Source: a virus. From it: a stretch of DNA of 48,506 bases. The DNA is taken from the IMG/VR virus record IMGVR_UViG_3300025887_000034, positions 1 through 48,506 of that record. One strand, written 5' to 3'. The notes beneath the pieces are model-generated. The model did no database searches. It was not told the origin of the DNA and saw nothing but the letters and a program-made list of their open reading frames with translations. Below, in pieces: positions 1-48,506 of the stretch. How positions within the stretch are numbered: position 1 is the first letter of the stretch; every line of letters starts with the position of its first letter. Both the position numbers and the translations under genes were made by a program.

Positions 1-1743
1 ACAAGAGAAGCAGCCTTCTTCAAAGATGTAAGCACCAACGGCAATCACTTTACACCTGTGAATCTTGATTATCGGGATAGTGTCCCGGATACACCAACGA
101 ATAATTTTGCTACGTTGAACCCTTTAGATAATTACAACACTGGCGCAACCCTTAGTGAAGGTAATCTAAAATGGACTATCGGTGGTGCAGATGGTGCGTC
201 ACGTTCTACTCATGTAATGACCGCAGGTAAATGGTATGTCGAGTTTCTCTCAAACAATGATTATATCGGCGTTGTTAGTGGAAATGCCAGTATTGTTGAT
301 ATGAATGGAACGCAAACTATTTATTATGCACAAGACGGAACAAAAAGAGTAAATGGCAGCAGTAGTTCATATGGTGCTTCTTATGCAGATGGAGATATTA
401 TTGGCATTGCCCTTGACCTTGACGCCAGTCCACAAACAGTTAACTTTTATAAAAACAATGCTGCTCAAGGTTCGCTAAATTTAACCGATGTAGGTAATGA
501 AGGCTATTCAGTTAGCTGTGGCAGCGGTAGTGGTAGCACCAACGCAACAGCCAACTTTGGTCAAGACAGTTCTTTTTCTGGCGCAAAATCTACAGCCAAC
601 GCCAACGCAGATGGCAACGGTCACGGCAGCTTTGCCTACGCACCACCGACCGGATACCTTGCCTTGTGTTCACAGAATTTGCCAGACGTAGAAATTATTG
701 ATGGCACTGAGTATTTCAACACGGTGCTGTGGACAGGCAATGGCGCAAGCAGTCGTGCTATAAGTGGAGTTGGCTTCAGTCCTGATTTTGTGTGGGCAAA
801 GCAACGTGGACAAGCTATTGGTCATGTATTGTATGATAGTGTTCGTGGCGCAGGGAATGATAAAGAGTTATCTAGTGACGCCACAACGGCAGAGGGTGGC
901 GGTAACAGTGACCAATACGGTTATTTGTCATCTTTTGACAGTGATGGATTTACTGGCGTAGATGGAACAGGTTCACCCAACTACTATTTTAACGAAAACA
1001 GCAAAACATTTGTTGCTTGGAACTGGCTGGCCGGAACAGCGTTCAGCAACGATGCTTCAGCAACAAGCGTTGGTACGATTGACAGTGAGGGTCAGGTCAA
1101 TACAAAGGCTGGGTTTAGCATTATAAGTTACACCGGCAACGCTACTTCTGGTGCAACGATTGCACACGGATTAAGTTCTGTACCCCAAATGCTAATTGTT
1201 AAACGCAGAAACGCTGCTAACGGATGGGCTGTTTATCACGAGGCATTAGGAACAGGCAGCGAGGTTTATCTAAACTATACCCAAGCAAAAACAAATAGTA
1301 ACTTTTGGATAACGTCACCAACATCAAGCGTATTTTCAGTTAGCGCATCAGACTATGTTAACACCGCACACACATATATCTGTTATGCGTTTCACTCAGT
1401 TGATGGCTACTCAAAGGTTGGCAGCTACACTGGAAACGGAAATGCAGATGGCACGTTTGTTCACACAGGGTTTAGGCCAGCTTGGATTTTATTTAAAAAT
1501 ACCAGTACAACAACAAATTGGGAAATATATGACACAACAAGGCAACCCAGTAATGTTGCTTTAGGGCCAATTTATGCAAATCTAAGCAACGCAGAAGAAT
1601 CCCACGCAACATTACCCGCATTGGATATTTTAAGTAATGGTTTCAAACCAAGAAGTACTTGGGCTGAATTTAACACTAGCGGTCATACTTATGTCTACCT
1701 CGCCTTTGCCGAACAGCCCTTCAAATTTGCTAATGCACGATAG
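1..1743 (+). CDS. Tail fibre / receptor-binding protein, 5' truncated
   Basis: The frame is open to the window edge, so the true start lies outside; a GTG at 58 is only the first start-like codon inside. The N-terminal part (about residues 30-170 counted from 58) looks like a SPRY/concanavalin-like sandwich, with GDIIGIALDLD followed by NFYKNN. The rest holds three degenerate copies of one unit, each opening like GFSPDFVWAKQRG and closing like TFVAWNW or TYVYLAFAE; I recognise this as the DUF7483-type module of marine phage tail proteins. The role is probably host-surface binding at the tail tip. The fibre-assembly-like gene directly downstream supports this. The family assignment is from memory of motifs. 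Confidence 0.75.
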   Translation, partial: TREAAFFKDVSTNGNHFTPVNLDYRDSVPDTPTNNFATLNPLDNYNTGATLSEGNLKWTIGGADGASRSTHVMTAGKWYVEFLSNNDYIGVVSGNASIVDMNGTQTIYYAQDGTKRVNGSSSSYGASYADGDIIGIALDLDASPQTVNFYKNNAAQGSLNLTDVGNEGYSVSCGSGSGSTNATANFGQDSSFSGAKSTANANADGNGHGSFAYAPPTGYLALCSQNLPDVEIIDGTEYFNTVLWTGNGASSRAISGVGFSPDFVWAKQRGQAIGHVLYDSVRGAGNDKELSSDATTAEGGGNSDQYGYLSSFDSDGFTGVDGTGSPNYYFNENSKTFVAWNWLAGTAFSNDASATSVGTIDSEGQVNTKAGFSIISYTGNATSGATIAHGLSSVPQMLIVKRRNAANGWAVYHEALGTGSEVYLNYTQAKTNSNFWITSPTSSVFSVSASDYVNTAHTYICYAFHSVDGYSKVGSYTGNGNADGTFVHTGFRPAWILFKNTSTTTNWEIYDTTRQPSNVALGPIYANLSNAEESHATLPALDILSNGFKPRSTWAEFNTSGHTYVYLAFAEQPFKFANAR

Positions 1744-1754
1744 GAGAAACTAAG

Positions 1755-2318
1755 ATGCCGTGGAAATATAGCGGAAGAATAATCAGAGTTGGCAAGGCGT
1801 GGGTCGATAACAACGGCACCTCGTACCCTGCCGTGTGGAACAATTACAGCGCAGATGAAAAGGCTGCTATTGGCCTTACTTGGGAAGATGAGGTTGCGGC
1901 ACACGACAACAGGTTTTATTGGGGGCGTAATGCTGATGGCACACTTATACCTAAGAGCCTAACAGATACACTGTGGGTTGATGAGGATGGCAACGCTGTA
2001 AACGACCCAATGACAGGTGAGCAGGGTAAAACTCTTGGCCTGAAGTCCAACGCCATAGCCCTAGCCAAGACCCAAGCTGCTGGGTTGCTTGCACCATACG
2101 ACTGGTATGTGACTAGGAAATCAGAGAAGTCTACAGCAATCCCAAGCGCAGTTAGTACCTATAGAGATGCCGTCAGGACGGCTTGCGCGGCAATAGAGAC
2201 ATCAATCGGCAATGCAAGTGACCTTGCTGCGTTTATGGCTTTATACGATACACCTGTTGATTCAGATGGCAACCCAACAGGTAACGCACCTATCAACGAC
2301 TGGCCTGACGCTATATAA
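1755..2318 (+). CDS. Phage tail assembly chaperone-like protein
   Basis: This 187-aa protein follows the fibre gene after 11 bases, with GGAG upstream of the ATG. The N-terminal half is rich in aromatic residues and loops (PWKYSGRIIRVGKAWVDN). The C-terminal half holds LLAPYDWYVTRKSEKS and then a helical stretch ending in PVDSDGNPTG. That YDWYVTR..E pattern is typical of the Phage_tail_APC / tail-fibre-assembly group, which helps fibres fold or attach. No catalytic motif or membrane segment is visible. It could instead be a small structural fibre component. Confidence 0.55.
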   Translation: MPWKYSGRIIRVGKAWVDNNGTSYPAVWNNYSADEKAAIGLTWEDEVAAHDNRFYWGRNADGTLIPKSLTDTLWVDEDGNAVNDPMTGEQGKTLGLKSNAIALAKTQAAGLLAPYDWYVTRKSEKSTAIPSAVSTYRDAVRTACAAIETSIGNASDLAAFMALYDTPVDSDGNPTGNAPINDWPDAI

Positions 2319-2326
2319 AATAAGAC

Positions 2327-2355
2327 TTGCTTTTTCATTACAAATACAGTAAAAT
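2327..2355 (+). promoter_or_regulatory. Possible weak sigma70 promoter
   Basis: TTGCTT is followed after 17 bases by TAAAAT, 20 bases before the ATG at 2375, in a 56-base gap between two genes. The -10 box matches consensus at five of six positions, the -35 box at only three. Nothing else supports it. Confidence 0.25.
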
Positions 2356-2374
2356 TAACTAGGAATAGCTATCA

Positions 2375-2599
2375 ATGGATTTAGTACACATAATCGACAC
2401 CCTAATCGGCATAGTTGTGATGGGGGGTGCGTGGTTTGTTTCTGGCATGACAAAGGAACAGAAGCGCATAGAGATTCTTCTCAACCGTACTCGTGAGGAG
2501 TACGTCACTCGTAGTGAGGTTCGGGAAGACATGAGTCGGGTTATGGAAGCACTACATCGTGTAGAAGACAAGCTAGACCGCGTGTTACAGAAAGACTAG
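2375..2599 (+). CDS. Small membrane protein with coiled coil
   Basis: 74 aa. Residues 4-25 (HIIDTLIGIVVMGGAWFVSG) form one membrane segment. A charged helix of about 45 residues follows, ending in MEALHRVEDKLDRVLQKD. AGGA precedes the ATG. The shape fits many small phage tail-region proteins that anchor in the inner membrane, including holin- or spanin-related ones, but no family can be named. It sits between the fibre-assembly gene and the first internal virion protein. Confidence 0.6.
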   Translation: MDLVHIIDTLIGIVVMGGAWFVSGMTKEQKRIEILLNRTREEYVTRSEVREDMSRVMEALHRVEDKLDRVLQKD

Positions 2600-2602
2600 T
2601 AG

Positions 2603-3943
2603 ATGGCAATAACTACAGACGCAGAACTACAAACCGAAGTTGGTAAACTAGCTGTAGCAGACCCCACGAACATCCCTGCAGTTACGGGCATCGTTCCCAC
2701 TGTTGGCGCGGGTGAGGACATTGCTGCGGCATCAGGGCAGCTAGGAACAGGCCCCGCAACAGCCACAGGTTTAGCAACCACAACAGGCATAGCCCCTGCA
2801 ACCCCAACTGCTCCTGCAGCTAGCGTAGGTCAGATTGCCTCTGTAGACGACGTTAGTACCGATTTGACGCAGCTAGGTGGAGCGCAGGCTGCTCAACTAA
2901 CTCCTGCACAACCCTACGTTGACATGACAGGTGTTCAGGGGACGGTATCAGCGGGTTCGCAGGCCACTGCTGCAACGCAAACTCTCGACCCACAGGCTAC
3001 GGTTCAAACCCAGCTTGGTAACCTGATGTCCTCTATTCAGTCGGGTGCGCCACTTCCCCCGTGGGCTGCTCCGGGGGTTCGCAAAGTTAGTGCTATGATG
3101 CAGGCTCGTGGCTTGGGTTCCAGTTCGATGGCGGCGGCTGCAATCACACAGTCCCTGATGGAGTCCGGTGTTCAGATAGCTGCACGGGATGCAGACAAGT
3201 ACGCTGCAATCCAGTTGCAAAACCTGAACAACCAGCAACAGACTGCCCTGTCCAACGCCGCGACCTACGCTGCAATGGACAAGTCGAACCTCAATGCTCG
3301 TCTTCAGGGGGCTGTTACAGAGGCACAGTCTATACTATCTGTAGACTTGAAGAACCTCGACAACAAGCAAAAGAGTGACACCCTAACCTACAGTGCCTTG
3401 ACCCAAGGCTTGTTCAAGGATGCGGCAGAAGAGAACGCTCGTAACCAGTTCAACGCCAAGAACGAGTTGCAGGTTGAGGAGTTCTTTGCCGAACTGGGTT
3501 CGCAGGTCGAGACAGCAAACGCCAACCGCACAGCGGCTATGAGACAGTTCAATGCTGGTGAGATGAACGCAATGACGCAGTTCGACAACCAGATGAAGGA
3601 CTCCCGTGACAAGTTCAATGCGAACATGAAGTTTGCGGTAGACCAGTCCAATGCAGTCTGGAGACGCGAAGTCAACACTGCAGGAACAGCCATCCAAAAC
3701 GAAACAAATCGTATCAACACACAGAACCTTTACAATGCAAGTCAGAATGCCCTGAACGGTCTTTGGCAGCAGTATCGTGACAACGCCTCTTGGAACTTCC
3801 AGAAGAGTGAAAATGCCCTAGAGAGGCAGCATACAACCGCCACGAACGCAATGCAAATTGCCGCTGCTGAATCTGCCTACAATCAACAGCAGAAGGATGA
3901 AATGGCGGGTACCCTTGCAAAATGGTTAATAGGGATGTTTTAG
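2603..3943 (+). CDS. Probable internal virion protein, Ala/Gln/Asn-rich
   Basis: 446 aa, starting three bases after the previous stop. Residues 1-140 are low complexity, rich in Ala, Thr, Pro and Gly. From about 150 on the protein is almost wholly helical, with recurring phrases built on FNA.N.M (RQFNAGEMNAMTQFDNQM, DKFNANMKFAVDQSN), which suggests a long amphipathic rod. The position just after the fibre module and before larger helical proteins matches where T7-like phages keep ejected core proteins (gp14-16). That role is inferred from position and composition; I recognise no conserved domain. Confidence 0.6.
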   Translation: MAITTDAELQTEVGKLAVADPTNIPAVTGIVPTVGAGEDIAAASGQLGTGPATATGLATTTGIAPATPTAPAASVGQIASVDDVSTDLTQLGGAQAAQLTPAQPYVDMTGVQGTVSAGSQATAATQTLDPQATVQTQLGNLMSSIQSGAPLPPWAAPGVRKVSAMMQARGLGSSSMAAAAITQSLMESGVQIAARDADKYAAIQLQNLNNQQQTALSNAATYAAMDKSNLNARLQGAVTEAQSILSVDLKNLDNKQKSDTLTYSALTQGLFKDAAEENARNQFNAKNELQVEEFFAELGSQVETANANRTAAMRQFNAGEMNAMTQFDNQMKDSRDKFNANMKFAVDQSNAVWRREVNTAGTAIQNETNRINTQNLYNASQNALNGLWQQYRDNASWNFQKSENALERQHTTATNAMQIAAAESAYNQQQKDEMAGTLAKWLIGMF

Positions 3944-3945
3944 TA

Positions 3946-4452
3946 ATGAGTTTTAGTTTATATGATGTCTTGCCCGGTTGGGTAGGAACTGCGGCAGAAT
4001 TTTTTTTAGGGGACGACCGTAGTCTTGGTGGAAAAGGTGCTGAAAATAGAGGACTGCTTGGTAGCGGAGCCGACTCTTTTCTACGAAATATAAAAACAAC
4101 AGAAGGCACTGCTGCAAGCCGTAGTGCAGCAGAACAACGTCGCATCACTATGGATGTGCCTAGGCTAACAGGAACTGCTCCGGGGGGCAGGGCTAGAGTT
4201 CAGGGGGTAGCTCAAGACCGACTCTTTGCAGGGAGCAGTATTCCTGCAGTTCAGACTGCAATTAGGCGGGCTATGAGTGGGGGACTTTCGCAGGGACAAT
4301 ACTCTAACCTATGGAGAATGTACGCTTCTCAACGTAATTTAGCGCAGGGACGAGGAACGCCTCGTACTGCAGTCGGGTCTTCTGCACTAAAGGGAGTAAC
4401 ACCTACAGCAGCAGCCAGCCCTGTTAAACGAACAGATATAAAGGCGGTATAA
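3946..4452 (+). CDS. Hypothetical virion-associated protein
   Basis: 168 aa from the ATG at 3946. An in-frame ATG at 3922 would overlap the previous gene by 22 bases; I prefer 3946 because AGGG lies 11 bases upstream and just before the preceding stop. The N-terminus is hydrophobic (SFSLYDVLPGWVGTAAEFFLG). The rest is basic and Gly/Ala/Ser-rich, without a recognised domain. It lies in the block of internal virion proteins and shares their style, so a structural role is likely. Confidence 0.55.
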   Translation: MSFSLYDVLPGWVGTAAEFFLGDDRSLGGKGAENRGLLGSGADSFLRNIKTTEGTAASRSAAEQRRITMDVPRLTGTAPGGRARVQGVAQDRLFAGSSIPAVQTAIRRAMSGGLSQGQYSNLWRMYASQRNLAQGRGTPRTAVGSSALKGVTPTAAASPVKRTDIKAV

Positions 4453-4457
4453 GCAGC

Positions 4458-5006
4458 ATGGCAGAACGTAATCCCCTTGCAGGAACTATAGGAAATATTG
4501 ACCCGTTTGCAGCACCCCCGCCGGGACACTCCCTGACACAGGATAATTCTAGGTGGTCTTGGGGACAAGCTCCCAAGAACGCCGACCCAGAAGCGGCCTT
4601 AGAAGAGGTCGTTGAAAGACTTACCAAGCCTAAAATTAAACAGGAAACTTTAAAGCTTCTGTTGGTAGGTATATCCGTAGAAGTTATTGTAGAAGGCATT
4701 ATCATTCAAGGGTTTCAAGAGGGAGCGTTTAGCCTAGACACGGGCCTTCTTATGAAGCCTGCTTTGGGTATCCTGATTGCTGACATGGCAGAGGAAGAAG
4801 AAATACCCTATCGACTGTTCGAAAAGGATGACCCGGAATCCGAAGGCACAATGGATGATGAAACCTTCTTCAGAATGATGAAAGACAATAACCCCCAAAT
4901 GTTCTCCTACATTCAAGAGGCAGTAAACGCGGGTATTCGGGCAGGAGTCACTCCACAAGAACCAGAAGAGCGAGGGTTTCTAGCACCCCAAGAGGAGACT
5001 GAATAA
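4458..5006 (+). CDS. Hypothetical virion protein with C-terminal GFL motif
   Basis: 182 aa. After a Pro-rich N-terminus, a central hydrophobic part (KLLLVGISVEVIVEGIIIQG) and an acidic C-terminal third follow. The last residues contain RGFLAPQ. The same Gly-Phe-Leu signature recurs near the C-terminus of two other late proteins here, encoded at 31144 and 35174. The stop overlaps the next start (TAATG at 5004-5008), which implies translational coupling. Function unknown; virion association is inferred from the neighbours. Confidence 0.55.
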   Translation: MAERNPLAGTIGNIDPFAAPPPGHSLTQDNSRWSWGQAPKNADPEAALEEVVERLTKPKIKQETLKLLLVGISVEVIVEGIIIQGFQEGAFSLDTGLLMKPALGILIADMAEEEEIPYRLFEKDDPESEGTMDDETFFRMMKDNNPQMFSYIQEAVNAGIRAGVTPQEPEERGFLAPQEETE

Positions 5007-7000
5007 TGGCTATGGGAGTTGCATTTGTAACGGGGTTGTTGCAGGGAAGCATAGACAAGCGGCAGGCTGCTATCCAAGCAGCGCAAGACCAAAAAGAAGC
5101 TGAAGCTGCTGCCGCTGCAAAAACAGCGGAGTTTACAGTTGACCTCGTGAAGTCTGGAAAAGTTGATACCAATAGCGAAGGTTTTAAAAACTTCCAAAAA
5201 ACTGGAGACGTAAGATACTTAGTCAACGTGTCTAACACCATGGACAAGGTAAGCAATACGACTGCTGTTGGGGGTATAACCTTTGGCTTTAGAAACGATG
5301 GGGATTCTCCTATGGTTGCGGCTGGTAAAAACTTGCAGGGGATGAATACTCAGCTAACAAATCCATCATTTTATGCTGATGCTATTAGTAAAGCAAAGGC
5401 AAACCCCACCACCCTAAGGGCTGGTTTAGAGTTTATAGCATCTCAAAAAGCTTTGTATCAACAAAAATTTTGGTTGGATAACAGTGGTAAGGATGCGAAT
5501 ACAGGTAAGGTTACTGTTCCCCGATTTGCAGACTTTTCAGGCGGGGGCTTTAATGCTCTACTCCGGTTTGAAACAGAGTTGCAAGATATTTCAGGAACAG
5601 GGCAGGGTGCTGCTGAAGCACTGGCGATTGCTGAGTTAGATACCAAAGTAAACATAGCTACAGGTGGCAAAGGATTGAAGAGTGACGAGTTTTACGTAGA
5701 AATGCCCGATATTGTTAAAGAGGAAGATACTACGCAACAGCCTGACGTTTCGGCAGGAGCCGCTCCTAAACCTATGGTTGGTGGTATATTTAAGTTTGAG
5801 AGTGAGCAGCAGGCAATGCACGTTACAGTGCTAGCTGACAAGCTTGGGTTTGCAAACGTAAACATGATGTTTAAAAACTTGGCCTCTATCAGTAAGTTTG
5901 AAAAAGAAGATTTCTACAGAAATAAAGAAGCTCTCCTGAATGCAGCACAATTAAATGCTGCGGGTATTTTAAATTTTGATAGTGTGGGTGGAACTAGCGA
6001 TGCAGAAAACATTGCTGTAACGCAGACACTAGCAGACATAGGGGGTCCTACAGATAATCTATCCAATCAGATAGCCGCTGTGTATCCTTTAATGGCTGTA
6101 ATGTACCGCAACAACCCTTCTATGCCTCCCGGTTTTAGCGAAGGCAATATAAGTGGGGCGCAGTACCTAGCTAATCAAAAGATAAAAGCAGGAGAGGTTC
6201 GCGAAGTATATGAAGCAGCAGACCTGTCTGTGGGTATGCTAGAAGAACTCATCAAGTTAGAGGGAGACTTAGGTACCACAGGAGTTGTAAGGGAATTTCA
6301 AAAGATTGGTGCAGGTCTGTTTGGAGAAGGCGGTACAATTGACCAGATGTTCGGTAGTGGAAAGGTTCGCTACAGAGAGGACGACGCTAGTTCAATAGTT
6401 TTAGCGGATACTGCTAGAAAAGTTTTAGCAGAACAAGGGTTCACGGATGTTAGTGGGCCGTTGGGTAGAATTGAGTCTTTGAAAATTGCCCTAGCTGCAA
6501 AGATGGCCCGTGCTGTTGACCCGGCTGGTCGATTGTCAAACCAAGACTTTGAGATGCAGCTTAGACGACTAGGAGATGCAGGCTTCTTTAGTTCTACAGA
6601 ATTTAAAAAGGCTTCTCTGCAACAGGTTCTCGAAGAGTTCACAGAAAAACGTGACTCTGTAGAGAGGGTGTTTAGGATTTCTGGGATGGACTCCTTGGAA
6701 GAAAAGGATTTCATAGAAATAAAAGCCTACAAGATAGTTGATAATGCACGTAGGATGCGTAAGAAATACAACATAAATCAGCCTGTTGTTTCTGATGACT
6801 CTGGGGGTATGCCTAAACCTGAAGGACCAGCGTACATAACGGATACTGATACTGTTAACGCCTTAAATAACTCAACGCCAGACTCAAGTTTAGCTACCCA
6901 AGATGGAAGACCTATCTATGAAACCGGGGGAAAATTCTATTCCAAAGATGACAAGGGATATTTAGAAGTACCTCAAGGAAACGTTCAAATATTACAGTAG
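5006..7000 (+). CDS. Large putative internal virion protein
   Basis: 664 aa, mostly helical and acidic, starting with a short hydrophobic and then Ala/Gln-rich helix (IQAAQDQKEAEAAAAAKTAE). No enzyme motif is visible and I see no membrane segment of full length. The C-terminal 70 residues are Pro/Gly/Asp-rich and end in a small strand-rich tail (GRPIYETGGKFYSKDDKGY). It sits between two other large helical proteins in the same operon. By position it corresponds to the ejected core proteins (gp15/gp16 type) of T7-like phages, which form a conduit for DNA entry. Function inferred only. Confidence 0.6.
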   Translation: MAMGVAFVTGLLQGSIDKRQAAIQAAQDQKEAEAAAAAKTAEFTVDLVKSGKVDTNSEGFKNFQKTGDVRYLVNVSNTMDKVSNTTAVGGITFGFRNDGDSPMVAAGKNLQGMNTQLTNPSFYADAISKAKANPTTLRAGLEFIASQKALYQQKFWLDNSGKDANTGKVTVPRFADFSGGGFNALLRFETELQDISGTGQGAAEALAIAELDTKVNIATGGKGLKSDEFYVEMPDIVKEEDTTQQPDVSAGAAPKPMVGGIFKFESEQQAMHVTVLADKLGFANVNMMFKNLASISKFEKEDFYRNKEALLNAAQLNAAGILNFDSVGGTSDAENIAVTQTLADIGGPTDNLSNQIAAVYPLMAVMYRNNPSMPPGFSEGNISGAQYLANQKIKAGEVREVYEAADLSVGMLEELIKLEGDLGTTGVVREFQKIGAGLFGEGGTIDQMFGSGKVRYREDDASSIVLADTARKVLAEQGFTDVSGPLGRIESLKIALAAKMARAVDPAGRLSNQDFEMQLRRLGDAGFFSSTEFKKASLQQVLEEFTEKRDSVERVFRISGMDSLEEKDFIEIKAYKIVDNARRMRKKYNINQPVVSDDSGGMPKPEGPAYITDTDTVNALNNSTPDSSLATQDGRPIYETGGKFYSKDDKGYLEVPQGNVQILQ

Positions 7001-7008
7001 AGAACTAA

Positions 7009-10000
7009 ATGGCACTAGCACCTAACACAGTAGAAGAAGAAACACCGCCTGTAGTCAATCCGGCTCCTGCGAACGACCCTGTAGTTGTGGACAACGCGGC
7101 TATAGCGTCTGCTCCTGTTTCTCAAGAAGCCCCGGAACCTGTTGCTAAACCGGAACCCCCTAAACCTGTAGCCAACTTTCGAAAAGCCGTAGTAGAGAAA
7201 AAAGCTGAGATTTTGACGCGACCTTCTATTAAGGAACTAGAACAGAATGACATTGAAAAGCAACGAAACGGTAAGAGTGCAGACGATGTTTTAGATGAAA
7301 TAGTTGCCAGTAACAAAGCCCGAAGATATGGGGACACAATAATAACCCCGACTATGGTAACCAACGCCCGACCAGAACGTGGTCGAGTAGAGGACAAGGA
7401 TACCTACCTAAGATTTCGTTCTATTCTAGGCAAGTTCGAGGGACCCAAAGAGGGGGTCGTCATGCCGGGAGTTCGTGAGGAAGAGATTGTAGGTGTAGCT
7501 GATGTAAACGAACTGTATCACGGATACATGCCTAAGTGGAAGAGAACAGCTAAGACACGATTATCTGTAGACGAGATGATGAAGAATGCTGGTCTTCCTG
7601 ACGATGTGCGACAAATTGCTGTGGAAGAGTTTACCTATGGCAACCTGTTCGAGGAATACTATAGACGACTCAGAGAAGCCGGTAGGGGATTAACGGTAGC
7701 CCTTCCAAATATAATCAAAGACAATACCACCGCCGCTGTTAAATCTATGTGGGCAGCGGGAACAACAAACATATTTAGTCCCGCTTTTAAGTCAGAGTAC
7801 GCTTCTAGGGAAACAGAAATACGGGAAGGTCACGAGGCTTGGAAAAGCAAACTTAGAACAGCATTTGGGTTTATAGGATGGAACATTGAAGCTGCCGCTA
7901 ATTTCAATGAGATTATCCACGAGACTTTAGAAGACAAATTCAAGGAGTCAGACCCTGATAAGTACGAAAGCCTAGCGTTTGAAAAAGACGAAAAGGGAAC
8001 CTTCCTTCTTGACCCGGATGGTAATAAAATACAGCGTAAGTTCGTAGCCCCTGACCAAGCAGACTATTTACTAGACGCAGGTTTTGAAACACTATCCTAC
8101 CCTGAAAGAGCAGCCGCAATCATAGGCGAAGAAGCCACCATAATGGTCTTGACGGGGGGCGGGTACACCGCTGCTAGAGGCTCAAAACTTTTAAATGAGG
8201 CCTTGAGACTAAAACGAAATCCCAAGTACGCTACTATGTTAGAAGGTATAGATGACCCTGAAGACATTGTAAAGGCTGCGTCACACATACTAAAGTTTGA
8301 TAAAACCAACAAGTTTTTTCAGGCAGGACTTTTGAAGTATAGAACAGACGAATCTCGTCAGCTTTTAAATAGTCAGATAGATGTGGCTCAAAAAAGAATG
8401 GCTGCTTTGAAAGCCAAACGAAACAAGACTACGGTTGAAGAGAAGGAGTTGGCATCTCTTCCTAACGTTATAAAACAATACAAGAACACTCGCAGTAACG
8501 CTAGGGTTCGCGGGAGATACTACCCGTATATCAAGGACTCTATAGAAAACGCTGCCGTAATTGGTGGTGGTGCATTCCTGTTTCGCGAACATGGGTTCTT
8601 CTTTGAGGATGAGAATACTCGCGAGTTCGCAGGCTTAATGGCTATGAGTCTTGGGGGCTATAGGATTGCTGGGGGTCTTGGTATGGTTGTAGGAGCCACA
8701 GCCAAAACCGGAGCAAAGAGCGTTGCTTCATCAACTGTTCCCGGCATATTCCAAATGACTTCTGAAATGATTGGCATGATTCCCGTGGTCGGTCCCGTGG
8801 TGGTAGACCAGACTGTAAAGAATATACAGGCGGTAATGGGTCGGAGCTTGGGTCCCGGAGAATTGCGAAACCTAGAAGTAATTGTAGGAACATTCGCAAG
8901 ACTAGACCCTAGAATGAGACGGGAAGCAATGGAGTCAATGGGACAGACCCGTAAGCTCTATGACAGAATTGTAAATGCTTTCCCTGAGGGTGCGGAACGT
9001 GAAGCGGCTCGTGAAGCATTCCTAACCAGCTATGCTAACTCCACGGGTCTTTTGACCCTAGCTGCATCTGATGCCCTAAACAAATCCGAAGTCAATATGG
9101 CAGGGATTATGGGTGTTCAAATATCGGACATGGAAAACAATCTACGGGAGTCCACGAACTTAATCAGGGCAACTGACATGTCTCTCGACAGGTTCATGGA
9201 GATGACCCAGAATATTAAGAATGCTGACTCGCGTAAAATGGTAGAGGAGTGGGTTCAAGCTCGTAAGGCGGGTCTTGGTAATTTATCAAGAGCCTTGAGA
9301 GACAAGAACACTACAGAACTAAAATCACTAGACGCAGTAGAAGATTACGTAATCTCAACAGGGCAACTCCGTCCGGGTGACCTTTCAATGCGGCAGAATT
9401 TTGTCTCGTTGAGAAAGGAGTACCTTGAGTCTCTAGGACAAACAGTAAATGAAGCTGAAGTTATAAAAGCCTTAGACGAAAAGATTAACAAAAGTATTGA
9501 CGAGGCTATCGACGCGGCTAAAGCTGCACGAGGTACGGGAACCCACAAAGCCTCGAACAACAAAGTTTTGGAGATGTTCCTAGATGAAACAACTGCACTA
9601 GCATACAGGGACGGACAAAAGCCTTACAAAGAGTTGGATGTCTTTGCAGAGGGACGTAACATAGACACTTCCCCCGTGTTCGAAGACCTGATGGCACAGG
9701 ATGATTTCAAGGGAATTATTAGGTACTTTGGTCCTGAGTCAGAGATATTTGATTCGAAGGTGGGTAGACTAGCCTTGAAATCCTTTGAAGATATGATGTA
9801 CAGGACAATACCTAAAGACAAGATGCAGGAGATGCGTTCTGAGTTTACCAAACGACACTTGGAATCTAAGGGTGCTGAAGGTATAGATGCCACTAACATG
9901 ACAGACCACGAACTGTTCCTAGAGGTCCTAAAAACAGATAGAGCAAATGCTTTAGAGACAGGTCGAGAAGTTACCTTCAAACCCTTCACTGTAGGCAACG

Positions 10001-11751
10001 CCTACGAACTAGAGCTTATGAACCGTGCGTTTAAAAAGGCGGGTGATAATTACGAAGATGCGGGGGACTCCAACCTAGCCCGTATATTCAGGGGGTTTGC
10101 CAGCCGCATGGACAACACACTCGAAAGACAAGACCCACAATACTTTGAAAAGCTAGAGGATGCACGACAGGCTTGGCGACGAAGTGTCGGAGAAGCTATG
10201 GAAGAGGGGATGCCTCTAGGAGACTTTGCGAAGTCTAGGCAGCGTATGTTATCTGTAGCAGAACGCGGCACAAAGATGGGAGTCTTTGGAACAGCAGCAT
10301 TGTACAAGAAGGGACAGGAGCCTGTTGAACTTATATCCGACTTATCAAAGGGTATATCTGACTTCATGTCACCGGGAAGCAAGAAAGATATTGTTCTCTT
10401 GCAGACAACTATGGAGAGACTGACCTCATCACTTGGTAGAGTTATGCCCAATGGTTCGCGGGGTTTTGATTTGACGAACCCAACAGAAGCTCGTAGGTTC
10501 AAACAGCTTAAAGCTATTGTTCAAGAAATTGTAATGGAACAGACAGGCGACAGGGTACTAGGTGTAGCTAAAAAGAAGAGAGCCGTTGCAGGAGCGAGAC
10601 TAACAAGCTTGGACGGTTTTGATGGCGGCACAATTGGAGAGATGGACCAGATTACAAGCAATCTCCTGATACCTGTGATAAGAACTGAGGGCGGTCCTGT
10701 AGAATACGAAGCTCTCATAGATGTTGCAGATATGTATGGTGCTACAACCGATTTACAAAAAGCAGTCACTGATTCTAAAGCAAACAGAGAAGCTTTTATA
10801 AATCTTAGAAAAGACTTTAAAGCAGCTAAGGCGGATGCTAAGTCAGATATAAACAAAGCATTAGAAGATGAAGAAGACAAGCTAAAACTCTGGGAAGAAA
10901 ACGTTAGTCAGCTTAGTTCAAAGGACTTCTTTGAAAATTTCATACTGTCAGGAGAGGGTGGCGGTTTAGAAATCTTAAAGCGAGATGCTATTAAAGTATA
11001 TAAAGCTGCAGGGTATAGTGACGAAGCCGCAGAAGCAGCTTTTAAAAATGTAGCTATGAAATATACTATTACAGGTATGTTCGAGGCTGCAGGTGTAGGC
11101 CCCGTTAAGGGTAAGGTACCCGGAGCAGAAGCAGGACGAGAAGCTCCTGTTAGAGATACAGCAAGCCCAGAACAGTTGCTAGAATTAATGACAAGTGATG
11201 GGGTTCGCGAACAATTAGAAAAAATACTAGAGCCTGAACACTTAGACTTCATAGAAGACATAGTTCGTTATACAAACGAAAGTACAATGACTGTTAAAGT
11301 TCAGCAGCCAAGTGGAGTATTTAGCGGCTTAACTATGAGCAGTAAAATTAGCCGCTTGTGGAGTCTTGCTAGGGGCGTGGTAAGTCCTGCGTACATAGCA
11401 ACAGACTACGCTTTCAACGCTGCTAAAGCTGGTCAGATTGATATATTTAAACTGGCTCTTCAGGATAAGAATGCTGCAGAGGTTATGGTATCGTTCTTTC
11501 AGCCTATGGAACTAATAACTCCTGCAAAAATAAAGCGGTTCAATAACGCTGTAAAAACATTTGCATTTACAGAGTTAGCTCGTCAGGGCGAAGACCTATC
11601 CCTAATATACATAGACGAAGAAGATACTACAGAAGATGTCAGGTTAAAGGACGATGTTATGTCTATGCAGACCGACAAAACAATATACGACAATCCAACT
11701 GTTTTTGATGAGGAACAAGACAATGATGAAACCAATACCCAAGGGCAATAA
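7009..11751 (+). CDS. Giant putative internal/ejection virion protein (1580 aa)
   Basis: The largest gene of the window. The first 60 residues are Pro/Ala/Glu-rich and disordered. Long helical tracts follow. A Gly/Val-rich hydrophobic stretch around residues 510-620 (AGGLGMVVGATAKTG, MIGMIPVVGPVVVDQTVK) could insert in a membrane. The C-terminus is acidic. I find no lytic transglycosylase, protease or RNA polymerase motif. As the longest gene after the tail module it fits the gp16-like protein ejected into the host, but a fold search is needed to confirm. It overlaps the next gene by 29 bases. Confidence 0.6.
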   Translation: MALAPNTVEEETPPVVNPAPANDPVVVDNAAIASAPVSQEAPEPVAKPEPPKPVANFRKAVVEKKAEILTRPSIKELEQNDIEKQRNGKSADDVLDEIVASNKARRYGDTIITPTMVTNARPERGRVEDKDTYLRFRSILGKFEGPKEGVVMPGVREEEIVGVADVNELYHGYMPKWKRTAKTRLSVDEMMKNAGLPDDVRQIAVEEFTYGNLFEEYYRRLREAGRGLTVALPNIIKDNTTAAVKSMWAAGTTNIFSPAFKSEYASRETEIREGHEAWKSKLRTAFGFIGWNIEAAANFNEIIHETLEDKFKESDPDKYESLAFEKDEKGTFLLDPDGNKIQRKFVAPDQADYLLDAGFETLSYPERAAAIIGEEATIMVLTGGGYTAARGSKLLNEALRLKRNPKYATMLEGIDDPEDIVKAASHILKFDKTNKFFQAGLLKYRTDESRQLLNSQIDVAQKRMAALKAKRNKTTVEEKELASLPNVIKQYKNTRSNARVRGRYYPYIKDSIENAAVIGGGAFLFREHGFFFEDENTREFAGLMAMSLGGYRIAGGLGMVVGATAKTGAKSVASSTVPGIFQMTSEMIGMIPVVGPVVVDQTVKNIQAVMGRSLGPGELRNLEVIVGTFARLDPRMRREAMESMGQTRKLYDRIVNAFPEGAEREAAREAFLTSYANSTGLLTLAASDALNKSEVNMAGIMGVQISDMENNLRESTNLIRATDMSLDRFMEMTQNIKNADSRKMVEEWVQARKAGLGNLSRALRDKNTTELKSLDAVEDYVISTGQLRPGDLSMRQNFVSLRKEYLESLGQTVNEAEVIKALDEKINKSIDEAIDAAKAARGTGTHKASNNKVLEMFLDETTALAYRDGQKPYKELDVFAEGRNIDTSPVFEDLMAQDDFKGIIRYFGPESEIFDSKVGRLALKSFEDMMYRTIPKDKMQEMRSEFTKRHLESKGAEGIDATNMTDHELFLEVLKTDRANALETGREVTFKPFTVGNAYELELMNRAFKKAGDNYEDAGDSNLARIFRGFASRMDNTLERQDPQYFEKLEDARQAWRRSVGEAMEEGMPLGDFAKSRQRMLSVAERGTKMGVFGTAALYKKGQEPVELISDLSKGISDFMSPGSKKDIVLLQTTMERLTSSLGRVMPNGSRGFDLTNPTEARRFKQLKAIVQEIVMEQTGDRVLGVAKKKRAVAGARLTSLDGFDGGTIGEMDQITSNLLIPVIRTEGGPVEYEALIDVADMYGATTDLQKAVTDSKANREAFINLRKDFKAAKADAKSDINKALEDEEDKLKLWEENVSQLSSKDFFENFILSGEGGGLEILKRDAIKVYKAAGYSDEAAEAAFKNVAMKYTITGMFEAAGVGPVKGKVPGAEAGREAPVRDTASPEQLLELMTSDGVREQLEKILEPEHLDFIEDIVRYTNESTMTVKVQQPSGVFSGLTMSSKISRLWSLARGVVSPAYIATDYAFNAAKAGQIDIFKLALQDKNAAEVMVSFFQPMELITPAKIKRFNNAVKTFAFTELARQGEDLSLIYIDEEDTTEDVRLKDDVMSMQTDKTIYDNPTVFDEEQDNDETNTQGQ

Positions 11752-12022
11752 GGGACTTGCCAAGCTGTCCAAGCCTGTACGTAATAACATGGGCTTCATG
11801 GCTCGTGGCGGTAAGGCCAAGGGCTACGCCTATGGCTCAATGGTTCGCAGCCCCATGAACCCGGATACTAACATGAGTCCTAAAATGAACCCTATGATGC
11901 CGCGAACCCAACAGTCCGGTTCGAAGCAGGGTGGCATGGGTTCTGTTATGTCAGCCCCGTCACCAATGACGAACAAGATGGAAGGCATGATGTACGGCGG
12001 TAAAACAAAGAAGAAGATGTAA
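11723..12022 (+). CDS. Small basic Met/Gly-rich protein with GGK-GYA-G motif
   Basis: 99 aa from the ATG at 11723 (a second ATG follows at 11726). GAGGA at 11710-11714 is correctly spaced, and the start lies inside the end of the giant gene. Residues 29-38 read GGKAKGYAYG, and the C-terminus is MYGGKTKKKM. The same kind of motif occurs in proteins encoded at 29156, 35174 and 41177. Very basic and without a hydrophobic core, so likely a DNA- or virion-associated peptide. No function known. Confidence 0.6.
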   Translation: MMKPIPKGNKGLAKLSKPVRNNMGFMARGGKAKGYAYGSMVRSPMNPDTNMSPKMNPMMPRTQQSGSKQGGMGSVMSAPSPMTNKMEGMMYGGKTKKKM

Positions 12023-12024
12023 CG

Positions 12025-12177
12025 ATGAAAAAATCTGTACCAGCCCCGCCGGGGTTTCACTGGATGAAGAGTGGCAGGAGTTACCGCCTAATGAAAAACC
12101 CCAAGGACGGTTATAAACGTCACAAGGGGTCTAGCCTACGAGCCTCGTTCGAGGTTCAAAAAGTTCACAAGGGTTAG
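12025..12177 (+). CDS. 50-aa basic phage protein
   Basis: ATG at 12025, two bases after the previous stop, encodes MKKSVPAPPGFHWMKSG, then a Lys/Arg/His-rich chain ending VQKVHKG. The pattern PPGFHWMK..G..Y.LMK followed by HKGSSLRASF..QKVHK is one I recall from many small marine phage proteins of unknown role. It is the last rightward gene before the leftward operon. Its TAG overlaps the TAA of the convergent gene. Confidence 0.65.
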   Translation: MKKSVPAPPGFHWMKSGRSYRLMKNPKDGYKRHKGSSLRASFEVQKVHKG

Positions 12178-12398
12178 ATATACCTGCTCGACTTGTTTAG
12201 GACCTCATCTCCTACAGACTTTAAGTACCTAAGAAGACTTGCTACCTTGAAGGTTCCTTCATAAGCTGGCAGGTCTTTTTCCATTAGGCGAACAAACTGG
12301 TCGGCGTTCACACAGTCCATGTCTAGTTCGATGCTGCCCTTGTCGTTCAGTTTTGCTGTTAGGGTGAACAGGTCAGCCTTGGGGTGCTTGTTGCTCAT
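12174..12398 (-). CDS. Hypothetical 74-aa protein
   Basis: Last gene of the leftward operon; it starts inside the end of the upstream nuclease-like gene (26-base overlap). The sequence has a strand-rich N-terminus (DLFTLTAKLNDKGSIELDM) and a helical C-terminus. No domain recognised. Its stop overlaps the stop of the convergent rightward gene by four bases in total gene overlap. Confidence 0.55.
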   Translation of the reverse strand: MSNKHPKADLFTLTAKLNDKGSIELDMDCVNADQFVRLMEKDLPAYEGTFKVASLLRYLKSVGDEVLNKSSRYI

Positions 12399-12804
12399 CT
12401 TTATATGCCTTAATTACATCAGAAGAAAACAGCTTCTGCAAGTTCAAGAGATACATCCGTGAAGCGTTGTTGTCACCGCCACTCACGGATTTTTTGTAGT
12501 CGAGGTTGTCGATGATTCGTTTTAGGGATGGTACGTCGAACACAAGGGTTGCAAAAGTATCCTCTCCTATGCACAGATTGTGGAACCAGTAGTCGGCTTC
12601 CGTAGCATTGATACCGCTAGGCTTTCCATAGGATTCATACTCAATCGCTATGTTGCCTGTCTTTACCCACATGCCCCGCTCAGACTTTACTTCTATCTTC
12701 TTGTCTGTGAGCATGTCAGCAACCCGCTGTTCGCGAACCTTACCATAGGACAGGTCTAGGTCGAACTTCTTACGGTCACTCACTGCGGGTTCCATACCAT
12801 CCAT
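12373..12804 (-). CDS. PD-(D/E)XK-like nuclease
   Basis: 143 aa. Motifs in order: FDLDLSYGKVREQRVADML near the N-terminus with an acidic residue before the helix, then KIEVKSERG, then IAIEYESYGKPSGI. The E-V-K of the second and the E of the third strand fit the D...ExK core of a small restriction-like nuclease fold. I recall similar phage proteins labelled endonuclease. The start codon overlaps the upstream stop (TGATG). Probable role: processing branched DNA or degrading host DNA. Substrate unknown. Confidence 0.55.
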   Translation of the reverse strand: MDGMEPAVSDRKKFDLDLSYGKVREQRVADMLTDKKIEVKSERGMWVKTGNIAIEYESYGKPSGINATEADYWFHNLCIGEDTFATLVFDVPSLKRIIDNLDYKKSVSGGDNNASRMYLLNLQKLFSSDVIKAYKDEQQAPQG

Positions 12805-13013
12805 CAGGCTGCTTCTTTCTTTAACGCTTCTGCAAGCGTTTTCATAAAGGTTGACTGTGATGCCTGTAGTTGACCCAGCCTAAGATTCAATCTGTTTATC
12901 TGGTCACGAACATCCCTAATTTGCATAACAAGATACTGTTCTGTAAACTCCATCTTGTCAACATCGTATTCTACATCGTCCACTGTGACGGTGTTTTTTT
13001 GTTTCTTACTCAT
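12804..13013 (-). CDS. Small coiled-coil protein (DUF6447-like)
   Basis: 69 aa if it begins MSKKQKN at 13013. An ATG nine bases earlier (13022) is in frame but sits directly on the GAGG that serves as ribosome site for 13013, so I chose the latter. The start overlaps the stop of the zinc-ribbon gene. A short strand unit (VTVDDVEYDVDKM) precedes a helix (QYLVMQIRDVRDQINRLN) ending in QASQSTFMKTL. This layout resembles DUF6447. Function unknown. Confidence 0.55.
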   Translation of the reverse strand: MSKKQKNTVTVDDVEYDVDKMEFTEQYLVMQIRDVRDQINRLNLRLGQLQASQSTFMKTLAEALKKEAA

Positions 13014-13155
13014 TGTCTTCATCCTCTGGTAAGTATACCATTACAAACGCATTGCAAGTTGGGCAACTCAGGTTGGTTTCCATGACAAACCCATCTAGGT
13101 CTGAGTCATGGTCACCACCCCAAGTTAACTCACTCTTACAATGCCAGCACTTCAT
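13006..13155 (-). CDS. 49-aa zinc-ribbon protein
   Basis: The ATG at 13155 overlaps the end of the reductase gene (stop at 13152). The protein reads MKCWHCKSELTWGGD at the start and then LSCPTCNAFVMVYLP: two CxxC knuckles 27 residues apart, ending in an acidic tail. This is a classic single zinc-ribbon. Tight overlaps on both sides support translation. Role unknown; possibly protein or nucleic-acid binding. Confidence 0.7.
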   Translation of the reverse strand: MKCWHCKSELTWGGDHDSDLDGFVMETNLSCPTCNAFVMVYLPEDEDNE

Positions 13156-15101
13156 GCTGCTGTCAAGTCCACTATTTCACACACCCCTGCTGAACAGGCA
13201 AGCTCCTGCGAGCCACTGGTGTTATCTTCCTTTTCGAACTCTGCTAGGTTCTCCCAGTCAATGTGAACCACATTCATACGCTCCTGCCACTCCGTATACT
13301 CATCAGGCTCTATGTCTTGGTAGGGTGCCTGTTGATATGTGTGGTCACTGTGAGGCAGGAACGACACGCCCGAAGCTACATCAAAGTTCTCGTAGACCCA
13401 CGCACCAACTTCCATCCACTCATGTTCCTTCACAGTTACAGTGATAGATGGCTTGTGTTCGCACCAGTGTATAGCGTAAGTCTTCCACAGTTCTAGCTGT
13501 TCTATAGCCGACATCTGTGTCCTTGTAACGGCACCTGATGGTGACTTCATAGGAAAGCTAAACACAGTGACACTGTCAGGCTTACCCATGTCTCTCTCTG
13601 ATGGCACACCACTATTGATTAGAAACTGTGTTAGGGGGTCCTTGTTATCGCCGCGAACTGTCCTGATAAAGTGGTCGTTGTGTCTTGCATGTATCCCGCT
13701 CGCTGCGTCCACCAGTTGTGACACAGTACCCGACGGCTTTACACAAGTGATTGCACTGCTCACTGGGATTCCAAGCATGTTCGCAAACTCCCGATTCGTA
13801 TCTACTGCGACTTGCCGCATCTCTTCTAGCCAACGCTTGCTGTCTACATTTTTGGATAAAACGGGATGGTCCATGATACCAGTCAAGGACACACCTAATA
13901 AACGCTCTTCCTCTGTGTTGTCTTTCCATACCTTCCTCAAGTATTTAAAATCAGTCAGGGTGGACTGCATAGTTCCAAGAATGGTAGCTAGTCTAACCTT
14001 TTGTTTCAACGTTTCAAGAGTATCATTCTCCCGAACCACACACTCTGACAGGTTGCAAAACTGGTACGGGCGTAAGATTATCTCACTGCAGGGGTTCGTA
14101 CCCCACATGTGTCCTGTCTCTCGTCTTCCATTACGAGCCACCTGCTTGTCAGCAGCCTCGCGATTGAACATGCCACGCTCGCCGGACTTGCTGTCGTACA
14201 GGGCAAGCCACTCACGCATGAACGTACCCATCTCTGGCTTGCTCTTGTAGGCAACAGAGTTGTTCGCCAAGGCTCGTTGTCCATTACGATATATTTGTTT
14301 GTCGGGTTCATCCCACCATTCACCAGCTTTGGCGTGGCGCATCTGGTCATCATTTAAATTAGATAGGCTAATCAAGGCTGACCTGCGAACGCCCCCTACA
14401 ACGACTACCTCGCCCACCTTACACATGAGGTCGTGGCACTCAATAGGAAACAGTCTGCGTCCCGCTGCCTTCTTAAATATATTCACAGTAAAGTTGAACA
14501 GGTCAACTAGGGGTTGCGGCCCACTAGCCCTGCCCCCCATAATCTTTAGCCGCGAACCTGCCGGACGAATATCGGATACATCCCATGTGGGAATCTGTCC
14601 TGCGTACAACAACGCAACCAGTTCGCGGTATGACTTTGCCCACCCCGGCTTGCTGTCTGCTACCTTGATAACAGTGTCGGACTCGTTCATTGCGTCACTT
14701 ATTACAGGCAGCTTATCTACATTCTCTCGTTCTACAGAAAACCCGACTCCGGTACCACACATGAGAATATACATGCACTCATCGAAGGAACGGGGATTGT
14801 CAACAGGTATGTAACTACAGTTGTAGCCACAGATATTGTCACGAGATAACGCAGAGCCTGCAGTCATCATTGCTCTCATAGACGGCATAACCCCAAGGGA
14901 CAAGACCCCTTCCTCAACCTCTTTGACAACGTCAGAGGGAATACTAACACCACACTTTTCTTTAACGTGGCTAGTCATAAAGTCTATGTACCGCCCTACA
15001 GTTTCTCCCCAATGTTCGCGGCGACTGTCACTGTCGAGCCAACGAGCATAGCGGGATTTGTGAATGAATTGTTGATATACAGTGGGCAGTTGGTTGTTCA
15101 T
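13152..15101 (-). CDS. nrdJ: Class II (B12-dependent) ribonucleotide reductase
   Basis: 649 aa from ATG 15101, which has AGGAG upstream; a longer frame exists but lacks a site. It reduces ribonucleotides to deoxyribonucleotides using adenosylcobalamin, so it needs no oxygen or partner subunit. Cys95 in ICGYNCSY is one redox cysteine. C338, E340 and C349 in NPCSEIILRPYQFC have the exact spacing of C408/E410/C419 of the monomeric Lactobacillus enzyme. PSGTVSQL and a C-terminal CSAGVC pair (shuttle cysteines) follow. It supplies dNTPs for phage replication. It depends on host cobalamin. No ATP-cone is evident. Confidence 0.93.
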   Translation of the reverse strand: MNNQLPTVYQQFIHKSRYARWLDSDSRREHWGETVGRYIDFMTSHVKEKCGVSIPSDVVKEVEEGVLSLGVMPSMRAMMTAGSALSRDNICGYNCSYIPVDNPRSFDECMYILMCGTGVGFSVERENVDKLPVISDAMNESDTVIKVADSKPGWAKSYRELVALLYAGQIPTWDVSDIRPAGSRLKIMGGRASGPQPLVDLFNFTVNIFKKAAGRRLFPIECHDLMCKVGEVVVVGGVRRSALISLSNLNDDQMRHAKAGEWWDEPDKQIYRNGQRALANNSVAYKSKPEMGTFMREWLALYDSKSGERGMFNREAADKQVARNGRRETGHMWGTNPCSEIILRPYQFCNLSECVVRENDTLETLKQKVRLATILGTMQSTLTDFKYLRKVWKDNTEEERLLGVSLTGIMDHPVLSKNVDSKRWLEEMRQVAVDTNREFANMLGIPVSSAITCVKPSGTVSQLVDAASGIHARHNDHFIRTVRGDNKDPLTQFLINSGVPSERDMGKPDSVTVFSFPMKSPSGAVTRTQMSAIEQLELWKTYAIHWCEHKPSITVTVKEHEWMEVGAWVYENFDVASGVSFLPHSDHTYQQAPYQDIEPDEYTEWQERMNVVHIDWENLAEFEKEDNTSGSQELACSAGVCEIVDLTAA

Positions 15102-15400
15102 TTGGTTTCTCCTTGAACCTTTAATAATTTGTTTAAGTACCATGCGGCCTTGTTTAGGTCTTCTGTTTTGTTCTTGTAGCGTTCTCGCCATGTGTACTTT
15201 AGGTTGTTACCCTTACAGTACCCCCTAAATTCTTCTGGGGTTAGGGCTGCTTGTATGGCATCTATGCACTCTATTCCTGCACTGTTGTAGTGTGGGGGAC
15301 TGTTAACCATGTCCACAACAACATTACCATAGGCTTCTTTGCCTGCTCGTTCATTCGATTCGGCAATCTTCTCTTTCATATACGCTTCATGTCGTTTCAT
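15098..15400 (-). CDS. DUF3310 family protein (nucleotide kinase-like)
   Basis: 100 aa, stop overlapping the reductase start (ATGA). The hallmark DUF3310 string is present: VNSPPHYNSAGIECIDAI, then EFRGYCKGNNLKYTWR, then LNKAAWYLNKL. The family is common in phages and often labelled nucleotide kinase, but I see no P-loop, so that label is doubtful. Its place next to the reductase fits a role in nucleotide metabolism or replication. Confidence 0.85.
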   Translation of the reverse strand: MKRHEAYMKEKIAESNERAGKEAYGNVVVDMVNSPPHYNSAGIECIDAIQAALTPEEFRGYCKGNNLKYTWRERYKNKTEDLNKAAWYLNKLLKVQGETK

Positions 15401-15756
15401 TGTTTTTTCCCAAAGTCTACCTTGACAACATTCTCTTCTCTGGACAATATCTTAGGTTCATCCATACTGTCAATCTCTTCTTTGATGTCATCCATAATAG
15501 AATCAGCCACATCATAAAAGGCTATACGAGCCATGCCTGCTTTCATAACCCTATCAAAGTCATTCTGTAGCAACTCCATCAACCCCTGTTGAGCCACAAA
15601 CCCAGCATCCATGAAGTCATCTTCTACATCATCTTCGATTATAGTGGTTGTATCGTAGGCAGTCAGGTTGAAGGTTTCATCATTAACCCTGCTCAGTATA
15701 ATATACCATCTTTCAGGTAATAGGCTTGCCTTTTCAAACTCTCGTTCATCAGCCAT
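15397..15756 (-). CDS. Conserved hypothetical protein
   Basis: 119 aa. The sequence opens MADEREFEKASLLPERWYI and ends in VVKVDFGKKQ, with an acidic middle (TTIIEDDVEDDFMDAG) and a helix. I recall the same REFE..PERWYI...VDFGKKQ frame in other marine phage replication operons, always unnamed. It overlaps both neighbours (ATGA at 15397-15400, eight bases at 15749-15756). No catalytic motif visible. Confidence 0.6.
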   Translation of the reverse strand: MADEREFEKASLLPERWYIILSRVNDETFNLTAYDTTTIIEDDVEDDFMDAGFVAQQGLMELLQNDFDRVMKAGMARIAFYDVADSIMDDIKEEIDSMDEPKILSREENVVKVDFGKKQ

Positions 15757-16120
15757 TTGTAATCCAATCTTGAGGTATGTTACCTACAGCCCACGGGAAA
15801 CCATAGCGGTTCGCCCAGTCAGCATAGGTTGTTTTGCTACCCCTGTAAATTTTGTTACTGGCTCGTAGGAACACGAACCGGATATCCAAGTCTGGGTGCT
15901 GCTGCTTAATAAGCTGCATCTTAACCCTGTCACCCTTATCTAGGTGGCCTTTTGCTTCTACATATATGCCTGTCTGTGGCAGGTAAAAGTCAGGTGTGTA
16001 GGTACGTACCTTGGGTATGTATTCAAACTTGTGCTTCTCATACTCAAAGGGTACATCACGGTTTGCAAGAGACTTAGCTATGTTAATCTCGAACGCAGAC
16101 CTATATCTAGTGCCTCTCAT
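15749..16120 (-). CDS. Endonuclease I, Holliday junction resolvase (T7 gp3-like)
   Basis: 123 aa from ATG 16120, which overlaps the upstream stop (ATGA). A start at 16243 would add a basic tail and overlap that gene by 127 bases; T7 gp3 begins at the equivalent of 16120. Catalytic residues match T7 E20/D55/E65/K67: E11 in SAFEINIAKSL, D44 in YTPDFYLP, E55 and K57 in GIYVEAKGHL. QHPDLDIRFVF and YADWANRYGFPWA continue the T7 pattern. It resolves branched DNA before packaging and helps degrade host DNA. Confidence 0.88.
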   Translation of the reverse strand: MRGTRYRSAFEINIAKSLANRDVPFEYEKHKFEYIPKVRTYTPDFYLPQTGIYVEAKGHLDKGDRVKMQLIKQQHPDLDIRFVFLRASNKIYRGSKTTYADWANRYGFPWAVGNIPQDWITNG

Positions 16121-16512
16121 AATCCTTGCAACGGAAACCCCGCCTTCATTCCGTCTAGCCTTTTCAACAGATACTGTCCTACTTTTGGGGAACGTTTTTC
16201 TAGCAGTGCCATCTCTTCTGATAGTAGAAGTGTCGGAAGGCATACAAGAACTCCTTGTCTAAGATGATGAATAATGATTTGAAACTCCTCTTCTATGAGC
16301 TTGATATCTCGAACCTCACTCTCCCAAGCCAAGGCTCCCCCTGCTGAGAAGTTATCACGCATAGTGAGGGGCAGGGATGTTTCCATCCTGCGAACATCAA
16401 CAGTTGCAGGACCACCCCCTCGCTTCTCATGTGACTCCACAAACACACAGCGCATCTCTGGATTCAAGTCAAAAAGTTCGAGGGGATAACCCCGTGTGTA
16501 CAAGATAGGCAT
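16117..16512 (-). CDS. Conserved phage protein (possibly DUF7831)
   Basis: 131 aa starting MPILYTRGYPLELFDL at 16512; the frame extends 12 codons further but would run into the upstream nuclease gene. Three bases separate it from that gene. A central part (ESHEKRGGGPATVDVRRM, LPLTMRDNFSAGGALAW) is followed by a helix and a Leu-rich C-terminus. I recall this family from marine podoviruses as DUF7831, function unknown. Flanked by two nucleases, so a DNA-metabolism role is plausible. Confidence 0.6.
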   Translation of the reverse strand: MPILYTRGYPLELFDLNPEMRCVFVESHEKRGGGPATVDVRRMETSLPLTMRDNFSAGGALAWESEVRDIKLIEEEFQIIIHHLRQGVLVCLPTLLLSEEMALLEKRSPKVGQYLLKRLDGMKAGFPLQGL

Positions 16513-16514
16513 GG

Positions 16515-17405
16515 CTAGGCAACATCCTTTACGTGCTTGGTGTACCAAGTGTACGGCTTGAACTTTGCCTTGGACGTTGCTTTAGGAGCGTGGACTGCAT
16601 TCTTCCAACACATTGTTTTAAATGAACAAAACGTACATGTCTTGGGCATGAGTCGGTTACCCGTCTCTACCTTCTGCCCATCTACAGTGTGCATCTCCGG
16701 TGTTGACTGAAATGGAATCTTGAAGGGTGCATCATTCGTGATAGCTTCAACACGCCTGTTCGCATCCTCTAAGTAGGCTTTACGGTCTTCACTTTGTTCG
16801 AGGGGTGCCTCTACAAAGTCCCACTCACCATTGGATTTGTTAATTACAATCCATCCACCGAACCGCTTACCCTCTGATTCTGCATACAAATGTCCCTGCA
16901 TGATGTAGCCAAAGGGGTCATCTTCCTTGATGACATCGTAACCACCCCGACCAGAGAACTTGTTGTCGTATGACCACGGGCTTGCAGTCTTTACATCCCA
17001 CACTTCTTCTTCGCCATCCACATCAAGAACCAAGTCTAGGGTTCCATTGATGGTTTGACCAGCGAGTTCGAGGGAACACTTCTTCTGTTCATCTACAACG
17101 TTTAAGCCAGCGGCTTTCATAACCAAGATTGCAAAGGCTTCTAGTAAGTCCCCTGTTGCGAACCTGACTATATCATTGTAGGCAACATCCTGTTTGTGTC
17201 CCTGCTTCTCTAGTTGTTGTTGACATAGGGGACGACCAACACCCGACATACGAATGCGGTAGTCACCACGACTAGAAAACTGTTTACGCATAGCTGCCTT
17301 ACAGTCTTCTCCGAACTGTTCTATCAAATGCTCAAGGCGAGAGGAGTCTATTTCCCCCCGCCCTGCTCTTTGTAGAAAGTCCTGTACCTCTACAAGCGGA
17401 AGCAT
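16515..17405 (-). CDS. Cas4/RecB-like Fe-S exonuclease
   Basis: 296 aa. The PD-(D/E)XK core is visible: E89 in ATGDLLEAF, D124 in NGTLDLVLD, D137-x-K139 in VWDVKTASPW, and Q170 in IMQGHLY. One N-terminal cysteine (C61) and three C-terminal ones (C257, C260, C266 in TCTFCSFKTMCW) give the Cas4/AddB-type cysteine pattern that holds a 4Fe-4S cluster. It probably replaces the T7 gp6 exonuclease in degrading host DNA and processing ends. It sits one base after the single-strand binding protein gene. Confidence 0.8.
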   Translation of the reverse strand: MLPLVEVQDFLQRAGRGEIDSSRLEHLIEQFGEDCKAAMRKQFSSRGDYRIRMSGVGRPLCQQQLEKQGHKQDVAYNDIVRFATGDLLEAFAILVMKAAGLNVVDEQKKCSLELAGQTINGTLDLVLDVDGEEEVWDVKTASPWSYDNKFSGRGGYDVIKEDDPFGYIMQGHLYAESEGKRFGGWIVINKSNGEWDFVEAPLEQSEDRKAYLEDANRRVEAITNDAPFKIPFQSTPEMHTVDGQKVETGNRLMPKTCTFCSFKTMCWKNAVHAPKATSKAKFKPYTWYTKHVKDVA

Positions 17406-17406
17406 A

Positions 17407-18261
17407 CTACCCAGCCAGACGTTGTTCTAAGTCGATATCGGCTGGGTTAGACATTGCTTTCTGCGCTTGCTTATAGTCTTCGAACACAGACTCATTATGA
17501 GCCACGACAGTTTCACCGAACTTCTTCATAAGTTCCTTGTCACCGTCAGTGATGCTAACTTCCTTTACTAGGGATAGCTTTGGAGTCCAGTACACCACAC
17601 CACCGTTCTTCTGCTTTTCAGTAGTAAAGTTAATCACTGCCTTCTGCATCATTATCTTACGGTCAGTAAGCTGCTTCTGAATGAAGTCGCTAACAGGACG
17701 GAAACCAGAACGCTTGAAGTATGCAATGAACGGCATAGCTTCGATTGGAGCCGCAACTCCTTGAGCATTCTTTGCATTGGGTGCATCCATAACTCCATAG
17801 ATAACCTGATTACAGTTTACCGAACGACTCAACAAAACCTGCGGGTCATCAGGAGTTAGGGCTTCCTCTTCTTGCTTAGACAGCCGCCCACACTTATTAC
17901 CCCCTAGGGTATCCGGGAACTCGCCACCTAGCTTATTCTTCTGAACAGACTTACAAGAGAAGCGACCCTCTTCTTGGTCCCATACAGACCACTCGAAGGT
18001 TCGAAGGAGAGGCCGTATCTGAACATCGTCAGCATAGACAACACCGGAACCGTTCCAGATTCGCCATGCTCCCCGTGGTAACGAGATACCGTCGTCAGTC
18101 TCCTGCTCGTAGTTAATGGTTAAGCGAGGCAAACCCATCTTAGGTTTACTATCGCCGTCAGCCTGCCCACTCAATTCCATGAGTGCTTTTTCGTTACCCT
18201 CATCAAAAGCGGTGAGGAAGTTATTCAAGTCATCATTTATCATTTCAATTTCATTTCCCAT
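17407..18261 (-). CDS. Putative single-stranded DNA-binding protein
   Basis: 284 aa, GGAG ahead of the ATG. It opens with an acidic helical tail and continues PRLTINYEQETDDGISLPRG, then strand-rich segments (WRIWNGSGVVYADDVQIRP) and Cys residues. I recall this layout from proteins annotated as single-stranded DNA binding in marine podoviruses. Its position between polymerase and nuclease genes matches T7 gp2.5. It lacks the acidic C-terminal tail of gp2.5. The call rests on synteny and recall, not on a diagnostic motif. Confidence 0.55.
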   Translation of the reverse strand: MGNEIEMINDDLNNFLTAFDEGNEKALMELSGQADGDSKPKMGLPRLTINYEQETDDGISLPRGAWRIWNGSGVVYADDVQIRPLLRTFEWSVWDQEEGRFSCKSVQKNKLGGEFPDTLGGNKCGRLSKQEEEALTPDDPQVLLSRSVNCNQVIYGVMDAPNAKNAQGVAAPIEAMPFIAYFKRSGFRPVSDFIQKQLTDRKIMMQKAVINFTTEKQKNGGVVYWTPKLSLVKEVSITDGDKELMKKFGETVVAHNESVFEDYKQAQKAMSNPADIDLEQRLAG

Positions 18262-18299
18262 GAGTAATTCTCCTAGTTGGGATTTTGTACGTAAAAGGA

Positions 18300-19847
18300 T
18301 TATACAGTAAGTACCTCTTCCAAGTCAAGCCAGTTTTTTCCTATTTTTAATTCGATACCAACTGGCATGTTGTATTCGATACCATACCTTTCCTTTGATT
18401 CCATAGGGATAGCTAACATACACTCTGCCATAACGTCAATACATTGTTTTTCTTCACTGGGGTATACGTCCATAACTATAGAATCGTGAACCGTGTTGCA
18501 TATGACAGACTTCATGCCTAGCTCTCGTACCTTCCTATCTAATAAAATCAAGGACATAGGTAGTAGGTCAGCAGTTGCAAACCCTTGAACAGGATAGTTG
18601 CAGATTGCAGTGCGGTCAGTAGCCGTACCCCAATCAGTCCAACGTGCCTGTGGAAAAGCATACTGTCTACCTGATGGCAGTCGGATGTGCTTCTTCATAA
18701 CAGCATGTTTCTGTAGCTCCTCGTGCCACTTTGTCACACCATTGTACTTTTCTTTAAAAGCAGAGTAATAACGTTTCTGGTCTTCCGTACCAGACACACC
18801 ACCATAGAGCGGTTTGAAGGTATGCGCTTTAGCATCCTGTCGTGAGCATCCGATAACACTGGCAGTATAATTGTGAACATCTGTACCTATCTCCACATCA
18901 TGTTTGATACCCTCATCATCTGCAAGGAAGCCTGCCACCCTAAACTCTAGCTGGGCATAGTCCCCTTCCAGTATCGAACCACCCTCGAACCTGCTTTCAA
19001 CAGCCCGTCGTATAATGAAGGTAGAGCCTCGTGGCATATTCTGAAAGTTAGGATTGCGGCTCGAAAGGCGACCCGTCGCTGTAACACACTGCATAAATTC
19101 TGTGTGTATGAAACCCTCGCCATCCATGTTGTTCTCCATCCCCTCAACGAACGAACGAAGGTAGGTGCGAACTGCGCTGTAACGTATGTAAGCTTCTGCA
19201 AACTCACGGGCTTCTCCTCTAAGGGATGTGAACATACTCTCTAGGGTTTCTTTGTCAGTCTTGAATCCGGCAGCAGCAACATCGTATGGGTCACGAGGTA
19301 CTAACTTGAAGCCCGCAACCTGACCTGTCGATGTATAGCGCACACCAGCCCCCTCACAGGGCTTACAGACTCTGATAGCCTTACCTAGCGTACCATCCTT
19401 CTTACGCGCTGTGTAGCGTCCCTTGCCCCCGCAATCGGTACATTGACTTCCGACTGTCTTGTACAGGACGGTTGTCTCGTTGACAACGTGACGTTTGAAG
19501 TCCGACTTCTTCATGCGGGTTCGTCGCTTGGGCTTCTTACCTGCCCCGCGAATCTCGTGACCTAGGTTGAAGATGCCAGCCCACTTGGTCTTGTTCTTTA
19601 CCTTACAGGAGTAAAACAGTTTAGAACGGTCATCCGGGCTGTCTAGGTTAATAGGTGTGTCACCCATAGCATACGCAGCTAGTTCTTCTAGGCGGCGTTC
19701 TAGGGTAAAGAGTTCATCCTCATACTCGCGCCGAATGTCAGCGAGGGTAGTTCTATTTATCTTGATGCCGTTCCGTTCGATGCGGGACAGCGTGTCCGTC
19801 ATCTCAAGCGACAGACGCAAAGTGGGCAAGAGTGTTTGGTTGTTCAT
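18300..19847 (-). CDS. Family A DNA polymerase, polymerase part with zinc finger
   Basis: 515 aa from ATG 19847 (GAGGA nine bases upstream). Motif A is EGDYAQLEFRVAGF (D296). Motif B is RQDAKAHTFKPLYGGVSG (R336, K340, F344, Y348). Motif C is TVHDSIVMD (H454, D455). ATGRLSSRNPNFQNMPR is the template-binding strand. Residues 136-168 hold CTDCGGKG and CKPCEGAG, a DnaJ-type zinc finger; this insertion is the mark of the HMO-2011 polymerase. The 3'-5' exonuclease is a separate upstream gene overlapping by 44 bases. Motif C has Ser where Glu is usual. Confidence 0.92.
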   Translation of the reverse strand: MNNQTLLPTLRLSLEMTDTLSRIERNGIKINRTTLADIRREYEDELFTLERRLEELAAYAMGDTPINLDSPDDRSKLFYSCKVKNKTKWAGIFNLGHEIRGAGKKPKRRTRMKKSDFKRHVVNETTVLYKTVGSQCTDCGGKGRYTARKKDGTLGKAIRVCKPCEGAGVRYTSTGQVAGFKLVPRDPYDVAAAGFKTDKETLESMFTSLRGEAREFAEAYIRYSAVRTYLRSFVEGMENNMDGEGFIHTEFMQCVTATGRLSSRNPNFQNMPRGSTFIIRRAVESRFEGGSILEGDYAQLEFRVAGFLADDEGIKHDVEIGTDVHNYTASVIGCSRQDAKAHTFKPLYGGVSGTEDQKRYYSAFKEKYNGVTKWHEELQKHAVMKKHIRLPSGRQYAFPQARWTDWGTATDRTAICNYPVQGFATADLLPMSLILLDRKVRELGMKSVICNTVHDSIVMDVYPSEEKQCIDVMAECMLAIPMESKERYGIEYNMPVGIELKIGKNWLDLEEVLTV

Positions 19848-20391
19848 TGAATAGTTCCTCAAATGTAGTGCCAAAGGCTTCGAGTTGTGCAAGGGCTACT
19901 TGCTCTGTGGAAATGACATCTGCCTTTCCATATGTTTCTATTATATCCCACGGTATGTCGTAGAAGGTCTTGCCTTCCTTAAAGTACGGCGCAACGAGGT
20001 CTTTCTCTTTTTGCACATCACTATACTTTTCTGCAAGAGCAGCAAGTGAAAGAGGCCACCTCTGGGAGCGGGCAAGAATATATTCTGCAACCATTGTATC
20101 ATAGACATGTCCTTCATAAACGAATCCGCATTCGCGAATCCACGATAAATCAAACTTTATGTTTTGTCCCACAACCACATCAGCCCTGTCAAGAGCCGCT
20201 TGGAATACTTCGAAGGCAAACTCATGCGGTTCGCGAACACTGTGGTAGTAGCAGTGGTAGTGAACGTGCTGCTCGCCCAGCCACTTGTAACCATTTGAAA
20301 CTAAAGAGTTTCCAAAGTACGGCAGGGCTGTTGTCGAGCCGTTGGCTTTGGGCTTGTGGGTAGTCTCTACATCAAAAGTAAGTACCCTCAT
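19804..20391 (-). CDS. 3'-5' exonuclease (DnaQ-like, DEDDy)
   Basis: 195 aa. Exo I is LTFDVETTH (D7, E9), Exo II GQNIKFDLSWI (D81), Exo III YGKADVIS (Y154, D158). This is the proofreading domain that in T7 and most family A phage polymerases is fused to the polymerase. Here it ends with a proper stop and the polymerase starts in another frame with its own ribosome site. It presumably proofreads in trans. I saw no slippery heptamer in the overlap, so a fused frameshift product is unlikely. Confidence 0.87.
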   Translation of the reverse strand: MRVLTFDVETTHKPKANGSTTALPYFGNSLVSNGYKWLGEQHVHYHCYYHSVREPHEFAFEVFQAALDRADVVVGQNIKFDLSWIRECGFVYEGHVYDTMVAEYILARSQRWPLSLAALAEKYSDVQKEKDLVAPYFKEGKTFYDIPWDIIETYGKADVISTEQVALAQLEAFGTTFEELFNEQPNTLAHFASVA

Positions 20392-20756
20392 TTCTTTTCT
20401 CCAAACGTATGTATCATGTGGCAGTTTGCACAGAGAACCCTACACTTTCTAACCTCGTCCATCAAACGTTTTAGTTTTAGGGTTACCATGTTAGATACAT
20501 CCTGAACTTTTAGGGACGGGTCTAAGTGGTCAAACTGTAAAGCCGCTGGATGTTCATTGTATCCACACAGACTGCAGCCCTTGGCTTTCTTGTATATATT
20601 CAGCCATCTTCTTCGTATTTTTTTGATGCGTACCTTGTTGTCATGGTTTCTTTTCTTAGAGGCATAAAACTTATCTGAGCTTCTCCAATCCTGATGCTTA
20701 CCGGACATGCCCCAGAACATCATGCCATCATCTCTAACATCACCGTGCTTCAGCAT
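20388..20756 (-). CDS. HNH endonuclease, free-standing
   Basis: 122 aa. After a basic N-terminal region comes CSLCGYNEHP, QFDHLDPS and RVLCANCHMIHT: two CxxC zinc knuckles around the D-H and N-x-H catalytic positions of the HNH fold. Start and stop overlap both neighbours (TAATG, ATGA), so it is translated with the replication operon. Free-standing HNH genes in phage replication operons are often homing endonucleases; here it interrupts the helicase-polymerase pair without an intron visible. Confidence 0.85.
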   Translation of the reverse strand: MLKHGDVRDDGMMFWGMSGKHQDWRSSDKFYASKKRNHDNKVRIKKIRRRWLNIYKKAKGCSLCGYNEHPAALQFDHLDPSLKVQDVSNMVTLKLKRLMDEVRKCRVLCANCHMIHTFGEKK

Positions 20757-21997
20757 TAGTAGTACACCCCCCTCTGAATATCTATGTGACTATTAAACAT
20801 ACCATGCCACCCATTCAACTTGTTCTTGGATATACAAATGTGCCGCGTGGTATTCTCTTCTTCAGATGTACCGGTCTTACCTATGCCAATGATAACATCT
20901 GCCTCACCAGCCTTACCGGTTCGCGAACCATCTAACATAGCATAGTCAATGAACTGCCTGTCGTGGGCTTCAAAGCTTGCCTGACTAACCGACCACACAA
21001 GTAGCCTGTTACGTTTGGCAATCTCACGAGCCAAGACATAGGTTTCCTTGAGGCGTTCATCACCACGGTTGAACTCACCGCTCACCCTGAATTTATCTAG
21101 CTGGTCACAAAACATGACATCAGGTTCGTTTAGCTGGGCGTAATCGTTTAGCTCATCCATAGATGTACCGACAGAATCCATCACAGTTAGGTAAGGTTCT
21201 ATCTCTTCTATGCACCTAGGTAACAAAGCCTCTGCACCTGAGTTCATCTCCTCGTATGTCATACCAAAGTAACTCTGTATGATACGCAGCTTTATCTTTT
21301 CTGCAGGCTCCTCGTTAGCCCAGTACACAACCTTTTGTTTTTGCTTAACATAACTGGCTGCTATGAAGGCACAGAAGGTAGTCTTGCCAACTTCGGGACG
21401 GGCAAAGATTATACCTAGGTTACCCCTGTCCATGCCAGCTAGGTTTTCTTGTAGTAAGTCCCACGTAAATGGAAAGTCAGGCGCACCCGTACCCTCTTCT
21501 AGTAGCTGGGTGAAGTCCTTGGACACCTCACTGTATGTGGTCTTGTCGGACATACGCCCATCCTCGACCATATCAATCAGGGTCTTGAGTTCGCCAAAGT
21601 GTTCGGACTCCCCCGTAAAGATGGCAATGGCTTTCTCACCAATCTGCCTAGCCCTGTCCCTAACCCAGAAGTTCTTGACGACATCCAGTTCGAGGGACAT
21701 GTCAGGAGATATGTGGGTGGGTAGATTTCCTATTATGTCATACAGTTCGAACACTGCACTCTTAGGCATTGCCGGATTACGGTCATTGACTAGGGCAGAT
21801 AACTGGTTAGGGTGTATGTCTATGTCGTAGGTCTTGTGTCCGTAGGTGATAGTATCGAACAGCGTTGCATAACGCCCCTCGAACATATCACGACTAACAA
21901 TGTTCTTTACCTTACCATAGAAGTCTTTGTTTAGTATGAACCCAAGAACTTGTAGTTCAAGGGATATATCTTTCGAAGGTTCGTTTTCGTTCATCAT
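20756..21997 (-). CDS. DnaB-like replicative helicase
   Basis: 413 aa. The N-terminal ~170 residues are helical like the DnaB N-domain (ELQVLGFILNKDFYG). The RecA core has Walker A ARPEVGKTTF (first Gly replaced by Ala199), YWANEEP, Walker B PDVMFCDQLD, LVWSVSQASF, and GSRTGKAGEADVIIGIGK. It unwinds DNA at the fork as a ring. The primase is a separate gene overlapping its start by 41 bases, unlike the fused T7 gp4. Confidence 0.88.
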   Translation of the reverse strand: MMNENEPSKDISLELQVLGFILNKDFYGKVKNIVSRDMFEGRYATLFDTITYGHKTYDIDIHPNQLSALVNDRNPAMPKSAVFELYDIIGNLPTHISPDMSLELDVVKNFWVRDRARQIGEKAIAIFTGESEHFGELKTLIDMVEDGRMSDKTTYSEVSKDFTQLLEEGTGAPDFPFTWDLLQENLAGMDRGNLGIIFARPEVGKTTFCAFIAASYVKQKQKVVYWANEEPAEKIKLRIIQSYFGMTYEEMNSGAEALLPRCIEEIEPYLTVMDSVGTSMDELNDYAQLNEPDVMFCDQLDKFRVSGEFNRGDERLKETYVLAREIAKRNRLLVWSVSQASFEAHDRQFIDYAMLDGSRTGKAGEADVIIGIGKTGTSEEENTTRHICISKNKLNGWHGMFNSHIDIQRGVYY

Positions 21998-22751
21998 CTG
22001 TCATATCTTTCACATCTTTGTTTAAAACAACTAAGCTTGTTGGCCTGATGGCCTGTAGTCTGCGAACAAGTTGCAAGCCCTTCTTGGTTGCATCCTTGTC
22101 TAGGGCTACAAGTAGCCTATCATATTTTCTTAGATAGGGCAAGTGACTGTCCTGCAGGTTGGTTCCCAGCAGGGCTACTGCCGAAAAATCAGAAGATAAA
22201 CAGCACCCGCTAGAACAATCCTCGACAATAACTCCGACGCGGGCGGTGCCGCATATAAAAGGTACACCAGATTTTCCATATCTCCACCATTTAGGTTTGA
22301 TGTTATCTAAAGTACGACCAGCCGCATCAACCACCTGTCTGCCATCCTTTATCAGGTAGACAACACGGTTCATACGAAAGTCGTAACGAATATCGACACG
22401 ACCAGCAAGGTACGCATCGTAGGCATTTGCCTTCTTGACATAGGATTCGGCACGAGGTTCGCGGGACAGGGCAACAAACGTGTCAGGCAGTTCGAATGGT
22501 ATGCTTGAGTTGTTGTTTGTTTCCAATGACTTAGTGCGTAACAGGGGGTGAACTGCAGTGTCCTTGCGTATCCTAAACCCTGTTCGCCCACGAACCCCAC
22601 AGTCTGCATGAAAGCAGAACCATAAGCGTTCGCCCCCCGTGTCCGAAACACTGAAGGTATTCTTCTTGCCACACGCAGGACAGTCCATCCGTAGACGACC
22701 TTCTGGTGCTATTGACAAGTCAGTAACATAATCTTTTAGCCAAACTGTCAT
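21957..22751 (-). CDS. DNA primase (zinc finger plus TOPRIM)
   Basis: 264 aa, first gene of the leftward operon, GGAG seven bases before the ATG. The zinc finger uses C24, C27, C46 and C51 (MDCPACGKK, FCFHADCG). The TOPRIM part has GVIVEDCSSG (acidic residue) and LLVALDKDATKKG (DxD). This is the T7 gp4 primase half on its own. It makes RNA primers for lagging-strand synthesis, presumably bound to the helicase encoded next. Confidence 0.88.
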   Translation of the reverse strand: MTVWLKDYVTDLSIAPEGRLRMDCPACGKKNTFSVSDTGGERLWFCFHADCGVRGRTGFRIRKDTAVHPLLRTKSLETNNNSSIPFELPDTFVALSREPRAESYVKKANAYDAYLAGRVDIRYDFRMNRVVYLIKDGRQVVDAAGRTLDNIKPKWWRYGKSGVPFICGTARVGVIVEDCSSGCCLSSDFSAVALLGTNLQDSHLPYLRKYDRLLVALDKDATKKGLQLVRRLQAIRPTSLVVLNKDVKDMTDDERKRTFERYIP

Positions 22752-22772
22752 GGGCTATCTCCTATGCCCCGA

Positions 22773-22801
22773 CAACTACCTGACAGGAAAACTTGTGTCA
22801 A
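22773..22801 (-). promoter_or_regulatory. Leftward promoter of the replication operon
   Basis: On the minus strand TTGACA (22796-22801) is followed after 17 bases by TAGTTG (22773-22778), just before the primase start at 22751. The -35 box is perfect, the -10 box weak, so an activator may help. The -35 box lies inside an inverted repeat at 22791-22803. Confidence 0.45.
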
Positions 22802-22823
22802 GTACATTTTTTGTTTGACAAAC
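22791..22823. promoter_or_regulatory. Two inverted-repeat operator candidates
   Basis: ACTTG-TGT-CAAGT spans 22791-22803 and overlaps the leftward -35 box. GTTTG-A-CAAAC spans 22813-22823 and overlaps a rightward -35-like TTGACA (22815-22820); another TTGACA follows at 22826-22831. The rightward -10 is unclear (TACGCA at 22839-22844 is the best with an 18-base spacer). Small inverted repeats suit the ribbon-helix-helix protein encoded at 23002. Confidence 0.4.
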
Positions 22824-22854
22824 GCTTGACAGCCATGTTACGCAATACGAACAG

Positions 22855-22908
22855 TAACCCTATAGGGAAACCCTACTATGAAAATAACTAATAAAATTAA
22901 CCCTATAG
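22855..22908 (+). repeat. Pair of TAACCCTATAG repeats
   Basis: TAACCCTATAG occurs at 22855-22865 and again at 22898-22908, same orientation, 43 bases apart. The first is part of the palindrome CCCTATAGGG. The second lies inside the first codons of the small gene at 22878. Possible regulator or transcription-start sites. Confidence 0.4.
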
Positions 22909-23027
22909 CTAAACTATTAAGGGACAAAGAATACCAGAAACAAGTTGTACCTAATAGAAAGAAAGACAAGTTGGATAAACTGGCAAAGAAGGAACTTAAC
23001 AATGCCAAGACCAAACAAGATACTTGA
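22878..23027 (+). CDS. 49-aa basic protein (DUF7230-like)
   Basis: ATG 22878 is the first rightward gene after the divergent control region. The protein begins MKITNKINPIAKLLRDKEYQ, and continues with QVVPNRKKDK and a Lys-rich tail. The pattern NP.AK.LR...Y..QVV..(K/R)K is shared by many tiny marine phage proteins that I recall as DUF7230-like. It overlaps the next gene by 26 bases. Function unknown. Confidence 0.55.
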   Translation: MKITNKINPIAKLLRDKEYQKQVVPNRKKDKLDKLAKKELNNAKTKQDT

Positions 23028-23214
23028 ACCCACCAAGACATACAATCTACTGATGAAGGAACAGCAGTATGATAAGCTTGCATACATGGCACATCATATG
23101 CAAAAGAGTTCCCTCGAACAGGTTGCAGTTGCTGACTTGATTAGGGATGCCATAGATATATACCTAGAATCTTACGAGGATGAAAATGGAATCGTTGAAA
23201 ACCAGAAAACTTGA
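23002..23214 (+). CDS. Ribbon-helix-helix DNA-binding protein
   Basis: 70 aa from ATG 23002 (AAGGA upstream; the frame is open further upstream but inside the preceding gene). After the N-terminal MPRPNKILEPTKTYNLLM strand comes a helix (YDKLAYMAHHM), then VAVADLIRDAIDIYLESY, the helix B signature of Arc/CopG-type regulators. Such proteins bind short inverted repeats as dimers, and such repeats lie 200 bases upstream in the divergent promoter region. A likely early transcription regulator. Confidence 0.65.
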   Translation: MPRPNKILEPTKTYNLLMKEQQYDKLAYMAHHMQKSSLEQVAVADLIRDAIDIYLESYEDENGIVENQKT

Positions 23215-23443
23215 GCTAGAGATAGTTCGCAGACAGTATGATGACAGGTGGATTGTCAACACACCAGCATCGTCTGTTCGTATTGGAGAGACAGACAGAG
23301 ACACGGTAAGGAAGAAAGACTGTGTTGATTACTTGAGACTTGTTACAATCTTTATTGGAAAAAGTGAAAATGAATGTCGTTTGTGGGTTGACAGTAACAA
23401 ACAAACACTGGTAAAACTAGGGACACCTTACGAAGTCGCTTAG
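23186..23443 (+). CDS. Hypothetical 85-aa protein
   Basis: I chose ATG 23186 because GAGG lies six bases upstream; ATG 23180 is two codons earlier in the same frame. It overlaps the regulator gene by 29 bases. The sequence is mixed strand and helix (LELEIVRRQYDDRWIVN) with two cysteines. No domain recognised. A terminator follows at 23504. Confidence 0.5.
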   Translation: MESLKTRKLELEIVRRQYDDRWIVNTPASSVRIGETDRDTVRKKDCVDYLRLVTIFIGKSENECRLWVDSNKQTLVKLGTPYEVA

Positions 23444-23503
23444 TAGTAAGGTTGAACAGGGGGAGTGGTTACCCCTTGTACTTTCGTTGGTTGGTTGAAG
23501 AGC

Positions 23504-23539
23504 GGGGCTAGATTCATTTCTAGTCCCGTTTCTTTTTTT
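23504..23539 (+). terminator. Rho-independent terminator
   Basis: GGGGCTAGA (23504-23512) pairs with TCTAGTCCC (23519-23527), nine pairs with one G-U, loop TTCATT, followed by GTTTC and seven T. It ends the first early transcript. Confidence 0.85.
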
Positions 23540-23540
23540 G

Positions 23541-23569
23541 TTGACACCCCTGTTTGTTTCCGATATTGG
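23541..23569 (+). promoter_or_regulatory. Sigma70-like promoter of the second early operon
   Basis: TTGACA (23541-23546), 17 bases, TATTGG (23564-23569), right after the terminator and 32 bases before the ATG at 23602. Perfect -35, partial -10. Confidence 0.5.
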
Positions 23570-23601
23570 TTACTAATCAACTGCCAGATAGGAGAAACCA
23601 A

Positions 23602-23880
23602 ATGGCGAAGAAACTACAAAACATGACACAAGACGAACGCATTGCTTACTGGGAAAACATCCGTGAGAAGGAGCGTATCAATCGCCGGAACCGGATAGCT
23701 AAGTTAACTATGGAGCAACGTGCGGCAGTCATCAACATAAACAAACTGTTAGACACAGTGCTTGACGTTGCATTGTATCCTGACATGGGTGGCATCAAGG
23801 CTGTTACTGCCTACGACCTACAAGAACTGTCTGACGCAATGGACGCACTACAGTATCAATTCAATTTGCGGGGGGAGTGA
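23602..23880 (+). CDS. Hypothetical early protein, 92 aa
   Basis: ATG 23602 has AGGAG eight bases upstream. The protein is helical and charged (MAKKLQNMTQDERIAYWENI, REKERINRRNRIAKL), then LLDTVLDVALYPDMG. First gene of the second early operon. No domain recognised. Confidence 0.6.
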   Translation: MAKKLQNMTQDERIAYWENIREKERINRRNRIAKLTMEQRAAVININKLLDTVLDVALYPDMGGIKAVTAYDLQELSDAMDALQYQFNLRGE

Positions 23881-23881
23881 C

Positions 23882-24136
23882 ATGGCTACCAAACTAACCC
23901 ACGCAGAATACTCAATCAAACACACAGAGATATTTGCTCGTATGTCAGCAAACTTTCTAGCTACACCCCTGCCCAGTGACTGGGATACATGGGAAGAAGA
24001 AAAGCTAGATAACTTTATCAGTGACAATCACTGGCAACCGTTTGAATACTGGGATGTCAACGATGTGTATGAATTGATTGACCAGCTAACGATTGATGTT
24101 ATGAACCTGATGGGATTGGAGATGAGCCGTGACTGA
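23882..24136 (+). CDS. Hypothetical early protein, 84 aa
   Basis: The ATG at 23882 is preceded by GGGGGAG, inside the end of the previous gene. Acidic and Trp-rich (PLPSDWDTWEEEKLDNFI, FEYWDVNDVYEL), likely a small soluble helical protein. It overlaps the next gene by eight bases. No family recognised. Confidence 0.6.
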   Translation: MATKLTHAEYSIKHTEIFARMSANFLATPLPSDWDTWEEEKLDNFISDNHWQPFEYWDVNDVYELIDQLTIDVMNLMGLEMSRD

Positions 24137-24299
24137 ACGAACTTGGGAAGTTAAGGTGGAAGCGACGACAACCCGTGAAGTTATTGTCCACGCTGACACA
24201 GAATATGAGGCACAGATACAAGCCCAGATAGAAATGGTGGGCTTAGTCGGTGGTGAAAATACCAAAGTATTAGCTGTTAAGGAGACAACCAATGATTAA
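24129..24299 (+). CDS. 56-aa hypothetical protein, GTG start
   Basis: GTG 24129 overlaps the preceding stop, and the stop overlaps the next ATG. The protein TERTWEVKVEATTTREVIV, then ADTEYEAQIQAQIEMVG, has the look of the common small phage strand-helix-strand proteins with a xWxVxVxA opening. Translation is supported by overlaps on both sides. Confidence 0.55.
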   Translation: MTERTWEVKVEATTTREVIVHADTEYEAQIQAQIEMVGLVGGENTKVLAVKETTND

Positions 24300-24495
24300 G
24301 ACTGACAAAGTATGGCTACAACTAACACGCACAGAGGCTAACGCCCTGATGGTTATGTTGGATGGTGAAATGGAAAACCGCTTTCAGTTTGAGGGGCTTG
24401 ACCTAAAGGAATGGGAACAGCTAGACTTGGAAGCATACAAGATACTAGCCTTTCATAAGTACAAGACATGGTACATGGAGAATTGCGATGGGTAA
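24292..24495 (+). CDS. Hypothetical 67-aa protein
   Basis: ATG 24292 overlaps the previous stop; its own stop overlaps the next start by eight bases. Helical and acidic (LTRTEANALMVMLDGEMEN). No domain recognised. Confidence 0.55.
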   Translation: MIKTDKVWLQLTRTEANALMVMLDGEMENRFQFEGLDLKEWEQLDLEAYKILAFHKYKTWYMENCDG

Positions 24496-24691
24496 GATGA
24501 GCGACTGGGCAATCCAGCTAGAGGAAGACTTCTGGTATCTTGCCAACAGTAAGATAGGCAACTGTGAATACTTTGGCGAGTTTATGCAAGAAATGGAACA
24601 GCACCGCGATTTCTTGGGGTTGCGTGACGACAGAGAATATGCTGATATGTTGCGTGAAGCTTGGGACAACTACTGGAGTAAGTACATATGA
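24488..24691 (+). CDS. Hypothetical 67-aa acidic protein
   Basis: The sequence is Trp-, Asp- and Glu-rich (MSDWAIQLEEDFWYLANS, LREAWDNYWSKYI). It overlaps both neighbours, the downstream one by ATGA. Small acidic early proteins of this kind often bind host enzymes, but nothing here shows a target. Confidence 0.55.
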   Translation: MGKMSDWAIQLEEDFWYLANSKIGNCEYFGEFMQEMEQHRDFLGLRDDREYADMLREAWDNYWSKYI

Positions 24692-24951
24692 AAAAGCGAA
24701 TCCACATAAACCAACATGTAATCCGTTCTAATGCAAAGAACGAAGAAAACAATCCGGTGATTACAGTTAAGACTAGCAAGCGCAATGTCTACGCACACAA
24801 GGTTGATATTGGCGGTTCGTCTACTGTCGTCTATTCTCCTGACAAACCGCTATCGTGCGGGGCTAAAGTCTGGATAGAAACAGACGCGCCGGTTTCGTGC
24901 CAGTGTGATGATGGTGTCGTAATGATGGGTGGGGTGTATCATGCAGATTGA
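24688..24951 (+). CDS. Conserved 87-aa phage protein
   Basis: It starts MKKRIHINQHVIRSNAKN and continues NPVITVKTSKRNVYAH, VVYSPDKPLSCGAKVWIE. I recall near-identical small proteins in many proteobacteria and phages, sometimes wrongly labelled as an anthranilate isomerase. Beta-rich, with cysteines in SCGAK and SCQCD. No function known. Start overlaps the preceding stop. Confidence 0.65.
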   Translation: MKKRIHINQHVIRSNAKNEENNPVITVKTSKRNVYAHKVDIGGSSTVVYSPDKPLSCGAKVWIETDAPVSCQCDDGVVMMGGVYHAD

Positions 24952-25138
24952 GCCACGCTATCCCAACGCGGCAAGCGACCCACGCCTATCAAACACGGCT
25001 GACAAATGGCGAACCCTAAACAGACAAATCCACGACAAAGAGTGGAACGGGGAGCCGGTGACAAACGCCGAACGTGACAAACTAGCCACACTAAAGCGGG
25101 CATTGAACGATGACAAACACTACACGCCAAACTTTTGA
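24941..25138 (+). CDS. Hypothetical 65-aa protein
   Basis: ATG 24941 lies in the end of the preceding gene and has GGGGTG upstream; an in-frame start four codons earlier is less well placed. The sequence MQIEPRYPNAASDPRLSN is followed by a helix (DKWRTLNRQIHDKEWNG). It overlaps the next gene by 29 bases. No domain recognised. Confidence 0.5.
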   Translation: MQIEPRYPNAASDPRLSNTADKWRTLNRQIHDKEWNGEPVTNAERDKLATLKRALNDDKHYTPNF

Positions 25139-25295
25139 CAAACCGACCACACTAAACCCGCAATATAAATGCGACACTTGCGGCGAACCGGCGATGGTGG
25201 TTGAGATGGACAAGTTCTTTTCCTGTCCAGAATGTTACCTAAAAAGATTAGGTAAGAAAATAAAAGGGCTTGACCATGCCGGTTATTATCCGTAA
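25110..25295 (+). CDS. 61-aa zinc-ribbon protein
   Basis: YKCDTCGEPAMVV and FSCPECYLKRLGKK give two CxxC knuckles 16 residues apart, a compact zinc ribbon, followed by a basic tail. It starts inside the previous gene. Probably a protein- or nucleic-acid-binding early factor. Confidence 0.6.
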   Translation: MTNTTRQTFDKPTTLNPQYKCDTCGEPAMVVEMDKFFSCPECYLKRLGKKIKGLDHAGYYP

Positions 25296-25333
25296 AAGAA
25301 ACCCAACCTAAACCAACGAAGGAACCCGAACCG

Positions 25334-26020
25334 ATGAAAAAGGCAGATATAAATAAACCAGCCGTGACCATGTATCCTAAATCAGTTAAACTATTATCTG
25401 ATTATCCGCATTCGGTCTTGAAGCAATCTAAAAATGCGAAGCTTTCAAAAGATAAATTACCTGTAATTAAAAAGGGCAAGTTCAAGGGCTATGTGATTTA
25501 TACCCTAACTTTGCAAGAACGCGCCACCTGTCCCCGCTCTTGTTACCACTGGGATAATTGCTATGGTAATAACATGATGTTCGCGCACCGGTTGCAGCAT
25601 GGCAGCGAATTAGAGCAGCGCATCAAAAACGAAATAGCAGAATTGTGCGCCACCTATAAAGGGGTGATTGTCCGGTTGCACGTTTTAGGCGACTTTTATT
25701 CTGTGGATTATGTTGCAGTCTGGCAGCATCTATTATCTAAATTTGATAACTTGGCGGTCTGGGGCTTTACCGGCTATGAGCCTAACAGCGATATCGGGCT
25801 TGCGCTTCGTGCGGTTCGCGGCGTGTTCGGTGAGCGTTTTTCTGTACGGTATAGCAACGCACCAACTTGGCAATTCAGCGCGAACAGTGCCGACCTATAC
25901 AAACCGGAAAAGAACAAATCTATTGTTTGTCCCGAACAAACCGGCAAGGCGGAATCGTGCGCGACCTGTACCTTGTGTTGGTCTGCACCGGATAAACAAA
26001 TCCTGTTTGTTACGCATTGA
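25334..26020 (+). CDS. Gp88-like Cys-rich protein
   Basis: 228 aa, GAAGGAA upstream. Two cysteine groups are clear: C66-x3-C70-x5-C76 in CPRSCYHWDNCYGNN, and C199, C209, C212, C215 in VCPEQTG, SCATCTLC. Between them lie RLHVLGDFYS and WGFTGYEPNSD. This arrangement resembles mycobacteriophage Gp88-type proteins (and DUF7227), whose function is not known. The cysteines suggest a metal or Fe-S cluster. Base use here differs from the small genes upstream (more CCGG and GCG). Confidence 0.55.
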   Translation: MKKADINKPAVTMYPKSVKLLSDYPHSVLKQSKNAKLSKDKLPVIKKGKFKGYVIYTLTLQERATCPRSCYHWDNCYGNNMMFAHRLQHGSELEQRIKNEIAELCATYKGVIVRLHVLGDFYSVDYVAVWQHLLSKFDNLAVWGFTGYEPNSDIGLALRAVRGVFGERFSVRYSNAPTWQFSANSADLYKPEKNKSIVCPEQTGKAESCATCTLCWSAPDKQILFVTH

Positions 26021-26024
26021 CCAA

Positions 26025-26174
26025 ATGACAAATCAACCACGCCAACTTTTTCTTGGGGCTAGTATGTTACTTGCAATTATCCTTGGTGGTTCGGGGGGAT
26101 TGGGTGCGGTATTAGCAAAGGGTGTCGCGAGTCGCGGGGCGGCATCCATTTTATTTATCTGTTTTTTTTGTTGA
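26025..26174 (+). CDS. 49-aa hydrophobic protein, possible
   Basis: ATG 26025, four bases after the previous stop. Two membrane-like segments: LFLGASMLLAIILGG and a C-terminal SILFICFFC. No ribosome site is obvious. It could be a small membrane toxin or simply chance. Confidence 0.35.
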   Translation: MTNQPRQLFLGASMLLAIILGGSGGLGAVLAKGVASRGAASILFICFFC

Positions 26175-26259
26175 CCGATTCGCCAGCGGCATGGCATAAA
26201 CAAATCAAGGCTGGTTGCAACAACCATGCCAACAACCAAGAACGAAAGGAACATTAACC

Positions 26260-27285
26260 ATGTTCGATTTAGTACCAATTGAAAACCAAGCCAGCTTTGT
26301 CAATCGGGGCGGCGGCACTTATACGTTTGAACACAACGACCCCGCGAACGTCGATTTGTTCGACCAGATTGGGGCGGTTCGTAAAATCCCGATTGAGGCG
26401 TTGCAGTTTGTCCGGCAGGAAGGCGCAGCGACCATTTGCCAAAACGTGCCTATGCCCGATTACTTTGCACTAGAGAATAGCGCAACCGGTGATGTTCTGG
26501 ACGTCGCCCCAATAGGCCGTTCTTATAAATTAGAACCCCATGACCGGTTATTTGCAAAGCAGGCCGATTTATTGAGCGAATCAGATTTGCCGCTTGGTGA
26601 TGTGTCGGTTGTTGACCGGCTCTATGAGGGTGGGCTTCGGGCGCATCGCACTATTCACTTTAACGACCTGCAAACGACCGTAGGGGATAGCAGCGACTTG
26701 GTTCGGTGCCGCATGGATATCTTTAACAGCGTAGACAAGTCTTGGTGCTTTCAAATATTCAGCGGGGCATATCGTGACCTTTGCCGCAATACCTTGGTTT
26801 TCGGTGGTGAAAAGTCATATCACCAAAAAGCAAAGCATACCAAGAATCTGAGCGTTGAAGCCATGATAACCAAGGCGGGCGGCTCTCTTGATATGTGGAC
26901 GAACCAGCGCGACCAAATGCGGGCTTGGCAGGGTTCGCGGTTATCCGACGAACAGTTTGCGAACATCTTGAAAGAGACCATTTGCGCCAAGACTGGGCGG
27001 GCTGTTAAAGCCGGTGTTCTTGAGGGTGTTAATGAACGCCTAATGAATGCCTTGCTTTACATGTTCGACAAGGAAAAGCCCGAACTGGGCGGGACAATGT
27101 GGGCGGCCTATAATGCCTTGACCCACTGGGCAACTCATACGAATGAGACCGTCACCAATCTTGAGACCGGCAAGGAATACCAGACCGGCAAGAAAACGGC
27201 CAAGGTTTATGATGTGCAGCGCAAGCGAAATGAACAGGTTGCCAGCGTCTTGAATAGTGACGCTTGGTTGTCGGTGGCAGCATGA
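26260..27285 (+). CDS. DUF932 family protein
   Basis: 341 aa from ATG 26260 (AAAGGA nine bases upstream). Key stretches: APIGRSYKLEPHD, then YEGGLRAHRTIHF, CFQIFSGAYRDLCRNTLVFG, HTKNLSVEAM. The RNTLV and GRxY patterns fit the DUF932 (phage/plasmid-like, TIGR03299-related) family, found on plasmids and phages and of unknown function. The gene lies in the early region between Cys-rich and winged-helix proteins. Its 5' leader holds an inverted repeat, GGCATGG (26188) with CCATGCC (26224), that could fold over the start region. Confidence 0.75.
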   Translation: MFDLVPIENQASFVNRGGGTYTFEHNDPANVDLFDQIGAVRKIPIEALQFVRQEGAATICQNVPMPDYFALENSATGDVLDVAPIGRSYKLEPHDRLFAKQADLLSESDLPLGDVSVVDRLYEGGLRAHRTIHFNDLQTTVGDSSDLVRCRMDIFNSVDKSWCFQIFSGAYRDLCRNTLVFGGEKSYHQKAKHTKNLSVEAMITKAGGSLDMWTNQRDQMRAWQGSRLSDEQFANILKETICAKTGRAVKAGVLEGVNERLMNALLYMFDKEKPELGGTMWAAYNALTHWATHTNETVTNLETGKEYQTGKKTAKVYDVQRKRNEQVASVLNSDAWLSVAA

Positions 27286-27336
27286 TTGAATCGTTGCTGC
27301 TTTTCTTAATCTTCTTTGTGATATGAAAGATAACCA

Positions 27337-27417
27337 ATGGAAGCCTTATATGTAATTTATCGGAGCCTGACCGTTCTCTTGATAATCTCTATAATATATG
27401 CGGTCTTTATTGTTTGA
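27337..27417 (+). CDS. 26-aa membrane peptide, possible
   Basis: An ATG at 27337 opens a peptide with one good membrane span (LTVLLIISIIYAVFIV). Another hydrophobic 14-residue frame (27282-27326, MIESLLLFLIFFVI) starts on the ATGA of the DUF932 stop. No strong ribosome sites. Reported because two hydrophobic microframes in a row are unusual. Confidence 0.2.
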   Translation: MEALYVIYRSLTVLLIISIIYAVFIV

Positions 27418-27454
27418 ACCACCAAAGCCCTGAGGGGCGGAAAGAACCGAAACC

Positions 27455-27844
27455 ATGTTTAATTTACCATCGAAGTTAAGAGCCGACCTGCATAGCATCG
27501 AAGCCCGGATAGAGGAAGCAATCCGCATGGATGAGCGGCACAATATCCTAACCCGAATGGCATCCGAACGCGAAGCCGACGCAAGGCGGTTCCTTGCCGA
27601 TATCTTTGCAGACCGGAATGGGGAACAGACCCGCATCAAACGACCCAAGCCTAATAGCAAGCTTGGCCGGTTGCATGGTTGCCTAGCTTCGCGAACCTAT
27701 GCTGTCAACCGCGACACCCTTGTCAGGCATTCCGGCATGACACCGGTCAGCGTCCACCAAGGCATTCAACAGCTTCGGCAGCGGGGCTATACCATCGAAT
27801 GTAACCGGCAGGGAACCAAGCCGAAATATAGGCTTGTAGCGTAG
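27455..27844 (+). CDS. Winged-helix DNA-binding protein
   Basis: 129 aa. The N-terminal half is a charged helix (LRADLHSIEARIEEAIRM). From residue 70 on, TYAVNRDTLVRHSGMTPVSV, then QGIQQLRQRGYTIECNR and a short wing (TKPKYRLVA), give a helix-turn-helix with wing. It is the last early gene before the terminator at 27899. A switch or repressor role is plausible, perhaps acting on the noncoding region just downstream. Confidence 0.65.
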   Translation: MFNLPSKLRADLHSIEARIEEAIRMDERHNILTRMASEREADARRFLADIFADRNGEQTRIKRPKPNSKLGRLHGCLASRTYAVNRDTLVRHSGMTPVSVHQGIQQLRQRGYTIECNRQGTKPKYRLVA

Positions 27845-27861
27845 CCTCCCGCGAACCCGTC

Positions 27862-27891
27862 GGGGCTGGCTTTCCTCCCTTGAACAGCCCC
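27862..27891 (+). other. Stem-loop before the terminator
   Basis: GGGGCTG (27862-27868) pairs with CAGCCCC (27885-27891), seven perfect pairs with a 16-base loop, no T run. It precedes the terminator hairpin by eight bases. Confidence 0.5.
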
Positions 27892-27898
27892 ATAACCT

Positions 27899-27928
27899 TG
27901 CCCCCGTCTATCCGGCGGGGGTCTTTTT
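27899..27928 (+). terminator. Rho-independent terminator of the early region
   Basis: CCCCCG (27901-27906) pairs with CGGGGG (27916-27921), loop of nine, followed by TCTTTTT. It separates early genes from the late control region. Confidence 0.8.
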
Positions 27929-28479
27929 ATGTCCGGCATATATTAATGCGGGTTAACTGGCGGTAATCCCGTGGTTATTCGGCGGTGTGGTTTAGCCGTG
28001 TTTGTATATATTCCCTTAACCGAAAGGCCACCCCAGATAGTAACCGGCATGACAAATCAGGCAACGCGGGCGCGGGTGCGGGCGCATGTTCGAGGGGTTT
28101 CGTATGTGTTCGCGGGGTTGCCGGTGCTTTCGGTATGCGTCAAGGTCTCGGTGAGGTATCCTAATTATAAAAATATTTGGCTGTGCGCGGGTACGCGAGG
28201 GACACCCCACCCCCCCGGCACTTGCTATGCAAACCCGACATATTTTTTGTAATTTTAAGGTTATCCATACAGGGTATTTTGCGAACCTCTAGGGTACCCA
28301 ACAGAAAAACCCCACCGGAGAACCAGCGGGGACCATTTTGCGAACCATTAGGGGACCCTGCAGGGTACATAGGGGGTTTACCCCGGCAGGACTAGGTCCT
28401 ATAGTAGCGTCAAATTCCCGATTTGTCAACAGGTTTTTTCATTTTTGGTTATTTTTCTATAAACCATGCTGAAAACAGG
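27929..28479. other. Noncoding region, candidate origin or packaging site
   Basis: About 550 bases without a convincing gene. It holds a GC-rich part (28055-28120), an AT-rich part (28160-28180 and 28240-28260), the sequence TTATCCATA at 28261-28269 (one mismatch to the DnaA box TTATCCACA), a pair of 24-base repeats, and palindromes GGGTACCC and ACCCTGCAGGGT. It lies just before the terminase genes, a usual place for a packaging site. Confidence 0.4.
28276..28358 (+). repeat. Two 24-base direct repeats with dyads
   Basis: Copies at 28276-28299 and 28335-28358 share ATTTTGCGAACC, then TAGGG-ACCC, with three mismatches. The first ends in the palindrome GGGTACCC; the second runs into ACCCTGCAGGGT (28355-28366). 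They are 59 bases apart. Confidence 0.65.
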
Positions 28480-28508
28480 TTGACAGAGGTTGCAAAAGCC
28501 GCCATAAT
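28480..28508 (+). promoter_or_regulatory. Strong sigma70 promoter of the late operon
   Basis: TTGACA (28480-28485), 17-base spacer, CATAAT (28503-28508): eleven of twelve consensus bases. It lies 35 bases before the ATG at 28543 and faces the terminase genes. Confidence 0.8.
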
Positions 28509-28542
28509 ACAAGGGTATGACAACGGTTCGCAGGAAAACCCC

Positions 28543-28743
28543 ATGTTCGAAGCTATTTTACTGATATGCCTAGCTGCAGCACCCGAAGAATGTGTTGAGT
28601 TGAGTGACACACGAGGTCCCTACACCAATGAGGTAGACTGCATGAGACGTATCGACGAAATGGCAGAGTTTGCGATAGAGGTAAACCTGTTCGACCTAAA
28701 CATAAGGTGGAAGTGTACAGCCCCAGAGGCCCTACAAACCTAA
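28543..28743 (+). CDS. 66-aa Cys-containing protein with hydrophobic N-terminus
   Basis: ATG 28543 with GGA upstream. The first residues MFEAILLICLAAAPEEC resemble a short secretion signal. Four cysteines follow in all, with GPYTNEVDCMRRIDE in the middle. I recall similar small proteins near terminase genes of marine phages. First gene after the late promoter. Function unknown. Confidence 0.55.
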   Translation: MFEAILLICLAAAPEECVELSDTRGPYTNEVDCMRRIDEMAEFAIEVNLFDLNIRWKCTAPEALQT

Positions 28744-28749
28744 ATCCCC

Positions 28750-29151
28750 ATGAACTTACTACCCCAGACGAATAAAAAAGCTGCCCTGACAGAGAAACAG
28801 GAGCAGTTCTTGGATGTCCTGTTCGAAAACAACGGCAATATGTCCGTTGCTGCCGAAATCGTGGGCTATTCTCCCAAATCCGTGGGCTGGCTAAAGGAAC
28901 GCCTAGCCGATGAGATTATAGAGCGTACCAAAACCATGTTAGCAGGCCACTCCCTGTCAGCCGCGAACAAGTTAGCAAGCCTCGTAACGGCTCCTGACAT
29001 CGAACGCGGGGACGACCTTCGTATGAAGGCAGCAGAATCCATCCTGAACCGCGTTGGTATCGCAAAACAGGAAACAATGAACCACAACGTACAGGCAATC
29101 CACGGGGTTGTCCTGTTGCCACCCAAGAAAGAGGTCGTCATAGACGGATAA
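28750..29151 (+). CDS. Terminase small subunit
   Basis: 133 aa. An N-terminal helix-turn-helix reads LTEKQEQFLDVLFENNGN, then VAAEIVGYSPKSV, the usual DNA-recognition fold of small terminases. Helices follow, with ESILNRVGIAKQE as in TerS oligomerisation regions. The large terminase is two genes downstream. It binds the packaging site and recruits the motor. Confidence 0.75.
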   Translation: MNLLPQTNKKAALTEKQEQFLDVLFENNGNMSVAAEIVGYSPKSVGWLKERLADEIIERTKTMLAGHSLSAANKLASLVTAPDIERGDDLRMKAAESILNRVGIAKQETMNHNVQAIHGVVLLPPKKEVVIDG

Positions 29152-29155
29152 GGTT

Positions 29156-29419
29156 ATGGAACTAGCAAGAAACGCAATGCGAAGCAACATTCAGGACATG
29201 AGCAATCAAGAGTACGAAGAGTTTATAAAAAAGATGCTCAAAGAAGCAGACAGCGATGCTGAAGCTGGTGAGATTAAATCCATGTACGACAAGATACGTG
29301 GAGCCAAAGCCAAGGGCGGCAAGGTTCCCGGCTACCGCTATGGCACTCCCAAGGGCGGCGTGAAGAAGATGTCAGCATGTAAAGGCCGCAAAGCTGCAAG
29401 TAGTGCAGAAAAAGCCTAG
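29156..29419 (+). CDS. Small basic protein with GGKVPGYRYG motif
   Basis: 87 aa between the two terminase genes. The N-terminal half is an acidic helix (MSNQEYEEFIKKMLKEADSD). Residues 54-65 read GGKVPGYRYGTP, almost identical to a segment of the 1087-aa protein at 35174 despite different codons. The C-terminus is basic. Function unknown; a structural or packaging accessory is inferred. Confidence 0.6.
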   Translation: MELARNAMRSNIQDMSNQEYEEFIKKMLKEADSDAEAGEIKSMYDKIRGAKAKGGKVPGYRYGTPKGGVKKMSACKGRKAASSAEKA

Positions 29420-29422
29420 CCC

Positions 29423-31144
29423 GTGGCCCCACGCAAAAGAGTCCTAGTCCCCCCGAACCCAGAAGACCTAGGCAAGGTCGGCAGACCTAAGAAAAGACCC
29501 GGCGAACCCAAGACCACACACAAGATTAGTGACCGGGAACGTGCGCGGCGTTCTGTGCAGATGAAGCTAAAGAATGCCAAGAAGAAGCAGGTCAAGCAGG
29601 ATGTGAAGACAGCCCGGAACCGTCGCAAGGTTCGTGACCTGACCAGCGCAGCCAAGAATGTAGAGAATGCCCTAAACGGAAACAAGACCCGTGTGGTAGA
29701 TGCTGCAGACTTAGACGTATTACCCCCAGCAGTTACGGACCTAATAGATGATACCCCTGTCATTTTCAAACCTAATGAAGGACCTCAAGAGGACTTTCTT
29801 TCGGCTTCCGAACAGGATGTACTTTATGGCGGGGCCGCTGGCGGTGGCAAGTCATTTGCTTTACTTGCTGACCCCCTACGCTATTGCCATAATCCCAACC
29901 ATCGTGGCCTTCTTCTCCGGCGAACGCTCGACGAACTAACGGAACTCATCGACAAGTCGAAGCAGCTATACCCCAAGGCATTTCCCGGCGCACACTTTAG
30001 AGAGTCCAAGTCAACGTGGGTCTTTCCATCCGGTGCAACCATGTGGTTTACCTATCTCGACAGAGATAAGGATGTCACCCGTTTTCAGGGACAGGCGTTT
30101 AACTGGATTGGCATAGATGAAATAACACAGTACCCCAGCAGCTACGTCTGGGACTATCTTCGTTCTCGTCTTCGTTCGACGGACCCTGAACTACAGAAGA
30201 ACCTAACCATGCGCTGCACAGCGAACCCCGGTGGTGTTGGCGGCTGGTGGGTCAAGAAGATGTACATTGATGCCCACGAACAGAACAAGGCGTTCGGGGC
30301 TAAAGACTTAGAAACAGGTCGAACCTTTGTGTGGCCTGACAACCATCCAAAAGCAGGTCAACCCCTATTCTACCGCAAGTTTATCCCAGCGAGGTTGACT
30401 GACAACCCCTTCCTGATGGCAGATGGTCAGTATGAGGCCATGCTTCGGTCACTCCCGGATGTCGAGCGTAGACGACTCCTAGAAGGGGACTGGGATGTGG
30501 CAGAGGGAGCGGCCTTCCCAGAGTTTTCGAGGGTACGACATGTGGTCGAACATTTTGAGCTTCCCACGAACTGGCCTCGCATACGTGCCGCCGACTATGG
30601 CTACTCGTCGCCGTCGTGTGTCCTGTGGGGTGCTATTGATTGGGATAACAATATTTGGATTTATCGCGAACTTTACGTAAAACACTTGACAGCAGAGCAA
30701 TTAGCTGATAAAATATTAGAATGTGAGGAGTTGGACCCGTTACCTCATTATACGGTCCTAGACTCTTCATGCTGGAACAAGACCGGATTCGGCCCTTCTA
30801 TCGCAGAGACTATGATGAGGGCCGGGGTTAGGTGGACTCCATCCGACCGCAATCGTCTACAAGGAAAAATGGAACTACACAGGCGGCTTGCTGACGACCC
30901 CCACTCTAATGAACCCCGTATGCGAATCTTTTCCACTTGTAAGCATATCATTGCACAGCTATCGGGCATTCCACTCTCCAAAACTAACAGTGAAGATGTA
31001 GACACGAGAGCAGAGGACCATGCCTACGATGCGTTGCGATATATGGTTATGACGCGAACCAGCGGATACACTTCGATACACAAACAACTGCAGGGCATCA
31101 AAGACCAAGCCTTCCAGCCCTATGATGCTACGTTTGGATACTAA
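29423..31144 (+). CDS. terL: Terminase large subunit
   Basis: 573 aa, GTG start at 29423. The first ~110 residues form a Lys/Arg-rich extension. Walker A is GGAAGGGKS (136-144), Walker B WIGIDEIT. The nuclease part has RAADYGYSSPSCVLWG, YTVLDSSCW and EDHAYDALRYMV with the expected acidic residues. It powers DNA packaging and cuts the concatemer. The stop overlaps the next start (TAATG). Confidence 0.93.
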   Translation: MAPRKRVLVPPNPEDLGKVGRPKKRPGEPKTTHKISDRERARRSVQMKLKNAKKKQVKQDVKTARNRRKVRDLTSAAKNVENALNGNKTRVVDAADLDVLPPAVTDLIDDTPVIFKPNEGPQEDFLSASEQDVLYGGAAGGGKSFALLADPLRYCHNPNHRGLLLRRTLDELTELIDKSKQLYPKAFPGAHFRESKSTWVFPSGATMWFTYLDRDKDVTRFQGQAFNWIGIDEITQYPSSYVWDYLRSRLRSTDPELQKNLTMRCTANPGGVGGWWVKKMYIDAHEQNKAFGAKDLETGRTFVWPDNHPKAGQPLFYRKFIPARLTDNPFLMADGQYEAMLRSLPDVERRRLLEGDWDVAEGAAFPEFSRVRHVVEHFELPTNWPRIRAADYGYSSPSCVLWGAIDWDNNIWIYRELYVKHLTAEQLADKILECEELDPLPHYTVLDSSCWNKTGFGPSIAETMMRAGVRWTPSDRNRLQGKMELHRRLADDPHSNEPRMRIFSTCKHIIAQLSGIPLSKTNSEDVDTRAEDHAYDALRYMVMTRTSGYTSIHKQLQGIKDQAFQPYDATFGY

Positions 31145-32784
31145 TGGCAGACCTCGACCCAAAAACCGCAACCCTTCGTGAAGTTGCTGAAGCTTACGCT
31201 GAGAAGTCGAAGCGGGGGAAGGCGTTTGTTACTTCTTCATTACAATTCTTTAAAGACATTGCAGACGAACCCGGCTCTGCCCTACGGCTGTTCGAAAAGG
31301 ACCCTGAAGGGGTTACCCTTCTTTCCAAGACTTTTAAAGGTACAGAAGATACATCGACCGTCAAGACAGCGATGCAAAACCTTCGCCAAGTTGGTTTAAC
31401 CTTAAAAGAGTCCGTCGGTCCTGACACACCAGAATACAAGCTGTTACCAGACAAAGCCCCGAACACAGATGTAAACAATCGTATCTTTGGGCGTAGCGAA
31501 CCTGCTAAAGCTGCATCAGAGGTTGCAATCAACCCAGATAAAGCTAAGATGAGCCAGTTGTTCGCAGGTGTTTCTAAGTATCTTGACAACCCTAATACCA
31601 AAGCCACTGCCCAAGCAATTATTTTTAACCTCAATACTGGCCTTCGTCCTAACGCTGCTGCTGGTCTTCAGGTAACTGCATATAAACCTGATAGTGGTGC
31701 TATCTATATTGAGGCAGAAACCAAGGGTGCAAAGGGCCGTCCTGTAAATATCCCCTTGAACCCTATTGCAGACAGTATCCTACAGGATAGTCTAGCTTCA
31801 GGAAACAAAGAAAACTTCTTTGTTAAACCAAACGGCAAGGTAGTTACATCTAGCGATATGACAGACCTTTTAAAGGATGTCAAGGTAAAAGACATTGCCT
31901 TTGATGCTGCTACGGGTAAATATTTTGATACACTAGCCCCTGCTGGCTTTACAGGTAAGAAGGGTTCGGCCCTTTTGCGTAACATCCACGCTACCGTGGG
32001 ACAATCAATTGGTGTAGACCAAGACCGCCTAGCTTTCTTGCAGGGTCGTAGTCTCAAGTCAGCCGGTAAGAGCAGTACAGGAGAACTCACAACCTACCAG
32101 CAGGCATTTCCGGGTGCAGTTGGTGAAGTTGACCGCCAGAACGCCAATATGTTTGCTAGTTTCTGGGGGGACGCTGCCAAGGAAGCAGGGTTTGACATTA
32201 AATCCAAGATTCCGATGCCAGAAACCCGTATCACAACCCAGACTGCAGGATATGAAGGCTACTTCGAACTCCCGGTTCGTGAAGAGGTTCCCACTACTCT
32301 CAAGTCCACAGACAACATAGACAAGAATGTAACCTCTAGCAACTTACAAGAAGAACTTTCTAGTAAAGGGTTGGACTGGGATGGTCTGGTTAAAAACATA
32401 GGTAAGAAAATTGACACTACAATTAAAGCTGGTGGGGCTGCCCTACTTGGAACGGGTCTTTACGAAGCTGCTCGTGACCCCGAAGGGGCTGGCGCAGCAA
32501 TGGCACGGGACTTGGCTATAGAAGGAGTTGGTTTAGCTGCACGTGTGGGAGCAGGTGTTGCCGGAGCTTTGCCCATGATTTTGGACTCGACAGCTACTGC
32601 TGGTCCCGAACTATCAGAGATGCCACCCCCGCGAACAGACTTTATCCCTGCCAGAGAGGTAGAGGAAACAGACGAAGACATAATGGCACGAGTTGCCACA
32701 CAGGATTCTGGCATGATTCCAGAACCGGACAGGGTTCCTCAAGCCGCCCCTGCCCAAGACCAAGGCTTTCTTTCCGTTAACTAG
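31144..32784 (+). CDS. Tyrosine recombinase-like protein with C-terminal tail
   Basis: 546 aa, coupled to the large terminase. Residues 155-325 follow the tyrosine-recombinase catalytic domain: NTGLRPNAAAGLQ (R168), AETKGAKGRPVNIPL (turn lysine), LLRNIHATVG (R279), GKSSTGELTTYQQ (Y318). The two usual histidines are absent: Ala276 and Lys309 stand in the HxxR and H/W positions. A Gly/Ala-rich hydrophobic part (IKAGGAALLGTGLYEAA, VGLAARVGAGVAGALPM) and a Pro-rich tail ending QGFLSVN follow. Position among head genes suggests a virion or head-assembly role more than integration. Confidence 0.6.
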   Translation: MADLDPKTATLREVAEAYAEKSKRGKAFVTSSLQFFKDIADEPGSALRLFEKDPEGVTLLSKTFKGTEDTSTVKTAMQNLRQVGLTLKESVGPDTPEYKLLPDKAPNTDVNNRIFGRSEPAKAASEVAINPDKAKMSQLFAGVSKYLDNPNTKATAQAIIFNLNTGLRPNAAAGLQVTAYKPDSGAIYIEAETKGAKGRPVNIPLNPIADSILQDSLASGNKENFFVKPNGKVVTSSDMTDLLKDVKVKDIAFDAATGKYFDTLAPAGFTGKKGSALLRNIHATVGQSIGVDQDRLAFLQGRSLKSAGKSSTGELTTYQQAFPGAVGEVDRQNANMFASFWGDAAKEAGFDIKSKIPMPETRITTQTAGYEGYFELPVREEVPTTLKSTDNIDKNVTSSNLQEELSSKGLDWDGLVKNIGKKIDTTIKAGGAALLGTGLYEAARDPEGAGAAMARDLAIEGVGLAARVGAGVAGALPMILDSTATAGPELSEMPPPRTDFIPAREVEETDEDIMARVATQDSGMIPEPDRVPQAAPAQDQGFLSVN

Positions 32785-32793
32785 GAGGCAGAG

Positions 32794-33018
32794 ATGCCAG
32801 ACAATAACTACAACTACGGTGCAGCCTATGTAATGAACTCTGATAAAGTCAGCGTCGATACAGATGAGGGTGCATCAAAACTATACCGTGAAGGTCTTGA
32901 GTTTAACACTCGTGTAAAGACAGGCCCAATCACAGAAGATATGCCCAAGAAGCAAACCAAGCCTACTGTAGAAGCTTCATTTAACACAATGGCAGAAGAC
33001 AGAAACTACTTTAGCTAG
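32794..33018 (+). CDS. Hypothetical 74-aa protein
   Basis: GGAGG lies ahead of the ATG at 32794. Asn/Tyr/Asp-rich and probably unstructured (MPDNNYNYGAAYVMNSDKV). It stands just before the portal gene. No domain recognised. Confidence 0.55.
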   Translation: MPDNNYNYGAAYVMNSDKVSVDTDEGASKLYREGLEFNTRVKTGPITEDMPKKQTKPTVEASFNTMAEDRNYFS

Positions 33019-33026
33019 GACTCTAC

Positions 33027-35153
33027 ATGTCTGAAGATAACTTTCTCCAACCGGATGATGACACGGTAGTTCCGGTACACGCTCCTGATGAGCAGATGCC
33101 GGGTCTTGCAGGATACGTAACCTCAAAGTTTAGGGATGCTGAAACTGGTCGTTTTGCTCACGAGCAACGCTGGCTACAGGCATACAAAAACTTCAGGGGT
33201 ATCTACGACTCTACAACTCAGTATCGTGATTCCGAACGGTCCAAGGTCTTTGTTCGAATTACCAAGACAAAGGTTCTTGCTGCGTTCGGTCAAATAATAG
33301 ACATCCTGTTCGCAAACAAGAAGTTCCCCTTGGTTGTGGAATCAACTCCCGTGCCGGAAGGCATTGCGGAGTTTGCCCACATGAAGACCCCCTTGGACGA
33401 GGCAACTGAACAAGACCCCTATGGGTTCTCAGGAGATGGTCGCGAACTAGCTCCCGGTGCCTTGCAAGCAAAACCCGGTGGTGACTTCTTAGGTGGCCTA
33501 GAGTCCAAGTATGGACAACTAGACCTAGCAGAGGGTCCGGCACGGATAGGCGAACCGCAACTCAAGCCTGCTCAAGAAGCAGCCCTGCGGATGGAAAAAG
33601 TTATACACGACCAACTCACTGACACAAACGCTGTGAACGTGATGCGGAACTCCGTGTTCGAAGCAGCCCTCTTGGGAACTGGCGTTGTAAAGGGACCATT
33701 CAACTTTTACAAGCGGGTCCACAAGTGGGAGCGTAACGAAGAGGGAGAACGGGTTTATAACCCGGATGAGAAGACCGTTCCACGGATTGAGATGGTGTCG
33801 ATATGGGACTTTCACCCTGACCCCTCTGCTACTAGCATAGATGACTGCGAGTACGTCATAGAGCGTCACCGCATGAACCGTCAACAGCTTCGTGCGTTGA
33901 TAAAACGACCACACTTTATTTCGGAAGCAATCGAAGAGTGCCTAGCTAAAGGTCCGAACTATGAGGACAAGTACTACGAGGACACTATTCGTGAGGACGA
34001 GACAGAGCCATTCTACCAAGGCAACCGCTACGAGGTCTTGGAATACTGGGGTGTCTTAGATGCTAAACTAGCCGAAGAAGTTGGCTTGGAAGGTGCTGGA
34101 GACATGTCGGAGTTCGACGAGCTTCAGGTAAACGTCTGGGTTTGCGGCAACATGGTTATACGCTGCGTCTTAAATCCCTTCACACCCGCCCGTATCCCCT
34201 ATCAAGTCTTCCCATACGAAGTCAACCCCTATCAACTCTGGGGTGTCGGTGTAGCGGAGAACATGGAAGATGCTCAGAAGCTAATGAACGGTCACGTTCG
34301 TATGGCTATCGACAACCTCGCCCTTGCAGGCAACCTCGTCTTTGACGTAGATGAAGCTAGTCTCGTGCCGGGACAGAACATGGACATCTTCCCCGGAAAG
34401 ATATTCCGTAGGCAGTCTGGTGTTACAGGCACAGCCATCAACGGCTTAAAGTTTCCGAACACGGCGGGGGAAAACCTGCAGATGTACCAGATTAGTCGTC
34501 AGCTTGCTGATGAAGAGACGGGCATCCCGTCAATCATGCACGGACAGACAGGTGTAACCGGAACTGGGCGAACCGCCGCTGGCCTTTCCATGCTCATGGG
34601 TTCTGCTGGCTTGTCCATGAAGACTGTCATCAAGAACATTGACGATATGCTCTTGAAGCCCTTGGGCGAAGCCTACTTCCAGTGGAACATGCAGTTCAAC
34701 GAGGAAGCAGAAGACATCCAAGGCGACCTAGAAATTAAACCACGCGGCGTTGCAGCCGTGATGCAGAAAGAGGTTCGCACACAGCGGCTAACGTCCCTGT
34801 TGCAAACCGTCGCCAACCCCATGTTAGCTCCGTTCATCAAGATACCAAACCTGATGCGCGAACTGGCTATCTCACAGGACATAGACCCTGACAGCCTAGT
34901 CAACGATGCAAACCAAGCACAACTCTACGCAAAAATGTTACAAGGAATGCAGGCTAATGTACAGCAAGGAACAGGCGAAGCTGGTGGCCCCGCTGCTGGC
35001 CCAGCCCAAGATATGGCAGGGGCTGGAGGAGTATCTCCAAATCCTGAAGGAACAGACCCACAGGGGTCTGGTAACGGCACAATCGGAGTCGGAACTGCGC
35101 CAACTGCAGGGGAAAGCGGCTTTACTGGAAATGCTCCTTCAGTTGAAGGATAA
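33027..35153 (+). CDS. Portal protein (podovirus type)
   Basis: 708 aa. The N-terminal part (FRDAETGRFAHEQRWLQAYK, then SKVFVRITKTKVLAAFGQII) and central WDFHPDPSATSIDDCEYVIE, YEVLEYWGV, GVGVAENMEDAQKLMNG, then ETGIPSIMHGQTGVTGTGRT are the usual portal landmarks of marine T7-like phages. It forms the dodecameric ring through which DNA enters. The last 60 residues are Gly/Pro-rich and low complexity, where another gene is read in the +1 frame. Confidence 0.88.
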   Translation: MSEDNFLQPDDDTVVPVHAPDEQMPGLAGYVTSKFRDAETGRFAHEQRWLQAYKNFRGIYDSTTQYRDSERSKVFVRITKTKVLAAFGQIIDILFANKKFPLVVESTPVPEGIAEFAHMKTPLDEATEQDPYGFSGDGRELAPGALQAKPGGDFLGGLESKYGQLDLAEGPARIGEPQLKPAQEAALRMEKVIHDQLTDTNAVNVMRNSVFEAALLGTGVVKGPFNFYKRVHKWERNEEGERVYNPDEKTVPRIEMVSIWDFHPDPSATSIDDCEYVIERHRMNRQQLRALIKRPHFISEAIEECLAKGPNYEDKYYEDTIREDETEPFYQGNRYEVLEYWGVLDAKLAEEVGLEGAGDMSEFDELQVNVWVCGNMVIRCVLNPFTPARIPYQVFPYEVNPYQLWGVGVAENMEDAQKLMNGHVRMAIDNLALAGNLVFDVDEASLVPGQNMDIFPGKIFRRQSGVTGTAINGLKFPNTAGENLQMYQISRQLADEETGIPSIMHGQTGVTGTGRTAAGLSMLMGSAGLSMKTVIKNIDDMLLKPLGEAYFQWNMQFNEEAEDIQGDLEIKPRGVAAVMQKEVRTQRLTSLLQTVANPMLAPFIKIPNLMRELAISQDIDPDSLVNDANQAQLYAKMLQGMQANVQQGTGEAGGPAAGPAQDMAGAGGVSPNPEGTDPQGSGNGTIGVGTAPTAGESGFTGNAPSVEG

Positions 35154-35184
35154 CCACGAGGCAATAGTTAGAAATGGCACCTAA
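34957..35184 (+). CDS. Small helical protein overprinted on the portal end
   Basis: 75 aa from ATG 34957, lying 197 bases inside the portal gene in the +1 frame. The sequence WQGLEEYLQILKEQTHRG, then SELRQLQGKAALLEMLLQL has the regular helix and LQG.....L..LL.L signature that I recall from the small gene after the portal in many marine phages. AAGGA precedes the start. It ends inside the next gene (11-base overlap). The portal tail over this stretch is low complexity, as expected where it is overprinted. Confidence 0.7.
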   Translation: MYSKEQAKLVAPLLAQPKIWQGLEEYLQILKEQTHRGLVTAQSESELRQLQGKAALLEMLLQLKDNHEAIVRNGT

Positions 35185-38100
35185 ACCACCAACGTTCTTT
35201 AACCCAGAATCTATTAGCTATGACCAGTATTCCAAGGGTCCTGTTGACTTCTACAATCAGGCCCTAGATGTGGATAGCTTGACAGGTACTGGTATTGATA
35301 TTGTCAACCCCGATGACATTACCAAGTTGAAGGATTATGGGATAGCTGGTGGTGGTGGTGACGACGGCGGCGATACTCAGGATGATGCCCTGAATGACTT
35401 GGGGGGTATAAATATACAGGCCACTCCTGAAGAAATAGCGCAGGGAAAAACTTCGATGTTTCCGGGCGGGACGGGGATAGAGTACAATAACTTTAATGCC
35501 TACGATAAATACGAGTCCTATTCGGACTACATAACCGGAGAAAAGCCGCCGGGGATGGCAGACCGGGTAGACTTTATTTCTAACGTCATGGAACCCCTCA
35601 CATCTGGCAGGTTTGGAGACATAGACTTTACAGCGGGAACGAAGGGGCTTGCTGACCGCGTTGGAACCGACATGGTCGAGGGCGTTACAAAGCCCGATGC
35701 TAAGACTGGGATAAAGGGAGCCTTGGTAGCTGCAAACCCCATGCTAGGTCTTGTAGGCTCTGCCGTACTCAGCACCACCACCGTAAGAAACGCTTTTGGC
35801 AACATCAGCGCACGGCCTGATGGTATCCTTGGTATGGTTGCAGATGCGGTTCACTCTACTCAGTACGCGGATATGGCGCACAATAGGGCTGTTGCACGGG
35901 CCAACATGACTGATTTTAGAGAGTCAGTGAGTGGCATGACTGAAGACCGTTTTCAAGATGACAGTTTAGCAGGAAGATTTGCAGCAGACCGGGACATTGG
36001 CTTCTCCATGTCGTTTGGAAGCGGCACCGGAGCAACAGGCATAACCCGCAAAGCCGGAACCTTCACCTACACAGGAAACATGCGCGGCCTAGACAATCAA
36101 ACCCTGAAGAACATGGAAGCTGTGCAGCGGGGCTTTGTCCCTAGTACCTTTGGAAACCGAAACTTTGGTTTTGACTACACAGGCAGGGGTGCCACCACTT
36201 TCGAGGAAGCCGGTTACAGCGGGGAAGTTGCAGGGGGTGGACGCTACACCGATACCGGAGCTTTTATGGACCGGTACGGTCGTACTTCCATGATGGGCCT
36301 TGCCAGTCACTCTAAGTCTTTAGCAGCCAAGCATGGTTTAAGTGAAGCTGAGATTGGTTCAATCCTGAGTGCCACCCGTAAAGGTCAAGGGAAGCTCATG
36401 GATAATATCAAGGCAGCAAAAGCTTCCAAGGCGCAGGCATTAGAGACAGCAAGAATCGTAGAAGAAAGAACAAGGCAGGCAGCAGCAGACAAAGCACTTA
36501 GAGACCAATATGGTTCCGGTGTTGTTACCAGTGAAGACAGTGGCGGTGATTATGGTGTCGGCGGCGGCGGCGGTGACTTTGATAGTGGTGGTAATTTTGG
36601 TTCTACCGCAGATGATGATGTAGAAGCAGGGGATTTTAAATATGGCGGTAAAGTACCCGGCTACGCCATGGGAACCCCGCCAGCGGGGGTACAAGCCTCA
36701 CAGAGCGGTTTTGTAGACAGACCGCCATCACAGGTCTCCGAAGCCGGTAAAGTCGCTGACGACCGTCCTATGAAGGCTAAAGAGGGAACCTACGTTATAA
36801 ATGCGGCTGCTGTCGAGTTCGCGGGAGAGCAGGACATCCGCAAAATGATTATGGATGCCCAGAAAGAAGCGGTTCGCAGGGGTCTTTCAACAGGAGACTT
36901 TGAACGGCATTCCGACCTCGTTGATATTGCGGTGTCTCGCGGGGAAGTAACCGTAGCCCCACACCTAGTAGATATCATTGGCGAAGACCGCCTAGAGAAG
37001 ATTAATAAACGAGGCATTCGGAAAACCGAACAGCGCATAGCAGAGAATGGGCAGGAGCCGGTTCAAGCCGCAGGGGGTGGCTTTATCACTAGAAAAAAGT
37101 TTCATAGTGGCGGGGGCGTACACTCGCACAACGTAAAAGCAGCAGTAGGTATATCTGGGACTTCCAAGTATGGTATGACTAGCGAAGACTTAGAAATTGA
37201 CCATCTTCAGGAAGAACAATATAAAAGAAAATCAGCCACTCCTACTTTTAAATCTAAAGCTGAAGAAGAGTTGTATAATCAGGGAGTTCAATTCGGTGAC
37301 ACAGAGGTTTTTGCTGACATACTAGGTAAAACAAACTTTAATAAGCTTATTCAAGCAGCGGCTAGAGATAGTAGAACATTAAGTGATACTGTAACAACTT
37401 TAAGACCGGGTGAGAACGTGGCTAACCCTTACCACAGGAATGCAATGGGGTTATACGCTCAGTATGGGCGAGAACCCTACACTTCACCTGTATATGAAGA
37501 TGGTGAAATAAATTATACAGATTCTCTAAATAATCGCATGGGTGCAAAATCCACTAAAGACTTTAGAGCAGACGTATCGAATAGTGCTATACTAATGAGA
37601 AGTCCCGCCGGATTTGGTGGACCTAGCACGGATTATTTAAAACCCCCTATGGCTTATACTGCAACTCTAGCCCATGAATTAATGCACAAGGGGGCAGACA
37701 TACTAGCAAACGACCCAAACTTTAATCCTAGTAGGTCGTTGGTTGCAATGCAAGGGTTATACGCAAGATTACCCAGCATTACTAGATATATAGATGATAA
37801 AATAGATTTTGAAACGTATAGTAAAGCAAAGGATGAAAAACGAACTAGCGGAGATGCCGAACATAGGTACATTGCGGCTGTTATAGGGCAAGCTTATCTA
37901 CGAAGAAATATAGAAAGTGTAGCGGGAGCTTTTGAAAAGTCACAAAGACCCCCTAAAGGTTTTGAAGATTCATTTGGAAAAGTGACAGGCTCTGACCTTG
38001 TAAACGAAGCAAAACAGAATATTCTATATGAAACACGAAGAGTATTTGAAAGTTATTTAACTCCTGCAAACAGGAAACAGTTTTTTGAAGAAAACAGCCT

Positions 38101-38437
38101 GTTTAAATTAGATTCTGAATATGACACTTTAGATTTAAAAGTAGGAAAGATTTGGAACAGAAAAGATGTAAATGAAATTCCGTTTGAAGAATTAGCTGCA
38201 GCCTATGATTCTATAAACAGAATTATGGCAGAAGATTACGCAGCAATATTGTTTAAAAACGCGGTAGTAGATAAGCCCGTTAACATCCCCCGTAGGAAGA
38301 CCTCTCCAAAACCAGCTTCTGCAAAAGCACCCTTACAGGATGCAACAGGTGCCGCAGTAGGAAGTCAACCTGCACCCGAACAAAAATATGAACGCGGCTT
38401 CCTAGACAAGATGCTAGGTGTAACACCTGCGTACTAA
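35174..38437 (+). CDS. Large virion protein with zincin-like HELMH motif
   Basis: 1087 aa. After acidic and Gly-rich parts, residues 491-502 read GGKVPGYAMGTP, then two related units, KEGTYVINAAAVEFAGEQDI and SRGEVTVAPHLVDIIGEDRL, a pattern common in large marine phage structural proteins. The C-terminal third has LAHELMHKG (H834, E835, H838), the HExxH zinc-metalloprotease motif, and E896 could be the third ligand. The end is RGFLDKMLGV. A virion protein with a possible peptidase domain is my reading; activity is unproven. Confidence 0.6.
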   Translation: MAPKPPTFFNPESISYDQYSKGPVDFYNQALDVDSLTGTGIDIVNPDDITKLKDYGIAGGGGDDGGDTQDDALNDLGGINIQATPEEIAQGKTSMFPGGTGIEYNNFNAYDKYESYSDYITGEKPPGMADRVDFISNVMEPLTSGRFGDIDFTAGTKGLADRVGTDMVEGVTKPDAKTGIKGALVAANPMLGLVGSAVLSTTTVRNAFGNISARPDGILGMVADAVHSTQYADMAHNRAVARANMTDFRESVSGMTEDRFQDDSLAGRFAADRDIGFSMSFGSGTGATGITRKAGTFTYTGNMRGLDNQTLKNMEAVQRGFVPSTFGNRNFGFDYTGRGATTFEEAGYSGEVAGGGRYTDTGAFMDRYGRTSMMGLASHSKSLAAKHGLSEAEIGSILSATRKGQGKLMDNIKAAKASKAQALETARIVEERTRQAAADKALRDQYGSGVVTSEDSGGDYGVGGGGGDFDSGGNFGSTADDDVEAGDFKYGGKVPGYAMGTPPAGVQASQSGFVDRPPSQVSEAGKVADDRPMKAKEGTYVINAAAVEFAGEQDIRKMIMDAQKEAVRRGLSTGDFERHSDLVDIAVSRGEVTVAPHLVDIIGEDRLEKINKRGIRKTEQRIAENGQEPVQAAGGGFITRKKFHSGGGVHSHNVKAAVGISGTSKYGMTSEDLEIDHLQEEQYKRKSATPTFKSKAEEELYNQGVQFGDTEVFADILGKTNFNKLIQAAARDSRTLSDTVTTLRPGENVANPYHRNAMGLYAQYGREPYTSPVYEDGEINYTDSLNNRMGAKSTKDFRADVSNSAILMRSPAGFGGPSTDYLKPPMAYTATLAHELMHKGADILANDPNFNPSRSLVAMQGLYARLPSITRYIDDKIDFETYSKAKDEKRTSGDAEHRYIAAVIGQAYLRRNIESVAGAFEKSQRPPKGFEDSFGKVTGSDLVNEAKQNILYETRRVFESYLTPANRKQFFEENSLFKLDSEYDTLDLKVGKIWNRKDVNEIPFEELAAAYDSINRIMAEDYAAILFKNAVVDKPVNIPRRKTSPKPASAKAPLQDATGAAVGSQPAPEQKYERGFLDKMLGVTPAY

Positions 38438-38443
38438 TCCGCT

Positions 38444-38505
38444 GGCTACCCACAAGTTCGTGGCCCCAGCACAACCGACGCGGCTACCCACAGCCATGTG
38501 GCCCC
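38444..38505 (+). repeat. Two 24-base direct repeats before the scaffold gene
   Basis: Copies at 38444-38467 and 38482-38505 share GGCTACCCACA at one end and GTGGCCCC at the other. Each can fold through CCAC/GTGG. They fill most of the 86-base gap before the scaffold gene. Confidence 0.65.
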
Positions 38506-38523
38506 GCAAGTGAGGTAAATACA

Positions 38524-39423
38524 ATGGCAAAAGCAAGAGGCCACCGTGCCAACAAAGTAAACGACTCTTTCGGAACAATCAACAACGACTCCCTGTACAA
38601 AGGAAAATACCGGGACGAAGTTTACAAGGATGAAGACGAAGAGTCAAATGTGGAAGCTCAAGACGCTGACCCCGTAGAACAAGCGGCTACTCAGCAAGAA
38701 CAGAGCGAAAGCTTCGTAGAAGCCAAGAAGGAATCTAGCGAAGACCACGACTACAAGAAACGGTATGATGACTTGAAACGTCATTATGATTCCAAGGTAG
38801 ACGAGTTCAAAGGAGAAATTGAAAACCTACGAAAAACAATGACAGACCGTGCGGCAGAAATGCCACGAGGCGTAACGCCCCCACGAACACAAGAAGAGCT
38901 AGATGAGTTCAAGGAACGATACCCAGATGTCTTCGAAGTTGTTCAGACGGTTTCGAGTATGCAGACCGAATCACAGGTTGCAAAACTACGACAAGAACTA
39001 GGCACTATTCAGGAACGGGAAAAGGAACTAGAAAAGCAGAAAGCCTACGAGCAACTGCTTCGCGCCCACCCCGACTTCGCAGAGTTAAAGGCCGACGAAA
39101 AGTTCTTGACATGGTTAGAAGAGCAGCCAAGCTCAATTGCAGATGGTATCTATAAGAATAGTACCGACTCCAAGTGGGCGGCACGGGTCATAGACCTCTA
39201 CAAAGCCGATACCGGCTCAACTAAAAAGAAGAAGACCAAAGATGCTTCGGCAGCAGACGCAGTTACCAGAACCCCTGCTAGGGACGTAAATACGGATGCT
39301 ATTGGAGACAAGAAAATCTGGAAAGCTTCACAAATCGCCAAGATGAAACCGTGGGAGTTCGAGAAGATGGAAGCTGAACTCGACCAAGCACGGAATGAAG
39401 GGCGAATCGACTTAAACTCTTAA
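38524..39423 (+). CDS. Capsid scaffolding protein
   Basis: 299 aa, strongly charged and coiled-coil-rich. Residues 60-110 form one long coil (YKKRYDDLKRHYDSKVDEF), then RYPDVFEVVQTVSSMQTES and a second coil. The C-terminal part is basic. Its position just before the major capsid gene and its Glu/Lys/Gln make-up match gp9-type scaffolds, which drive prohead assembly and then leave. Confidence 0.8.
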   Translation: MAKARGHRANKVNDSFGTINNDSLYKGKYRDEVYKDEDEESNVEAQDADPVEQAATQQEQSESFVEAKKESSEDHDYKKRYDDLKRHYDSKVDEFKGEIENLRKTMTDRAAEMPRGVTPPRTQEELDEFKERYPDVFEVVQTVSSMQTESQVAKLRQELGTIQEREKELEKQKAYEQLLRAHPDFAELKADEKFLTWLEEQPSSIADGIYKNSTDSKWAARVIDLYKADTGSTKKKKTKDASAADAVTRTPARDVNTDAIGDKKIWKASQIAKMKPWEFEKMEAELDQARNEGRIDLNS

Positions 39424-39451
39424 AACCTCAAAAATAGAGAAGGAATGAACA

Positions 39452-40441
39452 ATGGCGTTCACTACTGCTTCTGGATATGGAAACTTACCTTCCGGTAATT
39501 TTGCACCAGAAATCTTTAGCCAAAAAGTTCTCAAATTCTTTCGTCGCGCTTCGGTTGTTGAAGACATCACGAACACAGATTACGCTGGCGAAATTGAAAA
39601 CTTTGGCGACACAGTCCGTATCATCAAAGAGCCGACTGTTACAGTATCCGCTTACCAGCGGGGTTCTGTTGTAAACCCACAAGACTTGGCTGATGACCAG
39701 ATTACTATGGTTGTTGACCAAGCTAATGCGTTTGCTTTCAAAATCGACGACATTGAAGAGCGTCACTCGCACGTAAACTTCGAGGCACTTGCTACCTCTT
39801 CAGGTGCATTTGCATTGAAGCGTAAGTACGACAAGACTGTTCTTCAGGCTATGGCTAACGGTGCAGGTATTGCAGCTTCTGCTGTATCCGGCACAACTCT
39901 GACTACTACTGCTGCTGCAGGTACTCTTGGTACTGCTGCTGCACCAATCAACATTGAGACAGACGACGCTGGCATCAACATGATGCTTGCAATGGCCCGT
40001 CTCCTTGACGATGAGTCAGTGCCAGAAGAAAATCGCTGGTTTGTAGCACCACCAATCTTCTACGAGAAGGTGTTTCAAGCTGGGAATAAAATTGCGGAAG
40101 TACAGGTTACTGGCGACGGTACCTCACCACTTCGCAACGGTCTTGCAACTGTCGGCACACTTGCTGGCTTCCGTTGCTACAAGTCAACTGCTCTTAACAG
40201 CACAGGCGGCACAGACCAAGTTACTTTGACAGACGCATCTGCAACCCTCGCAACTGATGGTTCTGAGAACATTGTTCTTGCAGGTCACATGTCATCCACC
40301 TCTACTGCTTCGCACATTGCGAAAACAGAAGTGGTTCGTTCAACTGAATCGTTCTCCGACGTTATTCGTGGACTGCATGTTTTTGGGCAAAAAGTACTTC
40401 GCCAAGAAGCAATCGTTCGCGGTGTCGTAGACTTCGCATAA
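39452..40441 (+). CDS. Major capsid protein
   Basis: 329 aa, with AAGGA ahead of the ATG. It starts MAFTTASGYGNLPSGNFAPE and runs IFSQKVLKFFRRASVVEDIT, then FGDTVRIIKEPTVTVS, YQRGSVVNPQDL and DQANAFAFKIDDIEE: the known start of T7/P22-type coat proteins in marine phages (HK97 fold). EENRWFVAPPIFYEKV is a further landmark. Strong, balanced codon use suits a highly expressed gene. Confidence 0.92.
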   Translation: MAFTTASGYGNLPSGNFAPEIFSQKVLKFFRRASVVEDITNTDYAGEIENFGDTVRIIKEPTVTVSAYQRGSVVNPQDLADDQITMVVDQANAFAFKIDDIEERHSHVNFEALATSSGAFALKRKYDKTVLQAMANGAGIAASAVSGTTLTTTAAAGTLGTAAAPINIETDDAGINMMLAMARLLDDESVPEENRWFVAPPIFYEKVFQAGNKIAEVQVTGDGTSPLRNGLATVGTLAGFRCYKSTALNSTGGTDQVTLTDASATLATDGSENIVLAGHMSSTSTASHIAKTEVVRSTESFSDVIRGLHVFGQKVLRQEAIVRGVVDFA

Positions 40442-40455
40442 GGGGGGCTAGATAA

Positions 40456-40914
40456 ATGGCTACTTTTGACCATACCATCACTGGTGGTGGAACTGTAGGA
40501 CATCCCGCTAATGCGATTCGTCCTTATATCGTGCAGTCAAAAATCTTTGACGCTGCCGATGATAACCTTACAGCTAACGATGTCATCAAAGTGATTGACC
40601 TACCGGACAACTCGATTGTTCTTGGTGGTTGCCTTGATGTCCTTGAAGCTGGCGGTTCTAGTGTGACTTTTGACGTTGGTATCAGCACCGACATTGATGC
40701 CTTCTGTGATGGTGTCGATGGTAACGCTGACGCTATCTACAACTTTCACCCTACAGCAGCAGGTATCAACACAGTAATTGCTACAGACGCTATCCAAGTT
40801 AAAATCTTGGGTGCAGACTCTGCTGTAGTTCGTTTCCGTGTTATTGCCTTGATTGCTGACATTGGTGACCCAACTGCAATGGTCCAGACTGCTGCAGTTC
40901 AGACTGGCGTATAA
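40456..40914 (+). CDS. Small head protein (decoration/head fibre-like)
   Basis: 152 aa directly after the capsid gene. Beta-rich (NDVIKVIDLPDNSIVLGGCL, GSSVTFDVGISTD, VVRFRVIALIADIGDP). The YIVQSKIFDAADDNLTANDV opening and its place suggest a capsid decoration or head-fibre base protein. Not an enzyme by any motif. A terminator follows. Confidence 0.6.
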   Translation: MATFDHTITGGGTVGHPANAIRPYIVQSKIFDAADDNLTANDVIKVIDLPDNSIVLGGCLDVLEAGGSSVTFDVGISTDIDAFCDGVDGNADAIYNFHPTAAGINTVIATDAIQVKILGADSAVVRFRVIALIADIGDPTAMVQTAAVQTGV

Positions 40915-40920
40915 TACTAA

Positions 40921-40966
40921 TCAAGGGGGCAGGGCAACTTGCCCTCTTGACTTTTTATTTATTTTG
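40921..40966 (+). terminator. Terminator after the capsid genes
   Basis: AGGGCA (40931-40936) and TGCCCT (40940-40945) form a perfect stem with loop ACT; outer TCAAG (40921) and CTTGA (40946) can pair around a GGGGC bulge. CTTTTTATTTATTTT follows. Confidence 0.8.
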
Positions 40967-40975
40967 TGATAAAAG
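40947..40975 (+). promoter_or_regulatory. Possible promoter overlapping the terminator
   Basis: TTGACT (40947-40952), 17 bases, TAAAAG (40970-40975). The -35 box lies in the 3' arm of the terminator stem. The same -35 (TTGACT) occurs in the better promoter at 45619. Confidence 0.35.
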
Positions 40976-41003
40976 CAGATAACCTTGCCGGGGGTAAATA
41001 CAC

Positions 41004-41162
41004 ATGGCAGCTAAGAAATCAAAAAGCCCAAAGCCCAAGAACGCAGCATTGTACTCACGGGTTAAGGCAGAAGCTAAACGTAAATTTAAAGTATACCCAA
41101 GCGCATACGCAAATGCTTGGCTGGTTAGAACCTATAAGAAGCGTGGTGGCACCTACGCCTAA
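41004..41162 (+). CDS. 52-aa basic conserved protein
   Basis: ATG 41004 after GGGGGTAA. The sequence KNAALYSRVKAEAKRKFKVY, then PSAYANAWLVRTYKKRGGTY is very like small basic proteins I recall from many aquatic phages and giant viruses. Lys-rich and helical; nucleic-acid binding is possible. Function unknown. Confidence 0.7.
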   Translation: MAAKKSKSPKPKNAALYSRVKAEAKRKFKVYPSAYANAWLVRTYKKRGGTYA

Positions 41163-41176
41163 ATCGGAGAATAGTA

Positions 41177-41503
41177 ATGGCAACACTTATGGAAAAGCTT
41201 AATAACGCTTTAAAAACTAAGAAACCTCTTAGCTCATCTTTAACAGCAGAATACAACTCAATAAGAGGTTCACTACTTCCTAATAAAAGAAAACGGCTAG
41301 ATGCACTGATGAATAAAAATGCGAAAGTAGCAGGACCGAAAAGTACAGCCGCTCTAGCAAAAAAAGTTATCTCTACAGACAGAGAACTAAAGGCTAGAAA
41401 AGGTGGAAACCCGGAGATACAGAGAAAACAGGGGTCTATGAAGGCAGGTGCAAAAGGGTCTTTTCAAAAACTGATGCACGGCGGTAAGGTCAAGAAGAAG
41501 TAG
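41177..41503 (+). CDS. Basic protein ending in MHGGKVKKK
   Basis: 108 aa, helical and Lys-rich, ending LMHGGKVKKK, the short form of the GGK motif also present at 11723, 29156 and 35174. It lies in a group of four small basic proteins. No domain recognised. Confidence 0.6.
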   Translation: MATLMEKLNNALKTKKPLSSSLTAEYNSIRGSLLPNKRKRLDALMNKNAKVAGPKSTAALAKKVISTDRELKARKGGNPEIQRKQGSMKAGAKGSFQKLMHGGKVKKK

Positions 41504-41505
41504 GC

Positions 41506-41754
41506 ATGGCTAAACCAAAGGGCGGCTTAACGAAATGGTTCAAGGAAGACTGGCGGGACGTAAAGACCGGCAAGAAGTGTGGTCGTTCCGGTAAGGATAA
41601 AAAGAAACGCCCCTACCCAGCCTGTAGACCTGCCAAAGTCGCCAAGCGTATAACTAAAAAAGAAGCAGCTAAGAAGACAGGGCCACGTAGAGTAAACTGG
41701 TCTGTTACTGCATCAGGAAAACGAAGGAAGAAAAGTGCCACCAAGAAAGCCTGA
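41506..41754 (+). CDS. DUF5872-like basic protein
   Basis: 82 aa. GGLTKWFKEDWRDVKTGKKC, then GRSGKDKKKRPYPACRPAKV and VNWSVTASGKRRKK. I recall this GGL.KWF.E.W.D......CGR....YPACRP frame as DUF5872, a small protein of phages and bacteria with paired cysteines. Function unknown. The start follows the previous stop by two bases. Confidence 0.65.
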   Translation: MAKPKGGLTKWFKEDWRDVKTGKKCGRSGKDKKKRPYPACRPAKVAKRITKKEAAKKTGPRRVNWSVTASGKRRKKSATKKA

Positions 41755-42022
41755 CAAGATGCCAGCCCGCAACAAGAAGAACTATCGTTCTACTAAGTCG
41801 GGTGCCGGAATGACTAAAGCTGGCGTTGCTGCTTACCGTCGCAAGAACCCCGGCAGCAAGTTAAAGACTGCTGTTACTGGGAAGGTCAAGCCGGGAAGCA
41901 CTGCAGCTAAACGTCGCAAATCTTACTGTGCAAGGTCAGCCGGACAGATGAAGAAATTTCCTGCAGCAGCAAAGAATCCCAACAGTCGCTTACGTCAAGC
42001 GCGGAAGAGGTGGAAATGTTAG
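41735..42022 (+). CDS. DUF6321-like basic protein
   Basis: 95 aa from GTG 41735 (AAGGA seven bases upstream); ATG 41759 is an alternative. RSTKSGAGMTKAGVAAYRRK, then NPGSKLKTAVTGKV and SYCARSAGQMKKFP, NSRLRQARKRWKC. This string is strongly conserved in aquatic phages, recalled as DUF6321. Very basic; perhaps DNA binding in the head or cell. Confidence 0.7.
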   Translation: MPPRKPDKMPARNKKNYRSTKSGAGMTKAGVAAYRRKNPGSKLKTAVTGKVKPGSTAAKRRKSYCARSAGQMKKFPAAAKNPNSRLRQARKRWKC

Positions 42023-42399
42023 CAGCCCTTATTGGACCAATAGCAGACCTTGCTGGAACGTGGATGTCTGGCAAAGTCGAAGAGAAGAAAGCCCAATCCG
42101 CTACCAAAGTAGCAAAGGCACAAGCCGAAGCCATAGTTATGCAGAAGAAGGCTACGGGGGAAATTGATTGGGACTTAGAGATGGCGAAGGGTAGCCAGTC
42201 ATCTTGGAAGGACGAATGGCTCACCATCTTATTTAGCATACCACTTATCTTAGCTTTTACTCCGGGGATGGAAGACCTTGTACGTAACGGATTTCAACAA
42301 TTGGAGCAAATGCCTGAATGGTACCAGTACAGCTTGGGCGTTATTGTTGCTGCAAGCTTTGGAGTCAGGTCAGCGACAAAGTTCTTTGGTAAGAAGTGA
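42016..42399 (+). CDS. Holin, GTA 3-TM type
   Basis: 127 aa from ATG 42016 (GAGG just upstream; a GTG two codons earlier is possible). The N-terminal LAALIGPIADLAGTWM, an Ala/Lys helix, then SWKDEWLTILFSIPLILAF and YSLGVIVAASFGVRSATKFF give up to three membrane-associated segments. This matches the three-TM holin family of gene transfer agents and marine phages. It starts the lysis cassette. Confidence 0.75.
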   Translation: MLAALIGPIADLAGTWMSGKVEEKKAQSATKVAKAQAEAIVMQKKATGEIDWDLEMAKGSQSSWKDEWLTILFSIPLILAFTPGMEDLVRNGFQQLEQMPEWYQYSLGVIVAASFGVRSATKFFGKK

Positions 42400-42641
42400 T
42401 GACTGTAGAAGCATTTCTAAAATGGAAGATACTTCCTAGATTTATGATGTTAGCCAGCACAGTAATGTCTTGGCGGTGTGCCGAATGGTTTATGGATTTG
42501 CCTGACCCTACAGCCTCACAGTCAGCGTTCGTCAGTGTTGTAATGGGCGTAATGACAGGCGTTTTTGGAATTTGGATGGGCCACGAACACAAGGGAGATA
42601 ACGTAGTTGAAAGCCGCAGCAACAAAGCTCAACGAAAGTAG
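42399..42641 (+). CDS. Two-TM lysis-cassette membrane protein
   Basis: 80 aa starting at ATG 42399 on the previous stop (TGATG); GTG 42396 is possible. WKILPRFMMLASTVMSWRC and AFVSVVMGVMTGVFGIWMG are membrane spans. The F.KWKILPR.M.L...V......W.M.LPDPT pattern is familiar from marine phages, always next to holins. Possible second holin or pinholin. Confidence 0.65.
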   Translation: MTVEAFLKWKILPRFMMLASTVMSWRCAEWFMDLPDPTASQSAFVSVVMGVMTGVFGIWMGHEHKGDNVVESRSNKAQRK

Positions 42642-42903
42642 CGAAGTCACAATTCCCCTTCGGAATTTGATTAGCATGATTGCGTTTACTGCTGTCAGTG
42701 TTTGGGTTTATTTTGGCCTCACTGAACGCATTTCGTTTCTTGAACACAATCTAGAATTGACTATGCAAGAAGTTGAAGAGAATGACGACTGGATTGATAA
42801 ATTTGAGCCGCCTAAGTCTGTGCAGGACACAGTAGGTAGAGTTCACGAACTAGAAATAGAACTTGCTAAACTGAAGTTGCAGATACAAGTCTTGCATGAC
42901 TAA
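42607..42903 (+). CDS. Membrane-anchored coiled coil (spanin-like?)
   Basis: 98 aa with a TTG start at 42607. VTIPLRNLISMIAFTAVSVW begins a single N-terminal membrane span, followed by a coiled coil (ISFLEHNLELTMQEVEEN, LEIELAKLKLQIQVL). This type II shape in a lysis cassette resembles an inner-membrane spanin, but no outer partner is evident. It overlaps its upstream neighbour by 35 bases. Confidence 0.6.
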   Translation: MKAAATKLNESSEVTIPLRNLISMIAFTAVSVWVYFGLTERISFLEHNLELTMQEVEENDDWIDKFEPPKSVQDTVGRVHELEIELAKLKLQIQVLHD

Positions 42904-43009
42904 GAAGAGTCCGTGCAAAGGAATTTGTGTATTGGATAAGGAAAGAGTTAAGTGTATCGGGTGTGGACGAACCATCGAAGAAATAACTAACTGGGGTAAA
43001 GCCAAATGA
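42896..43009 (+). CDS. 37-aa DUF1289 protein
   Basis: ATG 42896 overlaps the previous gene, and its stop overlaps the lysozyme start (ATGA). SPCKGICVLDKERVKCIGCG, then RTIEEITNW is the complete DUF1289 signature with four cysteines, probably zinc binding. The family is common in alphaproteobacteria, which fits the host guess. Function unknown. Confidence 0.7.
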   Translation: MTKKSPCKGICVLDKERVKCIGCGRTIEEITNWGKAK

Positions 43010-43491
43010 AATACAGAACAGAACATTTCCTAGATAAACTAATTCACCATGAGGGTATGGTGCTTACTGTGTATGAAGACAGTCTGGGCATCGAAACTAT
43101 CGGCATTGGTCGCAACCTTAAAGACAGAGGCATTACCAAAGAAGAGCTAGACTACATGGACATTCCTAGCATGGATGTGGTCTACGAACACGGTATTACC
43201 GAAGCCGACGCTCGTTACCTTGCCATGAACGACATCCGCATAGTCGAAAACGAACTGTGTCGAGTTCATCCTTGCGTTGAAGACTTAGATAGTGTAAGAC
43301 AGTTGATACTGATGGACATGGCATTTAATATGGGAGTTCCCCGCTTGTGTAAATTTAAAAACATGTGGGGTGCAATCCACGACGGTAACTACGAGATAGC
43401 ATCTATCGAAATGTTGGATTCCAGATGGGCGAAGCAAGTGGGTTCGAGGGCCGTTAAACTTTCGGACGCGATGAGAGCGGGGGAGTTTTAA
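43006..43491 (+). CDS. Endolysin, T4-type lysozyme (GH24)
   Basis: 161 aa. E16, D25 and T31 in HHEGMVLTVYEDSLG and IETIGIGRN have the exact spacing of T4 lysozyme E11/D20/T26. DMAFNMGVPRLCKFKNMW and SRWAKQVGSRA are further GH24 marks. It cuts peptidoglycan glycan strands at the end of infection. No signal sequence, so it needs the holin encoded upstream. Confidence 0.92.
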   Translation: MKYRTEHFLDKLIHHEGMVLTVYEDSLGIETIGIGRNLKDRGITKEELDYMDIPSMDVVYEHGITEADARYLAMNDIRIVENELCRVHPCVEDLDSVRQLILMDMAFNMGVPRLCKFKNMWGAIHDGNYEIASIEMLDSRWAKQVGSRAVKLSDAMRAGEF

Positions 43492-43700
43492 TGTCTACAT
43501 ACGGAAAACAAGAAGGCAATTATATTGTGTACCGTAATAAACAAGGTACTATAACAAGTAAAACTTGGAGTCCCGTGACAAAAAAAGATTCCATACGCAA
43601 GCAGACATTTAGTCGTAAAGCTGCGGATAGTGCAGAGAAGTCTACTATAGAAAAGTATGCCGAAGAAGGTATGTCAATTGTAAAAGGATTATTTGATTAG
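43491..43700 (+). CDS. Hypothetical 69-aa protein
   Basis: Starts on the last base of the lysozyme stop (TAATG) and ends on the GTG of the oxygenase gene. Strand-rich start (NYIVYRNKQGTITSKTW), basic middle, helical end. No domain recognised. Confidence 0.55.
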   Translation: MSTYGKQEGNYIVYRNKQGTITSKTWSPVTKKDSIRKQTFSRKAADSAEKSTIEKYAEEGMSIVKGLFD

Positions 43701-44773
43701 TGCCACCACGTAATCATAGAGACTGGACTAAGACTCCCAAAGTAGAACACATCAGTTCTTCAATCTACTCTAGTCACGACATCTACAAGCAGGAACAAGA
43801 AAACATCTTCTCTAAGGTGTGGGTTCCTATGTGCCACATCTCTGAGATGTACAATGAGGGTAACTACAGGACCACACAAATTGCTAGACAAAATGTAATT
43901 GCAGTTAATACCAAAGATGGTGTTAGGGCATACCGTAACTACGGATTTAATTCACCTTCGGGTACTGTAGCTGCACCAATCGTAACAGTTGAACCACAGC
44001 TACACTGTGAAGTAAAACATGGCGGCATGGTCTGGGTTACCCTAGACCCTAACCCAACGCAAAGTGTAGACGAGTGGACAGGCGGTGCATTTGACTGTAT
44101 TGCGGATGCTATCGACACTGAAGAAATGGAAGTCTTTCACTACCACAAGGCAGTAATAGATACAAACTACAAGCTGTGGCACGATACCAACAGCGAGTTC
44201 TACCACGATTTTATGCACTACTTTAATCGTGTGTCAGGGTTTAACGATGAATACTTTGCTAGAAAGAACATACCATTCGATAACGGACATGTTAATGTTA
44301 GCAGCTTCACCGTTAACTACGAGGAGTACGACGGCTTTGAGGATAGAGGAGAGCTTAGTTTCCCTAACCTGCCACCCAATCAGTGGTACATGGTTGACCT
44401 GTTCCCCGGATTTAATTTTAACCTGCGCGGTAGTGCTTACCGAAGTGATAGCGTTACACCTCTTGGGCCAAACAAGGTTCTTATTGAGTTTCGCGGCTAC
44501 GGTCTTAAAAAAGATACCCCAGAGGAACGGCAGACTCGTATCAAGCACCACAATTCTATCTGGGGTCCGTTTGGGCGTAACCTACACGAAGACCTCATAG
44601 GCGTAGCAGGTCAGGGTACAACAATGCGTGAGGGAACCGAACCTCGCAACATCCTGCACGGGCGGCACGAGAACAGTACCATTCACGACGAAGTTGGTAT
44701 GCGCCACTACTACGCAGAGTGGAGCAAATGGATGGGCTTGGATGCGAGTAAGTCTTGGCAATTAGTGGCGTAG
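43700..44773 (+). CDS. Rieske-type oxygenase alpha-like protein lacking Rieske ligands
   Basis: 357 aa, GTG start. It resembles the large subunit of methanesulfonate monooxygenase, known from HMO-2011. VWVPMCHISEM and VRAYRN mark the start of the Rieske domain and GGMVWVTLDPN its end, but only about 28 residues separate RN and GGMVWV, and no CxH or CxxH pair is present. The catalytic iron site is kept: NYKLWHDTNSEFYHDFMHYF (N156, H169, H173) and NLHEDLIG (D298). Without the 2Fe-2S centre ordinary electron transfer is not possible, so it may be a non-redox relic, a binder, or work with a separate Rieske protein. Confidence 0.7.
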   Translation: MPPRNHRDWTKTPKVEHISSSIYSSHDIYKQEQENIFSKVWVPMCHISEMYNEGNYRTTQIARQNVIAVNTKDGVRAYRNYGFNSPSGTVAAPIVTVEPQLHCEVKHGGMVWVTLDPNPTQSVDEWTGGAFDCIADAIDTEEMEVFHYHKAVIDTNYKLWHDTNSEFYHDFMHYFNRVSGFNDEYFARKNIPFDNGHVNVSSFTVNYEEYDGFEDRGELSFPNLPPNQWYMVDLFPGFNFNLRGSAYRSDSVTPLGPNKVLIEFRGYGLKKDTPEERQTRIKHHNSIWGPFGRNLHEDLIGVAGQGTTMREGTEPRNILHGRHENSTIHDEVGMRHYYAEWSKWMGLDASKSWQLVA

Positions 44774-44775
44774 TT

Positions 44776-44934
44776 ATGTTTTGTCTTATTGCAGTTAGCC
44801 CTGTTGAGGTAAAAGCTGCTGTACACTCTACTCACAAATGGCTTTCTCACTGTCACGTAGCTGTAACCGAACACGGGTTTTACAACCCGGATGAGAATTG
44901 CTTCTGCGTTGGAATGGATAAAGAGATAGAATGA
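44776..44934 (+). CDS. Hypothetical 52-aa protein
   Basis: ATG 44776, two bases after the oxygenase stop. MFCLIAVSPVEVKAAVHSTH is followed by a His/Cys-rich part (SHCHVAVTEHGFYN, NCFCVG). Its stop overlaps the next ATG. Possibly metal binding; no family known to me. Confidence 0.5.
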   Translation: MFCLIAVSPVEVKAAVHSTHKWLSHCHVAVTEHGFYNPDENCFCVGMDKEIE

Positions 44935-45110
44935 TTGTGTTTGTGCTATACGTGTACTTGGGTGCAAATATAATAGACCGCACACAACAGTTCGTAGACA
45001 TGGATAGATGCCTATACTTTGCTCAAAGATTGTCGCGACAACAGTCTGTTCCAGCAAGTGGGGGTAAAAGACAAAAGATAACCGCAGTATGTAGACCCCA
45101 ACCAAAGTAG
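44931..45110 (+). CDS. Hypothetical 59-aa protein with hydrophobic start
   Basis: ATG 44931 on the previous stop (ATGA). MIVFVLYVYLGANI looks like a short signal or anchor; a helix with RCLYFAQRLSRQQ and a Cys near the end follow. The shape resembles the small protein at 28543. Function unknown. Confidence 0.5.
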   Translation: MIVFVLYVYLGANIIDRTQQFVDMDRCLYFAQRLSRQQSVPASGGKRQKITAVCRPQPK

Positions 45111-45119
45111 GAACCAACC

Positions 45120-45614
45120 ATGATTGCAGAAACACTCGCGGGTATAGCCCTTGTGAAGAGTGCCGTAGATGGTATCAAATCTGCAATAGGAACCGCCAAC
45201 GACATCGGGGACATAGCAGGTTACATAGATAATCTGTTCGAGGGCGAAAAGCAGGTACAGCAAGTTCGCAACAAAAAAGCGGGTAACGTAGGTATTGGTG
45301 ACCAGTTTGGTGTAGACACTGTTGCCCGTGAAGTCATTGATGCACGTATCGCTGCAGAAAAACTCCAAGAAGTAGCCACGATGGTTGACATGCGGTTCGG
45401 GCCGGGAACTTGGAAGGGTATCGTTACTGAACGGGCCAATCGTATCAAGGCCGCAAAGGAAGCTGCTGCTGCAGCCCGAAAAGCAGAAATCCTACGACAA
45501 GAAGAAATAATGGAAAACATCAAGGTAGCGGCTCTGATAGTGATGGTTTTTGCAATCGGTATTGGACTCTTGATAGCGTTGATGGTTTCTACCGCATCTG
45601 CCTTTATCAATTAA
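45120..45614 (+). CDS. Putative virion or membrane protein with C-terminal TM
   Basis: 164 aa. Helical N-terminus (LAGIALVKSAVDGIKSAIG), central EVATMVDMRFGPGTWKGIV, an Ala/Arg/Glu helix and a C-terminal membrane span (VAALIVMVFAIGIGLLIALM). This layout is frequent in marine podoviruses and usually sits among tail or internal protein genes. Role unknown. Confidence 0.6.
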   Translation: MIAETLAGIALVKSAVDGIKSAIGTANDIGDIAGYIDNLFEGEKQVQQVRNKKAGNVGIGDQFGVDTVAREVIDARIAAEKLQEVATMVDMRFGPGTWKGIVTERANRIKAAKEAAAAARKAEILRQEEIMENIKVAALIVMVFAIGIGLLIALMVSTASAFIN

Positions 45615-45618
45615 ATTC

Positions 45619-45657
45619 TTGACTAAACTTCAAAATCAGTATATAATACTTTTGAAG
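45619..45657 (+). promoter_or_regulatory. Strong promoter with inverted repeat over the -10 box
   Basis: TTGACT (45619-45624), 17 bases, TATAAT (45642-45647). CTTCAAAA (45628-45635) and TTTTGAAG (45650-45657) form a perfect eight-base inverted repeat around the -10 box. The gene start follows at 45666 after AAGGGA. Confidence 0.75.
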
Positions 45658-45665
45658 GGAATACT

Positions 45666-45890
45666 ATGAAACAACTTGCAATAGACGCACTGCGTTACAG
45701 ATATGAGGCACAGAAAAAAAGTGCAAAATATACTCTCACAAATTACTTCCAAAATCCAGCAGCTATTGGGGAGCATCCTGACCTTCTTGAAGAAATGGAC
45801 AAAGCTATTGGAAGCTGGGAAGAAGCTAACAGTAGGCTTCAAGCTTTGGATGACATCACAGACGAGGGGTATCCGTCCCTGTTTGACTAG
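45666..45890 (+). CDS. Hypothetical 74-aa protein
   Basis: First gene after the promoter at 45619. A basic helix (YRYEAQKKSAKYTLTNYF), then IGEHPDLLEEMDKAIGSWEE and an acidic end. The IGEHPDL.EE.D pattern is common in small phage proteins placed before the tail adaptor gene. Function unknown. Confidence 0.65.
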   Translation: MKQLAIDALRYRYEAQKKSAKYTLTNYFQNPAAIGEHPDLLEEMDKAIGSWEEANSRLQALDDITDEGYPSLFD

Positions 45891-45993
45891 TTACCTTGCA
45901 CTGGGTTTGCTAAATTGTGGCAAGCCCTTTACTCGTGTGGGCAACTGGTTTTGGAAAAAACATCGTACAGTCCTAAACTGGAATAAAAAGTGA
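45883..45993 (+). CDS. 36-aa peptide, TTG start
   Basis: TTG 45883 lies in the end of the previous gene; the next gene begins on its stop. The chain reads LALGLLNCGKPFTRVGNWFW and ends basic. No strong ribosome site; coupling by overlap is the main support. Confidence 0.4.
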   Translation: MTSYLALGLLNCGKPFTRVGNWFWKKHRTVLNWNKK

Positions 45994-46142
45994 TACCTCA
46001 CCAGTTCTTAAAGCCAGTTTATTTAAGAAGGACAAAGTTCCCCCCTGTATACAAAAGCGAAGACTTAAAGCTTATACGTACTTTACCCGGTGGGGTCAAG
46101 CACTACAAATTAAAAGAGAAGAAGAGTAAGGTAAATGGCTAG
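45990..46142 (+). CDS. 50-aa basic protein, GTG start
   Basis: GTG 45990 overlaps the previous stop, and its end overlaps the adaptor start by eight bases. QFLKPVYLRRTKFPPVYKSE, then LIRTLPGGVKHYKLKEKK. Basic, no domain recognised. Confidence 0.5.
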   Translation: MIPHQFLKPVYLRRTKFPPVYKSEDLKLIRTLPGGVKHYKLKEKKSKVNG

Positions 46143-47199
46143 TAGTTATCTTGTGTTAGTAAACAATGTTCTTCGGGACATGAACGAAGTTGAGCTTACC
46201 AGTTCTACGTTTGCTACTTCTCGTGGTGTGCAGACAACTGTAAAAGATTACATCAACCGTTCTATCTCTGACATACTAAACTCTGAATTAAACTGGCCCT
46301 TTACTCACGCTGAAGGGTCTGTTGACGTTATTGCAGGTAAATCGTTGTACAGCTACGCTTCGATTGCGTCTACACTAAAGTACGTAGACTACGATAACAT
46401 GATACTAAAGCCTAAGAACTACATAACCAACGGAACCTACGAGGTTGCGGGAGCGGCTAGTATAACAGGCTGGACTACAGTGAGTGGTTCTCCTGCAGCG
46501 AGTTCTAAGTTTGGTAACACTCTATTACTGACTAACGCAGAGGCAACTCAACAAGTTAATGATTTAATTGTAGGCAGGTCTTACACAGTCTTAACACAGA
46601 CAAGTGGCGCAACGCTAACTTTGGAAATAGGAACGAGTTCTGGTGGTTCGCAAACTAAATCTTCTACCCTGACAATCAGTAGTGGTAACGAGGTTCTTCT
46701 TACCGAAACTATATTCACAGCTACGGCTACAAGTCATTTTGTAAGCTTTACAGAAGCAGCCGGAAGCGCAGCCTTTGTCAAGTTAGTTGAATTGAGTGAA
46801 AACATAACACCTATACAGTTAAAGTATTTGTCTTATGAGGAATACAACGAACGATATAGAGAGAGAGACTCTCGTCCTGATGTAGATAAGTTTGGGGACC
46901 CGGAGTTTGTTTACACCAGCTACAATAATGAAATCGGATTGACACCTATACCGGACACAAGTAACCGTTCATTAACTTTTGATTATTATGTTTCTTCATC
47001 TGCTTTGTCGGGTGCTACAGACACATCAATTGTACCGGAGCGTTTCGAACCCGTTATTAATGCCCGTGCAAAATACTATACCTACATGTTTCGTTCCGAT
47101 ACTCAGACGGCACAGTTTGCTATGAAGGAATATGAAGATGGCTTAAAACGTATGAAGGTAGAATTACTAAACAGAAAAGATTACATGAGAGCAGTTTAA
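46135..47199 (+). CDS. Tail adaptor (T7 gp11-like) with inserted beta domain
   Basis: 354 aa. The ends match the tail tubular protein A type: VLVNNVLRDMNEVELTSSTF, VKDYINRSISDILNSELNWP at the start, and LKYLSYEEYNERYRERDSRP, then PERFEPVINARAKYYTYMFR at the end. Between residues 95 and 225 lies a Ser/Thr/Gly-rich insertion (ITNGTYEVAGAASITGW, LIVGRSYTVLTQ) that looks like a carbohydrate-binding sandwich of the CBM4/9 kind. The adaptor joins portal and nozzle. Confidence 0.8.
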   Translation: MASSYLVLVNNVLRDMNEVELTSSTFATSRGVQTTVKDYINRSISDILNSELNWPFTHAEGSVDVIAGKSLYSYASIASTLKYVDYDNMILKPKNYITNGTYEVAGAASITGWTTVSGSPAASSKFGNTLLLTNAEATQQVNDLIVGRSYTVLTQTSGATLTLEIGTSSGGSQTKSSTLTISSGNEVLLTETIFTATATSHFVSFTEAAGSAAFVKLVELSENITPIQLKYLSYEEYNERYRERDSRPDVDKFGDPEFVYTSYNNEIGLTPIPDTSNRSLTFDYYVSSSALSGATDTSIVPERFEPVINARAKYYTYMFRSDTQTAQFAMKEYEDGLKRMKVELLNRKDYMRAV

Positions 47200-47200
47200 T

Positions 47201-48506
47201 ATGCCGGATTTAGAACTCCAAGGGGTTAGCCCCCTTTCTTTCAACTGCGAGGGTGGCTTGATATTAAACAGGTCTACCTTTATTATGCAGCCGGGACAAG
47301 CTCTTGAGTTGGAAAACTTTGAGCCTGACGTTGGTGGCGGGTACAAAAGGATGTTGGGGTTTCGTCCCTTTGTAAATCAGATTGTACCTGAAACAAACTC
47401 GTCTGGTGAAGCTGTCTTAATGTCTACGCAGTTCAACAACTTTGTATTGGCTGCACGAGGCGAAAAGATATTTAGTTCTGCATCTAGTGAGTTATCACAG
47501 GGTATTGCTTCAGCTACAGCCATGACAGGGGCTGGAACATTAAACCTTGACAGCACTGACGGGTTTAGCTCCAGCGGCACTGTCCAGATAAATTCTGAAA
47601 TATTTACCTACACAGGTAAGACTGCGTTGACCCTGACAGGTGTAACAAGGGCAACGAGCAGCACTACCGCTGCAGCACACGCAGTCGATGATGTTGTTTC
47701 TGAAACTTGGACTGTGAGAGACACCGGAAGAACAAACGCAGCCCGTTACAATTTTGAGCGATACAACTTTGACGGCAACGAAAAAATCATAGTCGTTGAC
47801 CAGACTAACGCTCCTACGATATTCAATACGTCCCTTACTGCAACAGATGTAAGCAACAGTGCGGTAGCTGGTGCAAAACACATTGCTGCTTTTAAGAACC
47901 ACATGTTCTACTCCGGCATGTCTGCTACACCCCAAGAGATAGTCTTTAGCGAACCCTTCGATGAGGATGCGTTTGTTTCAGGGCAGGGTGCCGGAAGTAT
48001 TAAGGTTGACGACACGATTGTTGGCTTGAGGGCTTTCCGGGGTGACTTGTTTATCTTCTGTGAGAACAGAATATTTAAGTTGGGCGGCAGTTCGCTCAGT
48101 GACTTTGCAATTGTTCCTGTTACTAGAAACATCGGATGTGTAAACGGTTTTACCATCTTGGAATTTGCTGGTGACTTGGTGTTCTTGGGGCCGGATGGCT
48201 TGCGTACTGTTGCTGGTACAGCCCGTATTGGTGACGTTGAGTTGGGTACCATAAGCACCAATGTTCAGCAGTTGTTCAGGGATAACCTGACTAATGCGGA
48301 AGCGTTTGTTTCCCTAGTCATACCCGACAAAACCCAGTACCGTATATTCTTCTCAAAAGAGGGACAGGCACAGACATCTTCACTAGGGGCTATCTGTGTT
48401 ATGAAGGGACAGGCATTTGAGTTTTCGACTATGAAGGGTATTCGCCCTGCTTGTGCGGATACGATAGTCGAGGCAGGAGATGTGATAGCCATACATGGTG
48501 GCTTTG
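47201..48506 (+). CDS. Tail nozzle (T7 gp12-like), 3' truncated
   Basis: ATG 47201, two bases after the adaptor stop; open to the window end (435 codons seen). LENFEPDVGGGYKRMLGF is the typical nozzle opening. ARYNFERYNFDGNEKIIVVD, HIAAFKNHMFYSGM and DTIVGLRAFRGDLFIFCENR, then FKLGGSS, LGPDGLRTVAGT are beta-propeller repeats known from these proteins. The expected size of about 800 aa implies roughly half is missing. Confidence 0.85.
   Translation, partial: MPDLELQGVSPLSFNCEGGLILNRSTFIMQPGQALELENFEPDVGGGYKRMLGFRPFVNQIVPETNSSGEAVLMSTQFNNFVLAARGEKIFSSASSELSQGIASATAMTGAGTLNLDSTDGFSSSGTVQINSEIFTYTGKTALTLTGVTRATSSTTAAAHAVDDVVSETWTVRDTGRTNAARYNFERYNFDGNEKIIVVDQTNAPTIFNTSLTATDVSNSAVAGAKHIAAFKNHMFYSGMSATPQEIVFSEPFDEDAFVSGQGAGSIKVDDTIVGLRAFRGDLFIFCENRIFKLGGSSLSDFAIVPVTRNIGCVNGFTILEFAGDLVFLGPDGLRTVAGTARIGDVELGTISTNVQQLFRDNLTNAEAFVSLVIPDKTQYRIFFSKEGQAQTSSLGAICVMKGQAFEFSTMKGIRPACADTIVEAGDVIAIHGGF

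Follow-up and report, generated by a model that had tools for sequence, protein, structure and literature searches.

The alpha subunit of a Rieske oxygenase normally holds both the Rieske 2Fe-2S cluster and the mononuclear iron site. How could a virus make use of an alpha subunit that has kept the iron site and lost the cluster? Such a protein is encoded at positions 43700–44773 of the marine viral contig IMGVR_UViG_3300025887_000034, the whole 48,506 nucleotides of which were analyzed and are referred to here as the window. We suggest, with a probability of about 0.72, that the phage gene provides the catalytic half of a split methanesulfonate monooxygenase, which is completed by a Rieske-reductase half encoded by the host. 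The locus comprises the following features.

43491–43700, plus strand: 69-amino acid ORF without an assigned function; its stop codon overlaps the GTG start of the following gene by one base.
43700–44773, plus strand: Rieske-less MsmA-type oxygenase alpha subunit (putative catalytic half), 357 amino acids, GTG start, PF00848.
43700–44041, plus strand: Rieske-domain remnant (residues 1–114); basal β-sandwich retained, cluster loops absent.
43940–44020, plus strand: deletion junction (residues 81–107), the site of CxH-X26-CxxH in canonical MsmA; ∼47 residues absent.
44120–44737, plus strand: mononuclear iron catalytic domain (residues 141–346), PF00848, 80% identical to canonical SAR116 MsmA.
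44195–44197, plus strand: Glu-166, the equivalent of the bridging glutamate Glu-205 of CntA according to the EFYH/ECYH motif alignment.
44204–44218, plus strand: iron ligands His-169 (44204–44206) and His-173 (44216–44218), H-x3-H, with the spacing of canonical MsmA.
44591–44593, plus strand: Asp-298, the invariant carboxylate iron ligand (HEDLIG).

The 69-residue ORF and the oxygenase gene are probably translationally coupled. Ring_hydroxyl_A (PF00848, E 1e-7) is the sole Pfam match of the 357-residue protein; the Pfam search did not detect a Rieske domain (PF00355), and the protein belongs to no PHROGs family. The original prediction, made from the nucleotide letters, had placed an intact iron site at His-169, His-173, and Asp-298 and had described the stretch between Asn-80 and the GGMVWV motif as free of CxH or CxxH pairs. 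Both statements hold: the three ligands are found at these positions, and the 27 residues that separate Asn-80 from Gly-108 contain neither pair. An alignment with 63 full-length MsmA relatives (CxH-X26-CxxH present in 62) shows that ∼47 residues are absent from the phage protein at this gap. Residues 17–80 align with the N-terminal half of the Rieske domains in solved oxygenases, indicating that the basal β-sandwich was kept and that the cluster-binding loops alone are gone. β-Strands are predicted for the N-terminal remnant by AlphaFold2, the model of which (pLDDT 84.5, pTM 0.86) retrieved Rieske oxygenase alpha subunits with Foldseek (best E 8e-20), namely those of terephthalate dioxygenase (TPADO), NagGH, and CntA (TMq about 0.65–0.76).

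Judged by its sequence, the ORF is a derivative of the alpha subunit of methanesulfonate monooxygenase (MsmA). It possesses a 2-His-1-carboxylate catalytic domain of the MsmA type, which is 80% identical to that of the canonical MsmA from SAR116 locus L179, and the phage protein shares up to 80% identity with short MsmA proteins encoded on SAR116 chromosomes.

The lack of the Rieske center extends to all viral relatives that we inspected. HMO-2011 was named in the original prediction as carrying a related gene, with the state of its Rieske domain left as an open point; its gp61 (ADW08429.1, annotated as MsmA) is 74.8% identical to the window protein and shows the same deletion. Scans of IMG/VR returned at least about 600 relatives per scan, of which 204 loci (148 distinct proteins) were fetched and examined. 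All 204 lack the CxH…CxxH motif and retain both iron-ligand motifs, so that the deletion is common to the phage clade; we found neither Cys/His ligands elsewhere in the protein nor a viral homolog in which the gap is filled. MsmA Rieske codons gave no match in a collection-wide IMG/VR scan of 2.9 million viral contigs, using a pattern that matches 45 of 63 cellular MsmA loci as well as the host partner genes described below. An assembly error as the cause of the gap is ruled out by these 204 loci and by two further metagenome contigs (L002 and L003) that encode a 100% identical protein.

His-169, His-173, Asp-298, Asp-162, and Glu-166 are invariant in 52 of 52 aligned phage, short host, and canonical sequences, and the second-shell residues are likewise invariant across the three forms. 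The suggested check for selective constraint gave a dN/dS of ∼0.03 in the catalytic domain compared with 0.23 in the N-terminal remnant; both are rough values, obtained from unsaturated pairs only (pairwise Nei-Gojobori), as dS is saturated in most pairs. Within the phage family, the junction at residues 81–107 is variable, and the first ∼100 residues (window 43700–44000) are mosaic, with very different N termini on near-identical catalytic domains.

To place the phage protein among cellular enzymes, we collected its relatives from 84,980 prokaryote genomes, which yielded 63 long and 17 short proteins. The long proteins are 50–58% identical to the phage protein, and CxH-X26-CxxH, the hallmark of MsmA (PMC4433239), is present in 62 of them. 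The short proteins are 73–80% identical to the phage protein and lack this motif. Two of the short copies (L157 and L170, from a “Hellea” and a “Rickettsiales” MAG) lie on contigs without any conserved neighbor and group with phages in the tree; these contigs are probably of phage origin and ended up in the MAGs by binning. The remaining 15 are chromosomal, mostly from SAR116. Canonical MsmA is also found in many other marine bacteria. The cluster described next also occurs in bins named outside SAR116, namely in a Magnetovibrio MAG (L169, on a 232-kb contig), a Marinovum MAG (L163), and a Planktomarina MAG (L165); by tree position L165, and probably L163, look like SAR116, L169 is close to the SAR116 genome G092, and either misbinning or transfer is possible.

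In SAR116, the short MsmA is encoded in an operon-like cluster together with a protein of ∼800 amino acids (c17), MsmB, the Rieske ferredoxin MsmC, a 275-residue protein (c10), the regulator LysR, the sulfite exporter TauE, PanB, and formate-THF ligase. The cluster of G092 additionally contains a DmsABC/SoeABC-like molybdoenzyme and an MsmE-type transporter. c17 is a fusion of an MsmA, the Rieske domain of which is intact (with the MsmA-specific 26-residue spacer), and a BphA4/putidaredoxin reductase-type FAD reductase (Pfam: PF00355, Pyr_redox_2, and Reductase_C). All 11 partners (11/11) keep the Rieske motif, and their iron-ligand helix and Asp-298 block are lost or destroyed. The ligand helix persists with replaced ligands in c17 from G092 and L169; the G092 protein has a glutamine at the position of His-169, a replacement of His-173, and a lysine at the position of Glu-166. 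With its iron domain half decayed, c17 of G092 is a plausible intermediate. The AlphaFold model of c17 is of moderate confidence (pLDDT 74), and its best 50 Foldseek matches all fall on the reductase part.

Comparison with the canonical SAR116 MsmA L179 demonstrates that the losses in the two proteins are complementary. For c17, the identity to L179 amounts to 81–85% over the Rieske domain and 35–54% over the catalytic domain; the corresponding values for the short and phage forms are 39–42% and 80–81%. The usual reductase MsmD (Fer2, FAD_binding_6, and NAD_binding_1) is encoded at 43 of 63 canonical loci but at none of the 17 short loci. c10 (∼275 residues, no Pfam hit) is located directly upstream of the short MsmA in most SAR116 clusters (e.g. 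L161:4921–5745 and L235:12555–13385), is also found in eight canonical msm loci, and may serve as a scaffold or in assembly. One SAR116 bin (G008) contains two complete split-msm clusters (L236 and L237) on different contigs, with genes for an MsmE–H-type transporter between the halves.

The two proteins also occur together. Among 136 SAR116 genomes (order of G007), the short form is present in 12, and c17 is found in all 12 of these; it is complete in 10, split by a frame break in G012, and partial at a contig edge in G006. None of the 12 encodes a canonical MsmA. One further genome (G018, locus L179) possesses canonical MsmA and neither half, and the rest of the 136 genomes have none of the three. 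The 12 short-form genomes include G092 (locus L235), a closed single contig of 2,753,527 bp that has the split form only. We take G092 to be, probably, Candidatus Puniceispirillum marinum IMCC1322, the host of HMO-2011. This reading is based on the fit of G092 to the published descriptions of IMCC1322, which report two “MsmA” proteins, one of them without a Rieske motif (PMC4433239), and an msmA near dmsABC in the genus of this strain (PMC8547437).

The window itself belongs to an HMO-type phage, its portal protein being 48–53% identical to those of HMO-2011 and the HTVC phages. Among the HMO-type isolates recovered by portal similarity, those infecting SAR11 (4) and Roseobacter (11) lack the oxygenase gene, whereas the SAR116 phage HMO-2011 carries it. 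A B12-dependent ribonucleotide reductase (window 13152–15191, minus strand) is 67% identical to that of HMO-2011 and is another nucleotide-supply gene of the window phage. In 34 of 150 phage loci, the start of the oxygenase gene coincides with the end of an upstream-ORF homolog, related either to the 69-residue ORF or to HMO-2011 gp62. Just downstream of the gene, a 59-residue ORF (44931–45110) resembles by eye HMO-2011 gp62, which is encoded upstream of the oxygenase gene in that phage; a lysozyme is encoded upstream of the oxygenase gene in the window and downstream of it in HMO-2011. These swapped positions indicate that the surroundings of the gene have been shuffled between related phages. 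Several large ORFs between or beside the structural genes (5006–7000, 31144–32784, and 35174–38437) have no PHROG match or, for 31144–32784, a weak integrase-like match (E 2e-5). The ORF at 31144–32784 is not a terminase; used as a query for HMO-type phages, it gave no match.

On the viral side, we found the catalytic subunit alone. No credible Rieske partner emerged when the window was searched with regular expressions and PF00355, and no ferredoxin gene was seen there. Matches to CxH…CxxH in other phage loci were located in antisense frames and are not partner genes. In 155 viral records, c17, MsmB, MsmC, and MsmD are absent, and only the alpha gene matches.

In Rieske oxygenases, the distance between the Rieske cluster and the iron is >40 Å within one subunit and about 12 Å across the interface to the neighboring subunit, with a bridging acid in between; in CntA this acid is Glu-205, which is essential for activity (PMC7948474). 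Because electrons pass between neighboring subunits, a Rieske-only and an iron-only subunit could in principle rebuild the full path. Glu-166, the equivalent of Glu-205, would be useful only next to a Rieske-bearing neighbor, and its invariance thus counts in favor of a split enzyme. Complementary losses, co-occurrence, operon context, sequence anatomy, and purifying selection point in the same direction, as do the restriction of the gene to the SAR116 phage among the HMO-type isolates and the published split of NdmC/NdmD (PMC4408171). In SAR116, the alpha subunit would be divided into a Rieske-plus-reductase protein and an iron-only protein, and the phage would contribute the iron-only half and no Rieske half. 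We infer that SAR116 is the host of the window phage and that, during infection, the phage half physically assembles with the host Rieske-reductase subunit, MsmB, and the MsmC ferredoxin. The assembled enzyme would oxidize methanesulfonate to formaldehyde and sulfite, providing the infected cell with one-carbon units and energy. Methanesulfonate as the putative substrate is suggested by the kinship to MsmA and by the gene neighbors: the TauE sulfite exporter, the molybdoenzyme, and the MsmE-type transporter are consistent with methanesulfonate oxidation, and the proposed products fit the genes for sulfite handling and one-carbon metabolism that surround the host copy. Two observations constrain this model. 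The N-terminal remnant, which would be expected to face the partner, evolves fastest (dN/dS 0.23), and this counts against a split enzyme. Moreover, the two halves could not strictly alternate in an α3 ring, because the number of places in such a ring is odd.

Of the three roles put forward in the original prediction, cooperation with a separate Rieske protein is therefore strongly supported, with the qualification that this protein is a host-encoded Rieske-reductase fusion from the SAR116 msm operon, whereas binding of a sulfonate without catalysis and interference with the host enzyme complex became less likely in view of the invariant iron residues and Glu-166 and the low dN/dS of ∼0.03. 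The latter two roles correspond to a noncatalytic decoy or dominant-negative subunit that shuts down the host oxygenase or binds sulfonate and thereby redirects metabolism. Phages are known to make proteins that block host enzymes, and a decoy would account for a protein that has no electron input of its own and a diverse N-terminal remnant. Nevertheless, we consider a decoy unlikely, because phage, short host, and canonical forms do not differ in their iron ligands, bridging glutamate, or second-shell residues, and because the short form is the sole iron-bearing alpha subunit of the host operon, where its design is presumably catalytic. Comparably improbable is an entry of the phage protein into normal trimers of full-length host MsmA, which would bring their own Rieske clusters. 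Transfer between subunits would permit such mixed trimers, and canonical MsmA exists in some SAR116 (L179/G018) and in many other marine bacteria, but it is known in no host of a phage that carries the gene, and the probable host genome of HMO-2011 (G092) has the split form only.

The phage protein might also dispense with a Rieske cluster altogether and draw on another reductant, for instance a small soluble electron carrier or a peroxide shunt. Neither the window nor the neighborhood of the gene in other phages revealed a Rieske or ferredoxin gene, as such a reaction would allow; yet the strict conservation of the bridging glutamate and the existence of a dedicated Rieske-reductase partner in the hosts make it very unlikely. 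That the gene is decaying or passively carried without function, as the loss of one domain might suggest, has a negligible probability given a catalytic dN/dS of ∼0.03 and iron motifs that are kept in 204 of 204 viral loci. The split oxygenase hence remains our preferred reading.

We next considered the origin of the two halves. In the tree of the full protein, the chromosomal short copies of SAR116 form one clade within the phage diversity (100/100; sister to phage, 96/92), and the same placement is obtained with the catalytic domain only (89/89). However, a forced monophyly of the phages is not rejected (AU p 0.22, 0.14, and 0.30), and Cys-Pro at the first cluster-ligand site is found in 13 of 13 short host copies but in 0 of 104 scored phage copies. 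This Cys-Pro appears ancestral and was kept by the host copies, which argues against a phage-to-host transfer. The shape of the tree thus favors the direction from phage to host, but the AU tests lend it no support and the Cys-Pro trace contradicts it. c17 groups with the canonical MsmA L179 of SAR116 (100/92) rather than with the short form, indicating that the two halves probably derive from different MsmA lineages. A single clade of c17 and the short form is rejected (AU p 0.043), which narrowly disfavors an in-genome duplication of one MsmA into both halves. As a tentative scenario, which we regard as possible but rather doubtful, the short form arose in phages and was captured by SAR116, whereupon the host MsmA lost its redundant iron site and became a reductase-fused subunit for electron delivery. 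If so, the host enzyme would owe its division into two proteins to a phage gene.

HMO-2011 has been known to carry an MsmA-like gene (PMC4928673), and the missing Rieske motif in MsmA of HMO-2011, in one protein of IMCC1322, and in many virome sequences was noted in 2015 without an explanation or a partner (PMC4433239). The openly readable literature yielded no report of the Rieske-reductase fusion with a dead iron site, of its strict pairing with the short form, or of a half-enzyme reading. The published oddity of marine-virome, HMO-2011, and host MsmA proteins without a Rieske motif thereby gains a testable mechanism. If it is correct, split Rieske oxygenases could arise in a second way, by complementary decay of two MsmA genes, and a phage metabolic gene would do the work of half a polypeptide and need a matched host half. 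Estimates of how much methanesulfonate is turned over in the ocean are affected as well, because “msmA” counts from marine metagenomes lump together canonical proteins, Rieske halves, iron halves, and copies from viruses.

With MsmA, the alpha subunit of methanesulfonate monooxygenase (MSAMO), the phage protein shares the iron ligands, the H-x3-H spacing, the bridging glutamate, and a catalytic domain that is ∼80% identical to that of canonical SAR116 MsmA. It differs by the absence of CxH-X26-CxxH (∼47 residues), and its gene stands alone without msmB, msmC, and msmD, whereas the short host copies are accompanied by B and C. Compared with the alpha subunits of Rieske non-heme iron oxygenases in general, it has the fold of the catalytic domain and the bridging glutamate but not the Rieske 2Fe-2S domain. 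HMO-2011 gp61, which has the Rieske deletion as well, does not differ in kind. Another phage-borne sulfur enzyme is found in SUP05 phages, which, as cited in PMC4928673, carry subunits of reverse dissimilatory sulfite reductase; according to that citation, these phages likewise hold some subunits of a multisubunit sulfur enzyme of the host, whereas the subunit described here would be one half of a split polypeptide and dependent on the matching half in the host. The nearest precedent is the caffeine N7-demethylase NdmCDE, in which NdmD combines a Rieske domain with a reductase that has an FMN domain and NdmE is GST-like (PMC4408171); NdmC/NdmD is the only described split of such kind that we found in the openly readable literature. 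As in NdmC/NdmD, an iron-bearing subunit without a Rieske cluster is matched by a Rieske domain on a separate reductase, which is encoded here by the SAR116 host and not by the phage. The SAR116 partner differs from its Ndm counterpart in that a whole decayed MsmA is joined to a BphA4/putidaredoxin-like reductase of the FAD type; a further difference is that phages, too, carry the catalytic half.
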